63,233 nt of DNA from Chloroflexota bacterium (GTDB lineage: Bacteria; Chloroflexota; Chloroflexia; Chloroflexales; Roseiflexaceae), in contig JACAEQ010000009.1 in the NCBI GenBank assembly GCA_013388755.1, positions 1 through 63,233 of the forward strand. The letters are read 5' to 3'. Under the pieces are notes generated by a model. That model worked only from the letters and a program-made list of their open reading frames with translations. It ran no database searches and was not told the DNA's origin. This document shows positions 1 to 63,233 of this stretch, in pieces. The first letter of the stretch is position 1. Each line of letters opens with the position of its first letter. The position numbers were made by a program, and so were the translations under genes.

Positions 1-69
1 CGACGCCCGAACCCACCCCCCTGCCGACCGCGACGCCCGAACCCACCCCCCTGCCGACCGCGACGCCCG
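1..69 (+). repeat. 30-bp tandem repeat, two full copies plus a partial
   Basis: Units at 1-30 and 31-60 are identical, and 61-69 begins a third. They encode the repeated TPEPTPLPTA linker of the LysM protein. The array meets the window edge, so its true copy number is unknown and it may be the reason the sequence ends here. Confidence 0.9.
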
Positions 70-239
70 CTGCTGCGCCGCAGGGTGCGCAGCGGCGCTA
101 CGTGGTCCAGCCAGGGGATACGTTACGTTTGATTGCCGAACGCAATGGCGTGAGCGTCGAAGCATTGCTGCGCGCCAATAATCTGACCCCGGCGGCGGCG
201 GATACGCTGCGGGTCGGACAGGAGTTAATCATCCCATGA
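1..239 (+). CDS. LysM-domain protein, C-terminal fragment (truncated by window edge)
   Basis: The reading frame enters from the left edge and stops at a TGA at 237-239, so only about 78 residues are visible. They begin with a Thr/Pro-rich linker built of a repeated 10-residue unit (TPEPTPLPTA), followed by one LysM domain (YVVQPGDTLRLIAERNGV, then a LRANNLTP core and a closing VGQELIIP). LysM domains bind the glycan chains of peptidoglycan, so an exported or membrane-tethered cell-wall protein is likely. The stop overlaps the next start as ATGA, which indicates translational coupling to the YcxB-like gene. What lies N-terminal of the linker cannot be seen. Confidence 0.8.
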   Translation, partial: TPEPTPLPTATPEPTPLPTATPAAAPQGAQRRYVVQPGDTLRLIAERNGVSVEALLRANNLTPAAADTLRVGQELIIP

Positions 240-778
240 CTGTCACAGCACCGGCGAAACCTGGCGCAATCACATTGCGTTATACCCACACAATGGCGGA
301 ACAGCTCCATGCGTGCCGCCTCTACCAGCGTTCGACACGCAAACATCTCTTCTACAAAGGCATCGGCGCGCTTTCCATATTCGGCGGCATCTGGGTCATC
401 CTGACCGCCGGCGTTCAGCCTGCAGCACTACTTTTACTTGCAATGGGCATCTTCACCTGGTTTGATCCAATGCCACTGCTGCTGGTGTGGTCAACCTTCC
501 GTAGTAGCCCGACATTGCGCCAGCCGTTCGAGTCAATATTCGATCAGCGTGGCGCGCACTTCCGCTTCGGCTCGGAGCATATCAGCCGCCCGTGGGAACG
601 CTATACCTCGTTCGTCGAAAGCGACCGGCTGTTCGTCCTGGTTCATGGTCGCTGGGCCTATTCGGTCGTACCGAAACGCGCATTTGGTGATCAGCAATCG
701 ATCGACACCTTTCGGGAACTCCTGCGCGCGAAGATTCGTCAGAAACAGGGGGGTCAGGCGACCCGCACCGTGCGATAG
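236..778 (+). CDS. YcxB-like membrane protein
   Basis: A 180-residue protein with two closely spaced hydrophobic segments near residues 40-75 and a soluble C-terminal part containing RPWERYTSFVESDRLFVLV and a later YSVVPKRAF. That pattern (two membrane spans, then a W-x-x-Y/F...VPKRAF domain) is typical of the YcxB family, a poorly characterised bacterial membrane family. The start overlaps the stop of the LysM gene by four bases (ATGA). No enzymatic motif is visible, and the family call rests on pattern memory without a profile search. Confidence 0.75.
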   Translation: MTVTAPAKPGAITLRYTHTMAEQLHACRLYQRSTRKHLFYKGIGALSIFGGIWVILTAGVQPAALLLLAMGIFTWFDPMPLLLVWSTFRSSPTLRQPFESIFDQRGAHFRFGSEHISRPWERYTSFVESDRLFVLVHGRWAYSVVPKRAFGDQQSIDTFRELLRAKIRQKQGGQATRTVR

Positions 779-837
779 GCGCAATACCTTGCGCGATCTT
801 ATCTGAAATGTATTGACACCAGGCACCATTCTTGTTC

Positions 838-1926
838 ATGGCCGCTCACGCACCGCTCGGTACTTGCATGACGCCAGATGCCCGCAATACAAGCCTGCCG
901 CTTATCATGCTCACACTGCTGACCGGCATAGCGCTCGGCTGGTTGCTGAACGACCTGGTGCAGCGCCCACCGGCGCCGGCCATTGTTGCGCCTACCGGCG
1001 TCCCGGCGGCACCATCGCCGGAAGTGACTGCTGCGCCTGCAACGGTGACGCGCGCCGCAGCGACGATGCCACCACCGGCCGTTGCCACGCCAACAATCGT
1101 GCCGGCACCTGCAGCCACACCGGCCATCACTCCGGAGCCGGTGATTGCCGGGTATGTCGGGCATCGCGTGGCAGCCGGCGAGACGCTTGAACAGATCGCC
1201 GCGCGTTACGGGACCTCACCAGCGCTGATTATGAGCTATAACTTGCTCGACGCGCCACCGCGTGTGGGGCGCGAGCTTGTTGTGCCGGTGTCCGACGCGG
1301 CGGGCGATGGTGATGTCTTACTGGTGCAGCGCGGCGGGCAGCAGCCATGGATTGCGCTGACACTCGATGCCGGGGCCGGCGCAGCGCCGACGCCGCGCAT
1401 ACTCGACGCGCTGCGCGAGCGTGGTGTCACCATCACCTTCTTCCTCACCGGGAAGTGGATACGCGATAACCCGGACCTTGTCCGCCAGATGGTAGCCGAC
1501 GGTCATGAACTGGCCAATCACACCATGAACCACCCGGATCTGACGACCCTGGACGAGGGCGCAATCCGGCGCGAACTGGCTGAAACGGAGGCGCTACTGC
1601 GCGAGATCGCGCCCGGTGCAACCACCAGGCCGTTCTTCCGCCCGCCGTATGGCGCATACGACGAACGCGTACTGCGCGTGACGCTTGCTGAGGGATATCT
1701 ACCGGTATACTGGACGCTCGACAGCCTCGATTCGGTCGGCGAGCCAAAAACGCCTGCATTTCTACTGGAACGCGTCACACAGAAACTGGCGCCTGAGGAA
1801 CTACACGGCGCAATCATTCTGGCGCACTGCGGCAGCGAAGCCACCGCCGACGCCCTACCGCAGATTCTGGATCAGTTTGCGGCAATGGGGTTCGAGGTGC
1901 GGAAATTGTCTGAGGTGATGAGATAG
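838..1926 (+). CDS. LysM-polysaccharide deacetylase (NodB homology domain)
   Basis: A single N-terminal membrane segment (around SLPLIMLTLLTGIALGWLL) is followed by a Pro/Ala/Thr-rich linker, a LysM domain (HRVAAGETLEQIAARYGT) and a NodB domain. The NodB motifs are TLDAG (motif 1), NHTMNHP (the H-x3-H metal pair), RPPYG and ILAHC. Motif 1 is usually TFDDG; here the second Asp, a metal ligand, is replaced by Ala. The likely role is deacetylation of peptidoglycan or another envelope glycan outside the membrane. The start is uncertain: ATG 838, ATG 868 and TTG 832 are in frame and none has a clear Shine-Dalgarno sequence. It lies 59 bp after the YcxB-like gene. Confidence 0.85.
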   Translation: MAAHAPLGTCMTPDARNTSLPLIMLTLLTGIALGWLLNDLVQRPPAPAIVAPTGVPAAPSPEVTAAPATVTRAAATMPPPAVATPTIVPAPAATPAITPEPVIAGYVGHRVAAGETLEQIAARYGTSPALIMSYNLLDAPPRVGRELVVPVSDAAGDGDVLLVQRGGQQPWIALTLDAGAGAAPTPRILDALRERGVTITFFLTGKWIRDNPDLVRQMVADGHELANHTMNHPDLTTLDEGAIRRELAETEALLREIAPGATTRPFFRPPYGAYDERVLRVTLAEGYLPVYWTLDSLDSVGEPKTPAFLLERVTQKLAPEELHGAIILAHCGSEATADALPQILDQFAAMGFEVRKLSEVMR

Positions 1927-2028
1927 GGGCGGATCGCAGCCACCCGCACTCAGCAGTACCATGCTGCCATAGATCAGAACGAAGCGGAGTCTATCTCCAC
2001 CGCGCACGTCGTGGCAATGACAGGAGTA

Positions 2029-2161
2029 AGAGCCTGTCCGAAGAACGGACTGGATGTCATTGCGAGCGCGAGCGAAGCAATCTCCTCTCGGGCCGGTAGA
2101 TTGCGTCGTCGCTGGCGCTCCTCGCAATGACAGCATGCCCATGGGATTTCGGAGAGGCACT
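2029..2161. repeat. MITE-like element 1 with internal REP palindrome
   Basis: The left end AGAGCCTGTCCGAAGAACGG (2029-2048) is matched by an inverted right end (GGATTTCGGAGAGGCACT, ending 2161). Inside are two inverted REP units: TGTCATTGCGAGCGCGAGCG at about 2055 and its mirror ending TCGCAATGACA at 2132. The 1927-2512 gap between the deacetylase and the TRAP gene consists mainly of this element, the adjoining second copy, and about 150 bp with no recognisable gene. Confidence 0.75.
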
Positions 2162-2162
2162 A

Positions 2163-2362
2163 AGAGCCTGTCCGAAGAACGGATGGCTGGCTGTCATTGC
2201 GGGTACAGCGACGCAAGCTCCCATCTTCCGGGTCATTGCGAGCGATAGCGAAGCAATCTCCCAGTGCAAGCGGAGATTGCTTCAGCCACGCTGCGCTCGC
2301 TGCAAGCTGTCGCTCACGCTCCTCGCAATGACAGGGGGCGTAGAGGTTTCCCAATAGGCTCT
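2163..2362. repeat. MITE-like element 2 with internal REP palindromes
   Basis: It starts with the same AGAGCCTGTCCGAAGAACGG end as element 1 and finishes with an inverted, more diverged end (GGTTTCCCAATAGGCTCT). It holds three TCATTGCG-type REP units, the last two facing each other (2231-2260 and 2318-2333). It sits head-to-tail with element 1, one base apart. Confidence 0.75.
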
Positions 2363-2512
2363 AAGTGTTCACACTTCTCCCGGGAGCGAGGGCGTCCTGC
2401 CCTCGCTCCCGGGGTGGCGTTTTACCCCAAATGTGAACAGTTACGAACAACATGCCCATGCTTGTTCGGATATACCTTTACAAGCAAGACCGTCTGTCGC
2501 GGGAGGCGACCA

Positions 2513-3727
2513 TTATACGTTGTACACGTAATTCGTGAAGCCTGCCTCGTTGACCTTGTTCCACTCGTAAATCGCCGTGCGGAATGCCTTCCACTCCTCA
2601 TAGATTGCCTTAAAATCGGCATCCTTGGCGGCAAACTCGTCATACAACTCGAAAGCCGCCTTCTCCGCCGCAGCAAGGATCTCCTTGCTATAAGGCCGCA
2701 ACTGCACACCGGAGTCGACCAGGCGCTTGAGCGCCTCGCGGTTGCGCGCATCATAGCGCGCCAGCATGGTGATGTTCGCCTCGGCCGACGCCGTCTTTAC
2801 TGCTTCCTGGTACGCCTTTGGCAGCTGGTTCCAGCTATCGAGATTGACCTGCACCTCGAGTGTGGGGCCCGGCTCCCACCACCCCGGATAGTAGTAGAAC
2901 TGTGCCGCCTTGTTCAGGCCCAGCTTCTCGTCGTCATACGGGCCGACCCACTCCGCCGCATCAACGGCGCCGGTCTGCAGTGCCTGGAAGATCTCGCCGC
3001 CGGCAATAACCTGCACCGTCACGCCAAGTTTCGTCATCACCTGGCCGCCCAGGCCAGGGATGCGCATCTTGAGGCCCTGCAGGTCGGCGACAGTGTTAAT
3101 CTCCTTGCGGAACCAGCCGCCCATCTGCACACCGGTATTGCCGGCCGGGAACTGGATCACATTGAAGAGCCTGGCGTAGGCTTCCTGCAACTTCGCCAAC
3201 CCACCACCATCATACAGCCAGGCATTCTGCTGCTGGGCATTGAGACCAAACGGCAGTGACGTGCCGAAAGCCGCAACCGGGCTCTTGCCAACGTAGTAGT
3301 ACGACGCAGTATGCCCCATCGGCACCGCGCCCTGCTGCACCACGTCGAGCACCTGCAGGCCAGGAGCCAGTTCGCCGGCGGCGCGCGGCTTGATCACAAA
3401 CTTGCCGTCCGTCATCGCCGCAACACGGTCGGCAACGGTCTGCGCGCCACCAAAGATCGTGTCGAGCGCCACCGGCCAGCTCGTCGCCATGTCCCACTCC
3501 AGCGCCGGCATCTCAGATGCCTGCGCTGGCGCCTGCGCCGCCGGGGCCGTCGTCGCTGCCACCGCCTGGGTTGCTGCCGGAGCCGTTGTCGCCTGCTGCG
3601 GCGCTTCCGGGGCCGTCGTTGCCTGCTGGGCCGGCGTCTGCGGCGCCTGGCCGCATGCCGCCAGCGTCGCAGCCGTCAGGGCTGCACTTCCTGCCGCCAC
3701 GCTGCGAAGAAACACTCGCCGTCGCAT
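2513..3727 (-). CDS. TRAP transporter solute-binding protein, DctP/TakP-like
   Basis: A 404-residue exported receptor. The N-terminus carries a Tat-like RRR-x-FL signal and a lipobox ending LAAC, so it is probably a lipoprotein, with an Ala/Pro/Gln-rich linker after the Cys. The body shows DctP hallmarks: [19 protein letters not shown], then [19 protein letters not shown], a pattern like the 2-oxoacid/mannitol-chloroaromatic (TakP) subfamily. Such receptors deliver organic anions to a DctQM sodium symporter, but neither membrane subunit is in this window. A good AAGGAG precedes the ATG. The ligand cannot be read from sequence. Confidence 0.88.
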
Positions 3728-4335
3728 CTGCTGTTACTCCTTGCTTCTAGACCATCTGCACACCAACACGACTTCCACCGGCGCTACTCATGGCCTTGCA
3801 GGACCAGGGCGCCGCATAACGCCGCCATGCGTCCTGTCGCTCATAACACAGGAGTGATACGGTTGCGCTGACCCGCAACACGTACAACGGTTGTATGGAC
3901 CTCCGGCAGCGTGGTACCTTTCCATTTCTGTGGTAGTTTTCGCCGGCGAAACCACGTTGATCGCGGGTACCACGCCGCCAGAGGCTCTCCTGACGCGAGA
4001 GTCTGCGCCACTGTGTAAGTCCTGTTACCAGGGGTTAAAAGAAGTATACGTGATAACGTTTAGCTGCGCAAGATCAGCAGGGTAGATAAGCTCGACTTTA
4101 TCCATTTATAGAGCGCACTGGAGCGCGCCAGAAAGCTTATCTGCCCCAGGACAAATGGCAACGTCGAACCGGAACTTCTCATGCCATGCAAGCGGCACAC
4201 CCGCGTTTCGAGGAGGCGTGTGACCGGTGAATCAAAATGCCTGCAAGAGGCGTAGCCGGTCTGGCGCTTCTTGCAGGCTCCACATGGTACCATTGGTGGC
4301 GTGGTATACCACGGCGCCACGCCTTTCCTGGATGA
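3728..4335. other. Intergenic region between TRAP receptor and HU genes
   Basis: No gene is recognised in these 608 bases. Visible items are a 13-bp palindrome TACAACGGTTGTA (3883-3895), which could be an operator for the TRAP gene, two short palindromes ATGGTACCAT (4284-4293) and GTGGTATACCAC (4301-4312) just after the HU stop, and the HU terminator hairpin listed separately. The palindromes are seen directly; regulatory roles are inference. Confidence 0.5.
4231..4278 (-). terminator. Intrinsic terminator of the HU gene
   Basis: Read on the minus strand, GCCTGCAAGA (4278-4269) pairs perfectly with TCTTGCAGGC (4248-4239). The stem extends inward by GCG/CGC with one mismatch and is followed by ATTTTGATT. 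It lies 58 bases after the HU stop. Confidence 0.7.
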
Positions 4336-4614
4336 TCAGCTATCCTTGACAGCGTTCTTGAGCGTGCTGCTGGCACTGAAACCTGGCGTCTGCGTCGCCG
4401 GGATATGTATCTTCTCCCGCGTCTGCGGATTCACTCCTTCACGCGCCTGGCGCCTGCGGACCTCGAAGGTGCCAAACCCGGTCAGCGTGACTTTCTCACC
4501 ACGCTTGAGCGCCTCTGCAATCACTTCCAGCGCCGCATCAACCACTTCCTTCGTGACCTTCTGCGACAGGTTCGCCCGATCGGCGACCGCCTTGATAAAA
4601 TCGGTCTTCTGCAT
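4336..4614 (-). CDS. hup: HU-family DNA-binding protein
   Basis: A 92-residue histone-like protein that bends and compacts DNA. It starts MQKTDFIKAVADRANLSQK and contains the family's LTGFGTFEVRRRQAREGVNP signature and a KIHIPATQTP arm. The tail (GFSASSTLKNAVKDS) differs from the common PAFKAGKALKD end, but length and core are normal. An AAAGGA sits upstream of the ATG, and a TTGACA promoter with an embedded palindrome lies 50-75 bp upstream. It is a single-gene unit with its own terminator. The usual product is a homo- or heterodimer. Confidence 0.95.
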   Translation of the reverse strand: MQKTDFIKAVADRANLSQKVTKEVVDAALEVIAEALKRGEKVTLTGFGTFEVRRRQAREGVNPQTREKIHIPATQTPGFSASSTLKNAVKDS

Positions 4615-4659
4615 GGGTTCTTTATCCTTTCTTGAGACGGTCTTGATTGCCTATTCCTC

Positions 4660-4688
4660 TTCAATATGCAGTATACTGCACTTGTCAA
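4660..4688 (-). promoter_or_regulatory. HU promoter with 14-bp palindrome in the spacer
   Basis: On the minus strand TTGACA lies at 4688-4683. The perfect palindrome TGCAGTATACTGCA (4667-4680) fills the spacer, followed by a weak -10 (TATTGA or ATTGAA at about 4660-4666). A repressor bound there would block RNA polymerase. The -35 and palindrome are clear; the -10 is weak. Confidence 0.5.
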
Positions 4689-4732
4689 GCGTAGCTTCCC
4701 ATCAGGACGCCTTGAAACGCCATTGAGCCTTA

Positions 4733-7663
4733 TCAACCTTCTTTTTGGGCATCCTGATGCGGTCGGCGGCTTCGCTCGCGCAGGTACTCGGCGGCAGCCA
4801 GTACCTGCGGGCGCCCGGCCAGCAGCCGCGACAACCAGCGCTGGCGCTCCAGCCGGTTGGCGATGCACCCGGGATGCGCGACGATGAAGCTGCGCTGCTG
4901 CTGCCTGATGCACTCCCAGCGCCGTAGCAGACGCCGCCAATCCAGCGCGTCCAGTCGTGCCAGTTCTGCCGCGACGCGCGCCGTGTTTCCTGTTCCATAC
5001 ACGGCCTGCACAATGTACCGATCAGCCGGATCGTCGTCGTGCGGCAGAATCTCATACCAGGCTGGTCCTGTGTAGGGCGGCAGCGCGGAATCCTGGAACT
5101 CCGGCCAGGGCAGCGGTTGCATGGAGAAGGGGCCGGCTGCCACGCCACGACAACGCAACACGGCGTACTGGTGCTCATCGGGCGCCTGGCTGCTGAGATC
5201 CGCCGCGCTTAGCCCGGAGGCGCTGTAGAGGCGCGCATAGACGCCGGCATCCGGCTCCTGCGTCTGCAGCAGAATACGGCTTCCGGCGTTAATGAGCATC
5301 AGGTCGCGCAGGTCGCCCAGTTGCGCCAGCGCCTGGTGCGCATAGATGGTCGGAACGCCCAGCGAACGCAGCCGGGTGATGGCCGTCGCCATGTCGCCCG
5401 CATCGCCATTACCAATCAACACCTGGAGTTCGTCAACCACCAGCGGATAATCGTGACGACCCTGGTCGCCGCCACCGCGTGCAAACGCCGCACGCACAAA
5501 CGCCTGCAGGATCAGTGTACCGACCGCGCCTGCCAGCCCGCCCAGTGAAATATCAGGCAGCGGCGCCAGTACAATCATCCGGTCGGCAATCGCCTGCGCC
5601 AGGTTGAGGGTCGGCTCGGCCTGCGCCACCAGGTAACGCGTTGTCTCCGCAGTCAGCAGCGCATCGAAGCGACGCAGCAAAGCGTCGCAACTGGCGCGTT
5701 GCCCATCGCCGAGGCGCGGGTAGACCTCGCGCCAGAAGCTTGCCACTTCAATGTTGCTGGCCAGGCGCAACAATCCATCACGATACCCTTCATCAAGTAA
5801 TGCCTGTTTGATATGCGCCAGGGTCGGGCGTACCTCGCCTTCCAGCACCAGCAACGTCGCCATTCGCGCGAACTGCTGCATGCCGGGTGCATGCCCCCAG
5901 GTGTCCGGGTCGATCCGGGCAAAGGTTGCCAGGGTCTGCCCCAGCGCCAGATCAACGCCACCCGGCTGCGACAGGTCGGCGCCAGCGAGCGGGTTCAGGC
6001 CGACTGGCCACGCGGTGTCCAGCGGATCGAGGATCACCAGGCGCGCTTCATCCGCTACCGGGATCAGGCGGCGTACCGTATCAACCAGGCTACCGCCACG
6101 ATCGTCGCCTTTGCCATCAATAAGCATGAAGCCATGCGGAATGAGTTGCTGGCACAGGTTGGCCAGCAACCGGCTCTTACCGGCCCCCATACCGGCGGTC
6201 AGGTGAAGGATCTGGCGCAGGTCACGTAAGGCCGGACCCACCGGATCCCACCTGCCGTCGCTGCGCACGGCCCGTCCAAGCATGATGCGCTCCGGATCGC
6301 CGGCGCAGAACGCGTGCGGCGGCGCAGCGATTCGACGGCACGGGTCGCGCCGCACCAGGTCGCTGAGCGGCCCGGAAGGAACGCTCCACAGGTAGCCAAG
6401 TTCGCCGGCTGTGAGACTTTCAGGCCCGCGCCAGGGTTGGCGCGGCAGGAGCAGCGCCGGTGGCGGTGCACTGCATGGCGCACGCAGCGCTTCCATGACA
6501 CGTTCAGGAGCGATGCCACCAATCCGGTGCATCTGGACCCTGCCGATGGGCTCAAGCCGTTGCAGCCGGCTCGCGGTGCGCTGCTGCAGCGCGCCAAGCG
6601 CGTCAGCGATGGCATCGAGCGCAGCCAGGGCATCGGAGGCGTCGGCTGAAATCGCCGCTGCCGTGATTGTTACATCAAAAGCGGCGTCGGCCAGTTTCGT
6701 TTCGATTGCGGCGATATCAGATGTGAGGGCGTAATCCTGGCGTTGTTCGAGCGCCAGCTTCAGCGCGGTGGCACGCGCACGCCATCCGCGCCCGAGCGAC
6801 CAGCCGGCGTTGCCACCCTGGGGCCGTATCGCCACCTGGATCTCGGTATGGATCACGCTTCCGCGTGGACGGATGGCTGCCAGCAGGACGCCCGCCAGCG
6901 CAGGATCGGTGCCGTCAACCGGCGCATGCAGTGGGTAGGCCGGCGGTAATGCCAGGCCGAAGCGCCGCCAGGCGATCCAGTGGCCGGCTACGACCATATC
7001 GCGTAGCGGATCGCTCGCTTCGGCGATCAGCGCAGCCGGTGCCGTACTGCGCACAGCGTCCGCCAGAGCCGCTGTGATACGCCGTTGATCACCCGGCGCT
7101 CCGGCGATCAGGATGCCAAGTTCTGCAGGCAGATCCGGCGCGCCGCTGATCAGCAGCGTGCACCAGGAAGCTTGCCGCGCGAACGGGCCGGTCGCCAGCC
7201 CGGCATGGATCAGCCGTAGCAGTGAACCGGGCCGCGCGGCAGGACCTGCGTCGCCCGCGATGGATTGCGCCGGACGGATACGCAGGGTGGTCATGTGGCG
7301 CGTGGCGCGGCGCGTGGTGAGACTGGAGCAGAGCGCGCTGACCAGCGCGCCGCCGAGTTCGACGGCGATGACGATCAGCGCGCCCAGCGCCACTGTTTTC
7401 ACCAGCGGAAACAGTGGTGGATCAAGCAAGCTGCGGAGCACCACGGAAGGAACGATCACCGGCTCACGTGCCAGGTGCAGCGGCGATAACGCCGCAACCG
7501 GCGGGTAAGGCTCGAGAGAACGCAACAACTGCGCGCGACCTGTCGCCAGCGCGATGCAGATCAGCGCCAGCGCACGAATAATCTGCAACGGCAACGCTGG
7601 TTGTGGCGGGCGGGTCGCGCGCGGCGCACCCATGACCACCCCGGAAGATGGGATGTGATTCAC
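4733..7663 (-). CDS. Membrane-anchored VirD4/TraG-like P-loop ATPase
   Basis: A 976-residue protein with two hydrophobic segments near residues 27-43 and 86-110, a long Ala-rich middle region, and a C-terminal RecA-like ATPase. Walker A is TAGMGAGKS at about 489-497 and Walker B is LVVDELQVLI at about 741-750. Further motifs are IDGKGD at 515-520 and a late THAHQ-like sensor (IYAHQALAQLGDL). This architecture matches coupling proteins or DNA pumps of conjugation systems and HerA/FtsK relatives, but no relaxase, VirB channel or integrase is nearby. The start overlaps the preceding stop (ATGA), so it is the last gene of a coupled minus-strand operon. The DNA-pumping role is inferred. Confidence 0.75.
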   Translation of the reverse strand: MNHIPSSGVVMGAPRATRPPQPALPLQIIRALALICIALATGRAQLLRSLEPYPPVAALSPLHLAREPVIVPSVVLRSLLDPPLFPLVKTVALGALIVIAVELGGALVSALCSSLTTRRATRHMTTLRIRPAQSIAGDAGPAARPGSLLRLIHAGLATGPFARQASWCTLLISGAPDLPAELGILIAGAPGDQRRITAALADAVRSTAPAALIAEASDPLRDMVVAGHWIAWRRFGLALPPAYPLHAPVDGTDPALAGVLLAAIRPRGSVIHTEIQVAIRPQGGNAGWSLGRGWRARATALKLALEQRQDYALTSDIAAIETKLADAAFDVTITAAAISADASDALAALDAIADALGALQQRTASRLQRLEPIGRVQMHRIGGIAPERVMEALRAPCSAPPPALLLPRQPWRGPESLTAGELGYLWSVPSGPLSDLVRRDPCRRIAAPPHAFCAGDPERIMLGRAVRSDGRWDPVGPALRDLRQILHLTAGMGAGKSRLLANLCQQLIPHGFMLIDGKGDDRGGSLVDTVRRLIPVADEARLVILDPLDTAWPVGLNPLAGADLSQPGGVDLALGQTLATFARIDPDTWGHAPGMQQFARMATLLVLEGEVRPTLAHIKQALLDEGYRDGLLRLASNIEVASFWREVYPRLGDGQRASCDALLRRFDALLTAETTRYLVAQAEPTLNLAQAIADRMIVLAPLPDISLGGLAGAVGTLILQAFVRAAFARGGGDQGRHDYPLVVDELQVLIGNGDAGDMATAITRLRSLGVPTIYAHQALAQLGDLRDLMLINAGSRILLQTQEPDAGVYARLYSASGLSAADLSSQAPDEHQYAVLRCRGVAAGPFSMQPLPWPEFQDSALPPYTGPAWYEILPHDDDPADRYIVQAVYGTGNTARVAAELARLDALDWRRLLRRWECIRQQQRSFIVAHPGCIANRLERQRWLSRLLAGRPQVLAAAEYLRERSRRPHQDAQKEG

Positions 7664-8055
7664 CGGTTTTCCCTGGCAGCCGCCTGCACCTGCTGGATGA
7701 TCCAGCCGGTGTCGGCACTACGAAATGGTCGTGGTTCTCGCCAGCGTAGCGCCTCCGAGCGCGGTTCGACCAGCACACCGGCGCGGTCAAGCAGCACCAT
7801 GAGTGCGCCACCATGACGCCGTTCGTCCGGCAAAAGCAGGGCAGTGATGCGCCCTTTGCTCACACCGGGTGGCGTTGCCGCCACAATTGCCGGCGCTGCC
7901 ACCAGCATCGCGACCACTGCCGCGAGCCGCGCGGGAGGCAGACCCGGCGCGCTGTCCGGCACGTTCGGCACCACACCGGGCGCCTCATCGCTGGCTACAG
8001 GACTCAGCGCGCAAATGAGCCGGGCGACCAGCGTATCGCGCGGGTCATCGTTCAT
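7660..8055 (-). CDS. Hypothetical protein of the VirD4-like operon
   Basis: A protein of about 131 residues without a recognised family. It has an Ala-rich helix (LAAVVAMLVAAPAIVAA), then an RITALLLPDERRHGGALMVLLDRAG stretch with a PRSEALRW segment, possibly a small regulatory or effector-binding fold. I chose ATG 8055 because AAGG at 8065-8068 sits at a suitable distance; in-frame ATGs at 8061 and 8064 are possible. It overlaps the upstream HTH gene by 11 bases and the ATPase gene by 4, so the three are translationally coupled. Function unknown; its place suggests a partner of the ATPase. Confidence 0.65.
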   Translation of the reverse strand: MNDDPRDTLVARLICALSPVASDEAPGVVPNVPDSAPGLPPARLAAVVAMLVAAPAIVAATPPGVSKGRITALLLPDERRHGGALMVLLDRAGVLVEPRSEALRWREPRPFRSADTGWIIQQVQAAARENR

Positions 8056-8296
8056 CGCCATCATCCTTGTGATATTCCGGTTTGCGCCGCAGAGCGGCCT
8101 CAAGATCGGCGCGCGCCACCCAGATTCGTCCATCACAATTCTGGTTGGTGAACGCGCCCGCCCGCACCCAGGCCAGCATCGTCTCGTCGGTCACGCGGTA
8201 GAGTTTCGCCGCCTCACGTAACGACATCCACTCCTGCTGGCGGATGAGATGGCGCATGAGGTCGTTCAACGACGCCCATTGTTGTCGTAGAGCCAT
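8045..8296 (-). CDS. Excisionase/MerR-type helix-turn-helix protein
   Basis: An 83-residue protein whose core (MSLREAAKLYRVTDETMLAWVRAGAF, broken here by TNQNCDGRIWVARADLEAAL) is the winged HTH of excisionases and MerR-like DNA-binding domains. The ATG at 8296 has GGAGG seven bases upstream, so the longer start is preferred over internal ATGs at 8257 and 8227. This ribosome site lies inside the preceding gene, and the two overlap by 83 bases in different frames. Such proteins bind DNA sites in mobile elements or act as small regulators; here it probably controls this operon or guides the ATPase. Confidence 0.75.
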   Translation of the reverse strand: MALRQQWASLNDLMRHLIRQQEWMSLREAAKLYRVTDETMLAWVRAGAFTNQNCDGRIWVARADLEAALRRKPEYHKDDGDER

Positions 8297-8537
8297 GACT
8301 AACCTCCATTAACCAGTCAAGAAATGTGTCGCGATCACATCGCCAGACACCTTGCGGCACCACCTGAATACCCGGCAGTTTGCCATGCCGCAACAGGTCG
8401 TGGAACCAGGTGCGCCCGATTAATGCGATGGCATCTCGCGACGTTAATACTGCCGGCAATGCTGCCACGCCGTGTGCGCCAGCCTGCCTCAATGCTTCCT
8501 GGGCCCGTTGCCGGGGTGTACGAGCAAATGGTGCCAT
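8214..8537 (-). CDS. Small helix-turn-helix protein overlapping the next HTH gene
   Basis: A 107-residue protein with a second excisionase-like module: VLTSRDAIALIGRTWFHDLL then HGKLPGIQVVPQGVWRCDRD and TFLDWLM. The N-terminus is basic (RTPRQRAQEALRQAG). AAAGGAG precedes the ATG at 8537. The fold appears complete by about residue 80, and the last ~27 residues, which read across the start of the next HTH gene, are Pro/His-rich and may be an untrimmed tail. It is the head of the tightly coupled block that ends in the VirD4-like ATPase. Confidence 0.7.
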   Translation of the reverse strand: MAPFARTPRQRAQEALRQAGAHGVAALPAVLTSRDAIALIGRTWFHDLLRHGKLPGIQVVPQGVWRCDRDTFLDWLMEVSHGSTTTMGVVERPHAPSHPPAGVDVVT

Positions 8538-8783
8538 AGTGACACTCCTTTCTCAGGCGGGTCTGCGTCGAAGCGCACCTGATGTGTACTCATCGGCAAT
8601 CTCGATATGTCGCAACCTGAGTGTGGTGCAGATTCAAAAGCGGCCAACCGGTGCGGGGCGCAATGGCGCGCTCTTCCGGTTGGCCGCAGATCGAAAAAGC
8701 TCGTCTGCAACGCAGCGTTATCCGGTTGCCTGGCCGTGCGCCGCGCCCTGCCCACCGGCAATGACGCGCACGAAGAGAATCTG

Positions 8784-9029
8784 TCAGCAAGCGACCTCGG
8801 TCGCACCGAGGATGTGCTGGATGATGCGGAGCGACTGGCGGAGATGCCGGTTAGGGAAGCGCCCGTACACGAGGTTCAGGTGCCGGTGGAGTTGCTCGAC
8901 GTAGCGTCGTGAGAGTGTAATGGTGTCAGAGAGAGTCTGAACGTCACCGGCGGCGGACTCACGGCAGTCACAGGCGAGGATGGGTTGAACCTGCTCAGGA
9001 GCGCCGCCAGGTAGAGTGTGAGGGTTCAT
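8784..9029 (-). CDS. Small hypothetical protein upstream of the HTH/ATPase operon
   Basis: An 81-residue reading frame with no recognised family. Its C-terminal half (LSRRYVEQLHRHLNLVYGR, then PNRHLRQSLRIIQHI) looks like two amphipathic basic helices, plausible for a nucleic-acid-binding or regulatory peptide. GGAAGGAG lies 10-12 bases before the ATG, and a promoter-like pair lies at 9156-9185. The 246 bases between it and the first HTH gene hold no clear gene. A chance frame cannot be excluded. Confidence 0.45.
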   Translation of the reverse strand: MNPHTLPGGAPEQVQPILACDCRESAAGDVQTLSDTITLSRRYVEQLHRHLNLVYGRFPNRHLRQSLRIIQHILGATEVAC

Positions 9030-9155
9030 GAGAGGGGTTCTCCTTCCTATTACTACAGGTCTGGCGTCAACGGCAAGCGCACCAGGGTTACGGATGTTGG
9101 TGGAGTGGTTGCCTGCTGCTCATGCAGTGTCCTGGCCGGATGCGCTATGGGCGGT

Positions 9156-9185
9156 AGTATAGTGTTTACCATTTTTTAATGTAAG
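9156..9185 (-). promoter_or_regulatory. Probable promoter of the 9029-4733 minus-strand operon
   Basis: On the minus strand CTTACA (9185-9180) and TATACT (9161-9156) are separated by 18 bases in a locally AT-rich stretch, about 125 bases before the small hypothetical gene. The -10 is strong and the -35 is four of six. Confidence 0.45.
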
Positions 9186-9229
9186 GGGCTTCGTGTCCCT
9201 TTATGTGGTAATAGTTTCGGGTTATTCGT

Positions 9230-9353
9230 GGGTGGTACCAGGGTCACGCACCGGCGCGATTCTGCCGGTACGTGAAGGGCGGTTCGCGCGCCATCCTTCC
9301 ACGGGAGTACCACCCTGCCGCAGGGTATCACGAAGATCGCCGGCGGCGATCTT
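9230..9353. other. Multi-branched inverted-repeat structure (possible ncRNA or fold-back element)
   Basis: GGGTGGTAC (9230-9238) pairs perfectly with GTACCACCC (9307-9315). Enclosed are an 11-bp hairpin with one mismatch (TCACG-c-ACCGGC, 9244-9255, with GCCGGT-a-CGTGA, 9264-9275) and a shorter hairpin (GGCG/CGCC, 9278-9292), giving a three-way junction. A second perfect hairpin follows (AAGATCGCC-GGC-GGCGATCTT, 9333-9353). It lies between divergent promoters (9156-9185 and 9409), outside both predicted transcripts. The 9030-9467 gap otherwise shows nothing recognisable. Confidence 0.5.
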
Positions 9354-9408
9354 CCCGTGTTCATCGCGTCGTAACCATCTGGATGATGCCAGACTGTCCA
9401 GGAGCGTG

Positions 9409-9414
9409 TATAAT
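9409..9414 (+). promoter_or_regulatory. TATAAT -10 box of the L,D-transpeptidase gene
   Basis: A perfect TATAAT lies 54 bases before the chosen ATG. The -35 region (around 9386-9391) is not close to TTGACA, so an activator or an extended -10 may be used. Confidence 0.4.
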
Positions 9415-9467
9415 TATTGTGATAAAACATCTCGCCAGGTGTGCCGGTTGTGCTTGCTGAGGTGCAT

Positions 9468-10709
9468 ATGAGCTTCCGGTCCTACCGCTCGCAATTGGTG
9501 GCAGCAAGTGCGGCGCTGTTGCTTACACTGGCCATCGCTCTACCTGCCGATCTCGCCGCCTTACAGCGGTCGCCGGCCGCTGATTTCGCGCCGCCGTTAT
9601 CAGCGGCTGAGGAACGCGCGGCCGTTACTGCTGCTCGCGCCGCCGACGCAGCCCGCAGAGCCGTGGCACTGCAACAACAGGGCGCGCAAGATGCCGCAAC
9701 GCTCCCGACGGTGCAGAATATGTACTTCGCGCCGTCCGGCTTCCATGTGAGCGAGCGTACCGGTTTCCTCAGCTTCTGGCGCAAGAATGGTGGTGTACTG
9801 ATCTTTGGCTATCCCATCAGCGGTGAAATGGTCGAGGATGGTCGCATTGTGCAATACTTTGAGCGCGCTCGCTTTGAGTACCATCCTGAAAACATTGGCA
9901 CCGAGGATCAGGTGATGCTCGGGTTGCTTGGCAACGAGGTCACCGGTGGTCGTGACTTCCCCGACGGCCAGCCGGACGCCGGGCGCATCTACTTCCCGGA
10001 GACGCGCCAGACGCTTGGCGGGAAGTTCCTGAAGTTCTGGGAAAAGCGCGGGGGCCTGCGTGTCTTTGGCTTCCCGATCAGCGAACCGCTGGAAGAAATC
10101 AGCCCGATCGACGGCCAGGTGCGAATCGCCCAGTATTTTGAGCGCGCCCGCTTTGAGTACCATCCCGAAGATATGGGGGCCTTCTATCGCCAGATGGAGC
10201 AGGCCAACGGCCTGACGCTGGCGACGCTGCACGAGGTGCAACTCGGCGATCTCGGGCGCCAGGCGCTGCAACTGCGCGGCTACGCGCCGCAATCGGTTGG
10301 CCAGATGCTCGGCGCCCCCGTATGGTCACCCGCTCTCTTCGTACGCCGCATCGAGGTCAACCTGTCCACCCAGATGCTTACCGCGTTTGAGGGGGATGTG
10401 CCGGTCTACCGCGCTCCGGTGGCGACCGGGCGAGATGGCTTCAATACGCCCGCCGGATCATTCGCCATTTACTATAAACTTCCCATGCAAACCATGACCG
10501 GCTCGGCTGGCGGTGAGTCGTGGTATGTCCCTGACATCCCGTGGGTGCAGTATGTTGTCGGCGGCGTAGCGCTGCATGGCACCTACTGGCACGATGCATG
10601 GGGTACCGGAGTGCGCATGTCGCACGGGTGTATTAACCTGAACATTGACGACGCTGAGTGGCTGTATGAGTGGGCCGACGTTGGCACCCGGGTAGATATT
10701 ACCTACTGA
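9468..10709 (+). CDS. L,D-transpeptidase (YkuD) with two duplicated N-terminal repeats
   Basis: A 413-residue exported enzyme that cross-links peptidoglycan or attaches proteins to it. A signal peptide occupies residues 1-30 and an Ala-rich segment 46-72. Two copies of a GYPISxxx...QYFERARFEYHPE module follow (about 113-141 and 201-234), of a type often seen in Chloroflexota wall proteins. The YkuD domain (about 290-413) has the catalytic H370 (ALHGTYWHD) and SHGCINL with Cys388. The ATG at 9468 has GAGG five bases upstream and directly precedes the signal peptide; an in-frame GTG at 9441 is less likely. Confidence 0.92.
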   Translation: MSFRSYRSQLVAASAALLLTLAIALPADLAALQRSPAADFAPPLSAAEERAAVTAARAADAARRAVALQQQGAQDAATLPTVQNMYFAPSGFHVSERTGFLSFWRKNGGVLIFGYPISGEMVEDGRIVQYFERARFEYHPENIGTEDQVMLGLLGNEVTGGRDFPDGQPDAGRIYFPETRQTLGGKFLKFWEKRGGLRVFGFPISEPLEEISPIDGQVRIAQYFERARFEYHPEDMGAFYRQMEQANGLTLATLHEVQLGDLGRQALQLRGYAPQSVGQMLGAPVWSPALFVRRIEVNLSTQMLTAFEGDVPVYRAPVATGRDGFNTPAGSFAIYYKLPMQTMTGSAGGESWYVPDIPWVQYVVGGVALHGTYWHDAWGTGVRMSHGCINLNIDDAEWLYEWADVGTRVDITY

Positions 10710-10720
10710 CGTTCCAGTCC

Positions 10721-10749
10721 TTGACAACCCCATCCCTTCGTGCTACCCT
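10721..10749 (+). promoter_or_regulatory. Promoter of the rel gene
   Basis: TTGACA (10721-10726), a 17-base spacer and TACCCT (10744-10749). The predicted 5' leader is about 45 bases. The -35 is perfect and the -10 matches three of six. Confidence 0.5.
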
Positions 10750-10799
10750 ACCCGCCAATATCCAGTTGACCTTCTGCCGCCGCGTCGCAGGCCAGTAGT

Positions 10800-13115
10800 A
10801 TGAACTCACCAGCAACACTCGCGGTGAGCAGTGGCGATGTCGCCACCGACTCCAACGTACGACCGGCGCGCCGCCCCAATGCTGCGTTGCCCGTTCCTCT
10901 GCGCCCCAACCCGGAGTTTGCCCATAGCCCCGTTGCCGACGAACTCGTTGCCCGGCTGAAGCTTTATCAGCGGAATCCGGCCGCCGTCGGGCGCACCGAG
11001 AATGGCGCCCGCAGTGAAGAACTGGTGCGCAACGCCTATGCGGTTGCCCGCGAAGCGCATGGTAAGCAGACGCGCGACTCCGGCGAACCCTATATCGATC
11101 ACCCGGTCGCCGTCGCCCATATCCTGCTCGACCTGCAACTCGATGCTGCTTCAGTCGCTGCAGCGCTGCTGCACGACGTCATCGAGGATACGATCGTCAC
11201 CAAAGAGCAGGTCGCAACCTTGTTCGGCGATGAGATCGCCAACCTGGTTGATGGTGTTACAAAACTCTCGGCCCTCGAAGCTCGCACCCGCGAGGAGGCG
11301 CAGGTCGGCACCTATCGCAAAATGTTCATCGCAATGGCCGATGACCCGCGGGTTGTGCTGGTCAAGCTTGCCGACCGGCTGCACAACATCCGCACCATCG
11401 GCTCGATTTCCGACGAACGCCAGAAGCGTATGGCGCGCGAGACCCTCGAGATCTATGCCCCGCTGGCCCATCGCCTCGGTATCTGGCAGATCAAGTGGGA
11501 ACTGGAAGATCGCGCATTTGCTATCCTCAACCCGGAGAAATATCAGGAGATCAGCCGCCAGCTTGCACTGCGACGTGATGCACGCGAACGGCTTGTCCAT
11601 CGGGTGATTCAGCGATTGCGCCAGGTGCTCGAAAAAGAGGGGATCAAGGCTGAAATCACCGGCCGGCCAAAACATATCTATTCCATCTACCGTAAGATGG
11701 AACGTAAGGGCGTGAGTCTTGATCAGATCTACGACCAGCTTGCCGTGCGCGTGATCGTGAACTCGGTTGCCGATTGTTATCGCGTGCTCGGCATCGTGCA
11801 TGCGGCCTGGCCCCCCGTGCCCGGCGAGTTTGATGATTATATTGCCATGCCGAAAGAGAGCATGTACCGCTCGCTGCATACGACCGTCTTGATCCCTGGC
11901 GGGCAGCCGTGTGAGGTGCAGATCCGTACGGTGGACATGCACGAGGTCGCAGAGCGCGGTATTGCAGCGCACTGGCGCTATAAGGAAGGGTTCAGCCGCA
12001 CCGATACCTCCTTTGAAAGTAAGCTGGCATGGCTGCGTGGTTTGATCGAGTGGCGTCGCGACCTGACCGATGCCCACGAGTTCGTCGATTCGTTCAAGTC
12101 CGACGTGCTCGAAGAACAGGTGTACGTCTTTACCCCCAAAGGAAAAATTATCGATCTCCCGGTCGGTGCGACACCGGTCGATTTCGCCTATCGTATTCAC
12201 TCTGACATCGGGCATAGCTGCGTCGGCGCCAAGGTGAACAATCGCATCGTTCCTCTTGACTACCAGCTCCAGAACGGCGAGATCGTCCATATCATGACGT
12301 CGAAGACGCCGCGTGGCCCGAGCCGCGACTGGCTCAACTTCGTCAAGACCAGTGGGGCGCGGAATCACATCCGGCGCTATTTCAAACGTCTCGACCGCAC
12401 TGAGAATATTGCCGCCGGTCGCGACTTGCTCGAAAAAGAACTGAAACGCCTTGGTCTGTCGGTGCCGTTCGAGGAAATTGTCGCCATCACTGGCCTCAAG
12501 ACGATTGACGAGGTGTTCGCCCAGATCGGGAGCGGTGATACAACCGCGCGCCAGGTGGCGCAGAAGATTCTGACCCATCGTGCTCCTACCGGCGCGGATG
12601 ACCTGGCGGACATTCCTCAGGTCACGCCGCCGCCTGAACGCACGACAGACCCGAGCATTATCAGCGTGCGTGGTGTCGATCGTGTGCTGACACGACTGGC
12701 ACGTTGCTGCAACCCGGTGGTTGGCGAACCAATCGTCGGTTTCGTCACGCGCGGCAAGGGCATCACTGTGCACCGCGCCGATTGCCGCACCATTATCAAT
12801 GAGCGTGACCGCGCCCGCCTGGTTGAGGTCACATGGGGCGCGGCGGCGCCCAGGCAGGGCTACCCTGTGCCGGTGCGGATCGAGGCCTGGGATCGCGTCG
12901 GCCTCTGGCGTGATGTCTCGGGTACGATTGCCGACGCCGGTATCAATATCGACGCTGTCGAACAGGTCATGACCCGTCGCCCTGGTCGCGCGGTACTCGC
13001 CGCAATACTACGTATTCAGAGTATTGCGCAGTTGACCTCGATCCTCGATAAGCTCAACCGTCTCCCGGACGTTATTGAAGCCCGCCGCGAACAGAACACT
13101 GCACCAGGCGCGTAA
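10800..13115 (+). CDS. rel: Bifunctional (p)ppGpp synthetase/hydrolase RelA/SpoT
   Basis: A 771-residue stringent-response enzyme. The HD hydrolase domain is intact (HPVAVAHILLDL, then LLHDVIEDT with H125-D126 and E129-D130). The synthetase domain shows GRPKHIYSIYRKM and MYRSLHTTV, followed by a TGS domain (VYVFTPKGKIIDLPVGATP), a zinc-finger-like region containing RCCNPVVG, and a C-terminal ACT domain (about 690-765). All domains are full length, so it should make and degrade (p)ppGpp at the ribosome. The first ~45 residues are Pro/Ala-rich and poorly conserved in style, so the true start could be internal. It has its own TTGACA promoter. Confidence 0.96.
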   Translation: MNSPATLAVSSGDVATDSNVRPARRPNAALPVPLRPNPEFAHSPVADELVARLKLYQRNPAAVGRTENGARSEELVRNAYAVAREAHGKQTRDSGEPYIDHPVAVAHILLDLQLDAASVAAALLHDVIEDTIVTKEQVATLFGDEIANLVDGVTKLSALEARTREEAQVGTYRKMFIAMADDPRVVLVKLADRLHNIRTIGSISDERQKRMARETLEIYAPLAHRLGIWQIKWELEDRAFAILNPEKYQEISRQLALRRDARERLVHRVIQRLRQVLEKEGIKAEITGRPKHIYSIYRKMERKGVSLDQIYDQLAVRVIVNSVADCYRVLGIVHAAWPPVPGEFDDYIAMPKESMYRSLHTTVLIPGGQPCEVQIRTVDMHEVAERGIAAHWRYKEGFSRTDTSFESKLAWLRGLIEWRRDLTDAHEFVDSFKSDVLEEQVYVFTPKGKIIDLPVGATPVDFAYRIHSDIGHSCVGAKVNNRIVPLDYQLQNGEIVHIMTSKTPRGPSRDWLNFVKTSGARNHIRRYFKRLDRTENIAAGRDLLEKELKRLGLSVPFEEIVAITGLKTIDEVFAQIGSGDTTARQVAQKILTHRAPTGADDLADIPQVTPPPERTTDPSIISVRGVDRVLTRLARCCNPVVGEPIVGFVTRGKGITVHRADCRTIINERDRARLVEVTWGAAAPRQGYPVPVRIEAWDRVGLWRDVSGTIADAGINIDAVEQVMTRRPGRAVLAAILRIQSIAQLTSILDKLNRLPDVIEARREQNTAPGA

Positions 13116-13155
13116 CCTGGCGCGCACCTGGTTTTGATTACCTCACCAGACGGAC

Positions 13156-13368
13156 CTATCGCTGCCTGTCTCTGTCAGCCTGCGCCGTGGCCAGGTCACG
13201 CCAGGTTCGCGTCTCGGCTAACGCGGCACGGTGCGCCGCCTCAGCACACGCGCCGCACAATGGCCACCCACCGGCAATCTGGATTTCCTGCGCCAGTGTG
13301 CCGCAATCGGCGCACCGATTCATGGCTCGCTGCACCTCGTTCCGAACATCGCCCGTCATACCATTCAT
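13156..13368 (-). CDS. Small zinc-ribbon protein
   Basis: About 70 residues with two Cys pairs: RCADCGTL and, after a short spacer, WPLCGACAEAAH, forming a likely four-Cys zinc ribbon followed by a charged helix (TWRDLATAQADRDRQR). ATG 13368 has GGGAGG at a good distance; ATG 13371 directly before it is an alternative. It is convergent to rel (40 bp beyond its stop) and divergent from the hydrolase at 13508. Function unknown. The paired Cys motifs are the main reason to prefer this strand. Confidence 0.6.
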   Translation of the reverse strand: MNGMTGDVRNEVQRAMNRCADCGTLAQEIQIAGGWPLCGACAEAAHRAALAETRTWRDLATAQADRDRQR

Positions 13369-13507
13369 CATACCCTCCCCTCTGCACATGCGACGTTCGG
13401 CTGTGATACCATGGCGACCAGCCCGTCAACGATCCAGGTCCAGCATATACCATCGTCACTGCGGCCCGTCTCCGGCCAGACTATGGTGAAACTGCGGAGA
13501 ACCGCGT

Positions 13508-14590
13508 ATGCCTGTCCTGTTTGTTCATGGAATCGGAATTCACGACGTCTCCCGTTTTCAGCAACGCTTTGTCGCCGTGCGCGACTCGCTGCGTGTGCAT
13601 ATGGCAACGCCTTTACCGCCTGAGGCGTTCTTTCCCGTCTTCTGGGGCGACTGGGGACCGGCGGCGTGGTATCGCGGCCGGGCGCTCGAAACGCCGCATC
13701 CGAAAGCGGCACAGGCGCCACTGCCCGCCGACCCGGCGCTCGACACGTTGCAGACACTGCTGGCGGAGCCGGGACCATTGCGAGAACTGCTGGCCACGCT
13801 GTCGATTTCTGACGACACACTGGTACGCGCTGCGGCACTCAGCGCGGGTGCGCCCGACCGCGCCGCGCTGACGGTGAAACGCCTGGCAGTGCGCACACGT
13901 CTGCTGACACCGCACCATGCAGCACTGCCGGGAAGCCAGGTGGCTGCCGGCTGGGATGCACTGCGCGATGTGCTGGCGCTGATCTTCGAGCCGCAACGCG
14001 CCGTGCCGAAAGGGCTGCCACAGGCGTTCAGTTACCCGCTATGGGCCGCGGTGACCTCACTGGCGCGCCACATGCGCGCCGGCCTGATGCAACTGACGAC
14101 CGAGTTCCTCGGCGACGCACTGGCCTATTTCAGCCGCGGCGCCGAGGTGCGCCGCCTGGTTGATGCAGCGGTCCGGCAGGCATGCCAGGCGCGCCCCGGC
14201 GAGCCAGTGATCCTGATCGGCCACAGCCTCGGCGGGGTCATTGCGTACGAGTACCTGGTCGATCCTGCCTTTCGTGGCCGGCCACCGGCACGTCTGCTGG
14301 CGACCGTAGGCGCGCCGGTGGCACTGTTTGCCGAGTATGGGATGCTGGCGGGGCAGACGCGTGGCAACGGGCCGCCGCGCCCTGCCGGGCTACCGCATCC
14401 CTGGCTCAATATCTATGACCCCGACGATCTCCTCAGCCTGCCGATCGGCGGCGTGTTCCCGCAGCATGCCGGCGGCGACCGCTCCTGTGCCTCAGGGAAG
14501 CCTTTTCCCGCTTCGCATAGCGCCTACTGGGAGAACGCCGCAGTGATCAGGGCAATTGCCGCCGCGCTGGAACAGGACGATCGACGATAG
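13508..14590 (+). CDS. Alpha/beta-hydrolase, lipase-like
   Basis: A 360-residue protein opening with MPVLFVHGIGIHD, whose HGIG loop matches the oxyanion-hole region of alpha/beta hydrolases. The nucleophile elbow is ILIGHSLGGVIAYEYL. A Tyr-Asp-Asp segment (NIYDPDDLLSLP) may supply the acid, and a late HS pair (PASHSAYW) is a candidate catalytic His. There is no signal peptide, so it is probably cytoplasmic. GGAG lies about 10 bases before the ATG. The substrate cannot be told; a lipase/esterase or a PGAP1/DUF676-like role fits. Confidence 0.8.
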   Translation: MPVLFVHGIGIHDVSRFQQRFVAVRDSLRVHMATPLPPEAFFPVFWGDWGPAAWYRGRALETPHPKAAQAPLPADPALDTLQTLLAEPGPLRELLATLSISDDTLVRAAALSAGAPDRAALTVKRLAVRTRLLTPHHAALPGSQVAAGWDALRDVLALIFEPQRAVPKGLPQAFSYPLWAAVTSLARHMRAGLMQLTTEFLGDALAYFSRGAEVRRLVDAAVRQACQARPGEPVILIGHSLGGVIAYEYLVDPAFRGRPPARLLATVGAPVALFAEYGMLAGQTRGNGPPRPAGLPHPWLNIYDPDDLLSLPIGGVFPQHAGGDRSCASGKPFPASHSAYWENAAVIRAIAAALEQDDRR

Positions 14591-14799
14591 GCGCCGCCGG
14601 GCGACCGGTGTGCAATGGTACTTCGATACCGGATACCACGCACAATGGCTAGCCCCTGGTTATGCTGCAGAACAGGACAGTAGTGGGATTGTACGAGCCA
14701 CCTTCGTAGTTGGTGAAATGGTGACAACAACATTTTACCTGCCCTGACATTGTCTGCTACCGTGTTCGTATCGGGGCCATGTAGCATCAGGAGGAACCC

Positions 14800-15183
14800 A
14801 TGTTCGCCCGTTTCATCAACCTGCGCATGGTTGCGCTTCTCGCCCTCGCGCTGGTCCTCTCCACCGTTGCCTATGGCTTTGCTGCCGCCAACAACGTCGA
14901 CCCAAGCAGCGCCGGCGATGGCCAGGCCGCAATCAGCGGCTACACCGTCACCAACATTCGCTACACGCTCGACCCGGCCAACCCGGTGAACCTGTCGGCG
15001 GTGAGCTTCACCGTCACGCCGGCCACAGCGGCGCAGAAGCCAACGAGTGTGTACGTCAAACTGGTGGATACCGGCACGACCTATACCAGCTGCACCAATC
15101 CATCGGGCGACAACTGGACGTGCAGCGTGACCGGTGTGACGGCGGCGCAGGCGAACCAGTTACGCGTCATTGCCGCCCAGTAG
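14800..15183 (+). CDS. Small exported protein, putative SipW-type signal peptidase substrate
   Basis: A 127-residue protein with a hydrophobic N-terminus (MVALLALALVLSTVAYGFA) leading into AAANNVDPSSAGDG, then a beta-rich body with Thr/Val alternation and two Cys (TSCTNPSGDNWTCSV) that could form a disulfide. AGGAGG precedes the ATG. The next gene is a SipW-like signal peptidase and the third an RTX protein whose cleavage region is similar (AATNTIADSS). This layout resembles TasA/camelysin loci, where a dedicated peptidase matures a fibre protein. That role is inference; no family is recognised. Confidence 0.7.
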   Translation: MFARFINLRMVALLALALVLSTVAYGFAAANNVDPSSAGDGQAAISGYTVTNIRYTLDPANPVNLSAVSFTVTPATAAQKPTSVYVKLVDTGTTYTSCTNPSGDNWTCSVTGVTAAQANQLRVIAAQ

Positions 15184-15194
15184 TGCCGCGCGTG

Positions 15195-16748
15195 ATGAAG
15201 CGGCGTCACAATGGCGTGACACCACCTCATCGCCTTTCACGTGACGGTCGAATGACACGCCGTGCCCCCAACCCGATGATTGCAGCGTTGCTGCTGGCGC
15301 TGCTCGTCGTTGCCTGGATCGCCGCTGCACCCGTGCAGTTCGGCGGCCAGGCAATGTATGTTATCGTCTCCGGCAACAGCATGGAGCCGACAATGTACCG
15401 CGGCGACCTGGCGGTGCTTCTGCGCGCCGAGGCGTATCGTGTCGGTGATGTCGTTACCTATCGCCATCCGACCATCGGCCCCGTGATTCACCGCATTATT
15501 GGAGTTGACGATGGGCGCTTCGTGCTGCAGGGTGACCATAATAGCTGGGAAGACGACTATCGTCCGGCGCATGATGATATCTACGGCCGTCTCTGGTTTT
15601 TCGTCCCGCGCCTGGGCGCCGCACTCGATAGCATGCGCGCGCCGCTGCCAATGGCGTTGCTGGCGCTTGCGATAGGGGCCATTGCGATGTATCCAGCTCT
15701 CAAGATCGGTACACGACAACGCGACGCCGGCACTTCTGCCGGCCCGGCGCGACCTCACGCCGGCTTGAGCCGCAGCGATCTGCTGTTCGCCGTGGCGGCG
15801 CTTGGTTTCGCAGCGGCAGTGCTGGCATTGTTCGCCTTCACACGCCCCCTGACCCGTACGACTGGCGTTGATATTCCCTATACACACAGCGGGCAGTTCA
15901 GCTACCGCGCCGATGTTCCACCCGGCATCTACGACGGGACGGTAGCGCAAACTGGCGATCCGATCTTCCGCCGTGTCACATCGGCGCTACCGGCCACATT
16001 CGCGTATCGCTTCAGCACCGAGCAACCGACACAGCTCAGCGGTAACTGCGCGCTGTACGCCGAATTGTCCGATGGCGACGGGTGGCGGCGCTCGCTGGAA
16101 CTGCAGCCGGAGACGCCATTGCAGGGAACTGGCTGCACTGTGGCCGGCATCATTGACCTGGCGCAGGTGCAGGCGCTGATCGACGCCTTTGAGGAGCAGA
16201 CCGGCGTGTCGCGCACGCAGTATACGCTCGCGCTGGCGCCTCGCGTCACAATCACTGGCTCGCTGGCGGGCGAAGGTCTTGATGATACATTCACGCCACG
16301 CTTCGCCTTCCGCGTTGACCACGACCGGCTGGTGCCGATGTCGCAGGAGACGATGCCGGCTCAACAGGGTATGGTGCGCGGGACGAAGGTGCTGGCCAGC
16401 ACGATCCCGTTGCCGGGTGGCGCGCTCGATGTTGGCATGGCACGACGGCTCGCGCTCTCGTTGCTGATGATTGCGATCAGCGCCGGGTTGCTGCTCTGGC
16501 GTGGCGTGCTGCGAACCGAACAGGATACGGCAGCGCGCGTCCGCTTCCACTTTGGCGAACACCTGGCGACGGCGCGGGCGCTCGACCTTTCGGGCGCGCG
16601 TGTCGTCGATCTTGCGGAGGTGGACGATCTCGGCAAACTGGCGGAACGGCTCGGCCGGCCGATTATCGAAACGCCACACGGTTTCGTGCTCCTTGATGGC
16701 GATGTTGCGTACCGTCTGAGATCGCAGGCCGGAGACGAAGCGCCATGA
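15195..16748 (+). CDS. SipW-type signal peptidase I fused to a DUF5305-like domain
   Basis: About 517 residues. The N-terminal part is a signal peptidase of the ER/archaeal/SipW class: membrane segment (about 28-46), catalytic serine in VSGNSMEPTMYRGDL (S62), and His (VIHRIIG, H99) where bacterial LepB has Lys. Two further spans (about 148-168 and 195-215) lead to an extracytoplasmic domain (about 215-410) like DUF5305, and a last span lies near 415-437 before a short cytoplasmic tail. ATG 15195 lies 12 bases after the preceding stop; ATG 15252 is an alternative. The stop overlaps the RTX gene (ATGA). Confidence 0.85.
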   Translation: MKRRHNGVTPPHRLSRDGRMTRRAPNPMIAALLLALLVVAWIAAAPVQFGGQAMYVIVSGNSMEPTMYRGDLAVLLRAEAYRVGDVVTYRHPTIGPVIHRIIGVDDGRFVLQGDHNSWEDDYRPAHDDIYGRLWFFVPRLGAALDSMRAPLPMALLALAIGAIAMYPALKIGTRQRDAGTSAGPARPHAGLSRSDLLFAVAALGFAAAVLALFAFTRPLTRTTGVDIPYTHSGQFSYRADVPPGIYDGTVAQTGDPIFRRVTSALPATFAYRFSTEQPTQLSGNCALYAELSDGDGWRRSLELQPETPLQGTGCTVAGIIDLAQVQALIDAFEEQTGVSRTQYTLALAPRVTITGSLAGEGLDDTFTPRFAFRVDHDRLVPMSQETMPAQQGMVRGTKVLASTIPLPGGALDVGMARRLALSLLMIAISAGLLLWRGVLRTEQDTAARVRFHFGEHLATARALDLSGARVVDLAEVDDLGKLAERLGRPIIETPHGFVLLDGDVAYRLRSQAGDEAP

Positions 16749-17281
16749 ACCGTTCGCTGTTGCTGCGACTGGCCGCCGGGGCGCTGACCTGGCTGGTGCT
16801 GGCTGGCCTGGCGCAGGCGCTAGCTGCCACCAACACCATTGCCGACTCGAGCCGGATGGATTACGTGCAGGCGATTACCGTGCGCGATCTGCTGCCGCCG
16901 GAATGCGCCGGCCTGAACATCACCTCCATTGTCATCGCAACGCCAGGCGGCACGACGGTGTCGAACAATGCCGCCAACCTGATCCTCGGTTCACCCCTCA
17001 ACGAGACCATCCGCTCCCAGGGCGGCATGGATTGTGTGATCGCCGGCGGCGGCAACGATCTGTTGTACGGCGGCAACGGCAGGGATTATCTGCTTGGTGG
17101 CCCGGGCAATGATACGTTGTATGGTGATGGGCAGGCCGATCACCTCTATGGCGAAGATGGCGATGACACCATCTATGGCGGCGCCGGCAACGACGTTATC
17201 GATGGCGGCCCGGGTAATGATGCATGCTATGGCCAGGGCGGCACTGACACGGCCACCAGCTGCGAAGTCTGGAGTCAGTAA
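16745..17281 (+). CDS. Exported RTX-type calcium-binding repeat protein
   Basis: A 178-residue protein with a signal-like N-terminus and, from about residue 95, five or six nonapeptide repeats of the GGxGxDxLxG type (GGGNDLLYGGNGRDYL, GGPGNDTLYGDGQADHL, GGAGNDVIDGGPGND). These form calcium-loaded beta-rolls outside the cell. Unlike classical RTX proteins it has an N-terminal signal and no type I secretion genes nearby; instead it is translationally coupled (ATGA) to the SipW-type peptidase. Two Cys flank the repeats (MDCVIAG and ATSCEVW). Likely a surface or fibre-associated protein. Confidence 0.85.
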   Translation: MNRSLLLRLAAGALTWLVLAGLAQALAATNTIADSSRMDYVQAITVRDLLPPECAGLNITSIVIATPGGTTVSNNAANLILGSPLNETIRSQGGMDCVIAGGGNDLLYGGNGRDYLLGGPGNDTLYGDGQADHLYGEDGDDTIYGGAGNDVIDGGPGNDACYGQGGTDTATSCEVWSQ

Positions 17282-17347
17282 CATGCCGTCCCGTGGCTGT
17301 ACCGGACCATCCACCCCAACTGTGAACAATTGAATATCATCCGCCGG

Positions 17348-17373
17348 GCCGCGTGGCAATGCTGCGCGGCTTT
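17348..17373 (+). terminator. Possible terminator after the RTX gene
   Basis: GCCGC (17348-17352) pairs with GCGGC (17366-17370), with an inner GCA/TGC pair and a three-base bulge, followed by TTT. Weak but correctly placed, 67 bases after the stop. Confidence 0.35.
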
Positions 17374-17781
17374 GTTCAGCATGGCACGGCGGCGGCACCA
17401 GCGGGGAGCGGCGATCACGGAACGCTCGGGCGCGTCGCGTGGTATCATGCTCGCCACACCTATGTAGAAAGGAGCAGTTGCGGCGAGCGTGCGTGGTGCA
17501 TTACTGCAACGCGCGATCGTGGGTGCCATGGAACCATGGCATGCCATACGAGCGTGAGTCGGCGAATGATCTGCATATCGTGGCGCGTGGCACAACCCAT
17601 CTGCCGTTCGTGCAACCGCCATTCGGGACGCCGTGCGCTGCCAATACCCCGGCCACGCCGCGCCCGGCGCTCCCGCGCCCGAAATCGATGACGCCGGGCA
17701 GCAACGGCCTGATGACTCTGACGGCGCACACCGCAACGCATGACGATGATTGATTGCCCTCCGGCAGGACAGCCGATACGG

Positions 17782-17787
17782 TATAAT
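17782..17787 (+). promoter_or_regulatory. TATAAT -10 box for glyA
   Basis: A perfect TATAAT lies 105 bases before the glyA ATG; no good -35 is found at the usual spacing. The roughly 95-base leader does not match a glycine or tetrahydrofolate riboswitch by eye. Confidence 0.4.
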
Positions 17788-17891
17788 GCAACGGTTACAG
17801 ATCGCGACACGACGTGCGCAGCAGTATCGCCGTCGCTTCCGGTTGGAAGCCAACTGCGGCACGGCCGCCCTTCGGCAAGGAGCATGGATCT

Positions 17892-19202
17892 ATGGCGGTT
17901 CTCGATACCCTCTGGCGCAACGACCCGGCCGTTGCGCGCATACTCGATGGCGAAGCGCGCCGCCAGCGCGATGGCCTGGAGTTGATTGCCAGTGAAAACT
18001 ACGCCAGCCGCGCTGTGATGGACGCGCAAGGCTCGTTGTTGACCAACAAGTATGCCGAAGGTTACCCGGGCGCACGTTACTATGGTGGCTGCGAATGGGT
18101 TGACCAGGTCGAGGAGCTTGCGCGCGAACGCGTAAAACAGTTGTTTGGTGCCGCCTACGCCAATGTGCAACCTCACTCCGGGTCGCAAGCCAATACGGCT
18201 ATCTACTTTACATTTCTGCGCCCCGGCGACAAAGTGCTCGGCATGAATCTCTCGCATGGTGGGCACCTGACCCACGGCTCGCCGGTGAACTTCTCGGGCC
18301 AGCTCTACAATTTCGTTGCCTACGGGATCGATCCGCGAACCGAGCGTATTGACTATGAACAGGTGGCGGAGATTGCACAGCGCGAGAAGCCGAAGATGAT
18401 TACCGTCGGCGCCAGCGCCTACTCACGCGCGATTGATTTTGCGATCTTTCGCCGGATCGCCGATGATGTCGGAGCGTTCCTGTTTGCCGATATTGCGCAC
18501 CCGGCCGGCCTGATTGCGAAAGGCCTGTTGCCCAGCCCGCTGCGCTACGCCCACGTGGTGACCTCAACAACCCACAAAACGTTGCGCGGCCCGCGCGGCG
18601 GCATTATCCTGATGGGCCAGGATTTTGAGAATCCATTCGGTCAGAAGGCGGCAAAGAGCGGGCGCACGCTGATGATGTCGGAGTTGCTGGACAAAATGGT
18701 GATACCTGGCGTGCAGGGCGGCCCGCTGATGCACGTGATCGCTGCCAAGGCAGTCGGCTTCGGCGAGAACCTCCAGCCAGCGTTCGAGGAGTATGCCCGA
18801 CAGATCATTCGTAACGCACAGACGCTGGCGGCGGCACTCATCGCGCGGGGGTATCATATCCTCTCCGGCGGTACCGATAATCACCTGATGCTGATCGACC
18901 TGCGCAATAAAGGCGTGAGCGGTAAGGCGGCGCAGGAGGCGCTCGATCGGGCAGCAATTACGACCAACAAGAACGCGGTGCCGAATGACGACAGATCACC
19001 GCTCATTACCAGCGGTATTCGCCTGGGCACACCGGCGCTGACGACTCGCGGTATGAAAGAAGCCGAGATGGAGCAGGTTGCAGCGCTGATCGATGAGGTG
19101 ATCACGCATATTGATGATGACCGTGTGGCGCATCGGGTCCGTGAAGAAGTGCGTGAGCTGTGCACGCGATTTCCTGTACCGGGCCTGGAGGTTGCCGACT
19201 GA
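17892..19202 (+). CDS. glyA: Serine hydroxymethyltransferase
   Basis: A 436-residue PLP enzyme that interconverts serine and glycine with tetrahydrofolate, feeding one-carbon units. It has [30 protein letters not shown], and the PLP-lysine motif [17 protein letters not shown] lineage-type insertion follows ([13 protein letters not shown]), then [22 protein letters not shown] lies nine bases before the ATG at 17892; a longer in-frame N-terminus is ignored because family members begin near [11 protein letters not shown]. It lies 88 bases before proC on the same strand. It links to the methyl-cycle genes at 22.4-28.2 kb through one-carbon supply. Confidence 0.97.
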
Positions 19203-19290
19203 AGCCAGGTGGTGCAGATTGCCGGGAGACAGGGTCGAAGGTTCGCGCCTCTGTCTGTTCAGCCGGTAACCAGCAATTACGGAACGAGAC

Positions 19291-20109
19291 ATGCTACGAG
19301 ACCTACGAATCGCAGTGATCGGCGCTGGCATTATGGGCGAGGCGATGATTGGCGGCCTGCTCAAACAAGAATTGCTGCCGTCCGATCAGATTGTCGCAAC
19401 CGAGCCCAGGGCGGAACGCCGCGAAGAGATTGAGCGACGTTACGGCGTGCGCGTGACCGACGACAATGTTGAAGCCGCTCACTGGGCCCAGGTGGCGATC
19501 TTCGCGGTCAAACCGCAAACGGTGCCGAAACTTATGCCGGAATTGCGCGGCGCGCTGCGCGACGGCGAACTGGTGATTTCAATCGCTGCCGGCGTCCCGA
19601 TCCGTACCTATGTCGAAGGGCTCGCTCATCCTGCCGTGGTGCGCGCCATGCCGAACACACCGGCGCAGATCGGCGAAGGTATGACGGTCTGGACGGCATC
19701 ACACGACGTGACCGAACTCCAGCGTGGCTGGGCCCGCACGATCCTCGGCTCATTCGGTCGCCAGTTGTTTGTGGATGACGAAACCTATCTTGATATGGCA
19801 ACAGCGATCAACGGCACCGGCCCGGCCTATGTGTTCATGGTGCTGGAGGCGATGATTGACGCAGGCGTTCACCTGGGGTTGCCGCGGTATATGGCGGAGG
19901 AACTCGTTCTACAGACGATGCTCGGGTCGGTGCGCTATGCGATGCAGAGTGGGCGCCACCCGGCAGAACTGCGCAATGGCGTGACATCGCCCGGCGGTAC
20001 AACGGCAGCCGCTCTCTATGAACTTGAGCGTGGCGGGTTGCGCACCGTCCTGTCCGATGCCATCTGGTCAGCGTACCGGCGTTCGGCGGAACTGGGCAAG
20101 ACCAGGTGA
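19291..20109 (+). CDS. proC: Pyrroline-5-carboxylate reductase
   Basis: A 272-residue enzyme for the last step of proline synthesis (NAD(P)H reduction of P5C). The Rossmann motif is IAVIGAGIMGEAMIGGLL. The conserved VKPQTV, VRAMPNTPAQIGEGMT and the C-terminal NGTGPAYVF with GVTSPGGTTAAALY are all present. Length is normal. It probably shares a transcript with glyA (88-base gap). It converges on the glycosyltransferase at 20154. Confidence 0.96.
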   Translation: MLRDLRIAVIGAGIMGEAMIGGLLKQELLPSDQIVATEPRAERREEIERRYGVRVTDDNVEAAHWAQVAIFAVKPQTVPKLMPELRGALRDGELVISIAAGVPIRTYVEGLAHPAVVRAMPNTPAQIGEGMTVWTASHDVTELQRGWARTILGSFGRQLFVDDETYLDMATAINGTGPAYVFMVLEAMIDAGVHLGLPRYMAEELVLQTMLGSVRYAMQSGRHPAELRNGVTSPGGTTAAALYELERGGLRTVLSDAIWSAYRRSAELGKTR

Positions 20110-20153
20110 CACGCTCACGCCGGTTCCTCTGCCGCCGCGTGCATGACTACACA

Positions 20154-21941
20154 TCAGCGCTTGCGGCGGCGGGGCGGTGGGGTCGGCGGCGCATCGTCTT
20201 TTGCCGCGGCAGCACCACCCTGCCGGCGCGGGCGTTTCGGTCGGGGCGGCGGGGCGGCCTCCGGCTCTACCGGCGCTGAGCCGCCGGCGTCGGCAGACGG
20301 CGCTGTGATCGTGGCAGCCGGAAGAGTCGCTACGTCTGCCGCGAGCAGTGAGGGATCGCCGGCTGCAACTGTCTCTTCAATCAGCGTCTCCGCCTGTGAC
20401 GGCGTAGCCTCAGCGCCGCCTGTGCCGTCAGACCCATGAGCAGGAACGGGCTGTAGCGCTGCCACTGTGTCGGGCACGTCGCCGCTCGTGGGCGCGGCAG
20501 GCACAGGTTCGCCAGGCGTCGGCTGTGGCTCGGTAACAGCCATGGGCCCGTGCGATTCGTCCTGCAGCAATTCACTCGCTGGAGTGCCGTTGAGCAACAC
20601 CGGCGCTGCCACACCGGCGGGAACCGCCAGCAATTCAACATGGCCGCACCGGTGACACACCCAGGCGCGGGGCGCGATATGCCGGCGCGTGGATCCGCCA
20701 ACGGCTATCGTCCCTTCAGCAGGGGTCGCGACGAGCGCTGCGCCGCACTGGCTGCAGATAGTGAGCCGGTCAGCCGGAATCGGTGATGCCGTGACCGTCG
20801 TTTCGGCGGCTGCAGGGTGCACCGGCGCACCTTCGACCACGCGACGATACACTGCCAGCGTCGCCCGCGCCGCCTGATGCCACGAAAAGCGAGCAGCGCG
20901 CGCGATGGCGCTCCGCCCCAACTCCTCACATCGCTGCTGATCATCCCACAACGACTCTATCGTGTCAGCCCACGCGGCCGGATCGAGCGGCGGGACATAG
21001 ATCGCAGCATCGCCACCGATCTCGGGCAGGCTGGAACTGGCCGACGCGATACAGGCAGCACCGCAGGCCATCGCTTCCAGCAACGGCAGGCCGAAGCCCT
21101 CGTAGAGCGACGGGTTGACATAGAAACGGCATGCGTTGTAGAGCCAGCGTAGATCGTACTGACCGACACGACCGGCGAACAGCACATGGTCGGCGAGGCG
21201 CAGATCGCGCACGGCGGTAAAAATGTCACCATCACGCCAGCCGCGCGCCCCGGCGATTACCAGGCGATACGGACGGTCAGGCCGGCGGTCGATGCAGATT
21301 CGCAGCGCGTGAAGCAGCGTCGGCAGATTCTTGCGTGGCTCAAGGGTACTGACGAACAGCATAAACGTTCCGGCAACCAGCGGTGTGGCGGCGAGCACCC
21401 GTACTTCGCCCGGCCGCTGGGTGATCGGCGCATAGAGCGGCGCCGCAGCCTCATAGATCACATCGATCTGCTCGATTGGCAGATCGAGAAACTGGGCGAT
21501 ATCCTGGCGCGTGGTTTCAGAAACAGCAATCACAGCGTCGGCGTGGGTGGCGCTTGCCCCGACGCGCCGGTAGTAGGCCGCGGCCTGGTCATCAAGAATC
21601 TCAGGGTAGCGCAGAAATGTGAGATCATGGATGGTGACGACCGCCGGGCATGGCCGATAGCGCGGCGCAATAAAATCAGGACAATGAAGGATGCTCGGGC
21701 GAACCGGCAGCAACTCCAGCGGCAGCAACCAGGATTCAAAGCGGTGGTGCGGCGGAGTGAGCAGCGGATGCCGCCGGACATTCGGCGCCACGACCAGCGG
21801 ACGAAACTGCTCGTGGTGCTGCAGGCTGACAATCTGGTCATCCGCGGCACATGCAGCCAGCGCTACCATGAGCTGGCGCGTATACTGTGGGATGCCGCCA
21901 GTACGGTATGCGTTCAAGCGGGCGTCGATCGCAATACGCAT
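20154..21941 (-). CDS. GT4-family glycosyltransferase with zinc-ribbon and low-complexity tail
   Basis: A 595-residue protein. Residues 1-370 form a complete GT-B glycosyltransferase of family 4 (start MRIAIDARLNAYRTGGI, then FVSTLEPRKNL, and the donor-site NPSLYEGFGLPLLEAMACG at about 276-294). Unusually, it continues with a four-Cys zinc ribbon (CSQC at 396-399 and CHRC at 429-432) and a Pro/Ala/Thr-rich tail to 595 ending in basic residues (PPPRRRKR). GT4 enzymes transfer sugars from nucleotide donors at the inner membrane face. The extension may tether or dock the enzyme. No gene partner is adjacent, and the start has only a weak ribosome site. Confidence 0.85.
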   Translation of the reverse strand: MRIAIDARLNAYRTGGIPQYTRQLMVALAACAADDQIVSLQHHEQFRPLVVAPNVRRHPLLTPPHHRFESWLLPLELLPVRPSILHCPDFIAPRYRPCPAVVTIHDLTFLRYPEILDDQAAAYYRRVGASATHADAVIAVSETTRQDIAQFLDLPIEQIDVIYEAAAPLYAPITQRPGEVRVLAATPLVAGTFMLFVSTLEPRKNLPTLLHALRICIDRRPDRPYRLVIAGARGWRDGDIFTAVRDLRLADHVLFAGRVGQYDLRWLYNACRFYVNPSLYEGFGLPLLEAMACGAACIASASSSLPEIGGDAAIYVPPLDPAAWADTIESLWDDQQRCEELGRSAIARAARFSWHQAARATLAVYRRVVEGAPVHPAAAETTVTASPIPADRLTICSQCGAALVATPAEGTIAVGGSTRRHIAPRAWVCHRCGHVELLAVPAGVAAPVLLNGTPASELLQDESHGPMAVTEPQPTPGEPVPAAPTSGDVPDTVAALQPVPAHGSDGTGGAEATPSQAETLIEETVAAGDPSLLAADVATLPAATITAPSADAGGSAPVEPEAAPPPRPKRPRRQGGAAAAKDDAPPTPPPRRRKR

Positions 21942-22430
21942 GACGCTGCTGATATCCCCTACAGAGAGATCGACACGATCTCTCGCGTATTCACATTGCA
22001 GCGATCAGACTACGGTACAAATCGCCGCTGCCGGGCATCGTGGCGCTTGATCAAAATACGAGGCGCGGGATGGAACGTCGTTGTTGATTATATCACAATG
22101 GTTTGACGCCGGTATGCCGGGCAGGTGACAGTTTGAGAATCCGGGTGTGACGGAACGTGCGCAACAGAGCTGCCAGGAAGCCTGTGCCTGGTATGTGCAC
22201 GCAGGACGGTGCGTCGTACCCTTGAGCGTCGTACGTGCCGCTCCGAAAAACAATGCCTCGTGTCATTGCGCGGAGTGCGAGCGACAGCGTGCAGTGAGCG
22301 ACGCGTGGCTGACGCAATCTACGCTCGCGCCGCTCAGTGGACAGTTCCTGAGTGTTTTGCCCGTTTGCACACGTGTTGTATGCATGCTATACTCGTCACT
22401 TGTGATTGAATTGCTTCACGCTTTTTAACC
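21942..22430. other. Intergenic region before mtnA with a REP relic
   Basis: No gene is recognised. A diverged REP unit lies at about 22258-22325 (TGTCATTGCGCGGAGTGCGA followed by a GTGGCTGACGCAATCT arm), similar to the internal units of the MITE-like elements but without recognisable ends. The mtnA promoter lies at the right end. Confidence 0.5.
22365..22393 (+). promoter_or_regulatory. Promoter of the methyl-cycle operon
   Basis: TTGCAC (22365-22370), a 17-base spacer and TATACT (22388-22393). The predicted start is near 22400, giving a leader of only about 30 bases, which leaves no room for a SAM or SAH riboswitch. Confidence 0.65.
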
Positions 22431-23492
22431 ATGAGTGACGCATTCCGTACGGTCTGGTGGGAAGCGAATGCACTCTGCCTGATCGACCAGCGGATGTTAC
22501 CTGCAGATGAGATCGTGGTGCGTTGCACGTCAGTTGCCGATGTTGCAACTGCGATCCGTACCATGCAGGTGCGCGGCGCGCCGGCGATTGGCTGCGCCGC
22601 AGCCTACGCCATGGCACTGGAGGCCAGGAATGGCGCGGCCGATGAAGCGCCAGCCGGCGCGGCGCACCGGCTCATTGAGCGTCTGACGTCGGCCAAGGAA
22701 CTACTCGACGCACAACGTCCGACGGCCGTCAATCTCAGCTGGGCGACGGCGCGCGTCCTGAATCGTGTGCGCCGCCTGAATGACCCGACGCCAGCGGATA
22801 TCGCGCGCTACACACTCGACGAGGCGCATGCCATCCTGGAAGAGGACCTGGCAATGTGCCACGCGATTGGTCGCCATGGCGTCGCGCTCATCCCGGCGCG
22901 GGGCCATGTGCTGACCCACTGCAATGCAGGCGGGCTCGCAACTGCCGGCTACGGCACGGCGCTGGCGCCCATCCGCACGGCACATGAACAGGGCCGTCCG
23001 GTCCATGTGTATGTTGATGAGACGCGCCCGTTCCTGCAAGGTGCGCGGCTTACAGCATGGGAGCTTCAGCGTGAAGGCATTCCGCTGACGTTGATTACCG
23101 ATAGTATGGCAGGCTATTTCATGCGGCGGGGCGAGATCGATTGCGTGATGGTCGGCGCCGACCGGATCGTCGCCAACGGTGACGTCGCCAACAAGATCGG
23201 CACCTATAGCCTGGCAGTGCTCGCACACGCGCATGGCATCCCGTTCTACATCGCCGCGCCTTCGTCAACAATTGACGGTTCATTGCCGCATGGTGACTCG
23301 ATCCCGATCGAATACCGCGATCCCGCCGAGGTGACGATGCTTGCCGGCCGGCGAATTGCGCCTGAAGGTGTGGTTGCGGCGCATCCCGCCTTTGATGTCA
23401 CACCGTCAGAGCTTGTGACGGCCATCATCACCGAGCGCGGCGTCATCTACCCTCCATACGCGGATCAGTTACGGCGCATGACGCCGGGATAG
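22431..23492 (+). CDS. mtnA: S-methyl-5-thioribose-1-phosphate isomerase
   Basis: A 353-residue enzyme of the methionine salvage pathway, converting methylthioribose-1-phosphate to the ribulose form; it belongs to the eIF2B-related fold. Characteristic stretches are TMQVRGAPAIGCAAAYAMAL, LTHCNAGGLATAGYGTALAP, VYVDETRPFLQGARLTAWEL and MVGADRIVANGDVANKIGTY, carrying the catalytic Cys and Asp. No Shine-Dalgarno sequence is seen in the short leader. First gene of the SAM-cycle operon; the next gene follows after 83 bases. Confidence 0.95.
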   Translation: MSDAFRTVWWEANALCLIDQRMLPADEIVVRCTSVADVATAIRTMQVRGAPAIGCAAAYAMALEARNGAADEAPAGAAHRLIERLTSAKELLDAQRPTAVNLSWATARVLNRVRRLNDPTPADIARYTLDEAHAILEEDLAMCHAIGRHGVALIPARGHVLTHCNAGGLATAGYGTALAPIRTAHEQGRPVHVYVDETRPFLQGARLTAWELQREGIPLTLITDSMAGYFMRRGEIDCVMVGADRIVANGDVANKIGTYSLAVLAHAHGIPFYIAAPSSTIDGSLPHGDSIPIEYRDPAEVTMLAGRRIAPEGVVAAHPAFDVTPSELVTAIITERGVIYPPYADQLRRMTPG

Positions 23493-23575
23493 CGATGGAA
23501 GGAGTAATGGCCGGGCCATGCATCTGGTCGGCGCCGGGTCGTCCTGCCAGTCGTGGTTGATCACCGATTACGCGT

Positions 23576-24616
23576 ATGCCGCTACCCTTTCCGCCCGCCT
23601 GCTTGCCGTTGCTGCTCGGCGCACTGCCCCACCGTAGCGCGGCGCAGGCGCTGGATGTCTCACGGCGTTACGCGGGCGCGCTGCTGGCGTGGCCACAGTT
23701 GCCGCAGCGCAGCTTCCGTGAGCAGCACCTGGTACAGAGTGTGATCGGCTTTCCAGGGCTGGTGGTGGATGCCACAGCATCGCGTGTCTACGTCGATCGG
23801 AATGAGGCTGAGCAGCGGATTGATGAGCTGTCGCTGGCATATCTCGAGCATGCGATCAATTATGCGGCATTGAGCGCTGATGACGCGGCTGGCCTGGCCG
23901 AGTTGATGCGTGTCGGCGGTGGGCGGCAACTGCTGGCAGTCAAGGGGCAGATTCTTGGCCCGATCAGTGCAGCGATCCAGTTGACCGACCAGCGCGAGCA
24001 TCCATTGATCTATGACGATATGCTCTTCGATGCCCTCACACAGATCCTGCGCCTCCGTGTGGCCTGGCAAGAGTTGCGCCTCAGCGAAGTGGCGCCGACG
24101 ACGATAATCTGTGTTGATGAACCATTGCTGGAGGCGACGTCGTTGCCGTTCTTCCCGCACGATCCGGATCGCGTGTACGATCAGATCGACGAGGTGCTGG
24201 CGGGGATTAGCGGGTGCCGGGCCGTCTATACCTGTGGCGCCGTCGATCTCGATCGCCTGATGCAGACTTCGGTCGAGTTGTTGATTGCAGATATGGCCGC
24301 GTACCGGCAGAGCTTCGCGTCCAGCGGCGAGGCGCTGGCGAATTTCCTCGATCGCGGCGGGATGATCGGGATCGGTGTCGTGCCGGCGGTTGAAGAACAC
24401 CTGGAACATGCCACGGTTGACATGGTGTACGGTGAGCTTGCAGCCTTCCTGACCCATCTTGAGGTGCTGGGTGTGCCGCGTGACCGGCTCGTCCAGCAAG
24501 CACTGATTACGCCGTCCGGTTCGCTGGGGCGTCTCCGCGTTTCCAGCGCCGAACGCGCGCTACAACTCGTCGCTGATGTCTCCCGGCGAGTACGTGAAGA
24601 ATATGCGCTGACCTGA
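23576..24616 (+). CDS. MetE-like (cobalamin-independent methionine synthase fold) protein with altered zinc ligands
   Basis: A 346-residue protein with the UROD/MetE C-terminal-like barrel: PLLLGALPHRSAAQALDV at the start, LAVKGQILGPIS, ICVDEPLL, and a late GGMIGIGVVPAVEE. In active family members a His-x-Cys and a second Cys (in a TPSCG-type loop) bind zinc. Here the first site reads VYTCGAVD (Tyr for His) and the second TPSGSLG (no Cys). Loss of zinc-activated methyl transfer, or a different chemistry, is therefore possible. It sits between mtnA and the PfkB kinase, 10 bases before the latter, within the methyl-cycle operon. A stop 15 bases upstream of ATG 23576 fixes the start. Confidence 0.75.
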   Translation: MPLPFPPACLPLLLGALPHRSAAQALDVSRRYAGALLAWPQLPQRSFREQHLVQSVIGFPGLVVDATASRVYVDRNEAEQRIDELSLAYLEHAINYAALSADDAAGLAELMRVGGGRQLLAVKGQILGPISAAIQLTDQREHPLIYDDMLFDALTQILRLRVAWQELRLSEVAPTTIICVDEPLLEATSLPFFPHDPDRVYDQIDEVLAGISGCRAVYTCGAVDLDRLMQTSVELLIADMAAYRQSFASSGEALANFLDRGGMIGIGVVPAVEEHLEHATVDMVYGELAAFLTHLEVLGVPRDRLVQQALITPSGSLGRLRVSSAERALQLVADVSRRVREEYALT

Positions 24617-24626
24617 CAGGTGCCCT

Positions 24627-26955
<2,329 letters not shown>

Positions 26956-26967
26956 ACGAGAAAGCCT

Positions 26968-28185
26968 ATGTCAACTTCCTTTATGCAATCACCCCGGCTC
27001 TTCTTTACTTCAGAGTCGGTGACGGAAGGGCACCCGGATAAGCTATGCGACCAGGTGTCCGATGCGGTTCTTGATGCATTTCTCTCCCACGACCCGCGCG
27101 CGCGTGTCGCCTGTGAAACGGCAACCACCACCGGCCTGATCGTTGTGATCGGCGAGGTGACGTATGCCCAGGGGTACATTCCGATTGAAGAGATCGTTCG
27201 CACGACGGTGAAGGAGATCGGGTACACCGACGCATCCTACGGTTTTGATGCCGATACGTGCGGCGTCATGGTCGCGATCCATGGACAATCGCCCGATATT
27301 GCGCAGGGGGTTGACAGGGCGCTCGAAGTCCGTAGTGACGGGCATGTCACCGATGAAGAGGTCGCAACCATCGGCGCGGGCGATCAAGGCATGATGTTCG
27401 GCTTCGCCTGTAACGAGACGCCGGAGTTGATGCCGTTGCCTATTGCACTGGCACACCGCATTGGCCGCCGCCTGTCGCGGTTGCGCAAAGATGGTGTGCT
27501 CCCGTTCCTGCGCCCCGACGGCAAGAGTCAGGTGACGATCGAATATTCCTATGGGCGACCGGTGCGTGTTGATACGGTGCTGGTCAGCAACCAGCATGCG
27601 CCTGATGTGACGCAGGAGCAGATCCACCACGACATCATTCATCAGGTGGTGCACGCGGTGGTGCCGCACGAGTTGCTCGATGAGCGGACCAGGTATTACG
27701 TCAACCCGACCGGGCGTTTTGTCGTGGGCGGGCCCATGGGGGATAGCGGCCTTACCGGGCGCAAGATCATCGTTGATACGTACGGCGGTATGGCGCGCCA
27801 TGGCGGCGGCGCATTCTCAGGGAAGGACCCGACGAAGGTCGATCGCTCGGCGGCGTATGCCTGTCGCTGGGTGGCCAAGAATGTGGTCGCCGCCGGGCTG
27901 GCCGATCGCTTTGAGGTGCAGGTGGCCTATGCCATCGGTGTCGCCCATCCGCTCTCGATCAGTATCGAGTGCTTCGGCACCAACAAGGTCGCTGAAGAGA
28001 CGATCCTCAGACTGATTGACGAACATTTCGATATGCGCCCGGGCGCTATTATTCGCGATCTGCGTCTGCGCCGGCCCATCTATCGCCCCACGGCGGCGTA
28101 CGGTCATTTCGGGCGCGAAGATATTGACGCGCCCTGGGAGAAGACCGATCGCGCCGAGTCGTTGCGGCGCGCGGCAGGGCTGTAA
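26968..28185 (+). CDS. metK: S-adenosylmethionine synthetase
   Basis: A 405-residue enzyme making SAM from methionine and ATP. Motifs: [20 protein letters not shown] (ATP/Mg), [16 protein letters not shown] (signature), [30 protein letters not shown] and [16 protein letters not shown] (P-loop-like). All are intact and length is typical. It ends the methyl-cycle operon, 12 bases after ahcY, and is followed by a strong hairpin at 28244-28285. Confidence 0.98.
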
Positions 28186-28243
28186 CGCGCCCCCTGGTCC
28201 TCCACGATGGGACCCTTCCCCACGGGCGGTTTGCGGGCGGACA

Positions 28244-28290
28244 GGGCGGTGGGTGCGGCGGCTATGCTACCGCGCCCGACCGCCCCTTCT
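28244..28290 (+). terminator. Hairpin terminator after metK
   Basis: GGGCGGTGGGTGCGG (28244-28258) pairs with CCGCGCCCGACCGCCC (28270-28285), about 15 pairs with one bulged G and one G-U, followed by CTTCTGTTGT. It lies between the convergent metK and tilS-hpt genes and could serve both. Confidence 0.5.
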
Positions 28291-28380
28291 GTTGTCATCG
28301 TATCGCACAGCGCTTGCCTGAACGATACCCAGGCGGCCCTTCAGGAAGTTAGCCGCACCCGGCGAAACATGCGGGATGGT

Positions 28381-30423
28381 TCATGACCCATACGCGTAGA
28401 TTCGCTCGTGCAGCACGCCGATGTACGGCAGGTTGCGGTACTTTTCTGCATAGTCAAGGCCATATCCGACAACGAATTCATTTGGAATATCGAACCCCAG
28501 GTAGTCGACAGGAACATCTGCCTGGCGCCGCTCAGGCTTGTTGAGCAGGGCGCAGATCCGCAGACTGGCCGGTTTGCGGCTGAGCAGGTGGCTGCGCAGA
28601 TACGCCAGGGTCAGGCCGCTGTCAATAATGTCCTCTACAATCAGTACATGTCGCCCGGCGATGTCGCTGTCGAGATCCTTCAGCATACGCACGACGCCGC
28701 TCGACTCGGTGGTTTTACCATAACTCGACGTGGCAATGAAGTCCATCGCCAGCGGCAGATCGATGGCGCGCGCCAGATCGACCATGAACATTGCGCATCC
28801 TTTCAACACCCCTACCAGCAGCAAGTCGCCTAACGGGCGATAATCCGCAGTGATCTGAGCGCCCAGGGTGCGCACGCGATGTTGAATCTGCTCAGCCGGG
28901 ATCAGTATTTTCGCCATGTCATCGTGCATGGGATGTTCCTCCGCACCAGCGGCGTCCTCTTGCTGGACGCCATTTGCCAGCCCTTCGATCCAGAGATGCC
29001 ACGCCGGTCTTCCCATCGCCGCTACGTACCCTTCTGCGACGCATACCCCTGGAACCCACACGACCTGGTCGCCAGCGACGACAATCGGCCATTCAGCGCG
29101 GAGCGCGCGCGGCACGCGAGCATCGACCAGGATGTCTTGCAGGCGCCGCGTGCCGCGACCGCCGGCGGGACGGACACGGTCGCCCGAACGGCGACGGCGC
29201 ACCACGAGCGGGGCAGCACAGGTGTTGGGATCCAGAAACGTTTCCCAGGCATGCCGTGGCGTGCTTGCGACGCCCTGTTCGGCGCAGAGCGCCCGGCCAT
29301 CACGGAGCTCGATATGCCCTGGAATCGCCAGTAGCGCTTCCGGGAACGGGAGCGATGGCCCGTCGCCTGTGGCCGGTTCACCGCGCGCCATGACGAACCC
29401 GCCGTCATACGTCGTGACGAGCAGCACACCACCCGGCAGTTCCACGCGCCGCCCGACGCCTCGTCCAATCACCTCCCGCGCGCGCGCAAGATCGGCATAG
29501 CCAGGCGTGTCGGCCCCACCCAGTTCGCCATAGGCACGGCGCAACGCCGCGTACTGCAGCACCGGCGACAGCGCTGCCCAGTGGTGGCCATCGAAGATGA
29601 TACTGCGTTCACGTGTTGCTGCCAGCGTATGCCACTTCCTGGCAAGCGCGTTCTCGATGAACGCCGCGCTATCGGCGCAGGCTGCGGCCGTGCGGCAGAG
29701 TGCGGTGACAATCTGCGGGTTCAGTGCCGCAAGGGCCGGTAGAATATCCTGCCGGACGCGGGTACGTAGATAGCGCCGGTCCTCATTTGACGGGTCGCGG
29801 CGCGGGGCCAGCGCATGGTCGGCGCAATAGGCCTCGATCGCCGCGCGTGTGACATCCAGCAGCGGGCGGATCAGGAGCGGGGCAGGAGCAGCCGGCGCCA
29901 GAGGCACTGGCTGCATTTCACCGATCGTCGCCCATTCATGCCACGCAGTCACCGGTCGCAGCGCACGCAACCCTTCGACACCCGCGCCACGGATAAGATG
30001 CAACAGCACGGTCTCGGCCTGGTCATCAGCGTGATGCGCAGTGGCAACCGCCTGCGCCCCGATCGCCAGCGCCGTGCGAGCCAGCAGGCGATAGCGCGCC
30101 AGGCGCGCTGCGGCGTGCAGATTGAGCCGTCGCCTGGCCGCAAGTGCACGCACATCCACCGCATCCATCGTGCATGGCAGATCGAGGCGTGCGGCGGTTT
30201 CCGCGACGAAGGCCGCCTCGGCGGCAGACTCGGCGCCACGCAACCGGTGATCAAGATGGACGACATGCAGGTTGCATCCCAGTTCCGGGCGCAGATCGGC
30301 GAGCACATGCAGAAGGCAGAGCGAGTCCGGCCCGCCCGAAACCGCCACGATCACAGGTGGGCCGGGAGTCACCATGCGATGCTGGCGAATAGCGGCGCGC
30401 ACGGTATCACGAAGGGCAGGCAT
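28381..30423 (-). CDS. tilS-hpt: tRNA(Ile)-lysidine synthetase fused to hypoxanthine phosphoribosyltransferase
   Basis: A 680-residue fusion. Residues 1 to about 480 form TilS, with PP-loop VAVSGGPDSLCLLHVLADL, HLDHRLRG, ATAHHADDQAETVLLHLIRG and a C-terminal RRRRSGDRVRPAG domain; it makes lysidine at C34 of the AUA-reading tRNA. Residues 499-680 form an HPRT: GVLKGCAMFMVDLARAI and the PRPP loop VLIVEDIIDSGLTL. An internal ATG at 28929 (residue 499) has GGAGG eight bases upstream, so free HPRT may also be made. tilS and hpt are commonly neighbours, and fused forms are known in some bacteria. The gene starts 8 bases after the upstream gene ends. Confidence 0.95.
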   Translation of the reverse strand: MPALRDTVRAAIRQHRMVTPGPPVIVAVSGGPDSLCLLHVLADLRPELGCNLHVVHLDHRLRGAESAAEAAFVAETAARLDLPCTMDAVDVRALAARRRLNLHAAARLARYRLLARTALAIGAQAVATAHHADDQAETVLLHLIRGAGVEGLRALRPVTAWHEWATIGEMQPVPLAPAAPAPLLIRPLLDVTRAAIEAYCADHALAPRRDPSNEDRRYLRTRVRQDILPALAALNPQIVTALCRTAAACADSAAFIENALARKWHTLAATRERSIIFDGHHWAALSPVLQYAALRRAYGELGGADTPGYADLARAREVIGRGVGRRVELPGGVLLVTTYDGGFVMARGEPATGDGPSLPFPEALLAIPGHIELRDGRALCAEQGVASTPRHAWETFLDPNTCAAPLVVRRRRSGDRVRPAGGRGTRRLQDILVDARVPRALRAEWPIVVAGDQVVWVPGVCVAEGYVAAMGRPAWHLWIEGLANGVQQEDAAGAEEHPMHDDMAKILIPAEQIQHRVRTLGAQITADYRPLGDLLLVGVLKGCAMFMVDLARAIDLPLAMDFIATSSYGKTTESSGVVRMLKDLDSDIAGRHVLIVEDIIDSGLTLAYLRSHLLSRKPASLRICALLNKPERRQADVPVDYLGFDIPNEFVVGYGLDYAEKYRNLPYIGVLHERIYAYGS

Positions 30424-30431
30424 GCGGTTCT

Positions 30432-32336
30432 TCAGGCGCCACGCAAGCGGATCACAAACAGGGTTAACCCTTGCTGCGGCGCGGTACGGCCATTGACGTC
30501 AACCGCCAGCGCAGGCGTGCTGTTCCAACCAATCAGGTACACCCCCTGCGCATCGAGCGGGCTACCGGTCGAAGGAGTGGGCGCGAAGCGCGCCGAGTCG
30601 CTACTGAAGAGCCTGGTCAACATCTGCCGCCGATTGAACACCCGGTCGTCGCCAACCTGAACGCTATAGGGGAAATTGCGCTGGGCGCGGCTGAAATCAA
30701 TAGCTGCGCCAGCGCCGGGCGCCAGCGTGCCGAGATCCTGGAACGCGCCGTTATAGATCACAATGGCCTGCTCGATCGGCATTGCACCGGTATTGCGCAC
30801 CTCGCCGAGCGGGCCGCCGGCACTGTTCTGGAGGGCGCTCTGAACCTGAACCGGCAGCGCCAGCGGCGTCTCGACCAGCAGCATCCGGACGGACGCGACA
30901 TCAATCAGCATATTCGATATGGCGACGCCAGTGTCGTCGCTGACCGGTTCGAGCGGGCGCGCGGAGAGATCATCAAAACCACGGGTCTCGCTCACCAGGC
31001 TATCAACGGGAAAGCGAAGCGCATAACTGCTGCGCAGCGGTGAGAACATACCGAGATAAGCAGTGGCCACGCCGCGCAACTCGCCTTCGGCGCCCTGCAC
31101 CACGGCGATCTGGTTGAGTTGCGACTGGCCGCCGCGCAAGCCGAAACCGGCCAGGTACAGGCCGGCGGCAAACAGGACAACCGTGAGCGGGATGGTCAGC
31201 CAGGCCCATTCGAGGCGCCCGATGCGGCGCAGCACCAGATAGTTGCCTGGCCCGATGACCAGGATATACGCCAGCAGGAACGCCGCCAGTACCGTTGCCG
31301 ACGGCAGACCGAGCGCCGGAAGCTGGAGCACATCCTGCAGCAGGCTCAACTGGTTGACGCGCGCGCCGAACCCGGGCACGAACTGCGGAATGGGTTGCAA
31401 GACCTGCGCCCAGAGCACCGGTTCGCCACCCCAGCCGCGCAGGAGCGCCAGGTCGAACGTGCTGAAAACCACCGCGCCGGCGCCGTAGCGCGCGCGATAG
31501 AGCAGCGGCGCGCCGGTGGGGAGGGACTCGGCGCCAGCGCGCGGACGAACGTTGAGCAGTGGCCCGGTGGCGGGCGTAGGGGGTGAGCCGCCGAGTTGTT
31601 CGAGCGGTGTCAGGTCACCTGGTGAAATCGTACTGGCCGGTTCCACTGGCAGCACATCGGCGAGCCCGGCGGCAGCGCGTTCACCGCCGATGCCGCCGCC
31701 AACGATCAATTGCCCGCCGAGGCCGACCCAGGTGCGAATCGCGCTGCGCTGCGACTCGGCGAGCGCGGTTGTATCGACATCATGGACGAACAGCGCATTG
31801 ACGCCACGCAGCGCCAGTGGTTGGGACGGTAGCTCATCGAGTGTGACATGGCGCACGACCGCGCCGCTTGACCCGTTCATCTGCATTGCGCTGAGGCTGG
31901 TGAGCAATGCCGGATCGGTGCCAGCCACGATGATCAGAAAGCGATCCGGGTCGATCGGTTCAAGGCTGATACTCTGTTCGATCAGCGCGCTGCCGTTCTC
32001 GATCAGCCGCACCAGGCCATTGCGGGCGAAGCCACGCGAGAAGACCTCGAGCGTCACGCGTTTGCGCGAGCCGCGCGGCAGATCGATTTCGCGGCGAAAG
32101 GCCGGTTCATTCCGCTGGCCCGGAAAGCTCCATTCAAGTACGCCGCGCACGTCGCGCCCATCGTTGGCAAGATCAATCGCCACCGGGAACCACTCGCCCG
32201 ATCGGTAGGCGCCGGCATATCCCGGGCGCGCGGTCAGTGTCAGGCCGGGCGCTTGCTCCTGGGCGGCAACCGGCGGCGCAAGCGACACAAGAACCGCGCA
32301 GAGTGCAACGATCAGTGCGACGCGCGAAACGAACAT
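30432..32336 (-). CDS. Exported membrane protein with GATase-like fold, unknown function
   Basis: About 634 residues. A signal peptide (FVSRVALIVALCAVLVSLAPPVAA) is followed by a beta-rich extracytoplasmic domain (YRSGEWFPVAIDLAN). Next comes a region resembling class I glutamine-amidotransferase-like folds of large membrane proteins (VNALFVHDVDTTAL, then WVGLGGQLIVGGG) but without a catalytic Cys. Two membrane spans follow (about LPSATVLAAFLLAYILVI and LTIPLTVVLFAAGLYLAGF) and then a further domain. AGGAGAA before ATG 32336 decides the start. It is in an operon with tilS-hpt. No enzyme function is evident. Confidence 0.75.
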   Translation of the reverse strand: MFVSRVALIVALCAVLVSLAPPVAAQEQAPGLTLTARPGYAGAYRSGEWFPVAIDLANDGRDVRGVLEWSFPGQRNEPAFRREIDLPRGSRKRVTLEVFSRGFARNGLVRLIENGSALIEQSISLEPIDPDRFLIIVAGTDPALLTSLSAMQMNGSSGAVVRHVTLDELPSQPLALRGVNALFVHDVDTTALAESQRSAIRTWVGLGGQLIVGGGIGGERAAAGLADVLPVEPASTISPGDLTPLEQLGGSPPTPATGPLLNVRPRAGAESLPTGAPLLYRARYGAGAVVFSTFDLALLRGWGGEPVLWAQVLQPIPQFVPGFGARVNQLSLLQDVLQLPALGLPSATVLAAFLLAYILVIGPGNYLVLRRIGRLEWAWLTIPLTVVLFAAGLYLAGFGLRGGQSQLNQIAVVQGAEGELRGVATAYLGMFSPLRSSYALRFPVDSLVSETRGFDDLSARPLEPVSDDTGVAISNMLIDVASVRMLLVETPLALPVQVQSALQNSAGGPLGEVRNTGAMPIEQAIVIYNGAFQDLGTLAPGAGAAIDFSRAQRNFPYSVQVGDDRVFNRRQMLTRLFSSDSARFAPTPSTGSPLDAQGVYLIGWNSTPALAVDVNGRTAPQQGLTLFVIRLRGA

Positions 32337-32514
32337 GACGTTCTCCTGAAGCTCCATGCGTCCAGATTGATCCTGTGGCATGACGGTTCCCGCCCAGGCA
32401 TGACAGTACGCGCGCGCAGGCACGTGAACGACCGCATGCGGTCATGGCGAGGCGCGTCAGTAGAGGCGTTACCTGCAACGTCTCTACGAGTCAGGACGTT
32501 ATCGCTCGCACTGA

Positions 32515-32726
32515 CATCCAGGCACCACCTGTCATTGCGAGGAGCGCCAGCGACGAGACAATCTCCTAACCATGCCGGGAGATGGCGTCGCTGCGCGCGC
32601 AATCACATCCAGGCACCACCTGTCATTGCGAGGAATGTTAGCGACGACGCAATCTCCTACCATACCGGGAGATGGCGTCGCTGCGCGCGCACTGCCATCC
32701 AGCCATCCGTTATGCGGATAGGCCCT
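32515..32726. repeat. MITE-like element with two 91-bp direct repeat units
   Basis: Two near-identical units begin CATCCAGGCACCACCTGTCA at 32515 and 32606, each with a TCATTGCGAGGA REP arm and a GGGAGATGGCGTCGCTGCGC arm. The right end CCGTTATGCGGATAGGCCCT (32707-32726) matches the family end and abuts the stop codon of the PH-domain gene. The 32337-32725 gap consists of this element plus about 180 bp of unrecognised sequence next to the upstream gene's start. Confidence 0.75.
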
Positions 32727-34384
32727 CAGGATGCCGCTTCGTGATTGCGGCGGCGCATCCGTTCACGAAGTGCACGGATCATGTCGCGGCGCAGGCTGCG
32801 CCGTGCCAGGCGCCGCAGATACGCATCAACCTGCGCCGACACCTTGCCATTGATATACTCTGCCAGGTCATTATCGGGGGATTGTTGCACCGAACGGCCG
32901 ATCGCACCAGCAACGGCGGCATCGAACTGATCACGGGTCATCTTTTCGCCATGCTCACGCTGCAGTGCGTCGTACTGTTTAAGCAACGCGATCGCGTCCT
33001 GCAACTGGCGTTCTTTCTCATGTTTACGGAAATCGGTCAGGTAGTCGTTGATCGTCGCCTGAACGCCACGCGGATCGGGTACATGGTCGAACGTGAAGTT
33101 CCCACCAGCCGCGCCACCGGTTTCAACCACGACGGTGCCAAGCCCGAGCAACCGCTCAACAAAGCTTACGTCAAACGAGATATTCTGGATCGCCGAGAGT
33201 TGCGCGCGGCGCGTGTTTTCCGGGCCGAACGGACGGCGGTCAACATCAATAATATCGCTACGGGTAAGGATGTAGGTATCGTGAATCAGGGCTTCACGGA
33301 TCCACCATCCCCACGCGCCAAAAACGAGTAGCGCGCCGATCATGACCAGGGTGGCGGCGAATCCATGCAGCAAGCCGAACTGCACCAGGATTGTGACCGC
33401 GATCGCCACCAGCGTAAACCCGGCAAGCGGGCGAAGCAGGCGAATCATCACATAGATCCAGGAGGGGCGCCAGATGATCCGGTCACCGGAAACCTCCGGG
33501 TTAGGCGGAAAGAATCCAGGAATCAGGCCACGCTGGGTTCGCACCTGAACCGCCGGAGATGGTTGTGGCGGCGGGCGGTTGCCATATACCTGGTCCTCAA
33601 TCAGGGTGCGCAGCAGATCAGGCGCCTGACGACGACGCAGATAACGCACCTGCTCCATGATTGCCTGTTCGATCTCGCGCGGCCGGGCGGCAAAATCAAA
33701 CTCGAGCCGGCGCGGGCTGAACGAACGGATAATAATCTTGCCATACCCGAACAACGTCGCCTGATAGGTATCCATACGCAGATTCACCTGCTGAATGTCG
33801 TCGAGCAGCACCTGCTGTTGCACATGCCGGACGAACATGGTCTCATCGTCGTAGACAACACGCGTGTTGGTGACCACCAGGAAGTCGTCGCGCCAGTCGT
33901 TGTAGAGGTACAGCACCATGGCAAGCATGAGCAGCGCGATCACGCTCAGTGCGATATTGATCGGGTCGCCGGCACGCGAATAGATCGGATCGATCGTGAC
34001 CAGTTGCCCGCCGCTGGTGCGGAACCAGACGGCCAGGGCGATGACAGCGATTGCCAGCAGATACAGGAGGTCAGGGTTATTCCACGGCTTATCGCCGCGC
34101 CGCTGTTTTTTCGCCTCGCCGCGCGCCCAGAGACCGATAAGCATTGCGGCCAGTATGATCAGGATGATGTTGATCGGATCGGTCAGAGGGCGGCTGACAC
34201 CTTCGCGCATGACGAGGATGGTGCCGCCAGCGGCGCGGAACAGGGCGACAGCAGCGGCGATTGCGCCAATCACCAGAAAGATCAGGCTGGACTGCAGGAG
34301 CTCGATCCAGTGGCGCCGGCCCACATACACGATCTCTTCCCCCTGATCAAGCTCAAGATCGATCTGTGGCTGCGGTGCGATCAT
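32726..34384 (-). CDS. Membrane protein with two bacterial PH (bPH2) domains
   Basis: About 552 residues. Several hydrophobic segments (for example SLIFLVIGAIAAAVALF, LLYLLAIAVIALAVWF, ALLMLAMVLYLYND and FTLVAIAVTILVQFG) alternate with two bacterial PH-like domains: DDFLVVTNTRVVYDDETMFVR with LLDDIQQVNL, and DTYILTRSDIIDVDRRPFG with LSAIQNISFDVS. These match YdbS/YdbT-type proteins. The C-terminal ~100 residues are a charged coiled-coil-like tail. ATG 34384 has GGAG about 11 bases upstream; a GTG at 34396 overlaps the cmk stop (GTGA) and is an alternative. Coupled to cmk. Function unknown, possibly membrane or envelope stress. Confidence 0.85.
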   Translation of the reverse strand: MIAPQPQIDLELDQGEEIVYVGRRHWIELLQSSLIFLVIGAIAAAVALFRAAGGTILVMREGVSRPLTDPINIILIILAAMLIGLWARGEAKKQRRGDKPWNNPDLLYLLAIAVIALAVWFRTSGGQLVTIDPIYSRAGDPINIALSVIALLMLAMVLYLYNDWRDDFLVVTNTRVVYDDETMFVRHVQQQVLLDDIQQVNLRMDTYQATLFGYGKIIIRSFSPRRLEFDFAARPREIEQAIMEQVRYLRRRQAPDLLRTLIEDQVYGNRPPPQPSPAVQVRTQRGLIPGFFPPNPEVSGDRIIWRPSWIYVMIRLLRPLAGFTLVAIAVTILVQFGLLHGFAATLVMIGALLVFGAWGWWIREALIHDTYILTRSDIIDVDRRPFGPENTRRAQLSAIQNISFDVSFVERLLGLGTVVVETGGAAGGNFTFDHVPDPRGVQATINDYLTDFRKHEKERQLQDAIALLKQYDALQREHGEKMTRDQFDAAVAGAIGRSVQQSPDNDLAEYINGKVSAQVDAYLRRLARRSLRRDMIRALRERMRRRNHEAAS

Positions 34385-34392
34385 GTGTGCTC

Positions 34393-35082
34393 TCACTCCG
34401 GCAATTCGCCTGCAACCCGCCTGATGTAGCTCATGGCCAGATCGGCGACCTGCTCCGGCGTGAGCCCGTCGCTGACGATAATGCAGGCATCGGCGGCGGG
34501 CGCGCTAACGTGCCGATCGAGTTCGTCGCGGCGCATAATTTCGTTGCGAATATGCTGGATATCGCTTGCGCCACCACGGCTCTGGATCTCGACCGTGCGG
34601 CGGCGGGCGCGCTCGTCGATCGACGCATTGAGATAGAACTTGACCGGCGCATCGGGCATCACAACACTGCCAATGTCGCGCCCGACCATAACGACTCTCC
34701 CACGGTTGCCGATAGCGCGCTGGCGCGCGCGCAACACGGTGCGCACCGCCGGGTGCCGCGCAGCCACCGATACGACGCGTTCAACATCGGGGCGGCGCAA
34801 CTCCCAGGTAACGTCGGCGCCGTCAACCAGCACGGTATACTGCCGCCCATCCGCGGCGGCCCCGGCGGGCAACACCTGAATATCAAGCGTGCGCGCCAGC
34901 GCCGCCGTGGCCTCAGCGTCGGCCGGATCAACATGGCGGTGCAGCGCCGCCCATGCCAGCGCACGATACATCACGCCAGTATCAAAGTAGAGATAACCAA
35001 GGCGGCGCGCCAGATGTTCCCCAAGTGTGCTCTTGCCGGCGCCGGCCGGGCCATCGATCGTGATGATGAGTGGGGCGGGCAT
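34393..35082 (-). CDS. cmk: Cytidylate kinase
   Basis: A 229-residue (d)CMP kinase. It starts MPAPLIITIDGPAGAGKST with the P-loop GPAGAGKST. It continues with YLYFDTGVMYRALAWAALH, the CMP-binding NRGRVVMVGRDIGSVV and ARRRTVEIQ, and ends with a lid and RRDELDR. ATG 35082 is chosen because families begin within a few residues of the P-loop strand; ATG 35097 is also possible. It is followed by the PH-domain gene with overlap or near overlap. Divergent from the tRNA pair. Confidence 0.95.
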   Translation of the reverse strand: MPAPLIITIDGPAGAGKSTLGEHLARRLGYLYFDTGVMYRALAWAALHRHVDPADAEATAALARTLDIQVLPAGAAADGRQYTVLVDGADVTWELRRPDVERVVSVAARHPAVRTVLRARQRAIGNRGRVVMVGRDIGSVVMPDAPVKFYLNASIDERARRRTVEIQSRGGASDIQHIRNEIMRRDELDRHVSAPAADACIIVSDGLTPEQVADLAMSYIRRVAGELPE

Positions 35083-35186
35083 GCGAGATTCGCGCATCCT
35101 GTCGCAGTGATATGCGCTATTGTAGCACGGTGCGTCTGCCGTGTGCAAGCGTCCGGGCGGAGATGCCTCAGCGCCTCACAGACTAT

Positions 35187-35215
35187 TTGCATTGTACGGC
35201 ATGTACTGCTATAAT
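35187..35215 (+). promoter_or_regulatory. tRNA promoter
   Basis: TTGCAT (35187-35192), a 17-base spacer and a perfect TATAAT (35210-35215), about 44 bases before the first tRNA. Confidence 0.75.
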
Positions 35216-35258
35216 AGCTCTGTCGCGGCCGCAAGGAGATTCAGGCCGGTAGTTATCA

Positions 35259-35335
35259 GGCCCCATCGTCTAGCGGCCTAGGACGCCACCCTCTCAAGGT
35301 GGAGATCGCGGGTTCGAATCCCGCTGGGGTCACCA
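35259..35335 (+). tRNA. tRNA-Glu (anticodon CTC)
   Basis: A 77-base cloverleaf including an encoded CCA. The acceptor stem GGCCCCA pairs with TGGGGTC. The anticodon arm is CCACC-CTCTCAA-GGTGG, placing CTC at 34-36. The T arm is GCGGG-TTCGAAT-CCCGC. It reads GAG codons. Confidence 0.95.
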
Positions 35336-35341
35336 GGTACT

Positions 35342-35418
35342 GGGCCCGTGGTGTAGTGGCCGAACATGCGACCCTGTCAAGGTCGAGAGCGCGGGTTCGA
35401 ATCCCGTCGGGCCCGCCA
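35342..35418 (+). tRNA. tRNA-Asp (anticodon GTC)
   Basis: A 77-base cloverleaf with encoded CCA. The acceptor GGGCCCG pairs with CGGGCCC. The anticodon arm is CGACC-CTGTCAA-GGTCG with GTC at 34-36. The T arm is GCGGG-TTCGAAT-CCCGT. Six bases separate it from tRNA-Glu, and a strong terminator follows, so the two form one unit. Confidence 0.95.
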
Positions 35419-35428
35419 GAATGGCGGC

Positions 35429-35457
35429 AAAAAGGCTCACATCCCGTGAGCCTTTTT
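35429..35457 (+). terminator. Intrinsic terminator of the tRNA unit
   Basis: AAAAAGGCTCAC (35429-35440), a 5-base loop and GTGAGCCTTTTT (35446-35457): a perfect 12-bp stem with a T tract, 10 bases after tRNA-Asp. Confidence 0.95.
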
Positions 35458-35467
35458 GATTCCTCTC

Positions 35468-35545
35468 TGTCAATGCTACGAGTGACGCGGTCGCCCGAGT
35501 GGGCGACTCGCAGACAGTGTTTCCTGCCCTCGGCAGAACGGAGTG
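35468..35545 (-). repeat. Two-hairpin dispersed repeat, copy A
   Basis: Read on the minus strand it shares the layout CTGCCGAGGGCAGGA ... GCGAGTCGCCCACTCGGGCG ... GTCACTCG with copies at 41617-41690 and 46842-46915. Hairpins are TGCC-GAG-GGCA and GTCGCCC-ACTC-GGGCGAC. Confidence 0.65.
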
Positions 35546-35653
35546 CCGCCGCGCCGGCAACCGGATTGCATGATCGTGGTATGATTGGGAACGTTCCACT
35601 TGCCGACATCTGAACGTATCGCGGACAGGATCATGAGGAGAAAGGAAGTCCTT

Positions 35654-37432
35654 ATGCCCACGATCTCGCGGCGCACCTTCATGAAAACCATGGCGGTCGG
35701 TTCAGGGACGATTGCCTACATGGCGACGGCACTGACCGTCCATGGTGCCGGCCCTGAGGTCTACAAACTGCGCATTGTGCACACCAACGACCACCACGCG
35801 CGCATCGAGCCGGTGCTGAGCGGAACCAGCCCGCTGCACGGCGGCGTATCGCGGCGCAAGACGCTGATTGACGCCATCCGCAAGGAAGGTGGCAATCAAC
35901 TGCTGCTCGACGCTGGCGATGTGTTCCAGGGGACGTTGTATTTCAACCAGTATCGCGGCATGGCTGACCTCGAGTTCTACAACGCACTCAAGTACGACGC
36001 CGTTGCCATCGGCAACCACGAGTTCGACATCGGCCAGGCGCCACTGGCCGACTTCATTCGGGGGGCGCGTTTCCCCGTGTTGAGCGCGAATATCCGGGCC
36101 GACGGCTCATCGCCACTGGCGGGCCTGATCAAGCCCTGGACGGTGATCTGGGTCGGTGGGCAGCCGATCGGCATCATCGGCGTGACGACCGAGGAGACGG
36201 TGGTGCTGAGCAACCCGGGACCGGGCGTGACCTTCACGAACTATATTGACGCCGTGAAACTGGGGGTTGCGACATTGCGCCAGGCGGGGGTCAACAAGAT
36301 CATCGCGCTCACCCACGTCGGCGTACAGGCCGACCGCATCCTGGCGAGCCAGGTGGACGGTGTTGCCGTCATTATCGGCGGGCACAGCCACACACCCATG
36401 GGCCCGATGCTGAGCAAGCCCTCCGCGAGCCAGCCATACCCCGAGGTGATTGCATCCCCGTCGGGCAAGCCGGTGATCGTTGCACAGGACTGGGAGTGGG
36501 GGCGCTGGCTCGGCGACCTGACGATCGGTTTCGATGCCAATGGCGATGTGACGACCGTGGTGGCGGGTAAGCCGACCGAAGTGCTGCCGGCCATCGATCC
36601 CGATCGCGGTTTCGAGAATCGTATTGCAACCTTCAAAGGGCCACTGGATCAATTGCGTGCCACGCCAGTGGGCGAAACGGCAGTGGCACTGAATGGCGCA
36701 CGCGCCGATGTGCGCACCAGAGAAACGAATCTGGGGAACTTGATTGCCGATACGACGCTGGCGAAGACCGCACCGGCCGGCGCGCAGATCGCGATCGTGA
36801 ATGGTGGCGGTATTCGCACGAGCATTCCGGCAGGGCGCGTGACGCTTGGCCAGGTGCTTGAGGTGCAGCCGTTCGGCAACACGCTGGTGGTGATGACGGT
36901 CACCGGCGCACAGGTAAAAGAGGCGCTGGAGAATGGTGTCAGCCAGGTAGAGCAGGTCGCCGGACGTTTCCCGCAGGTTGGCGGCATGCGCTATAGCTGG
37001 GACGCGACGGCGCCGGCGGGCAGCCGTATCACCGGGATCCAGGTGTCCGACGGCAAGGGCGGCTTTACCGCCATCGATCCGAACGCCAGCTATCGCCTGG
37101 TGGTGAACAACTTCATCGCCACCGGCGGCGACGGCTACAGTGTGCTGCAGCGCGGGACGAACCGCATCGAAACCGGGTTCCTCGATGCTGATGTATTCGT
37201 CGAATATATGCGAACCAATTCACCGGTTAATCCGCAGGTTGAAGGCCGGATCGTGCAGAACGGCCTGCTTCCGGGCGTCGCCGTGCCCATTCCGGCGGAA
37301 CTGCCGCGCACGGGTGGTGAACTGTCGCCGGCGTGGCTGCTGGCGCTGGCGGCTGCCGGCGCGATCGGCGGCGGGTTGCGGCTGCGCGAGCGCGCGGCGC
37401 GTATGGCTGCGCATCGGCAGGATGAGGCGTAA
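35654..37432 (+). CDS. Tat-exported 5'-nucleotidase (UshA-type) with LPxTG-like wall anchor
   Basis: About 592 residues. The N-terminus has a twin-arginine signal (SRRTFMKTMAVGSG). The metallophosphoesterase domain shows RIVHTNDHHARIEP, LLLDAGDVFQG, IGNHEFDIG and GGHSHTP. The C-terminal nucleotidase domain shows ETNLGNLIADT and NGGGIRTSI. The protein ends with LPRTGGELSPAWLLALAAAG, a hydrophobic run and arginines, a sortase-type sorting signal. It should hydrolyse nucleotides or related phosphoesters outside the cell. ATG 35654 follows AAAGGAAG; ATG 35633 is an alternative. No sortase gene is in the window. Confidence 0.92.
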   Translation: MPTISRRTFMKTMAVGSGTIAYMATALTVHGAGPEVYKLRIVHTNDHHARIEPVLSGTSPLHGGVSRRKTLIDAIRKEGGNQLLLDAGDVFQGTLYFNQYRGMADLEFYNALKYDAVAIGNHEFDIGQAPLADFIRGARFPVLSANIRADGSSPLAGLIKPWTVIWVGGQPIGIIGVTTEETVVLSNPGPGVTFTNYIDAVKLGVATLRQAGVNKIIALTHVGVQADRILASQVDGVAVIIGGHSHTPMGPMLSKPSASQPYPEVIASPSGKPVIVAQDWEWGRWLGDLTIGFDANGDVTTVVAGKPTEVLPAIDPDRGFENRIATFKGPLDQLRATPVGETAVALNGARADVRTRETNLGNLIADTTLAKTAPAGAQIAIVNGGGIRTSIPAGRVTLGQVLEVQPFGNTLVVMTVTGAQVKEALENGVSQVEQVAGRFPQVGGMRYSWDATAPAGSRITGIQVSDGKGGFTAIDPNASYRLVVNNFIATGGDGYSVLQRGTNRIETGFLDADVFVEYMRTNSPVNPQVEGRIVQNGLLPGVAVPIPAELPRTGGELSPAWLLALAAAGAIGGGLRLRERAARMAAHRQDEA

Positions 37433-37442
37433 TGCCACGATG

Positions 37443-37481
37443 GGGGCAGGTGGTGGCGTCGCCATCACCTGCCCCTCTTTT
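37443..37481 (+). terminator. Intrinsic terminator of the nucleotidase gene
   Basis: A 15-bp stem (37443-37457 with 37461-37475, one G-U pair, loop GTC) followed by TCTTTT, 10 bases after the stop. Confidence 0.8.
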
Positions 37482-37500
37482 CGCTCACACGAGTTACAAG

Positions 37501-37554
37501 GGATTGCTTCGCTTCGCTCGCAATGACATCCAATCCGTTGTTCGGACAGGCTCT
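37501..37554. repeat. MITE-like element, right half only
   Basis: A REP arm GCTTCGCTCGCAATGACA is followed by the end CCGTTGTTCGGACAGGCTCT, the reverse complement of the left end of the 2029 and 2163 elements. The other half is missing, apparently truncated beside the terminator. Confidence 0.65.
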
Positions 37555-37635
37555 TCGCCGAAGCAAGATGAGCGCTTCCGCGAGTCGTCGGCCAGCCGAT
37601 CGCGCAACTCATGCCATTGCACGTAAGGAGAGAGT

Positions 37636-38835
37636 ATGTCTGCCGCCGAGGTTATGGCTGCTGAGCAGCGTTATCTATTGCAGACCTATGCGCGACCGGC
37701 CTTCGTGATCGAGCGCGGCGAGGGATGCTATCTGTACGACAGCGAAGGACGCCAGTATCTTGACTGCGTGGCCGGGATCGCGGTGAACGCCCTCGGCTAT
37801 GGCGACCCGGATGTAGCGCACGCGATTGCCGAGCATGCTGGTGGCCTGATTCACCTCTCGAACCTGTACTATACACGCCCCGCCATTGACCTGGCGCAGA
37901 TGCTGGTCGAACGAACACCGTGGGCCGACCGGGCGTTCTTCTGCAACAGCGGCGCCGAAGCGATCGAGGGTGCGATTAAATTCAGCCGGCGTTACGCGCG
38001 CGACATGCATGGCGAAGGCAAGACGACCATCGTTGCGTTCAGCGGGTCGTTCCATGGCCGCACCATGGGCGCGGTCGCCGTGACGGCGCGTGAGAAGTAT
38101 CGCGAACCATTCGAGCCGGTTATGCCAGGGGTGCGCTTCGCGCCATTCAACGATGCCGCCGCCGCCGCCGCCGCGATAAGCGATGATGTGTGCGGCGTGA
38201 TTGTCGAGCCGGTGCAGGGCGAGGGGGGGTTGAGCGTCGCGACGCCAGAGTTTATGCGTGTGTTGCGCGAACGATGCGACGCCGTTGACGCGCTGCTGAT
38301 CTTTGACGAGATCCAGTGCGGTGTGGGCCGTACGGGAACGCTCTGGGCACACGAGCCATACGGTGTGGCGCCCGATATGATGACCATCGCCAAGCCGCTA
38401 GGCGGTGGCCTGCCAATCGGCGCCGTCCTGATGCGCCAGAAAGTTGCTTCGACCATTCACATCGGCGATCACGGCACGACATTCGGCGGCGGCCCGTTTG
38501 TGACGGCGGTGGCGCAAACGGTGTTTCGCAAAATTGCCGACCCGGCGTTTCTCGATCACGTGCGCGAGGTGGGGGACTATATGGGCGAAGCGCTGGCTGA
38601 TCTGCAGGCAGCGCGACCCGACCGGGTGCTGGAGATTCGCGGGCGCGGTCTGATGCGCGGCGTGGTCGTGCGCGGCTCTGCGGGCGCGATACGCGAGGCG
38701 GCGCACCGCGAAGGATTGCTGATCGCCACGGCCGGCGACGACGTGCTGCGCCTGGTGCCGCCGCTGGTGCTCAGCCGCGAACAGGTGGACGAGGCCATGG
38801 CGAAGCTGACAAAAGCCCTGGATGTACCTGGATGA
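37636..38835 (+). CDS. argD: Acetylornithine aminotransferase (class III)
   Basis: A 399-residue PLP aminotransferase of arginine synthesis. Features: CVAGIAVNALGYGDPDV, FFCNSGAEAIEGAIKFSRRY, SGSFHGRTMGAVAVT, the PLP Asp in LLIFDEIQCGVGRTG, the lysine in MMTIAKPLGGGLPIGAVLM and TTFGGGPFVTAVA. AAGGAGAGAG precedes the ATG. Length and motifs fit ArgD, although related omega-aminotransferases share them, and no other arg gene is nearby. The stop overlaps the rhomboid start (ATGA). Confidence 0.88.
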   Translation: MSAAEVMAAEQRYLLQTYARPAFVIERGEGCYLYDSEGRQYLDCVAGIAVNALGYGDPDVAHAIAEHAGGLIHLSNLYYTRPAIDLAQMLVERTPWADRAFFCNSGAEAIEGAIKFSRRYARDMHGEGKTTIVAFSGSFHGRTMGAVAVTAREKYREPFEPVMPGVRFAPFNDAAAAAAAISDDVCGVIVEPVQGEGGLSVATPEFMRVLRERCDAVDALLIFDEIQCGVGRTGTLWAHEPYGVAPDMMTIAKPLGGGLPIGAVLMRQKVASTIHIGDHGTTFGGGPFVTAVAQTVFRKIADPAFLDHVREVGDYMGEALADLQAARPDRVLEIRGRGLMRGVVVRGSAGAIREAAHREGLLIATAGDDVLRLVPPLVLSREQVDEAMAKLTKALDVPG

Positions 38836-39560
38836 TCCCGATTGGCGACGAACCCGTCACTCACCGCACGCCATTCGTCACATACCTTGTGCTTGCAGCG
38901 AATGTATTGATCTTCGCGTATGAACTCTCACTTGGCGGGCGGCAACTTGAGCAATTCATTCAGGCCTGGGCGGTGCGCGCCGACGAGGTCACGGCGGTGG
39001 TGGGCGGGCGCATCGAGTTGCTGCCGCGGGTGCTGCTGACGTCGTTGACGGCGATGTTCATCCACGGCAGCTGGCCCCACATTGTCGGCAATATGCTGTT
39101 CCTGTGGGTCTTCGGCGATAATGTTGAGGATAACTTCGGTCACCTGTCGTTTCTTGTCTTCTATCTGTTGAGCGGGATGACCGCGGTGCTGGCGCAGTCG
39201 TGGCTGACGCCCGCTTCGCCCGTACCGATGATCGGGGCCTCGGGCGCAATCAGCGGCATCCTTGCAGGGTACCTGCTGCTTCACCCGGGGGCAGCCATAC
39301 GCGCGGTGCTGCCCTTGCCATTTCTGTTCCTCTTTCCATTCTTCGTACCTGCATGGCTGATGATCGTGCTCTGGTTCGCCGGGCAGTTGCTCAATGGCTA
39401 CGCGACATTGACCGATACCGCGCTGATGAGCGGCGGAGTGGCATACGGCGCGCATATCGGCGGGTTCGTCGGCGGCTTCGTACTGGCGTTGTTCTTCCGC
39501 CGCCCGCAGCGCCGGCCGCGCTATGCAGAGGATGTGCGTAACCGGCGGTATTATCGTTGA
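38832..39560 (+). CDS. Rhomboid-family intramembrane serine protease
   Basis: A 242-residue protein with about six membrane spans. It has the loop FIHGSWPHIVGNMLFLWVFG, the nucleophile motif MIGASGAISGILAGYLLLH (Ser in GASG) and the catalytic His in YGAHIGGFVGGFVLALF. These form the Ser-His dyad in the bilayer. A basic tail follows. It is translationally coupled to argD by a four-base overlap. The substrate is unknown. Confidence 0.95.
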   Translation: MIPIGDEPVTHRTPFVTYLVLAANVLIFAYELSLGGRQLEQFIQAWAVRADEVTAVVGGRIELLPRVLLTSLTAMFIHGSWPHIVGNMLFLWVFGDNVEDNFGHLSFLVFYLLSGMTAVLAQSWLTPASPVPMIGASGAISGILAGYLLLHPGAAIRAVLPLPFLFLFPFFVPAWLMIVLWFAGQLLNGYATLTDTALMSGGVAYGAHIGGFVGGFVLALFFRRPQRRPRYAEDVRNRRYYR

Positions 39561-39718
39561 ACGTTCCCCCCTTCAACGTTCCACGTCGCCGCCAGGCCCG
39601 GCATCATCGGCATCCTCGGCCGATCCGGCGGTGGAGCAACGCGACCGCCGGGAAGCTCCACGGTGCCGTCGAATGCCGGAAATCCATTCGCATACGGGTA
39701 TTCCCGCAGCACCTCTCA

Positions 39719-39754
39719 CCATGACATGCAACCATCGGTTTTTCGGATAGGCAC
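39719..39754. repeat. MITE-like element, right end abutting murE stop
   Basis: ATGACATGCAACCATCGG then TTTTTCGGATAGGCACT. The final bases run directly into the TAA of murE (minus strand), so murE is followed by GTGCCTATCCGAAAAACC, the family's terminal sequence. Confidence 0.6.
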
Positions 39755-41293
39755 TTACGCCAGCGCGTTGTGGTAGCCCATCTCGGCCAGCGCGCGGCGC
39801 GCCTCGGCGGTTTCGTTCCAGGGGAGCGAAACCGTACCAGAAATGATGCTGGCTTCGTGCCCTTTGCCGAGCAGCAACACAATGTCGCCTGGCCGGGCGC
39901 GAGCGAAGGCGGCCCGGATCGCCGCGGCGCGATCCGGAATGCAGACATACCCATCACCTGCGCGCATGCCGGCGGCCTCGACGCCGGCGGCAATTTCGGC
40001 AAGGATCGCCTCGCGGTCCTCCAGGCGCGGATCCTCGTCGGTCAGCACTACGAAATCACAGAAGCGACCGGCAATCTCGCCCTGGATCGGGCGCTTGGCG
40101 CGGTCGCGTTCGCCGGCACTGCCAAACACGGCGATCAACTGGCCGTCGGTCAGCGGGCGAATGATCTGCAGCAACTTCTCGAACGCGCCAGGAGTATGGG
40201 CATAATCCACCAGCACCGTGAATGGCTGGCCCCGCTCGATGCGCTCCATGCGGCCACGAACGCCGGGAACGCGCTCCAGCGCCGCGATGCACGCGTCGAG
40301 CGGCACGCCCTCGACGCCAGCGACAGTGATCGCCGCAAGCGCATTCCAGACGTTGAAATCGCCGGTTAGTTGCAGTCGCGCGCTGGTCGAACCCCAGGGG
40401 GTCATGAGGCGGAACTGCAGACCGGCGCGGGTCGCGCGCACATCGAGCGCGCGGACATCGGCGGCAGCGTGGACGGCATAGCTGATGCGTTCGGCAAACG
40501 CAGGCGCGGCGTCGAGAAACATCCGGTGGTGCGGGTCGTCCACGTTTACGACTGCTATCTTGCGTCGTTTCAGCGCTGAACGCTCAACGCCGGATTCCCC
40601 CAGCAGCTCGAACAAGCGCGCCTTATCTCGGCGGTACTGCTCAACTGTGCCGTGGAAGTCGAGATGTTCGCGGGTCACGTTCGTCAACACCGCCACGTCG
40701 AACGCGCAGCCAGCGAGGCGATCCCAGCGCGCCGAAAGCGCGTGCGATGTCGCTTCGATCACGGCGTGCGAACAACCAGCATCGGCCATCTCGCGCAGCA
40801 TGGCCTGAACCTCCGGCGCCTCCGGCGTGCTCTGGCGCGAGTCATTGGCCCACATGCGCCCGGCAATCTTGAAATCAACCGTTCCCATCAGACCGGTGGC
40901 ATACCCGCCGGCTTCGAGCGCGACGCTGGTCAGGAACGTCGTCGTGGTTTTGCCGTCGGTGCCGGTAATGCCGACGACGCGCATACGCCGGCCAGGGTAG
41001 TTGTGGAAGGCGGCGGCGAGCGGCGCCAGGGCGGGGCGAGCGCCGGGGACGCGCAACGCCGGAACGGTAATCTGGCCGTCCCACGCCGGATCTTCATACA
41101 CCACAGCCGCTGCGCCACGCTCAATCGCCTGTGGAATGAACGCATGAGCATCGGCGTGGAAACCACGATAGGCAACAAAGAGCGCACCCGGAACAACCGC
41201 GCGCGAGTCATACACCACGGTGCTGATCTCGGGGTTGGCAGCCGGTATGCCAGAGGCAAAGCGCAACCCGGCAAGAATATCATGCAGGCGCAT
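39755..41293 (-). CDS. murE: UDP-N-acetylmuramyl-tripeptide synthetase
   Basis: A 512-residue Mur ligase adding the diamino acid to UDP-MurNAc-L-Ala-D-Glu. It has the P-loop GITGTDGKTTTTFL, the VIEATSHAL region, TNVTREHLDFHGT, VVNVDDP and DYAHTPGAFEKLL. The substrate-selecting motif reads LTDEDPRLED: the Arg of the DNPR consensus for meso-diaminopimelate is kept, but Asn is replaced. Chloroflexus peptidoglycan is reported to contain L-ornithine, so the acceptor here is open. The start is ATG 41293 (MRLHDILAG), with no obvious ribosome site. It is alone, outside a dcw cluster. Confidence 0.93.
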   Translation of the reverse strand: MRLHDILAGLRFASGIPAANPEISTVVYDSRAVVPGALFVAYRGFHADAHAFIPQAIERGAAAVVYEDPAWDGQITVPALRVPGARPALAPLAAAFHNYPGRRMRVVGITGTDGKTTTTFLTSVALEAGGYATGLMGTVDFKIAGRMWANDSRQSTPEAPEVQAMLREMADAGCSHAVIEATSHALSARWDRLAGCAFDVAVLTNVTREHLDFHGTVEQYRRDKARLFELLGESGVERSALKRRKIAVVNVDDPHHRMFLDAAPAFAERISYAVHAAADVRALDVRATRAGLQFRLMTPWGSTSARLQLTGDFNVWNALAAITVAGVEGVPLDACIAALERVPGVRGRMERIERGQPFTVLVDYAHTPGAFEKLLQIIRPLTDGQLIAVFGSAGERDRAKRPIQGEIAGRFCDFVVLTDEDPRLEDREAILAEIAAGVEAAGMRAGDGYVCIPDRAAAIRAAFARARPGDIVLLLGKGHEASIISGTVSLPWNETAEARRALAEMGYHNALA

Positions 41294-41459
41294 AGCAGTG
41301 TGCAATAGCAGAATGTCAATGCAGGCGCGCAGTATAGAAGGGACGGCGCGGCCTGTCAATGCTGCAGTTACGCGCTGGCGCCGGTTCTGCATTGATTCTG
41401 CGGCATGACCGTTCCCGCACAGACGGTACACGCACGCGGGCGCATGCACGAGCGCAGCG

Positions 41460-41545
41460 TGGCTGACACACTCTCCGCTCACGCCGCTCGATTGCGTCAC
41501 GTCGCGCGCACTGCCATCCAGCCATCCGTTATGCGGATGGGCTGT
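41460..41545. repeat. MITE-like element relic between murE and the Crp-like gene
   Basis: It has a GTGGCTGACACACTCTCCGC arm and the right end CCGTTATGCGGATGGGCTGT (41526-41545), shared with the 32707-32726 end. The left end is not recognisable. The 41294-41787 gap between the divergent murE and Crp-like genes holds this relic, the two-hairpin repeat and a palindrome, with no gene. Confidence 0.55.
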
Positions 41546-41616
41546 CCTGTTATTGATACGACGTATGCAGTGGCGTATTCCTGGCTCCGCCAGAACCTGC
41601 GGCAGCAAGGTACGTC

Positions 41617-41690
41617 CACTCTGCCGAAGGCAAGACGATCAGTTATGCGAGTCGCTCACTCGGGCGACCGCATCACTCGTGTTATTGACG
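41617..41690 (+). repeat. Two-hairpin dispersed repeat, copy B
   Basis: CACTCTGCCGAAGGCAAGAC then GCGAGTCGCTCACTCGGGCG and a GCATCACTCGTGTTATTGAC tail. Hairpins are TGCC-GAA-GGCA and GTCGCTC-ACTC-GGGCGAC (one U-G pair). It lies upstream of the Crp-like gene. Confidence 0.65.
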
Positions 41691-41747
41691 CAACATGCAT
41701 GCTGCGTGACGGCGATCATAGTTTCGGTGCCGGTTGCCCCCTATAAT
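41688..41747 (+). promoter_or_regulatory. Crp-like gene promoter region with near-perfect palindrome
   Basis: The palindrome ACGCAACATGCATGCTGCGT (41688-41707, one mismatched pair) lies upstream of TATAAT (41742-41747). Its centre is about 56 bases before the likely start, a position suited to an activator or autoregulator. It does not match the classic CRP or FNR consensus. The -35 is weak. Confidence 0.4.
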
Positions 41748-41787
41748 GAAGCCGGACATACAAGAGAAGGCCGGCAGGGGGATGAGT

Positions 41788-42480
41788 ATGGATCGGATCA
41801 ACTTACTGCGCAACATTCCCGTGTTCGCGCGCCTGAATGACGAACATCACGCCTTGCTGGCGGCCAACCTCGGTACACAATCGTTCGCGCAGGGCGAGAT
41901 AGTTTTTCACCAGGGAAGCCTGGGCAATGCGCTATACATTATTGTCAACGGGCAGGTGCGGATCTTTACCCTCAGCGAGGCTGGCCAGGAGTTAACGGTC
42001 AGCATCTTCCGCAGTGGCGATTTCTTCGGCGAACTGGCGCTTCTCGATGGACTGCCGCGCTCGGCAAGCGCGCAGGCAATGTGTGCAACGACCACGTTAA
42101 CGCTGTACCGCGCGGCATTCCTCCATATCATCAACGCCTGCCCGCCGATTGCAGCCGCTATTCTCGAAGTCATGGCAGCGCGGCTGCGGCAAAGCACGAC
42201 CTATGCGGAACAACTCGCCGGGCTGTCTGCCACGGAACGCATCGTGCAACATCTCGTCCGGCTGGCGCAGCGCCACGGCGTGACCGATGGTACGACGACG
42301 TTGATCGACCTGCGCCTGACACAGGACGGCCTGGCAAGCATCTCGGGCACAACGCGCGAGACCGTGAATCGTGTGCTCAGCGCGCTCCGCGATCAGGGCC
42401 TGGTCCAGCTTGAGCGCGCGCGTATCCGAGTCCTCGATCTGCCGCGTCTGCGCGCAACACTCGATGCGATCGAGCGGTAA
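41788..42480 (+). CDS. Crp/Fnr-family transcriptional regulator
   Basis: A 230-residue regulator: an N-terminal cyclic-nucleotide-binding barrel (IVFHQGSLGNALYIIVNGQV, then GDFFGELALLDGLPRSASAQ with the PRSAS phosphate-binding-type loop), a dimerisation helix, and a winged HTH (LTQDGLASISGTTRETVNRV). The PRSAS loop suggests it may bind a nucleotide. There are no Cys clusters, so oxygen sensing as in FNR is unlikely. ATG 41788 has AGGGGG six bases upstream; ATG 41782 is an alternative. DUF3307 follows 29 bases later. Confidence 0.92.
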   Translation: MDRINLLRNIPVFARLNDEHHALLAANLGTQSFAQGEIVFHQGSLGNALYIIVNGQVRIFTLSEAGQELTVSIFRSGDFFGELALLDGLPRSASAQAMCATTTLTLYRAAFLHIINACPPIAAAILEVMAARLRQSTTYAEQLAGLSATERIVQHLVRLAQRHGVTDGTTTLIDLRLTQDGLASISGTTRETVNRVLSALRDQGLVQLERARIRVLDLPRLRATLDAIER

Positions 42481-42509
42481 ATGGTTAGCGGTTGATACGG
42501 GAGGGCACA

Positions 42510-43190
42510 ATGTTCTATCTGTTTCTTCTCGCCCACCTGACGGCTGACTTTGTTTTGCAGCCGTTGTGGCTGGTGCAACGCAAACGCTACTGGCATGGCT
42601 TGCTGATCCACGGCGCGATCGTGCTGGCCTGCATGCTGTTGCTCTCATGCGTCGACCGCCGCGCACTGGCATTGTGGCCGGCAATGTTGCTGATCACCGC
42701 CGTGCATGTCTGTGCCGACTGGTGGAAGGTCCGGTACGGCGATCGCATTCCTGGCCCGCCAATCGGCCCGTTCATGCTCGATCAGGTCATCCACCTGATG
42801 ACGCTGATCGGGGCGCTGAGTCTGTGGCTGCCGGCAGGCGATCTCTGGGCGTCGACGGCGTCGCCGGCTGCCCTGGCGACCATCTATGTATCGGCCTATA
42901 TCATTGCAGTGTTTGCTGCACCGATCGCGGTGATGATCTGGCTGGATCCGCGCTTCGAACATGTGGCGCTTGCCGGGCGCGCGCGCGTGCGCAGTTTCGT
43001 GACGGCAGCCATCGTACTCACACTGGCATTGTTCGGCGGCCCGCTGGCGCTGCCGGTGACACTGGCAGGGCTGGTGGCCGTGATCGCGCGCCGGCCACCC
43101 TCGGCGCACCCGCTCGATGCACCGCTTGGAACCATGATGGTTCTGATTGTCGGCGCAGGGCTCGGCGCGCTTCTGAGCGTCGCGATGTGA
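42510..43190 (+). CDS. DUF3307-family membrane protein
   Basis: About 226 residues, with a start (MFYLFLLAHLTADFVLQPLW) characteristic of DUF3307 proteins, HGLLIHGAIVLACML, and CADWWKVRYG followed by PFMLDQVIHLMTL. About six membrane spans are visible. The His/Asp-rich membrane motifs are conserved in the family, but no function is established to my knowledge. GGGAGG precedes the ATG. It is co-directional with the Crp-like regulator, 29 bases upstream, which may control it. Confidence 0.8.
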   Translation: MFYLFLLAHLTADFVLQPLWLVQRKRYWHGLLIHGAIVLACMLLLSCVDRRALALWPAMLLITAVHVCADWWKVRYGDRIPGPPIGPFMLDQVIHLMTLIGALSLWLPAGDLWASTASPAALATIYVSAYIIAVFAAPIAVMIWLDPRFEHVALAGRARVRSFVTAAIVLTLALFGGPLALPVTLAGLVAVIARRPPSAHPLDAPLGTMMVLIVGAGLGALLSVAM

Positions 43191-43350
43191 TCGATCGCCA
43201 CGACCGCTTCCCGAACGCTTGCACGTTGTGGCCCCCCAGAGAGCTACCGATATACCAGTTCTGGCCCGTGCATGCTCGTGCGTAACCTTCCGGGAAGCCT
43301 GACCCGGAGATCCGCGAACCAGAACTCCTTCCGTACCTTCAGAAAGCTGT

Positions 43351-44136
43351 CTACGACCAGCGCGTCAGGATGTTTTCGCGTTCGAATAGCACATTCGCGC
43401 CACCAAGCGCAAGCGCGGCCAGGAACGCCAGCGCCGCACCGGCGATAATGGCCAGCAGCGGACTCAGCACCAGTACGCCAATCAGTTGAGCGAAAAAGAG
43501 CGCCAGCAACGGCACGACGACCACTGCTGCGATCTGCTGCGCACTGCGAGGATCATTCACCCGCCCGGAGATCGCCACCGTTGCGGCAACCATGATCAGC
43601 GCCAGCGACGGCGCGCTCAGGAGAAGCAGCAACACCCAGCTGCCACTGACGATGACCTGGTAGACACGATCACTCACCACAACCAGGCGAAGCGCCAGCA
43701 CGAAGATCAACGCCGTCGTCCAGGTGATGGCGATCGCCGGTATGAGCGACGCCAGGCACTTCCCCAGCAGTAGTTCCCAGGTGCGTACCGGCGTCGCCAG
43801 CAATGGCTCCAGCGTGCGGTTGGTCTTCTCGCCAACGATACTGTACGATGCGATAACGGAAGGGACCAGCAGTGGCATTAACAGGAACAACAGGCCGAAC
43901 TGCTTACCCAGCACTGCCTGGCCCAACTCACGTTCGGACAGGCCGGCAAATGCCGGATCAGCGACGACTGCGCCGAGTTGCCGGGTATCTTCATCGGGTG
44001 TGCGACCAATAGCAGAGATCACGACGAGCGGCATCAGGGTGAGGATCAACGGTGGGATGATCAAGGTGAGCAGCAGGGTGCGCTCGCCGCGCAGTTCGAG
44101 CCACTCTTTCTGAAGGATCACCAGCGCTTTGTTCAT
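43351..44136 (-). CDS. ABC-2 type transporter permease
   Basis: A 261-residue membrane subunit with a short N-terminal helix (ALVILQKEWLELRGERTLL), a first span, a periplasmic loop, and five further spans (for example PSVIASYSIVGEKTNRTLEPLLATPV, broken here by a WELLLGKCLASLIPAI continuation). The EKTNRTLEPLLATP segment is the typical ABC-2 exporter coupling region, as in NatB/YhaP relatives. Its start overlaps the ATPase stop (ATGA). It probably exports ions, lipids or a peptide; the substrate is not readable. Confidence 0.88.
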   Translation of the reverse strand: MNKALVILQKEWLELRGERTLLLTLIIPPLILTLMPLVVISAIGRTPDEDTRQLGAVVADPAFAGLSERELGQAVLGKQFGLLFLLMPLLVPSVIASYSIVGEKTNRTLEPLLATPVRTWELLLGKCLASLIPAIAITWTTALIFVLALRLVVVSDRVYQVIVSGSWVLLLLLSAPSLALIMVAATVAISGRVNDPRSAQQIAAVVVVPLLALFFAQLIGVLVLSPLLAIIAGAALAFLAALALGGANVLFERENILTRWS

Positions 44137-45065
44137 GCGGTTGCTTCTCCTCCACGCACGAGTTGCAGGTAGACATCTTCCAGCGAGTGTTCGCGCGCCT
44201 CAACATAGCGGACTGCCGCGCCGGCCTCCACCAGGGCGCGTACCAGGTGCGGGTTCTGGTCGTCAGGGTCGTCAAGCGCCACATGCAGTGTGTCACCGGC
44301 CACCTCGGCGGCGTGGACGAACGCGAGGTTGCGCGCGACATGCAGAAACGCCGCATCGTCGCCGGCGAGTTGCACGCGCGTACCACGACCGAACAGCTCG
44401 GCGCGCAGTGTGGCAGGCGCGCCGATGCGCAGCAGGCGAGTGCGAAACACGGCAATGAGATCGCATAACTCGTCAGCTTCAGGGAGATTGTGAGTGGTCA
44501 GAAAGATCGTGCGCCCCTCGGTGCGCAACTCTTTGATGAACTCGCGTACTGTGCGGGCAGCCTCCGGGTCGAGGCCTGCTGTCGGTTCGTCGAGGAACAG
44601 CACCGGCGGGTCGTGCGAGAGGGCGCGCGCAATCGCCAACTTCTGGCGCATGCCCCTGGAGAAGCCCCCAACCGGATCGTCACGGCGCTCCCACAGGCCA
44701 AGCATGCGCAGGTACCGTTCGGCCTGCGCCTCGGCGCGATGGGCATCAAGATCGTACAGGCGGGCGAAAAACACGAGATTCTGGCGAGCGCTGAGTCGAT
44801 CGTACAGGCCGGGGCTTTCGGTCAGCAGGCCAACCCTGCGCCGGATCTCCTGATCCGACACGCCGAGACGGTTGCCTTCTATCACCGCGCTACCCGACGT
44901 TGGCGCAATCAGCGCCGCGAGCATGCGTACCGTTGTCGTTTTGCCCGCGCCATTCGGGCCGAGAAATCCGAACACGGCGCCGCGCGGTGCCGCCAGTGTC
45001 AGGTGGTCAACGGCGACACGATCGCCGAAGGCACGGGTGAGCTCATAGGTTTCGATGGCATGCAT
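44133..45065 (-). CDS. ABC transporter ATP-binding protein
   Basis: A 310-residue nucleotide-binding subunit with Walker A FGFLGPNGAGKTTTVRML, signature GGFSRGMRQKLAIARAL, Walker B VLFLDEPTAGLDPEA and the switch His in TIFLTTHNLPEADELCD. The C-terminal ~90 residues form the extra domain common in NatA/YhaQ-type exporters. The start is ATG 45065 (MHAIETYEL); the upstream in-frame extension has poor composition. It pairs with the permease at 43351-44136. The 45066-45322 gap upstream holds a hairpin (CAGGGCGAGG/CCTCGCCCTG, 45108-45141) and a MITE. Confidence 0.95.
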   Translation of the reverse strand: MHAIETYELTRAFGDRVAVDHLTLAAPRGAVFGFLGPNGAGKTTTVRMLAALIAPTSGSAVIEGNRLGVSDQEIRRRVGLLTESPGLYDRLSARQNLVFFARLYDLDAHRAEAQAERYLRMLGLWERRDDPVGGFSRGMRQKLAIARALSHDPPVLFLDEPTAGLDPEAARTVREFIKELRTEGRTIFLTTHNLPEADELCDLIAVFRTRLLRIGAPATLRAELFGRGTRVQLAGDDAAFLHVARNLAFVHAAEVAGDTLHVALDDPDDQNPHLVRALVEAGAAVRYVEAREHSLEDVYLQLVRGGEATA

Positions 45066-45156
45066 GAGGGGTGCGAGGCTTAGATGCGAGGCAGGAGGCG
45101 AGAAGCACAGGGCGAGGAATGCAACCTCGTGCCTCGCCCTGATGACCTCGCACCTC

Positions 45157-45314
45157 GTGTCTAGAACCAATATCTTTCAAATAAGGCGTTCTGCACCGCA
45201 CCGCCCCCCACCCAACCTCCCCCCGCCGGGGGGAGGAGTCGGACTCCCTCCCCCGGCAGGGGAGGGCCGGGGTGGGGGTGACGGGCGTATGTGAAAGGTA
45301 TTGTGTCTAGAACC
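45157..45314. mobile_element. MITE-like insertion with 12-bp target-site duplication
   Basis: GTGTCTAGAACC occurs at 45157-45168 and again at 45303-45314. Between them lies a 134-bp insert with terminal inverted repeats AATATCTTTCAAATAAGGC (45169-45187) and, inverted, AATACCTTTCACATACGCC (15 of 19 matching). The core is a G/C-rich inverted repeat (CCTCCCCCCGCCGGGGGGAG and a mirror arm). No reading frame for a transposase. A related core lies at 60764-60868. Confidence 0.75.
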
Positions 45315-45322
45315 GCGTGCCC

Positions 45323-46438
45323 TTATTCCAGGTAGCCACGCAATCCGCGCCCATAGTGAGGATGGCGCAGCTTGCGCAACACGCGGGCTTCGATCTGGCG
45401 GATACGTTCGCGCGTAATGCCAAACTCGCGCCCGACTTCCTCAAGTGTACGATAGTGGCCGTCATAAAGACCATAGCGAAGCTGAATAATCCGGCGTTCA
45501 CGCTCCGGCAATTTCTCGAGCGCGCTATCGATCTGCTCACGGAGAATGTGGTGAGAGGCGCTCTCCATTGGCGTAACGCCCTTGCCGTCCTCGATGAAAT
45601 CGGCCAGCACCGAGTCGCCCTCGGCGCCGACCGGCATCTCAAGCGAAATCGTCTGACGAGCAGCCTCAAGCACGCGACGGACCTTCTCGACCGGAATACC
45701 CAGTTCCAGCGCAATCTCGTCAGGCGTCGGGTCGTGTCCAGTCGTCTGTTGAATACGATTGCTGGTGCGCATGACCCGGTTGATCGTCTCACCAACGTGA
45801 ACCGGGAGGCGAATGGTGCGGCTCTGGTCGGCGATTACGCGCGTGATCGCCTGGCGAATCCACCAGGTTGCATACGTCGAGAACTTGTACCCTTTGCGGT
45901 AATCGAACTTCTCGGTCGCCCGCATCAGGCCGATATTGCCCTCCTGGATCAGGTCGAGCAACGACATACCGCGGCCAAGGTATTTTTTCGCAATCGAGAC
46001 GACCAGGCGCAGGTTCGCCTGGATCAGACGCTCGCGCGCAGCCTTGCCTTCCTGCACCCAGCGATGGAGCTGGAGGCGCTCCGCCGGCGTGTGGTCGCCA
46101 CAGCGTAACCGTTCACCGGCTTGCTCGCCACGCTCCACATGTTGCGCGAGCATAATCTCTTCCTGCGCCGTGAGGAGATTCACGCGCCCGATCTCACGGA
46201 GATAGACACGCACAGGATCGTCCATACCGACGCCTTCGACATCAATGTCGATATCATGCTCCAGCGAGTCGTCATCATGCCCGGCATGGAATGCTGCCGA
46301 CAAAACATCCGGATGATCGTGACCGCCAACGGCGCGCTCAAAGAGCTGTTCGACGGTCTCGGGCGATGGCTCTGAAGCAGGAGTGTGAACGCGAACGTGG
46401 TTGCGGGGAAGGGGCTGCGACTCGTGGGCCGTGGACAT
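45323..46438 (-). CDS. sigA: RNA polymerase primary-type sigma factor (sigma-70)
   Basis: About 371 residues. Region 1.2 is [20 protein letters not shown]. Region 2 has [20 protein letters not shown], then [20 protein letters not shown] and [16 protein letters not shown]. Region 3 has [16 protein letters not shown], and region 4 has [20 protein letters not shown]. It recognises -10/-35 promoters. It lacks a long region 1.1, having only a short acidic N-terminus. The predicted transcript starts near 46502, excluding a longer start; ATG 46438 is used, and GTG 46462 is possible. Whether it is the housekeeping factor or a group 2 paralogue is uncertain. Confidence 0.9.
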
Positions 46439-46508
46439 GAAGGGGTCAAGGGGTTCTTTCACATGCCACCAGCCTTCTGCACATAACGACCTATCAGTTG
46501 CACACGGT

Positions 46509-46537
46509 AAGATAGCACAAAATATGCCCAGGTTCAA
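46509..46537 (-). promoter_or_regulatory. Promoter of the sigma factor gene
   Basis: On the minus strand TTGAAC (46537-46532), a 17-base spacer and TATCTT (46514-46509). It fixes the 5' limit of the sigma gene. Confidence 0.65.
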
Positions 46538-46577
46538 GGACTATTTTGCACTAGTACCTGTCCAGCAGACGCCATGC

Positions 46578-46583
46578 TATAAT
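46578..46583 (+). promoter_or_regulatory. TATAAT -10 box upstream of the transaldolase gene
   Basis: A perfect TATAAT lies 341 bases before the transaldolase ATG, with no clear -35. If used, it gives a long leader containing GGAGAG/CTCTCC (about 46711-46729) and the two-hairpin repeat. No gene is recognised between 46584 and 46841. Confidence 0.35.
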
Positions 46584-46841
46584 CTCAGGCATAATGCGGC
46601 GCCGATCAGAGGCCTGGAACGACGACACGTACGCGGAGCGCCAGCGGAAACCTGCAGGAAGCTGCCGATGCCCTGCGCCGAAACGAGGCACAGACGCACC
46701 ACGGGGCTTTCTGGAGAGCCTGCGACTCTCCGGGCCACCTGCCGGCAACGGGCAACACACCGTGTGGAATGAACGACACGTTACGTGGTGGGATGGATTG
46801 TGCGCCTGTTGCGCCTGCGGCGGCGCGCTCCTCCTGATCAA

Positions 46842-46915
46842 CACTCTGCCGAGGGCAAGAAGCCGGATCACGCGAGTCGCTCACGCGGGTGACCGCGTAA
46901 GTCATGTCATTAAGG
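46842..46915 (+). repeat. Two-hairpin dispersed repeat, copy C
   Basis: CACTCTGCCGAGGGCAAGAA then GCGAGTCGCTCACGCGGGTG and a GCGTAAGTCATGTCATTAAG tail. Hairpins are TGCC-GAG-GGCA and GTCGCTC-ACGC-GGGTGAC (two wobble pairs). It ends at the ribosome-binding site of the transaldolase gene. Confidence 0.65.
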
Positions 46916-46923
46916 AAACGCAG

Positions 46924-47568
46924 ATGCAGATCTATCTCGATACGGCAAATCTGGAAGAGATCCGCACAGCCGCGAGCTGGGGCGTATTGAGCGGCGTAAC
47001 AACGAACCCATCGCTGATGGCGAAAGAGAAAGGCGCGGATTTTCGCGCGACGATCCAGGAGATTGCGAGCCTGGTTGACGGGCCGATCAGCGCCGAAGCG
47101 ATATCGCTCGATGCGGAAGGCATGGTGCGCGAGGGGCAAGAGTTCGCCACATGGCACCCGAACGTGGTGGTCAAAGTGCCGAGCACCACCGAGGGTCTCA
47201 AGGCCGTCTCTCGCCTGGCGCGGGACGGTATACGCTGCAATGTGACATTGTGTTTCAATGCGGCCCAGGCGTTGCTGGCCGCGCGCGCCGGCGCGTTCAT
47301 TATCAGCCCGTTCGTTGGCCGTGTTGACGACATTGGCGTGGATGGCATGAGCCTGATCCGCGAGATCGTTCAGATCTATCGCCAGCATCATATCTCAACG
47401 CTGGTTCTCTCAGCGTCAATCCGCCATCCACGACATATCGTCGAGTCGGCGCTCGCCGGCGCCGATATTGCGACCTGTCCATTCAAGGTGCTTGAGCAGA
47501 GTATGAAGCACCCACTTACCGACATTGGCATTGAGCGTTTCCTGGCAGACTGGAAAGCGCGGCAGTAA
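46924..47568 (+). CDS. tal: Transaldolase, short (FSA/TalC-like) subfamily
   Basis: A 214-residue aldolase of the small transaldolase/fructose-6-phosphate aldolase group. It starts [20 protein letters not shown], with [12 protein letters not shown], the Schiff-base lysine in [14 protein letters not shown], and [20 protein letters not shown] with [10 protein letters not shown]. Length fits TalC/FSA. AAGGA precedes the ATG, provided by the end of a two-hairpin repeat. With transketolase downstream it forms the non-oxidative pentose-phosphate branch. An in-frame upstream extension lacks family similarity and is dropped. Confidence 0.94.
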
Positions 47569-47573
47569 ATGTC

Positions 47574-47732
47574 AGTGCCTATCCAAAAAACGCTACGCCT
47601 CCTGTCATTGCGCGGAGCATGAGCGACCGCCTGCAGCGAGCGACGCGTGGCTGAAGCAATCGACCGGCGCGAGAGGAGATTGCTTCGCTCGCGATCGCAA
47701 TGACATTGACCATCTGGTTTTCGGATAGGCGC
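47574..47732. repeat. Complete MITE-like element between tal and tkt
   Basis: The left end AGTGCCTATCCAAAAAACG starts five bases after the tal stop. The right end GGTTTTCGGATAGGCGCC is its inverted counterpart. Inside are opposed REP arms (CCTGTCATTGCGCGGAGCAT and GCTCGCGATCGCAATGACAT). At about 159 bp it is the clearest copy in the window. Confidence 0.8.
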
Positions 47733-47775
47733 CAGGCAGAGATCTTTGACCCTTGATCCCTGACGAAAGGCAACC

Positions 47776-49794
47776 ATGACCTCCCGTTACTCCGACCTTG
47801 ACTGGCTCGTCATCAACACCATCCGCACGCTCGCGATTGATGGCGTGCAGGCCGCAAATTCAGGTCATCCTGGTTTGCCACTCGGCGCAGCGCCGATGGC
47901 CTACGTGCTGTGGACGCGATTCTTGCGTTTCGACCCGGCCGACCCGCACTGGCCCAACCGTGATCGGTTCGTTCTCTCGGCCGGCCACGGCTCCATGCTG
48001 CTCTACAGTCTGCTGCATCTCACCGGGTATGATCTACCACTCGATGAGTTGCGCCGTTTTCGCCAGTGGGGATCGCGAACGCCGGGGCATCCGGAAAGCC
48101 AGTTGACCCCGGGTGTCGAAGTCAGCACGGGCCCGCTTGGCCAGGGATTCGGTAATGGCGTGGGTATGGCAATGACCGAGGCATTCCTGGCAGCAACGTA
48201 CAATCGCCCGGGTCATACCCTGTTCGATCATTATACCTACGCGATCGTCAGTGACGGCGATCTGATGGAGGGTGTGGCTGCGGAGGCTGCTTCTCTGGCC
48301 GGTCACCTCAAACTTGGTAAACTGATCTATCTCTATGACGACAATCATATCTCACTCGACGGCCCCACCGACCTGACCTTCAGTGAAGAAGTGTTGCTGC
48401 GCTTTGCAGCCTATGGCTGGCACACCGCGCGCGTGGCCGACGGCAATAATCTCGATGCCATCGAAGCGGCCATTCGCGAGTCACAGGCGGTCACCGAGCG
48501 CCCTTCGTTGATTGCTGTTCGTACGATTATTGGCTACGGCAGCCCGAAGGCGGGCACAAGCAAGGTGCACGGGAGCCCGCTTGGCGCCGATGGCGTGCGC
48601 GCTACCAAGCAGGCGCTTGGATGGGATCCGGATGCGCACTTCTTCGTCCCTGACGAGGTGCATTCATACATGCAGGCCGCGCGCGAGCGCGGGGCCATGC
48701 TGCGCACTGACTGGCATGCCCGCCTGACCGCGTATGCGGCATCCTATCCAGCTGAAGCGCGCCAGTTGCGCCGCTCACTGGAAGGTGGCCTGCCGGATGG
48801 GTGGCGCGCGGCACTACCGGCCTTCGATGCGTCAGGCGGCGAGGTGGCGACGCGCGAAGCGTCAGGGAAAACGATCGTTGCGCTTCATGGCACGATCCCC
48901 TGGCTGATCGGCGGTTCAGCCGATCTGTCGGAAAGCACCAGGACACCGTATACGATGACTCACAGCTTCCAGGCGGACGCCTACCACGAGCGCGTGATCT
49001 GGTTCGGCGTGCGCGAGCACGGGATGGGTGCCGTACTGAACGGTATGGCGGCCCACGGTGGCGTAAAGCCCTACGGCGGAACGTTCCTGACGTTCTCAGA
49101 CTATATGCGCGGCGCGATTCGCCTGGCGGCGTTATCGCACCATCCGGTGGTCTACGTCTTTACGCACGATAGCATTGGCCTGGGTGAGGACGGCCCGACT
49201 CACCAGCCTGTTGAACAGATCGCGGCATTGCGCGCCATCCCAAATCTGTGGGTGATCCGCCCGGCCGATGCAAACGAAACCGTTGTCGCCTGGCAGGTCG
49301 CGCTTGAGCGATCCGCCGGCCCGACGGCACTGATCCTGAGCCGGCAAAAACTACCGGTGTTCGACCGCGCGACGATGGCGGATGCCGGGGGTGTGCAGTA
49401 CGGCGCCTATGTGTTGCGGGAGGCTGCGAACGGCACACCCCGGATCATTCTGATGGCGAGCGGATCAGAAGTGGCGCTTGCACTTCAGGTCCAGGCAACG
49501 CTGGCTGAACGCGGCGTGCCAGCGCGCGTCGTCAGCTTTCCCTGCTGGGAGGCGTTCGCGCAGCAACCAGAGGCGTACCGTGATACAGTGCTGCCGCCAG
49601 CCGTGCGGGCGCGTCTCTCGATCGAAGCGGGCGTAGCGCAAGGCTGGGAACGCTGGGTTGGCAACCACGGGGCATGTGTCAGTGTGGAGACTTTCGGCGC
49701 CTCGGCGCCGTATCAGGTGCTTTTTCAGCAGTACGGGTTCACGGTTGAACACGTAGTTGACCAGGCGCTGGCAGTCATTGGTCGGACGGGGTAA
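47776..49794 (+). CDS. tkt: Transketolase
   Basis: A 672-residue thiamine-diphosphate enzyme moving two-carbon units between sugars. Features: [57 protein letters not shown], the ThDP motif [57 protein letters not shown] and [18 protein letters not shown]. Full length, with the C-terminal [17 protein letters not shown] lies just upstream of the ATG. Adjacent to tal across a MITE-like element. Confidence 0.98.
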
Positions 49795-49911
49795 TACCAG
49801 AGAGCATTCGATCGTGCGGGATGATCGCACCCTGAGGAGCCGTGCAGCGGCGTAGTACAGAGTGCATGCCGGCTCACCTGATCACTGTATGTCTGCGTGC
49901 AACCGGGTAGA

Positions 49912-49963
49912 AGCGCCTGTCCGAAGAACGTATGGTTCGGCGCCATTGCGAGCCCGGTGTAGA
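49912..49963. repeat. MITE-like element, left half relic
   Basis: AGCGCCTGTCCGAAGAACGT followed by a degenerate REP arm (CGCCATTGCGAGCCCGG). No right end is seen before the acyl-CoA ligase gene. Confidence 0.55.
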
Positions 49964-49982
49964 TACGACCAGGGGGGACGTG

Positions 49983-51575
49983 ATGTATATTGGCGACTGG
50001 CTGGCGCGGCGAGCCGACCTGACACCGCACAGGGTTGCATTGCTTGACGCTGCCGGCGATATGCGACCGATCACCTTCCGCCAGTGGAATGCCGCCGCCG
50101 ACCGTACCGCCAGGTTCCTTGCCGACCGGTTCGGCATCCAGCGCGGCGACCGGGTAGCTGTGCTGGCCTTGAATTGCGTCGCCTATCTCGATATCTGGTT
50201 CGCCTGCGGTAAACTGGGTGCGATCCTGCAGAACCTCAACTGGCGCCTGACGCCACCTGAGCTTGCCGGACTGATTGCTGATGCGGAACCGGCGCTCCTG
50301 ATCTATGGCCCCGACTTCGTCGAGCAGGCGCGTACACTACGCGCCGCCAGCGCGGGACCGCGCTTCATGGCGCTCGACCCCGAGCGGCGCGCAGATCCGT
50401 CCGACCCGGTTTTCACCGCGCGCGACGAGGTTCCGGAGACGCCGTTGCCGCCCATCGATCTCATGGCCGATACCCCCTGGGTCATCTGTTATACCGGCGG
50501 CACCACCGGCCTGCCGAAAGGCGCCATCCTGACCCATGGCAACATCCTGTTCAACGCGGTCAATACCGTTGCCGGCTGGGGGTTGCGCCCCGACGATGTG
50601 ACCATCCTTAATGCGCCATTGTTCCATACCGGTGGCCTGAATGTGTTCACCGCGCCGCTGGCGCACATCGGCGGCGCTTCGATTGTGTGCCGCCAGTTCG
50701 ATACCGGCCAGGTATTCGACCTGATTGAGCACCATGGCGTAACGATCTATTTCGGCGTGCCGACCATGTTTCTCGCGCTCCAGCAGCATCCACGCTGGGA
50801 GACAGCCGATCTGTCGCGGGTGCGCTGGATGATCAGTGGCGGCGCACCCTGCCCGCCGCCGATATTCGATGCGTTTCGGCGCCGGGGCATCCCATTTCGT
50901 ACCGGTTATGGCCTGACGGAGGCTGGCCCGAATACGTTCTGGTTGCCCGACGAAGATGTCGAACGCAAGGCAGGAGCGGTTGGTTACCCTCTGCCGCATA
51001 TCGATGTGCGCCTGGTGAATGCGCAAGGGGAAGGGTGTGCTCCCGGCGAAGTCGGCGAATTGCTTATCCGCGGGCCACACGTGTGCGCCGGGTACTGGCG
51101 GCGACCCGCCGAAACGGCAACAACGATCGTTGACGGCTGGTTGCGCACTGGCGACCTGGCGCGGCAGGACGCGGCGGGATGTTATACCATTGTCGGGCGG
51201 TTGAAGGATGTGATTATCTCGGGTGGCGAGAATATCTACCCGGCAGAGGTTGAAGCGGTGCTGGCCGGGCATCCGGCAGTCGTGGAGGCGGCACTGATTG
51301 GCGTGCCGGACGCAACATGGGGCGAGGTGGGATGGGCCGTGGTCGTTCTGAGGGATCGTTGCATGGTGGATGCCGAACCTGCAGATGTGGAGCACCAGAT
51401 CACGGCCTACTGTCGCGAACGACTGGCACGCTACAAGATCCCCAGGCGTGTGATTGTTGTTGACGCGCTGCCGCGCACCGGGGCGGGAAAGGTGGACAAA
51501 CGGGCGTTGCGGGAGGTGCTGGGTGTGGGACGTGGGAACGTGGAACGTTCCACATTGCTGGATATACGAACATAG
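49983..51575 (+). CDS. AMP-dependent acyl-CoA synthetase (FadD-like)
   Basis: A 530-residue ANL-superfamily ligase that activates a carboxylic acid with ATP and CoA. Motifs are [20 protein letters not shown] (AMP-binding P-loop), GLTEAGPNTFWLP, LRTGDLARQD, GRLKDVIISGGENIYPAEVE and the C-terminal lysine in TGAGKVDKRAL. The start is ATG 49983, with GGGGGG nine bases upstream. The second ligase follows 22 bases later, so they are co-transcribed. The chain length or aromatic nature of the acid cannot be deduced from motifs alone. Confidence 0.92.
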   Translation: MYIGDWLARRADLTPHRVALLDAAGDMRPITFRQWNAAADRTARFLADRFGIQRGDRVAVLALNCVAYLDIWFACGKLGAILQNLNWRLTPPELAGLIADAEPALLIYGPDFVEQARTLRAASAGPRFMALDPERRADPSDPVFTARDEVPETPLPPIDLMADTPWVICYTGGTTGLPKGAILTHGNILFNAVNTVAGWGLRPDDVTILNAPLFHTGGLNVFTAPLAHIGGASIVCRQFDTGQVFDLIEHHGVTIYFGVPTMFLALQQHPRWETADLSRVRWMISGGAPCPPPIFDAFRRRGIPFRTGYGLTEAGPNTFWLPDEDVERKAGAVGYPLPHIDVRLVNAQGEGCAPGEVGELLIRGPHVCAGYWRRPAETATTIVDGWLRTGDLARQDAAGCYTIVGRLKDVIISGGENIYPAEVEAVLAGHPAVVEAALIGVPDATWGEVGWAVVVLRDRCMVDAEPADVEHQITAYCRERLARYKIPRRVIVVDALPRTGAGKVDKRALREVLGVGRGNVERSTLLDIRT

Positions 51576-51597
51576 GAGCAAGTGAGAAAGGACGACC

Positions 51598-53133
51598 ATG
51601 CACATCGGCGGATTGCTTACGCGGCATGCGCGGTATCGCCCGGATCACACCGCTGTGATCGTTGGTGATTCACGGCTGACGTACCGGCAATTCAACGCGC
51701 GCGTGAACCGGGTAGCGCATGCGTTACTTGACCTGGGCTTGCGCAAAGGCGACAAAATCGCGACGTTGCTGCCAAACTGCCTGGAGTTGCTCGATGTGTA
51801 CTGGGCAGCGGCAAAGACGGGCCTGGTGGTCGTGCCCATGAGCACGCTCCTGCGCGGCCAGGGGCTTACATCGCTCCTGCGCGACTCCGACACGGCTGCC
51901 GTGGTAACCAGCACGGCACACGCGCCGGTTTTCGACGCCGTTCGCGGCGAGCTCAATATAGCGCCCGACCGCTGCCTGGTTATTGATGCGCCTGACCTGC
52001 CCGGCTATCGTGATTACCAGGCACTGATTGCGACCATGCCCGATACCGATCCGCAACATATTGAACTCAGCCGCGATGACCCGTACAACATCATGTACAG
52101 CAGCGGCACGACCGGCCTGCCGAAAGGCATTGTGCTGACGCATGGCGTGCGCGCCGGCTATGGCACGATCTTCGCTTCCTCATACCGCATCGTGCCGGAG
52201 AGTATCATTCTGCATGCCGGCGCGCTGGTGTTCAATGGCGCCTTCCTGACGTTTATGCCGGCCTTCTACCTTGGCACAACCTACATTCTCATGAAGGCGT
52301 TTGATGCCGGGCAACTGATCACAACGGCGGCGCGCGAACAGGTAACGCACATCAAACTGGTACCATCACAGATCGTTGCGCTCCTGAACGAACCAGAGTT
52401 CAATGCGCAGAATCTCCCGTCGATCGAGATGATTGGCTCAGTGGGCGCGCCGTTACACCTGGAACATAAGCTTGAACTGGAACGGCGTTTTCCCAACCGG
52501 CTCTATGAGTTGTATGGCCTGACCGAAGGTCTCATGACCATTCTCGATAAATACCATCGTGGCGAGAAGCTTGGCTCGGTGGGAGTTCCTCCGCCATTTA
52601 TGGAGATCAAAATCATTGACGACCAGGGCAACGAACTCCCTGCCGGCGCAGTTGGCGAAATCTGCGGCCGCGGCCCGCTGATGATGACCGGCTATTATGG
52701 GCGCCCGGACCTGACAGAGCAGACGATCGTCAATGGCTGGCTCCATAGCGGCGATGTGGGGTATGTTGATGCCGATGGATTCCTCTACCTGGTGGATCGC
52801 AAGAAGGACCTGATCATCTCCGGCGGCATCAATGTGTTTCCGCGCGACATCGAGGAAATCATCGTGCAGCATCCGGCAGTGCGCGAGGCGGCGGTTTTCG
52901 GCGTGCCCAGCGAGAAGTGGGGCGAGACGCCATTGGCCGCGGTCGTGCTGAAGGAATCTGGCCTGGCATCGGCTGAAGAGATCCTCCAGTGGACAAATGC
53001 GCGTGTGGAGGCCGGCTACCAGAAGGTCTCACAGGTGGTCATCATGGAAGACTTCCCGCGTAGTGCAGCGGGTAAGACGCTGAAGCGCGTGATGCGTGAT
53101 GCGTACTGGCAGGGACGCGAGAGTAAGATTTAG
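51598..53133 (+). CDS. AMP-dependent acyl-CoA synthetase, second copy
   Basis: A 511-residue ANL ligase, clearly diverged from its upstream neighbour. Motifs: [67 protein letters not shown] and the catalytic lysine in [11 protein letters not shown]. Having two ligases in one operon suggests two related acids or two steps of a catabolic route. AAAGGA lies before the ATG. Repeat arrays and then two hydrolase genes follow. Confidence 0.92.
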
Positions 53134-53136
53134 ACC

Positions 53137-53302
53137 GGGAGACCGGGGGATTGGGAGACCCGGAGACTGGGAGACTGGGAGACCCGGAGACTGGGAGGCT
53201 CGGAGACTGTGGAGTATTCAGATCCAGGCTCGTGTCTGAAAAGCCATCAAGTCTCTCCCCTTCTCCCCCTCGTCCCTTCTCCCCCTCTCCCCTTCTCCCC
53301 TT
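53137..53302. repeat. Two opposed 8-bp-period tandem arrays
   Basis: 53137-53208 is nine tandem units of GGGAGACY/CGGAGACT type. 53255-53302 is six tandem units of CTCCCCTT/CTCCCCCT type, which in reverse complement are purine-rich (AAGGGGAG). The 46-base spacer is ordinary. The arrays lie between the second acyl-CoA ligase and the first hydrolase; the ribosome site AAAGGAG comes just after. Confidence 0.8.
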
Positions 53303-53323
53303 CTCCTCCAAAGGAGCCACAGC

Positions 53324-54106
53324 ATGTCATACATAACGGCGGGCGATCTGGAGATTCATTATCTCGAACATGGCTCGGGCGCGCCGGTACTCTTCCTTCA
53401 TGGCAACTGGGCCAGTTGTGGCTGGTGGGAGCCATTGCTGGCGTTGCTGCCAACCGGGTTCCGCGGGTTCGCACCCGATATGCGTGGCCGGGGCAAGACG
53501 CAGGGGCCGGATAACGATTATAGCCTGGCATCGCTGGCGCACGATATCCTGACATTCGCAGATGCTCTTCGCGTGAAGCGCTTCCATCTGGTGGGGCACT
53601 CGCTTGGCGCGGGTGTGGCGATGCAACTTGCGCTTGACCATGGCGACCGGGTGGCATCAATCACCGCGGTGGCGCCGCCGTGGGTTGACGGTATGCCACC
53701 CGCCGCCAACTCGGCTGAACGCCAGCAGATGTTGAAAGCTAACTTCGACATGTTTTCGATGGCGCTGAAGGCGCTTGCACCAACCGCACCGGATGATGCG
53801 TTCTGGCGCCGTCTGGTGACCGAAGGGCATGCGCAACGACTCGAGGCGGCACTGGGAGCAATCGAGGGCCTCGCTGCATGGGCCCCGGGCGACTCGCTGC
53901 GCGCCATCGCGTGTCCAAAGCTCGTCATCGCCGGCGAGAACGACATCCTGGTGACACCGCCGGTGGCAACCCGGGCTGCCGAGGCGCTCGGCGCATCTTT
54001 GACAATTATTCCAGGGGTCGGCCATTCACCAAACATTGAAGCACCGCACGTATGTATGGAGCTGTTGTTGGAGCTATGGCGGAACGTCGAACGTCAAGTG
54101 TTGTAA
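53324..54106 (+). CDS. Alpha/beta-hydrolase fold enzyme 1
   Basis: A 260-residue single-domain hydrolase: EHGSGAPVLFLHGNWASCGW (oxyanion region), RGFAPDMRGRGKTQ, the nucleophile elbow FHLVGHSLGAGVAMQLAL, the acid near VIAGENDILVTPP and the His in IIPGVGHSPNIEAPH. All triad members are present. It resembles MhpC/dehalogenase-like hydrolases that cleave esters or C-C bonds in catabolic routes. AAAGGAG precedes the ATG. The second hydrolase begins 18 bases later, in the same operon as two acyl-CoA ligases. Confidence 0.9.
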   Translation: MSYITAGDLEIHYLEHGSGAPVLFLHGNWASCGWWEPLLALLPTGFRGFAPDMRGRGKTQGPDNDYSLASLAHDILTFADALRVKRFHLVGHSLGAGVAMQLALDHGDRVASITAVAPPWVDGMPPAANSAERQQMLKANFDMFSMALKALAPTAPDDAFWRRLVTEGHAQRLEAALGAIEGLAAWAPGDSLRAIACPKLVIAGENDILVTPPVATRAAEALGASLTIIPGVGHSPNIEAPHVCMELLLELWRNVERQVL

Positions 54107-54124
54107 CGGCAAAGGAGCAGGTGT

Positions 54125-55186
54125 ATGGCAATCCCCACCCTTCCCGGTATCACCACGCAGACAGTTGAAACATCTCGCATCCGGATGTATGTGCGTAGCA
54201 GCGGCCCCGTAGATGGTGAACCGGTCATCTTCATCCATGGTAATGTCTCGTCGGCGGTCTTCTGGGAAGAGACCATGCTGGCATTGCCACCACACTATCG
54301 GGCAATCGCGCCCGACCTGCGCGGTTACGGCGATACCGAGGCGCTGCCCATCGACGCCACCCGCGGCCTGCGCGACTGGTCCGACGATCTGCGCGCGCTG
54401 GTTGAATCGCTGGGCCTGGGCAAGGTGCATCTGGTGGGCTGGTCAATGGGTGGCGGCGTGGTGATGCAATACGCCATGGACCACCCTGGCGGTGTGGCCA
54501 GCATCACCCTCAGCGCGCCGATGTCGCCCTACGGCTTTGGCGGAACGAAAGATACGGCAGGGACGCCGGTCGCGCCGGATTTTGCCGGGTCCGGCGGCGG
54601 CACGGCCAGCCCGGAGTTCGCGCGCCTGCTTGCCGAAGGCGACCGCGGGACAGCAAGCCCCAACAGCCCGCGCAATGTGATGAATGCCTTCTACTTCCGT
54701 CCGCCGTTCCAGGCCGCCCCCGATCGCGAGGAGGTCTATGTTTCATCACTGTTGTCAACGCGCACCGGCGAGGGGTTCTACCCTGGCGATATGACGCCGT
54801 CGGAGCACTGGCCGGGAGTGGCGCCGGGCAAGAAGGGTATCAACAACGCATTTTCGCCAAAGTACTGCAATCTCAGCGACTTTGCCGCAATCGCCCCCAG
54901 ACCTCCCGTCCTCTGGGTGCATGGCGAATCGGACCAGATCGTTTCCGACACGTCACTGTTCGACTTCGGATTTCTCGGGCAACTGGGCGCAGTGCCGGGG
55001 TGGCCGGGGGCCGAGGTGTGCCCACCGCAACCAATGATTGGCCAGATGCGCGCCGTGCTCGACGCCTATGCCGCGCGTGGCGGACGTTATGTCGAGCATA
55101 CACTGGCCGAATGCGGCCATTCGCCGCATATCGAGAAGGCAGAGGAGTTTCGCGCCCTGCTGGCGGCGCACCTCAACGGCGAGTGA
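54125..55186 (+). CDS. Alpha/beta-hydrolase fold enzyme 2 with long cap insertion
   Basis: A 353-residue hydrolase with EPVIFIHGNVSSAVFWEE, APDLRGYGDTEALP, the nucleophile motif VHLVGWSMGGGVVMQYAM, an unusually long lid (about residues 150-250, including a Gly/Ser-rich part FAGSGGGTASPEFAR), the acid in LWVHGESDQIV and the His in LAECGHSPHIEKAE. AAAGGAG sits before the ATG. Product and size differ clearly from hydrolase 1, so they are not recent duplicates. Likely an ester, lactone or epoxide substrate in the same pathway. Confidence 0.88.
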   Translation: MAIPTLPGITTQTVETSRIRMYVRSSGPVDGEPVIFIHGNVSSAVFWEETMLALPPHYRAIAPDLRGYGDTEALPIDATRGLRDWSDDLRALVESLGLGKVHLVGWSMGGGVVMQYAMDHPGGVASITLSAPMSPYGFGGTKDTAGTPVAPDFAGSGGGTASPEFARLLAEGDRGTASPNSPRNVMNAFYFRPPFQAAPDREEVYVSSLLSTRTGEGFYPGDMTPSEHWPGVAPGKKGINNAFSPKYCNLSDFAAIAPRPPVLWVHGESDQIVSDTSLFDFGFLGQLGAVPGWPGAEVCPPQPMIGQMRAVLDAYAARGGRYVEHTLAECGHSPHIEKAEEFRALLAAHLNGE

Positions 55187-55229
55187 CGCGCCTGTGCATG
55201 CGCTTCGTGCTGAACGAAAGGACCCCATC

Positions 55230-56048
55230 ATGCCCAGGCATCCCTGGCGCTACGATCACCTGACCTGGCTCGAAATCAAGGCTGCGGTCGCCCGTGACCC
55301 GCAGCCGGTCGTCGCGGTGCCCATCGGCGCTGTCGAGGATCATGGCCCGCATATGGCGATCTCGACCGACAACGACATTCTTGAGGATGTGCTGGCGGAA
55401 TGTGGCCGACGCGCCGCGGGAGATCTGCTGGTGCTACCGGTCATCCCGTTCGGCCTCGACGAACATCACATGGATTTCCCGGGCACGATCGCGATCGACA
55501 TGGAGACCACGCTGGCCTACCTCTCGCAGACAGCAATCTCGGTGGCGCGCCACGGGTTCACCCATATTCTGATCGTCAACGGCCACGGGTCGAACCAGTC
55601 GATCTGCGACCTGGCGGCACGCAAGTGCGTCATCGCCACCGGCACCGTCTGCGCCGCAACGACGGTCAACGCGGCGGTGAGCCCGGCGCTGGTGCAAGAT
55701 GTCCTCGATGCCGAGCGCAAGGGCGGCTGGGGATCGGTGGGTCACGCCTGCGAATATGAGACGGCGATGATGCTTCATCTGCACCCTGAGCGGGTGGATA
55801 TGAGCAAAGCCGACCGTGACATCGGGCAACTCAAGCTGACGTATTTCAACTGGGATCATCCGGAACCGTCGGCATACACCTGGCAGGACTGGTGGAGCCG
55901 GTTTTCGCGCGAGGGGATCTGCGGCGATGCGGCCGCTGCAACCGCCGAATTCGGCAAGCGAATGATGGACGTGACCGTGGAGCGGTTCGTGGCGATGGTG
56001 CGCGAGTTTCGCACGATTGCGATCCGCCCGCGGGTGGATCATCATTGA
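55230..56048 (+). CDS. Creatininase-family amidohydrolase
   Basis: A 272-residue metal-dependent enzyme of the creatinine amidohydrolase/MftE/FAPy-deformylase family. Metal-site motifs are AVPIGAVEDHGPHMAISTDN (Glu, His, Asp), IPFGLDEHHMDFPGTI, ILIVNGHGSNQ (His) and HACEYETAMMLHL (Glu). Such enzymes hydrolyse amide bonds in small rings or formamides. ATG 55230 has GAAAGGA six bases upstream. It is the last gene of the ligase-hydrolase operon, 43 bases after hydrolase 2, and converges on the regulator with 13 bases between. Confidence 0.9.
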   Translation: MPRHPWRYDHLTWLEIKAAVARDPQPVVAVPIGAVEDHGPHMAISTDNDILEDVLAECGRRAAGDLLVLPVIPFGLDEHHMDFPGTIAIDMETTLAYLSQTAISVARHGFTHILIVNGHGSNQSICDLAARKCVIATGTVCAATTVNAAVSPALVQDVLDAERKGGWGSVGHACEYETAMMLHLHPERVDMSKADRDIGQLKLTYFNWDHPEPSAYTWQDWWSRFSREGICGDAAAATAEFGKRMMDVTVERFVAMVREFRTIAIRPRVDHH

Positions 56049-56061
56049 CGTACCCGCCGGC

Positions 56062-59000
56062 TCACACCGTTTTGTTGCGCTTGATACGATCGCACAACTC
56101 GCTGGTCTCAGGGAGCGGCTCAATGCCGAGTTCGTCGTTCAGCGCCTGGACGCACCGGGCGTAGGCACGCAGGGCCTGGGAACGGCTGCCGGCGCGGGCA
56201 TAGGCGCGCATCAGTGTTTGATAGGCTTCCTCATAACCGCGATCGCGGCGGATGATATGCTCACACATGTCAATCGCCTCATCATACTCGCCACGTTCCA
56301 CCAGCAACCTGGCAAGCGTCGCGGTAGATGCAAGGTGACGCGCCAGCAGTCGCTCGCGCTCTTCCAGCGTCCACGGATCGTACAACGCCTCGGCGAGGTA
56401 ATCGCCGCGATAGAGCTGAAACGCGGTACGCCGGCTGCGGGTCTCCACTTCCTGGTCGCGCCCGGGCGCACCGGCGGTACGTAACTCGAACTCGTCAACA
56501 TCGATCCAGCAACCGTAGGAAGGGGCGAAGCTATAGGCCAGGCCTTGCCGGCGGATGAAAAAAGGCGCAATGCGCGGCGGGCGGCGCGGCTCCAGCACGG
56601 CGTTCAGCGCGTTGAGGGTCACCTTGAACTGACGCTCGGCTGCCGCCGGTTCGCTTTCCGGCCAGAGCCATGCGCAGATCTGTTCACGTTGCAGCCAGGC
56701 GCCGCGATACGTCAGCAGGAGCTGCAACAACTGGCGCGCCTTTTCGCGCTGCCACTCGCGCGCCTGGATCTCATGCGCGCCGCGATAGACGCGGAAACTG
56801 CCCAGGAGCTGGACGCGCAACGTGTAGCCGGGATGATAGGTGTCAACCGCATCGTCGGCTGCAATCGACGGGAAACCCTGGCGCAGCAGGCGCTGAGCAA
56901 CCGGCGCGTGGCGCTGTGCCGCGCCACGCAATCCGCGGCCCCGCAGGAGCAGCGGTAGCAAGAGTGCCAGGTCATGCGGGCCGAACAATGTTCGCGTGGT
57001 CAGCAACCCGTCGAACCCGCCGGCACCGGCCAGATCAAAGAGCCGGCCAAGTTCCCGGTCGGCTTCCACCTCACGACCGGAGCGCATGTTCACATACGAA
57101 CTCCAGAGCAATGCAACCGCCTGACCATACTGGTCGTCACTGCGGACAAAACGCTGGTACGCTTCATCGATCCATGCCGCAGCACGCGGATCTTCAGCTG
57201 CCGCCGCCACCCCGCCGAGCGCCAGCCAGATCAGCGCCGCGGTCCATTCATCGCCGGCGGCCAGCGCGCGCTCCAGGCCGTCGTGCGCATGGGCCTCGGC
57301 AGCGACAAGATTGCCGGCGTGCCCTTCCAGCAACGTCAGGCCGAGCATCGCCTCGGCACGGGTGCGCGCAACGCCGGTTGTCTCAATGATCGCAAGCGCC
57401 GCGCGATAGTGATAGTGCGCCGCCTCATCGCTCGATGCTGTCACCTGGTAGGCATGGCCGAGCCGCATATGGGCAATGGCTTCGGTCAGGGGTGATCCGC
57501 CGCGCTGCGCCTCGAGCAGGCCACGTTGAGCGAGGGCCAGGGCACGCGCGCCATTGCCAAGCATGCACTCAACCAGCGCCAGCAACAGCAGTGGATCGCG
57601 ATGGAACGAGGGCGCGGGCCGCGCCCTGCCGCTCTCCAGTCCCAGTTCATCCTCAAGCGCCTGGCGAGCCTCGATCAACCGGCCACTGCGCAGCAAGAGA
57701 CGTGGCGAGCGGATCGGCGACTGCGCTACCCGGCCAGCAGACGATACGGTGACCGCAACCTGCGGCCCGGCCTCGCCGTGCGCCGCGCGATGAGCCGCAG
57801 CGGCGATCAGCACCGCGACATCGGTGCGACCGCGGTTGATCCAGTTTTCGGCCTGGAGACCAAGAATTGCTGCGCGCTCGTCATGGCGATCGCGCGGCAA
57901 GAGCTTTATCGCACGTTTCAGAAGCGTTGCTGCCGGCGCCGGTTGCACTGTATCGAGAAACACCTCGGCCTGACCACGCAGAGCGCGCACCTGACCGGCA
58001 CTGTCGGCCTGTGCGCGGTAACATTCTTCAGCCGCACGGTATGACTCGACGGCCTGGGCGAACCGCCCGATGCGGCGTTCGGCAATGGCGCGCGCCTCCA
58101 GCAACAGCGCGTTGACCTGATGAACTGGTGGAATCCGTTCGATCCAGGCGAGGAGCGCCGTTGCCTGATGGTTGGTGAGGCCGAACGCAGCAATACGGCT
58201 TAACGCCGTCGCGGCCCGTTCCCACTCGCCGGCGGCCAGCAAATGGTGAGCCGCGCCATGATCATCGCCAAGCGCAGCATAGTGGTGCGCCAGATTGACG
58301 TGAATCGCCCGCCAGCCAGGAAGTTCGCGTTCGGCAAGACGCGCCAGTCCTGCCGCCACGAGCGGCTGATAGACGCGTCGCCCATCGGGGAGCATTTCCA
58401 CAAAAAGCTCGCGCCGGTCGATCAAGCCCGGATTGATGCCAGGATCGGCCAGTTCGGGAACAGCAGCGCACGCCGAAGGGTCGATCCAGCGCATCAGCGC
58501 CGTAATGAGCAACAATCTACGCACATCAGGCGGCTGATCACCCAGCACCTCATGCGCCAGGTAGTCGTCGAGCAGGGGGGCGATCGTTTCCAGAAGTGCG
58601 TTGATCGCTGCCACAGCGTCACTGGCCGATGCATCCTGTCGAGCGCGAGCGGTGGCGAGGAGGCGCAGTGCCAGCGGCCAGCCGCGCACCAGTGCATTGA
58701 GCTCTGCACCGATTGAATCAGGCGGCAGACCATGGCGTCCAAAGAGTGCCTGCGCTTCCGCATCGTCAAAGGCCAGCTCGGCCCGGCCCAGGCGATAGAG
58801 TTCACCACGGGCAGCAATCGTCGGCAGCGGCGCGAGTGCCGGTGTCTCCCGGCTGAGCAGCACCAGATGCAAGCGCGGCGGCAACTGCTCGATCAGGCGT
58901 TCAACCACGGCGCGTAGCGCAGGCAGACGGTCGGCATGATGATAGTCGTCGAGCACCAGCAACGTCTGGTCATCAAGCGCGGTGAGCCGGTTGATGATCT

Positions 59001-59361
59001 CATCAAGCGCATCATTCGGTGGGGTCACTGCGATGCGCGCCTCATCGACCGACACGATCCGGCGAAACGCAGCCGCAAGGTGCAACACCAGCACCGACGG
59101 CGAGTCCGTAGGGTCGAGGCGGCACCAGGCAACCGGCCAACCGCTATGCCGCGCAAAACCGGCAAGCGCGGTCGTCTTGCCACCACCGGCCGGGGCAGTG
59201 ACGAGTGTCACCGGGTAATCTAGCATCGCGGCGAGTAACGAATCAAGCCGTGGCCGATCCAGGAGCCACGCAGGTTGCGGCGGTGGCGCCAGGCGCGGCA
59301 ACAGCACCGCAGGTGTTGCGGTGGCGGCGCTGAACTCATTCGTAACTCGTGAAGCTACCAT
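56062..59361 (-). CDS. SARP/MalT-like regulator with AAA ATPase, TPR-like and BTAD domains
   Basis: About 1,099 residues. The N-terminal STAND ATPase has Walker A TAPAGGGKTTALAGFA and Walker B LLVLDDYHHAD, as in LuxR-MalT regulators. A long helical-repeat middle follows (for example YRAAEECYRAQADSAGQVRA). The C-terminal part has an OmpR-like winged helix (VQLLGSFRVYRGAHEIQARE, then QLLLTYRGAWLQREQICAWL) and a BTAD domain (YRGDYLAEALYDPWTLEERE onward). The DNA-binding domain is thus C-terminal, before the BTAD. The start is unclear: ATG 59361 and ATG 59421 both lack a ribosome site. It likely senses a small ligand; the adjacent catabolic operon is a plausible target. Confidence 0.88.
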   Translation of the reverse strand: MVASRVTNEFSAATATPAVLLPRLAPPPQPAWLLDRPRLDSLLAAMLDYPVTLVTAPAGGGKTTALAGFARHSGWPVAWCRLDPTDSPSVLVLHLAAAFRRIVSVDEARIAVTPPNDALDEIINRLTALDDQTLLVLDDYHHADRLPALRAVVERLIEQLPPRLHLVLLSRETPALAPLPTIAARGELYRLGRAELAFDDAEAQALFGRHGLPPDSIGAELNALVRGWPLALRLLATARARQDASASDAVAAINALLETIAPLLDDYLAHEVLGDQPPDVRRLLLITALMRWIDPSACAAVPELADPGINPGLIDRRELFVEMLPDGRRVYQPLVAAGLARLAERELPGWRAIHVNLAHHYAALGDDHGAAHHLLAAGEWERAATALSRIAAFGLTNHQATALLAWIERIPPVHQVNALLLEARAIAERRIGRFAQAVESYRAAEECYRAQADSAGQVRALRGQAEVFLDTVQPAPAATLLKRAIKLLPRDRHDERAAILGLQAENWINRGRTDVAVLIAAAAHRAAHGEAGPQVAVTVSSAGRVAQSPIRSPRLLLRSGRLIEARQALEDELGLESGRARPAPSFHRDPLLLLALVECMLGNGARALALAQRGLLEAQRGGSPLTEAIAHMRLGHAYQVTASSDEAAHYHYRAALAIIETTGVARTRAEAMLGLTLLEGHAGNLVAAEAHAHDGLERALAAGDEWTAALIWLALGGVAAAAEDPRAAAWIDEAYQRFVRSDDQYGQAVALLWSSYVNMRSGREVEADRELGRLFDLAGAGGFDGLLTTRTLFGPHDLALLLPLLLRGRGLRGAAQRHAPVAQRLLRQGFPSIAADDAVDTYHPGYTLRVQLLGSFRVYRGAHEIQAREWQREKARQLLQLLLTYRGAWLQREQICAWLWPESEPAAAERQFKVTLNALNAVLEPRRPPRIAPFFIRRQGLAYSFAPSYGCWIDVDEFELRTAGAPGRDQEVETRSRRTAFQLYRGDYLAEALYDPWTLEERERLLARHLASTATLARLLVERGEYDEAIDMCEHIIRRDRGYEEAYQTLMRAYARAGSRSQALRAYARCVQALNDELGIEPLPETSELCDRIKRNKTV

Positions 59362-59531
59362 GTGGCACGATGCAAGACTACAGCGGCGAGCAGCAACCGT
59401 GATCCGCGGACGCGCCTCCAATCCTGCTCGCCGGGCGCCCTACCGAGGCGCAAGGTTGTTGCACATTGCCATCGTATTCTGAATAACGGCGTTCTACTAC
59501 CAGGCGCGCCGTTTGCGAAAGGAGCATAGCC

Positions 59532-59825
59532 GTGACGACCAGCAATGTTGAGGAGACCGTACGCAAAACGTACCTCAATGCCCAGGACATGGTTGGCAGG
59601 TCGGTCAAAGCCTGGACGGACCTGGTGGCTGTCAGCACCGATATGGCCTATGATGTGGTACTGAAGAACTGGAACTACAGCCGCAGCATACGCAGTTCAG
59701 CCGAGCAAGCGATCGAAGACGCTCTCAACACCCAGTCGCGGTTCGCAAAAGAGATGATGGGCGCGTGGCAGGGTTACGCCGAGAGCGTCTCCGACATTCT
59801 CAGCAAAACAACCAGGAAAGACTAG
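59532..59825 (+). CDS. Phasin-family protein (PHA granule coat)
   Basis: A 97-residue all-helical amphipathic protein (KTYLNAQDMVGRSVKAWTDL, then RSIRSSAEQAIEDALNTQSR and AYAESVSD-like helices near MMGAWQGYAESVSDILSKT) that fits small phasins binding polyhydroxyalkanoate granules. It starts at GTG 59532 with GAAAGGAG eight bases upstream. The convergent neighbours encode acetoacetyl-CoA reductase and thiolase, which supports the assignment. Divergent from the SARP-type regulator. Confidence 0.7.
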   Translation: MTTSNVEETVRKTYLNAQDMVGRSVKAWTDLVAVSTDMAYDVVLKNWNYSRSIRSSAEQAIEDALNTQSRFAKEMMGAWQGYAESVSDILSKTTRKD

Positions 59826-59891
59826 CACACCGGGCGACAGGCGATCGGCGACGAATCGCCCGTCGCCTCTCTCCGCCTGCCGTGTCCATCG

Positions 59892-60635
59892 CTACATATA
59901 GGCTCCGCCATTGACGTTGATCTGCTGGCCAGTGACGTAGTCTGCATCGGCGGCAAGAAACACCACGGCCTTTGCCATCTCCTCAGGCAGGCCAAATCGC
60001 CCGAGCGGAATACGCGATTTAATCTGATTCTGAACGTCCTCAGGCACCTTCGACAGCATATCGGTCAGGGTAAAGCCTGGCGCGACAACATTGACAGTGA
60101 TGCCAAACTTCGCCAGTTCGAGGGCGGCAGTCTTGGTAAATGCAATAATGCCCCCTTTGCTGGCGCCATAGTTTGCCTGGCCGAACGCTGCTGTCTGGCC
60201 ATTCATCGAACTGATGTTAATAATCCGGCCAAACTTCTGCTCAATCATCGGCTGCATAGCGGCAGTGGTGCAGAAAAACACGGCATTGAGGTTGGTCTGA
60301 ATCACCTGCAGCCAGTCATCGTCGGTCATTTTGCGGATCGACTTGTCGCGTGTGATACCGGCATTGTTCACCATGATATCAAGACGGCCATAGGTATCCA
60401 GGTAGGTTTTCACCATGGCGCGCGCTTCGACCGGATCGGCTACATTGGCCTGTAGCAGCATGCATTCACGCCCCATCTCCTTGATCTCGGCGGCAACTTC
60501 CTCAGCAAGCGCCTGGTTGTGCTGGAAGTTGATACCGACGCAGCACCCCTCACGCGCCAGTTCAAGGGCAATTGCGCGACCAATACCGCGCGACGCGCCC
60601 GTAACGATTGCGTTCTTTCCTTCGAGACGCCCCAT
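59892..60635 (-). CDS. phaB: Acetoacetyl-CoA reductase (SDR family)
   Basis: A 247-residue short-chain dehydrogenase: cofactor motif AIVTGASRGIGRAIALELA, NNAGITRD, catalytic Ser in INISSMNGQTAAFGQ and the YxxxK in QANYGASKGG. The MNGQ-x3-GQ-x-NY arrangement is typical of PhaB, which reduces acetoacetyl-CoA to (R)-3-hydroxybutyryl-CoA with NADPH; FabG is the alternative. AAGGAGG precedes the ATG. Thiolase lies upstream on the same strand and the phasin gene converges, making a PHA precursor cluster without a synthase in view. Confidence 0.92.
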   Translation of the reverse strand: MGRLEGKNAIVTGASRGIGRAIALELAREGCCVGINFQHNQALAEEVAAEIKEMGRECMLLQANVADPVEARAMVKTYLDTYGRLDIMVNNAGITRDKSIRKMTDDDWLQVIQTNLNAVFFCTTAAMQPMIEQKFGRIINISSMNGQTAAFGQANYGASKGGIIAFTKTAALELAKFGITVNVVAPGFTLTDMLSKVPEDVQNQIKSRIPLGRFGLPEEMAKAVVFLAADADYVTGQQINVNGGAYM

Positions 60636-60763
60636 CCTCTTACCTCCTTGAGACTAGTACAGACCGGCGTACATTCCTAGAGGGTTTCGCGCGAGCTTTA
60701 GCGCGCCAGAATGCGACGCGCGACAGCGCAACTTCTACGCCTGAGCGTAGCAGGGTTCGCCTC

Positions 60764-60868
60764 CACACCAGCCCTCCCCCGCCAGGGGAGCGAGTCCGGC
60801 TCCTCCCGTCAGCGGGGGGAGGCTGGGAAGGGGCCATGCGATGCGTAGCGCCTGATGTGCAAGGTACT
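60764..60868. repeat. G/C-rich inverted repeat related to the 45-kb MITE
   Basis: The core CCCTCCCCCGCCAGGGGAGC with a mirror arm CCCGTCAGCGGGGGGAGGCT resembles the 45157 element core. The right end GTGCAAGGTACT (60857-60868), inverted, resembles AATACCTTTCAC. The left end is not recognisable. It sits in the 237-base gap between thiolase and reductase. Confidence 0.55.
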
Positions 60869-60872
60869 GGCT

Positions 60873-62066
60873 CTAGATCCGCTCAAAGACCGCCGCAATG
60901 CCCTGGCCACCGCCGATGCACATCGTCACCAGCGCATAGCGCCCACCGATACGCTCAAGTTCGTAGAGTGCCTTGACCGTCAGAATTGCGCCGGTTGCGC
61001 CGATCGGATGGCCGAGCGAAATACCGCTGCCATTCGGGTTGACCTTATCCATTGGCAACTCCAGGTCGCGAATCACAGCGAGCGCCTGGGCAGCAAAGGC
61101 TTCGTTGACTTCAAATACGTCGATGTCGTTCAGTGTCAGGCCGGTACGCTCCAGGACTTTGCGGACCGCCGGCACCGGGCCGATGCCCATATACTTCGGA
61201 TCCACCCCGACCACACTGTGACCCACCAGGCGACCCATCGGCTTGAGGCCGCGCTTCTCGGCGGCGCCGCGCTCCATCAAGACAACCGCAGCCGCCGCAT
61301 CATTAATGCTTGACGCGTTACCGGCCGTCACCGTACCCTGCTTATCAAACACTGGCCGCAGTTTTGCCAGTTTTTCCACCGTACTGTCGGCGCGAACACT
61401 CTCATCCGTATCGAAGAGCTGCACCCCTCCCTTGACTTTGAGCTCGACCGGGAGGATCTGCTCCTTGAACCGCCCGTCGGCAATCGCGGCCGCCGCACGT
61501 TTGTGACTTTCGACCGCCAGCGCGTCCTGGTCTTCGCGGCTGATCTCCCATTTCCTCGCGATATTCTCCGCAGTGACGCCCATGTGGACATCGTCGAACG
61601 GATCGCTGAGCGCCGCTACCATCACATCAACCATGGTCACATCATTCATGCGCGCGCCCCAGCGCATGGCCTGGGTCCAGTACGGGCTGCGGCTCATGTT
61701 CTCGGCGCCGCCGGCAACCGCTGCATCCGTATCGCCGAGCGCAATCGCCTGGGCCGCTGAGATGATCGCCTGCAGACCACTGCCGCACAGGCGGTTCAAC
61801 GTCAGCGCGGGTGTCTCAGCAGGCAGACCACCTTTGATGCCTGCGACGCGGGCGAGGTAATGATCGTGCCCATCGGTATGGATAATGTTGCCAAACACTA
61901 CCTGGCCAATCTCCGCAGGTTCCACACCGGCGCGACGGACAGCCTCACGCACCACCAGCGCCGCCAGTTCGCTTGGCGGCTGATCTTTGAGGCTCCCGCC
62001 ATAGTTGCCAATCGCGGTTCGCACGCCGCTGAGCACCACGACCTCGCGTCCACCGTTGGCCGTCAT
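60873..62066 (-). CDS. phaA: Acetyl-CoA acetyltransferase (thiolase)
   Basis: A 397-residue thiolase condensing two acetyl-CoA to acetoacetyl-CoA (reversibly). Active sites: Cys in LNRLCGSGLQAIISAAQ, VNEAFAAQALAVIRDL, His in GISLGHPIGATGAILTVKAL and the second Cys in LVTMCIGGGQGIA. GAGGAGG lies upstream of the ATG. Its size and PHA neighbours favour a biosynthetic PhaA over a beta-oxidation enzyme. phaB follows 237 bases downstream, with a repeat in between. Confidence 0.95.
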   Translation of the reverse strand: MTANGGREVVVLSGVRTAIGNYGGSLKDQPPSELAALVVREAVRRAGVEPAEIGQVVFGNIIHTDGHDHYLARVAGIKGGLPAETPALTLNRLCGSGLQAIISAAQAIALGDTDAAVAGGAENMSRSPYWTQAMRWGARMNDVTMVDVMVAALSDPFDDVHMGVTAENIARKWEISREDQDALAVESHKRAAAAIADGRFKEQILPVELKVKGGVQLFDTDESVRADSTVEKLAKLRPVFDKQGTVTAGNASSINDAAAAVVLMERGAAEKRGLKPMGRLVGHSVVGVDPKYMGIGPVPAVRKVLERTGLTLNDIDVFEVNEAFAAQALAVIRDLELPMDKVNPNGSGISLGHPIGATGAILTVKALYELERIGGRYALVTMCIGGGQGIAAVFERI

Positions 62067-62576
62067 TGTTGCCTCCTCTGGTTATTGACACTTACAAAGG
62101 CAATACTACGCGAGCCTGTCAGCAAGGCTGAGCAAGGCTGCAGCGCCAGGATGATCCGTGCGCGTGATTGATCACCTGTCTCCCGGCCGTTGTCGAAAGC
62201 GGAGCGACGGCCGTCTGCAGATGGCACCATGCACTACGCCCTGAGACGAGTTGCAGCAAGGTTGCAAGAATGGATTGGCAACTACTATTGTACCATTGTA
62301 ACGGCGACGTCACCAAATGGTGTTAGCATGTCGTTGTAGCGAGTAACTATTTCTTCACCAGACGTGGCGAAGACGCCCTTGGGAAAGCGTGTGTGATATA
62401 GTACAGTGATATCATTCTTTCCGCTAAAGAACGAGTTGGCGCAATACGCGATTCGACATGCGTGCACGATGACGGGCGCCGCCGATCGACGACGTGCAGC
62501 AACGGAACCGGCTCACACGGCGCGCGCATGCTGCCGGGGGCGACTGCGAAACATAGTTATGACAGGAGGCAAGCGA
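62067..62576. other. Intergenic region between thiolase and GNAT genes
   Basis: About 510 bases of lower GC than its surroundings. It holds a 10-bp tandem repeat AGCAAGGCTG (62121-62140) and a TATAGT at 62397-62402 that could be a -10 for the GNAT gene, but no convincing -35. A 60-codon minus-strand frame (62285-62467) exists without a ribosome site. I see no RNA gene or other repeat. Confidence 0.4.
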
Positions 62577-63122
62577 ATGATTGAGCGCATTGAAGCGCCA
62601 ATTGCTGCAACGTTGCGCAATGGCCGGGTTGTGACGATTCGCCCGCTTGCAGAGAGCGACCGCGATGAATTGCTGGCGTTTGGCCGTTCATTGCCGAACG
62701 ATGACTGGCTCTATCTCGAAGATGATCTCCAGAATCCCGAGATTATCACGCGCCTGGTCAACGCCCATGCCGCTGAAAACTGGCGCCAGATCGTTGCCGT
62801 AACCGAGAGTGGTGAGATTGTCGGCTATAGCGCCGTGCGCCGGCTTCCCGGGTGGTCCAGCCATGTCGGCGATATTCAGTTGATGGTGCGTGCAGATTAT
62901 CGCCGGTGCGGCCTCGGCACAGCCATGGCGCAGGCAATCTTTGAGGCGGCGCGCGACCTGGGCGTGGCCAAGGTCATTGTTGAGGTCATGCAGGAACAGA
63001 CCGGGGGCATTGCCATCTTCGAGCGCCTGGGGTTCTGCGTCGAGGGCACGTTTAGCGATCATGCCCGCGATCGCTTTGGAGCGCGGCATCATCTCCATAT
63101 TCTCGCCTACCACGTAACATGA
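62577..63122 (+). CDS. GNAT-family N-acetyltransferase
   Basis: A 181-residue acetyltransferase. The acetyl-CoA site is IQLMVRADYRRCGLGTAMAQ (the R/Q-x-x-G-x-G/A type loop, here RRCGLG), preceded by GEIVGYSAVRRLP and followed by VIVEVMQEQTGGIAIFERLG and a terminal HHLHILAYHV. ATG 62577 has AGGAGG seven bases upstream, which decides against longer frames. The substrate (amino group of a small molecule or protein) is unknown. It stands alone at the right edge. Confidence 0.88.
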   Translation: MIERIEAPIAATLRNGRVVTIRPLAESDRDELLAFGRSLPNDDWLYLEDDLQNPEIITRLVNAHAAENWRQIVAVTESGEIVGYSAVRRLPGWSSHVGDIQLMVRADYRRCGLGTAMAQAIFEAARDLGVAKVIVEVMQEQTGGIAIFERLGFCVEGTFSDHARDRFGARHHLHILAYHVT

Positions 63123-63233
63123 GATCCATGCCCTCATGGCCACGCCGCGCGGGCCGGGCCTCGGCTCCTGTTCGCTTCCGCTCCCGGCTGTGATGGATCC
63201 GCAAGTGGCGGGGGGGGGGGGCCGGCGCCCCCC
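63123..63233. other. Right edge with G homopolymer
   Basis: No gene is visible. The last bases hold a run of at least a dozen G followed by CCGGCGCCCCCC, a fold-back, low-complexity end typical of a contig break. Confidence 0.6.

Follow-up and report, generated by a model that had tools for sequence, protein, structure and literature searches.

An IS4-type family of non-autonomous elements with 10-bp target duplications in a Chloroflexota genome

MIC231 of Bacillus cereus is a mobile insertion cassette tied to IS231, a member of the IS4 family. It is non-autonomous, depends on an IS4-family transposase and carries passenger DNA. The element described here is likewise non-autonomous and would depend on a transposase of the same family, whereas it is only 136 bp long and has no genes. 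For full-length elements, the part of PMC2266710 that characterizes the IS4 subgroup gives a length of 1,400-1,650 bp, ends of the pattern -AATR--------WTW---- and duplications of 10-13 bp, and ascribes a strong target preference to some members. In the corresponding entries for other groups, the duplications are 10 bp for ISH8, 10-12 bp for IS231 and 8-10 bp for IS4Sa, whose ends begin with CA. Compared with the IS4 subgroup as it is defined there, our family is alike in its terminal pattern, its duplication length, the size of its full-length partner elements and the Nterm_IS4 and DDE_Tnp_1 domains of the partner transposases. It is unlike in that the MITE itself has no transposase and that D replaces K in the YREK motif of the partner transposases.

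The window analyzed in this study is a stretch of 63,233 bp that forms one contig (C104) of a Chloroflexota bacterium, whose genome (hereafter the own genome) comprises 5.08 Mb in 145 contigs. A sequence-only reading of the window had described a 134-bp insertion with inverted ends and a perfect 12-bp target duplication, and had suggested that a duplication of this length could point to an unusual transposase. We consider, with a probability of about 0.94, that the insert belongs to a MITE family with many copies, which a DDE transposase of the IS4 subgroup mobilizes in trans.

Borders and target duplication of the window copy

The 12-mer GTGTCTAGAACC was found exactly at 45157-45168 and again at 45303-45314, and it encloses an insert with inverted ends. 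The ends as first quoted agree at 15 of 19 positions by a count made by eye, the same figure as had been given. The identification of a MITE with a target duplication was thus confirmed, and its measurements were revised. The MITE occupies 45168-45303 on the forward strand, which makes it 136 bp rather than 134 bp long. It starts with CAATATCTTTCA and finishes with TGAAAGGTATTG, and each end extends one base further than had been drawn (a C on the left and a G on the right). The left terminal inverted repeat, CAATATCTTTCAAATAAG, lies at 45168-45185 on the plus strand and is identical at 17 of 18 positions, counted by eye, to the ends of a full-length element found in a relative (L175, see below). 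The right one lies at 45286-45303 on the minus strand and reads CAATACCTTTCACATACG as minus-strand sequence. Between them, a G/C-rich core at 45205-45278 is itself an inverted repeat, the arms of which (45205-45236 and 45247-45278) are 75% complementary. The small size, the lack of a transposase gene, the 18-bp inverted ends, the 10-bp target duplication and the 53 paired copies collected are all features of the MITE class.

The element sits between two genes on the minus strand. One encodes an RpoD-type sigma factor (45323-46537; the best matches of this ORF were RpoD models), and 19 bases separate its stop codon from the element. The other, downstream, encodes the ATP-binding protein of an ABC transporter (44133-45065; the start of the ORF was picked by eye and the stretch 44136-45074 was scanned).

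The two copies of the target duplication, TGTCTAGAAC, lie at 45158-45167 and 45304-45313. In the collected loci of the own genome, pairing ends at a distance of at most 320 bp gave 54 rows, and 53 after a nested row (L014) was removed. Among these 53 paired copies, 27 had an exact 10-bp duplication and 39 had one with at most one mismatch. At lengths of 5-9 or 11-14 bp, none of the rows had a duplication within one mismatch. Therefore, the duplication is 10 bp long and not 12 bp as had been proposed. It appears to be 12 bp at the window locus because the terminal C and G of the element match the flanks by chance: in the genomic sequence, a G precedes the 10-mer on the left and a C follows that on the right. 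In the other 14 copies, the two 10-mers differed at two positions or more, so some of these copies are old, recombined or mis-paired. The target consensus over 40 rows, with the nested row included, is GNTCTAGANC; positions 4, 5, 6 and 7 were C in 28, T in 35, A in 38 and G in 29 of the rows. A further 41 copies were labeled as coming from other genomes (at 10 bp, 13 exact and 22 within one mismatch; one exact at 5 bp; one within one mismatch at 11 bp). As this set includes an own-genome locus (L140) and probably holds some elements twice under two names, we rested no claim on it.

Copies, relatives and empty sites

A genome search with the terminal sequence, which had been proposed as a check, revealed a multi-copy family. 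The 19-base end pattern, at up to three mismatches, had 99 and 110 matches in the whole genome, compared with 1 and 0 for the reversed-reading control. Within the window, the 20-mer TCTAGAACCAATATCTTTCA occurred twice at up to three mismatches, against a mean of 0.00 over 100 shuffles. By both the shuffles and the backwards pattern, the repeat pattern of the window is not a product of chance. When the insert was used as the query against the own genome, 40 of the 168 candidates were scored. The first 40 rows, which include the window itself, were 86-100% identical to the query, and one further place was found at 79% identity. A profile was built from 41 copies of 125-145 bp, which were 79.4-98.5% identical to their consensus. 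The window copy aligned over the full model (positions 1-136, E = 6.4e-45) and was 96.3% identical to the consensus. The profile also matched 60757-60868 on the minus strand (E = 1.3e-22, model positions 2-114 of 136). The diverged relative previously noted at 60764-60868 is thus real, a decayed copy of the MITE family whose far end is absent.

Five contigs of the own genome (C2, C23, C53, C66 and C102) have a MITE copy within or very near their start (the first 50 bases). Since several contigs begin in or near a copy, breaks in the assembly seem to be due to this repeat. A literature search over titles and the beginnings of abstracts found no MITE of this kind, which does not prove that the family is undescribed.

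We also observed a second repeat family in the window, at 47578-47729 and at about 2030-2163 and 2164-2364. Its ends are like CCTATCCGAAAACC and its inner stretches like GTCATTGCGAGCGCGAGCGAAGCAATC, and it adjoins or lies inside copies of the IS4-type MITE (L104, L083/L111). This family seems to be a further MITE, and its flanks are TTAG/CTAR-like.

The end pattern was present in 14 of the 60 genomes searched, the own genome included, or in 13 of the 59 relatives. Among the 30 loci taken from this search, two of them from the own genome, 19 had a partner end within 320 bp, and the short elements differed in their cores. The exact end was found in 56 stretches of named genomes, which were mostly Chloroflexota (e.g. 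Oscillochloris, Viridilinea, Chloroploca and Roseiflexus) with a few others. Inspection by eye of six loci (L119, L121, L122, L133, L136 and L146) together with the own-genome copies revealed similar 18-bp ends around hairpin-like cores that differ across genomes, of a CCCTCTCCC type, a GCGCAAAGGCGCAAAG type and a CCCCCGCCGGGGG type. It is as if the ends captured local palindromic repeats.

The sequence-only reading had also proposed to look for an empty site with a single target in a related strain. Such a site was found for another copy, and at the window locus we found relatives that lack the insert but whose spacers could not be aligned. Five insertions were entered in the empty-site search, and an unbroken match was obtained for one of them, L132 in genome G052. 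Its joined flanks with one target copy gave matches that extend over the insertion point in G056 (92%) and G057 (88%); the target is CCCCTAGACG in G052, and CCCCTATACG occurs once each in the other two. An empty paralogous site within the own genome, L111, aligned at 81% identity to the sequences flanking the L083 copy; the alignment has a gap of 2 bases at the junction and another of 25 bases elsewhere. For the window locus, matches to both the sigma factor gene and the ABC transporter gene were retained in four genomes. In G003, G012 and G015, the two genes are separated by a short spacer that lacks the element; in G009 the spacer is longer, and no such ends were seen in it by eye. Because these spacers do not align to that of the window, they show the absence of the insert and not a single target. 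In G001, a near-copy of the target, GTGTGTAGAAC, occurs once beside the sigma factor gene with no element, with homology on the right side only, and this is no more than suggestive of a single target at the window locus.

Full-length elements with the same ends and the rival explanations

In Chloroflexia bacterium MGR_bin264 (JACDAU010000383.1, locus L175), one of the 56 stretches with the exact end, we found a 1,545-bp element both of whose 18-bp ends are CAATACCTTTCAAATAAG, with zero mismatches, and which encodes an ORF of 483 amino acids between them. The protein scored 171 bits against the NCBIfam IS4 family model (cut-off 115) and was above the cut-off for PF13006 and PF01609. All three proteins scanned passed the NCBIfam model NF033592 (171, 183 and 168 bits against the cut-off of 115) and both Pfam models. 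The flanks of the L175 element agree at only 6 of 10 positions. Compared by eye with Table 1 of PMC2266710, CAATACCTTTCAAATAAG fits every position stated in the IS4-subgroup pattern, and the duplication of 10 bp lies within the range given in that part of the paper, as do the lengths of L175 and of a more distant element of 1,598 bp (L150 in G039). L150 has the ends CAAGACCACTCAAATAAG and a perfect 10-bp duplication, GGGTTAAACG. Two other more distant elements were found in G036, L154 with the same ends as L150 and L156 with the ends CAATGCCAGTCAAATAAG.

In G005, two contig ends (L125/L139) each bear one half of a similar transposase, immediately within the same ends. Its N-terminal half passed PF13006, and both halves matched the NCBIfam IS4 model, each below the cut-off for the whole protein. 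The C-terminal half, scored apart, reached 22 bits against 23 for PF01609. With the N-terminal half as the query, matches were obtained in 6 of the 60 genomes, the own genome not among them.

The left end of E. coli IS4 is TAATGCCGATCAGTTAAG, and by eye it has 12 of 18 terminal bases in common with the ends of our family. Against the five partner transposases (L175, L150, L154, L156 and the G005 halves), E. coli InsG showed 26-30% identity, and it was 28-30% identical over about 410 amino acids to L175 and the G005 halves. In the alignment with InsG, the partners depart from the Y(2)R(3)E(6)K motif: Y and E are kept in all five, R in four (H in L154), and the position of K, which is K in E. 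coli IS4, is D in all five. When P0002 was searched against PDB sequences, three matches were obtained; the best of them, to a TPR-like chain (E = 0.005), was taken as chance.

A 188-bp copy in G052 (L118) is 87% identical over its first 84 bp to the left end of the partner. On account of this match, it is an internal deletion of a partner-type element. The window MITE has no homology to the partner inside the 18-20-bp ends, so that the ends alone are in common.

These results do not support the earlier suggestion that the long duplication signals an unusual transposase. In L175, the 18-bp ends shared with the MITE enclose a transposase of the IS4 family, and the relevant part of PMC2266710 puts duplications in the IS4 subgroup at 10-13 bp. 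The MITE is an ordinary kind of element, and a 10-bp duplication is normal for IS4. Cut-and-paste chemistry is of the IS4/Tn5 type and would probably apply to this family as well. Once bound to the 18-bp ends (CAATACCTTTCAAATAAG), the transposase would excise the element and join it to a target site opened by staggered cuts 10 bp apart, with a CTAG-like palindrome at their center, and filling of the gaps would produce the 10-bp duplication. A partner of the L175 type probably moved the window MITE in trans.

Within the own assembly, the search for a partner gave no match to P0001 at E ≤ 1e-5, a single match to PF13006 below the cut-off (E = 8.5), and no tblastn match to the joined G005 transposase in the collected loci. 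Twenty stretches around unpaired own-genome ends were re-scanned for ends, and ORFs were listed in three of them (L098, L100 and L115). PF01609 had four matches at three places; none of the four has MITE ends within four mismatches, and they were rejected as partners. The only IS4-family transposase seen in the own assembly is one of these four and is frame-broken (positions 705-1958 of L096, contig C8), and two pieces of it matched NF033591 below the cut-off for the whole protein. It was rejected as a partner because its inverted ends are unlike those of the MITE. We noted that it carries a YRRRAQIETYFSDQK motif, which fits YREK. The autonomous element with the same ends, which had been suggested for a search, was thus found in a relative and not in the own assembly. 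This absence is not firm because an assembly may lack a multi-copy element. Presumably, the partner was either lost from the own genome or left out of its assembly.

It is improbable that the family belongs to another group with long duplications (the IS231, ISH8 or IS4Sa subgroups, the L096 type or some unknown transposase) and that its resemblance to IS4-subgroup ends is superficial. Such an origin would agree with the duplication lengths of ISH8, IS231 and IS4Sa and with the initial CA of IS4Sa ends in the part of PMC2266710 cited above, and the own genome does hold a broken transposase of another IS4-family model and none of the expected type. However, by eye, IS231 and ISH8 ends start with CAT in that source, compared with CAA here, where the IS4 pattern fits throughout. 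L096 has different inverted ends, and in L175 the same 18-bp ends enclose a transposase of the IS4_1 model. Less probable still is a chromosomal palindromic repeat with a cellular function, of the REP-like or terminator-like hairpin kind, in place of a transposon. The element lies just past the stop codon of the sigma factor gene, and its predicted RNA folds strongly (-87.4 and -89.0 kcal/mol for the two strands, as raw energies without a shuffle control). A hairpin of this kind accounts poorly for the sharp borders, for the 10-bp duplications within one mismatch in 39 of 53 copies, or for the empty sites of L132 (in G056 and G057) and of L083 (at L111). Moreover, no Rfam family matched in 44500-46000, and neither a promoter-like nor an intrinsic-terminator-like site was scored in 45050-45450.

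Insertion at gene ends

Among 39 insertions, the target core was exactly at the stop codon of a long ORF in nine, compared with 2.8 expected (simulated P = 0.001), in a post-hoc test for which the idea came from the same copies and genes were crudely called as the longest ORFs of at least 120 amino acids. The expectation was derived from the occurrences of these core 4-mers across 463,233 bases of own-genome sequence, and the 39 insertions exclude copies with fewer than 8 of 10 matches in the duplication, copies less than 700 bp from a locus end and the one nested L014 row. When the insertions inside ORFs were left out, 9 of 27 were at a stop codon, against 4.8 expected (P = 0.034). In a smaller control, the proportion was 9 of 40 compared with 7 of 124 (all YTAR) or 7 of 81 (CTAG, TTAG and CTAA). 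Against a preference for stop codons, 12 of the 39 insertions lie inside ORFs, and an ORF of at least 200 amino acids spans the joined site in 11 of 49 copies, some of which ORFs may be spurious. The window copy is not at a stop codon.

It is a tentative idea, and in our view a rather doubtful one, that the MITE lineage owes its many copies to insertion at the ends of genes. In the own genome, the rare CTAG-like palindromic target would often be the stop codon itself. Because the 10-bp duplication copies the stop, the gene would stay whole, and a portable G/C-rich hairpin would be set immediately behind it, possibly altering mRNA ends.

For the annotation of this family, our results name the type of transposase and give the exact borders, the duplication length and the target consensus. 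The family also accounts for the repeat at which several contigs of the own assembly end. If the placement at stop codons is true, it would provide a testable idea of how a MITE can multiply without breaking genes.
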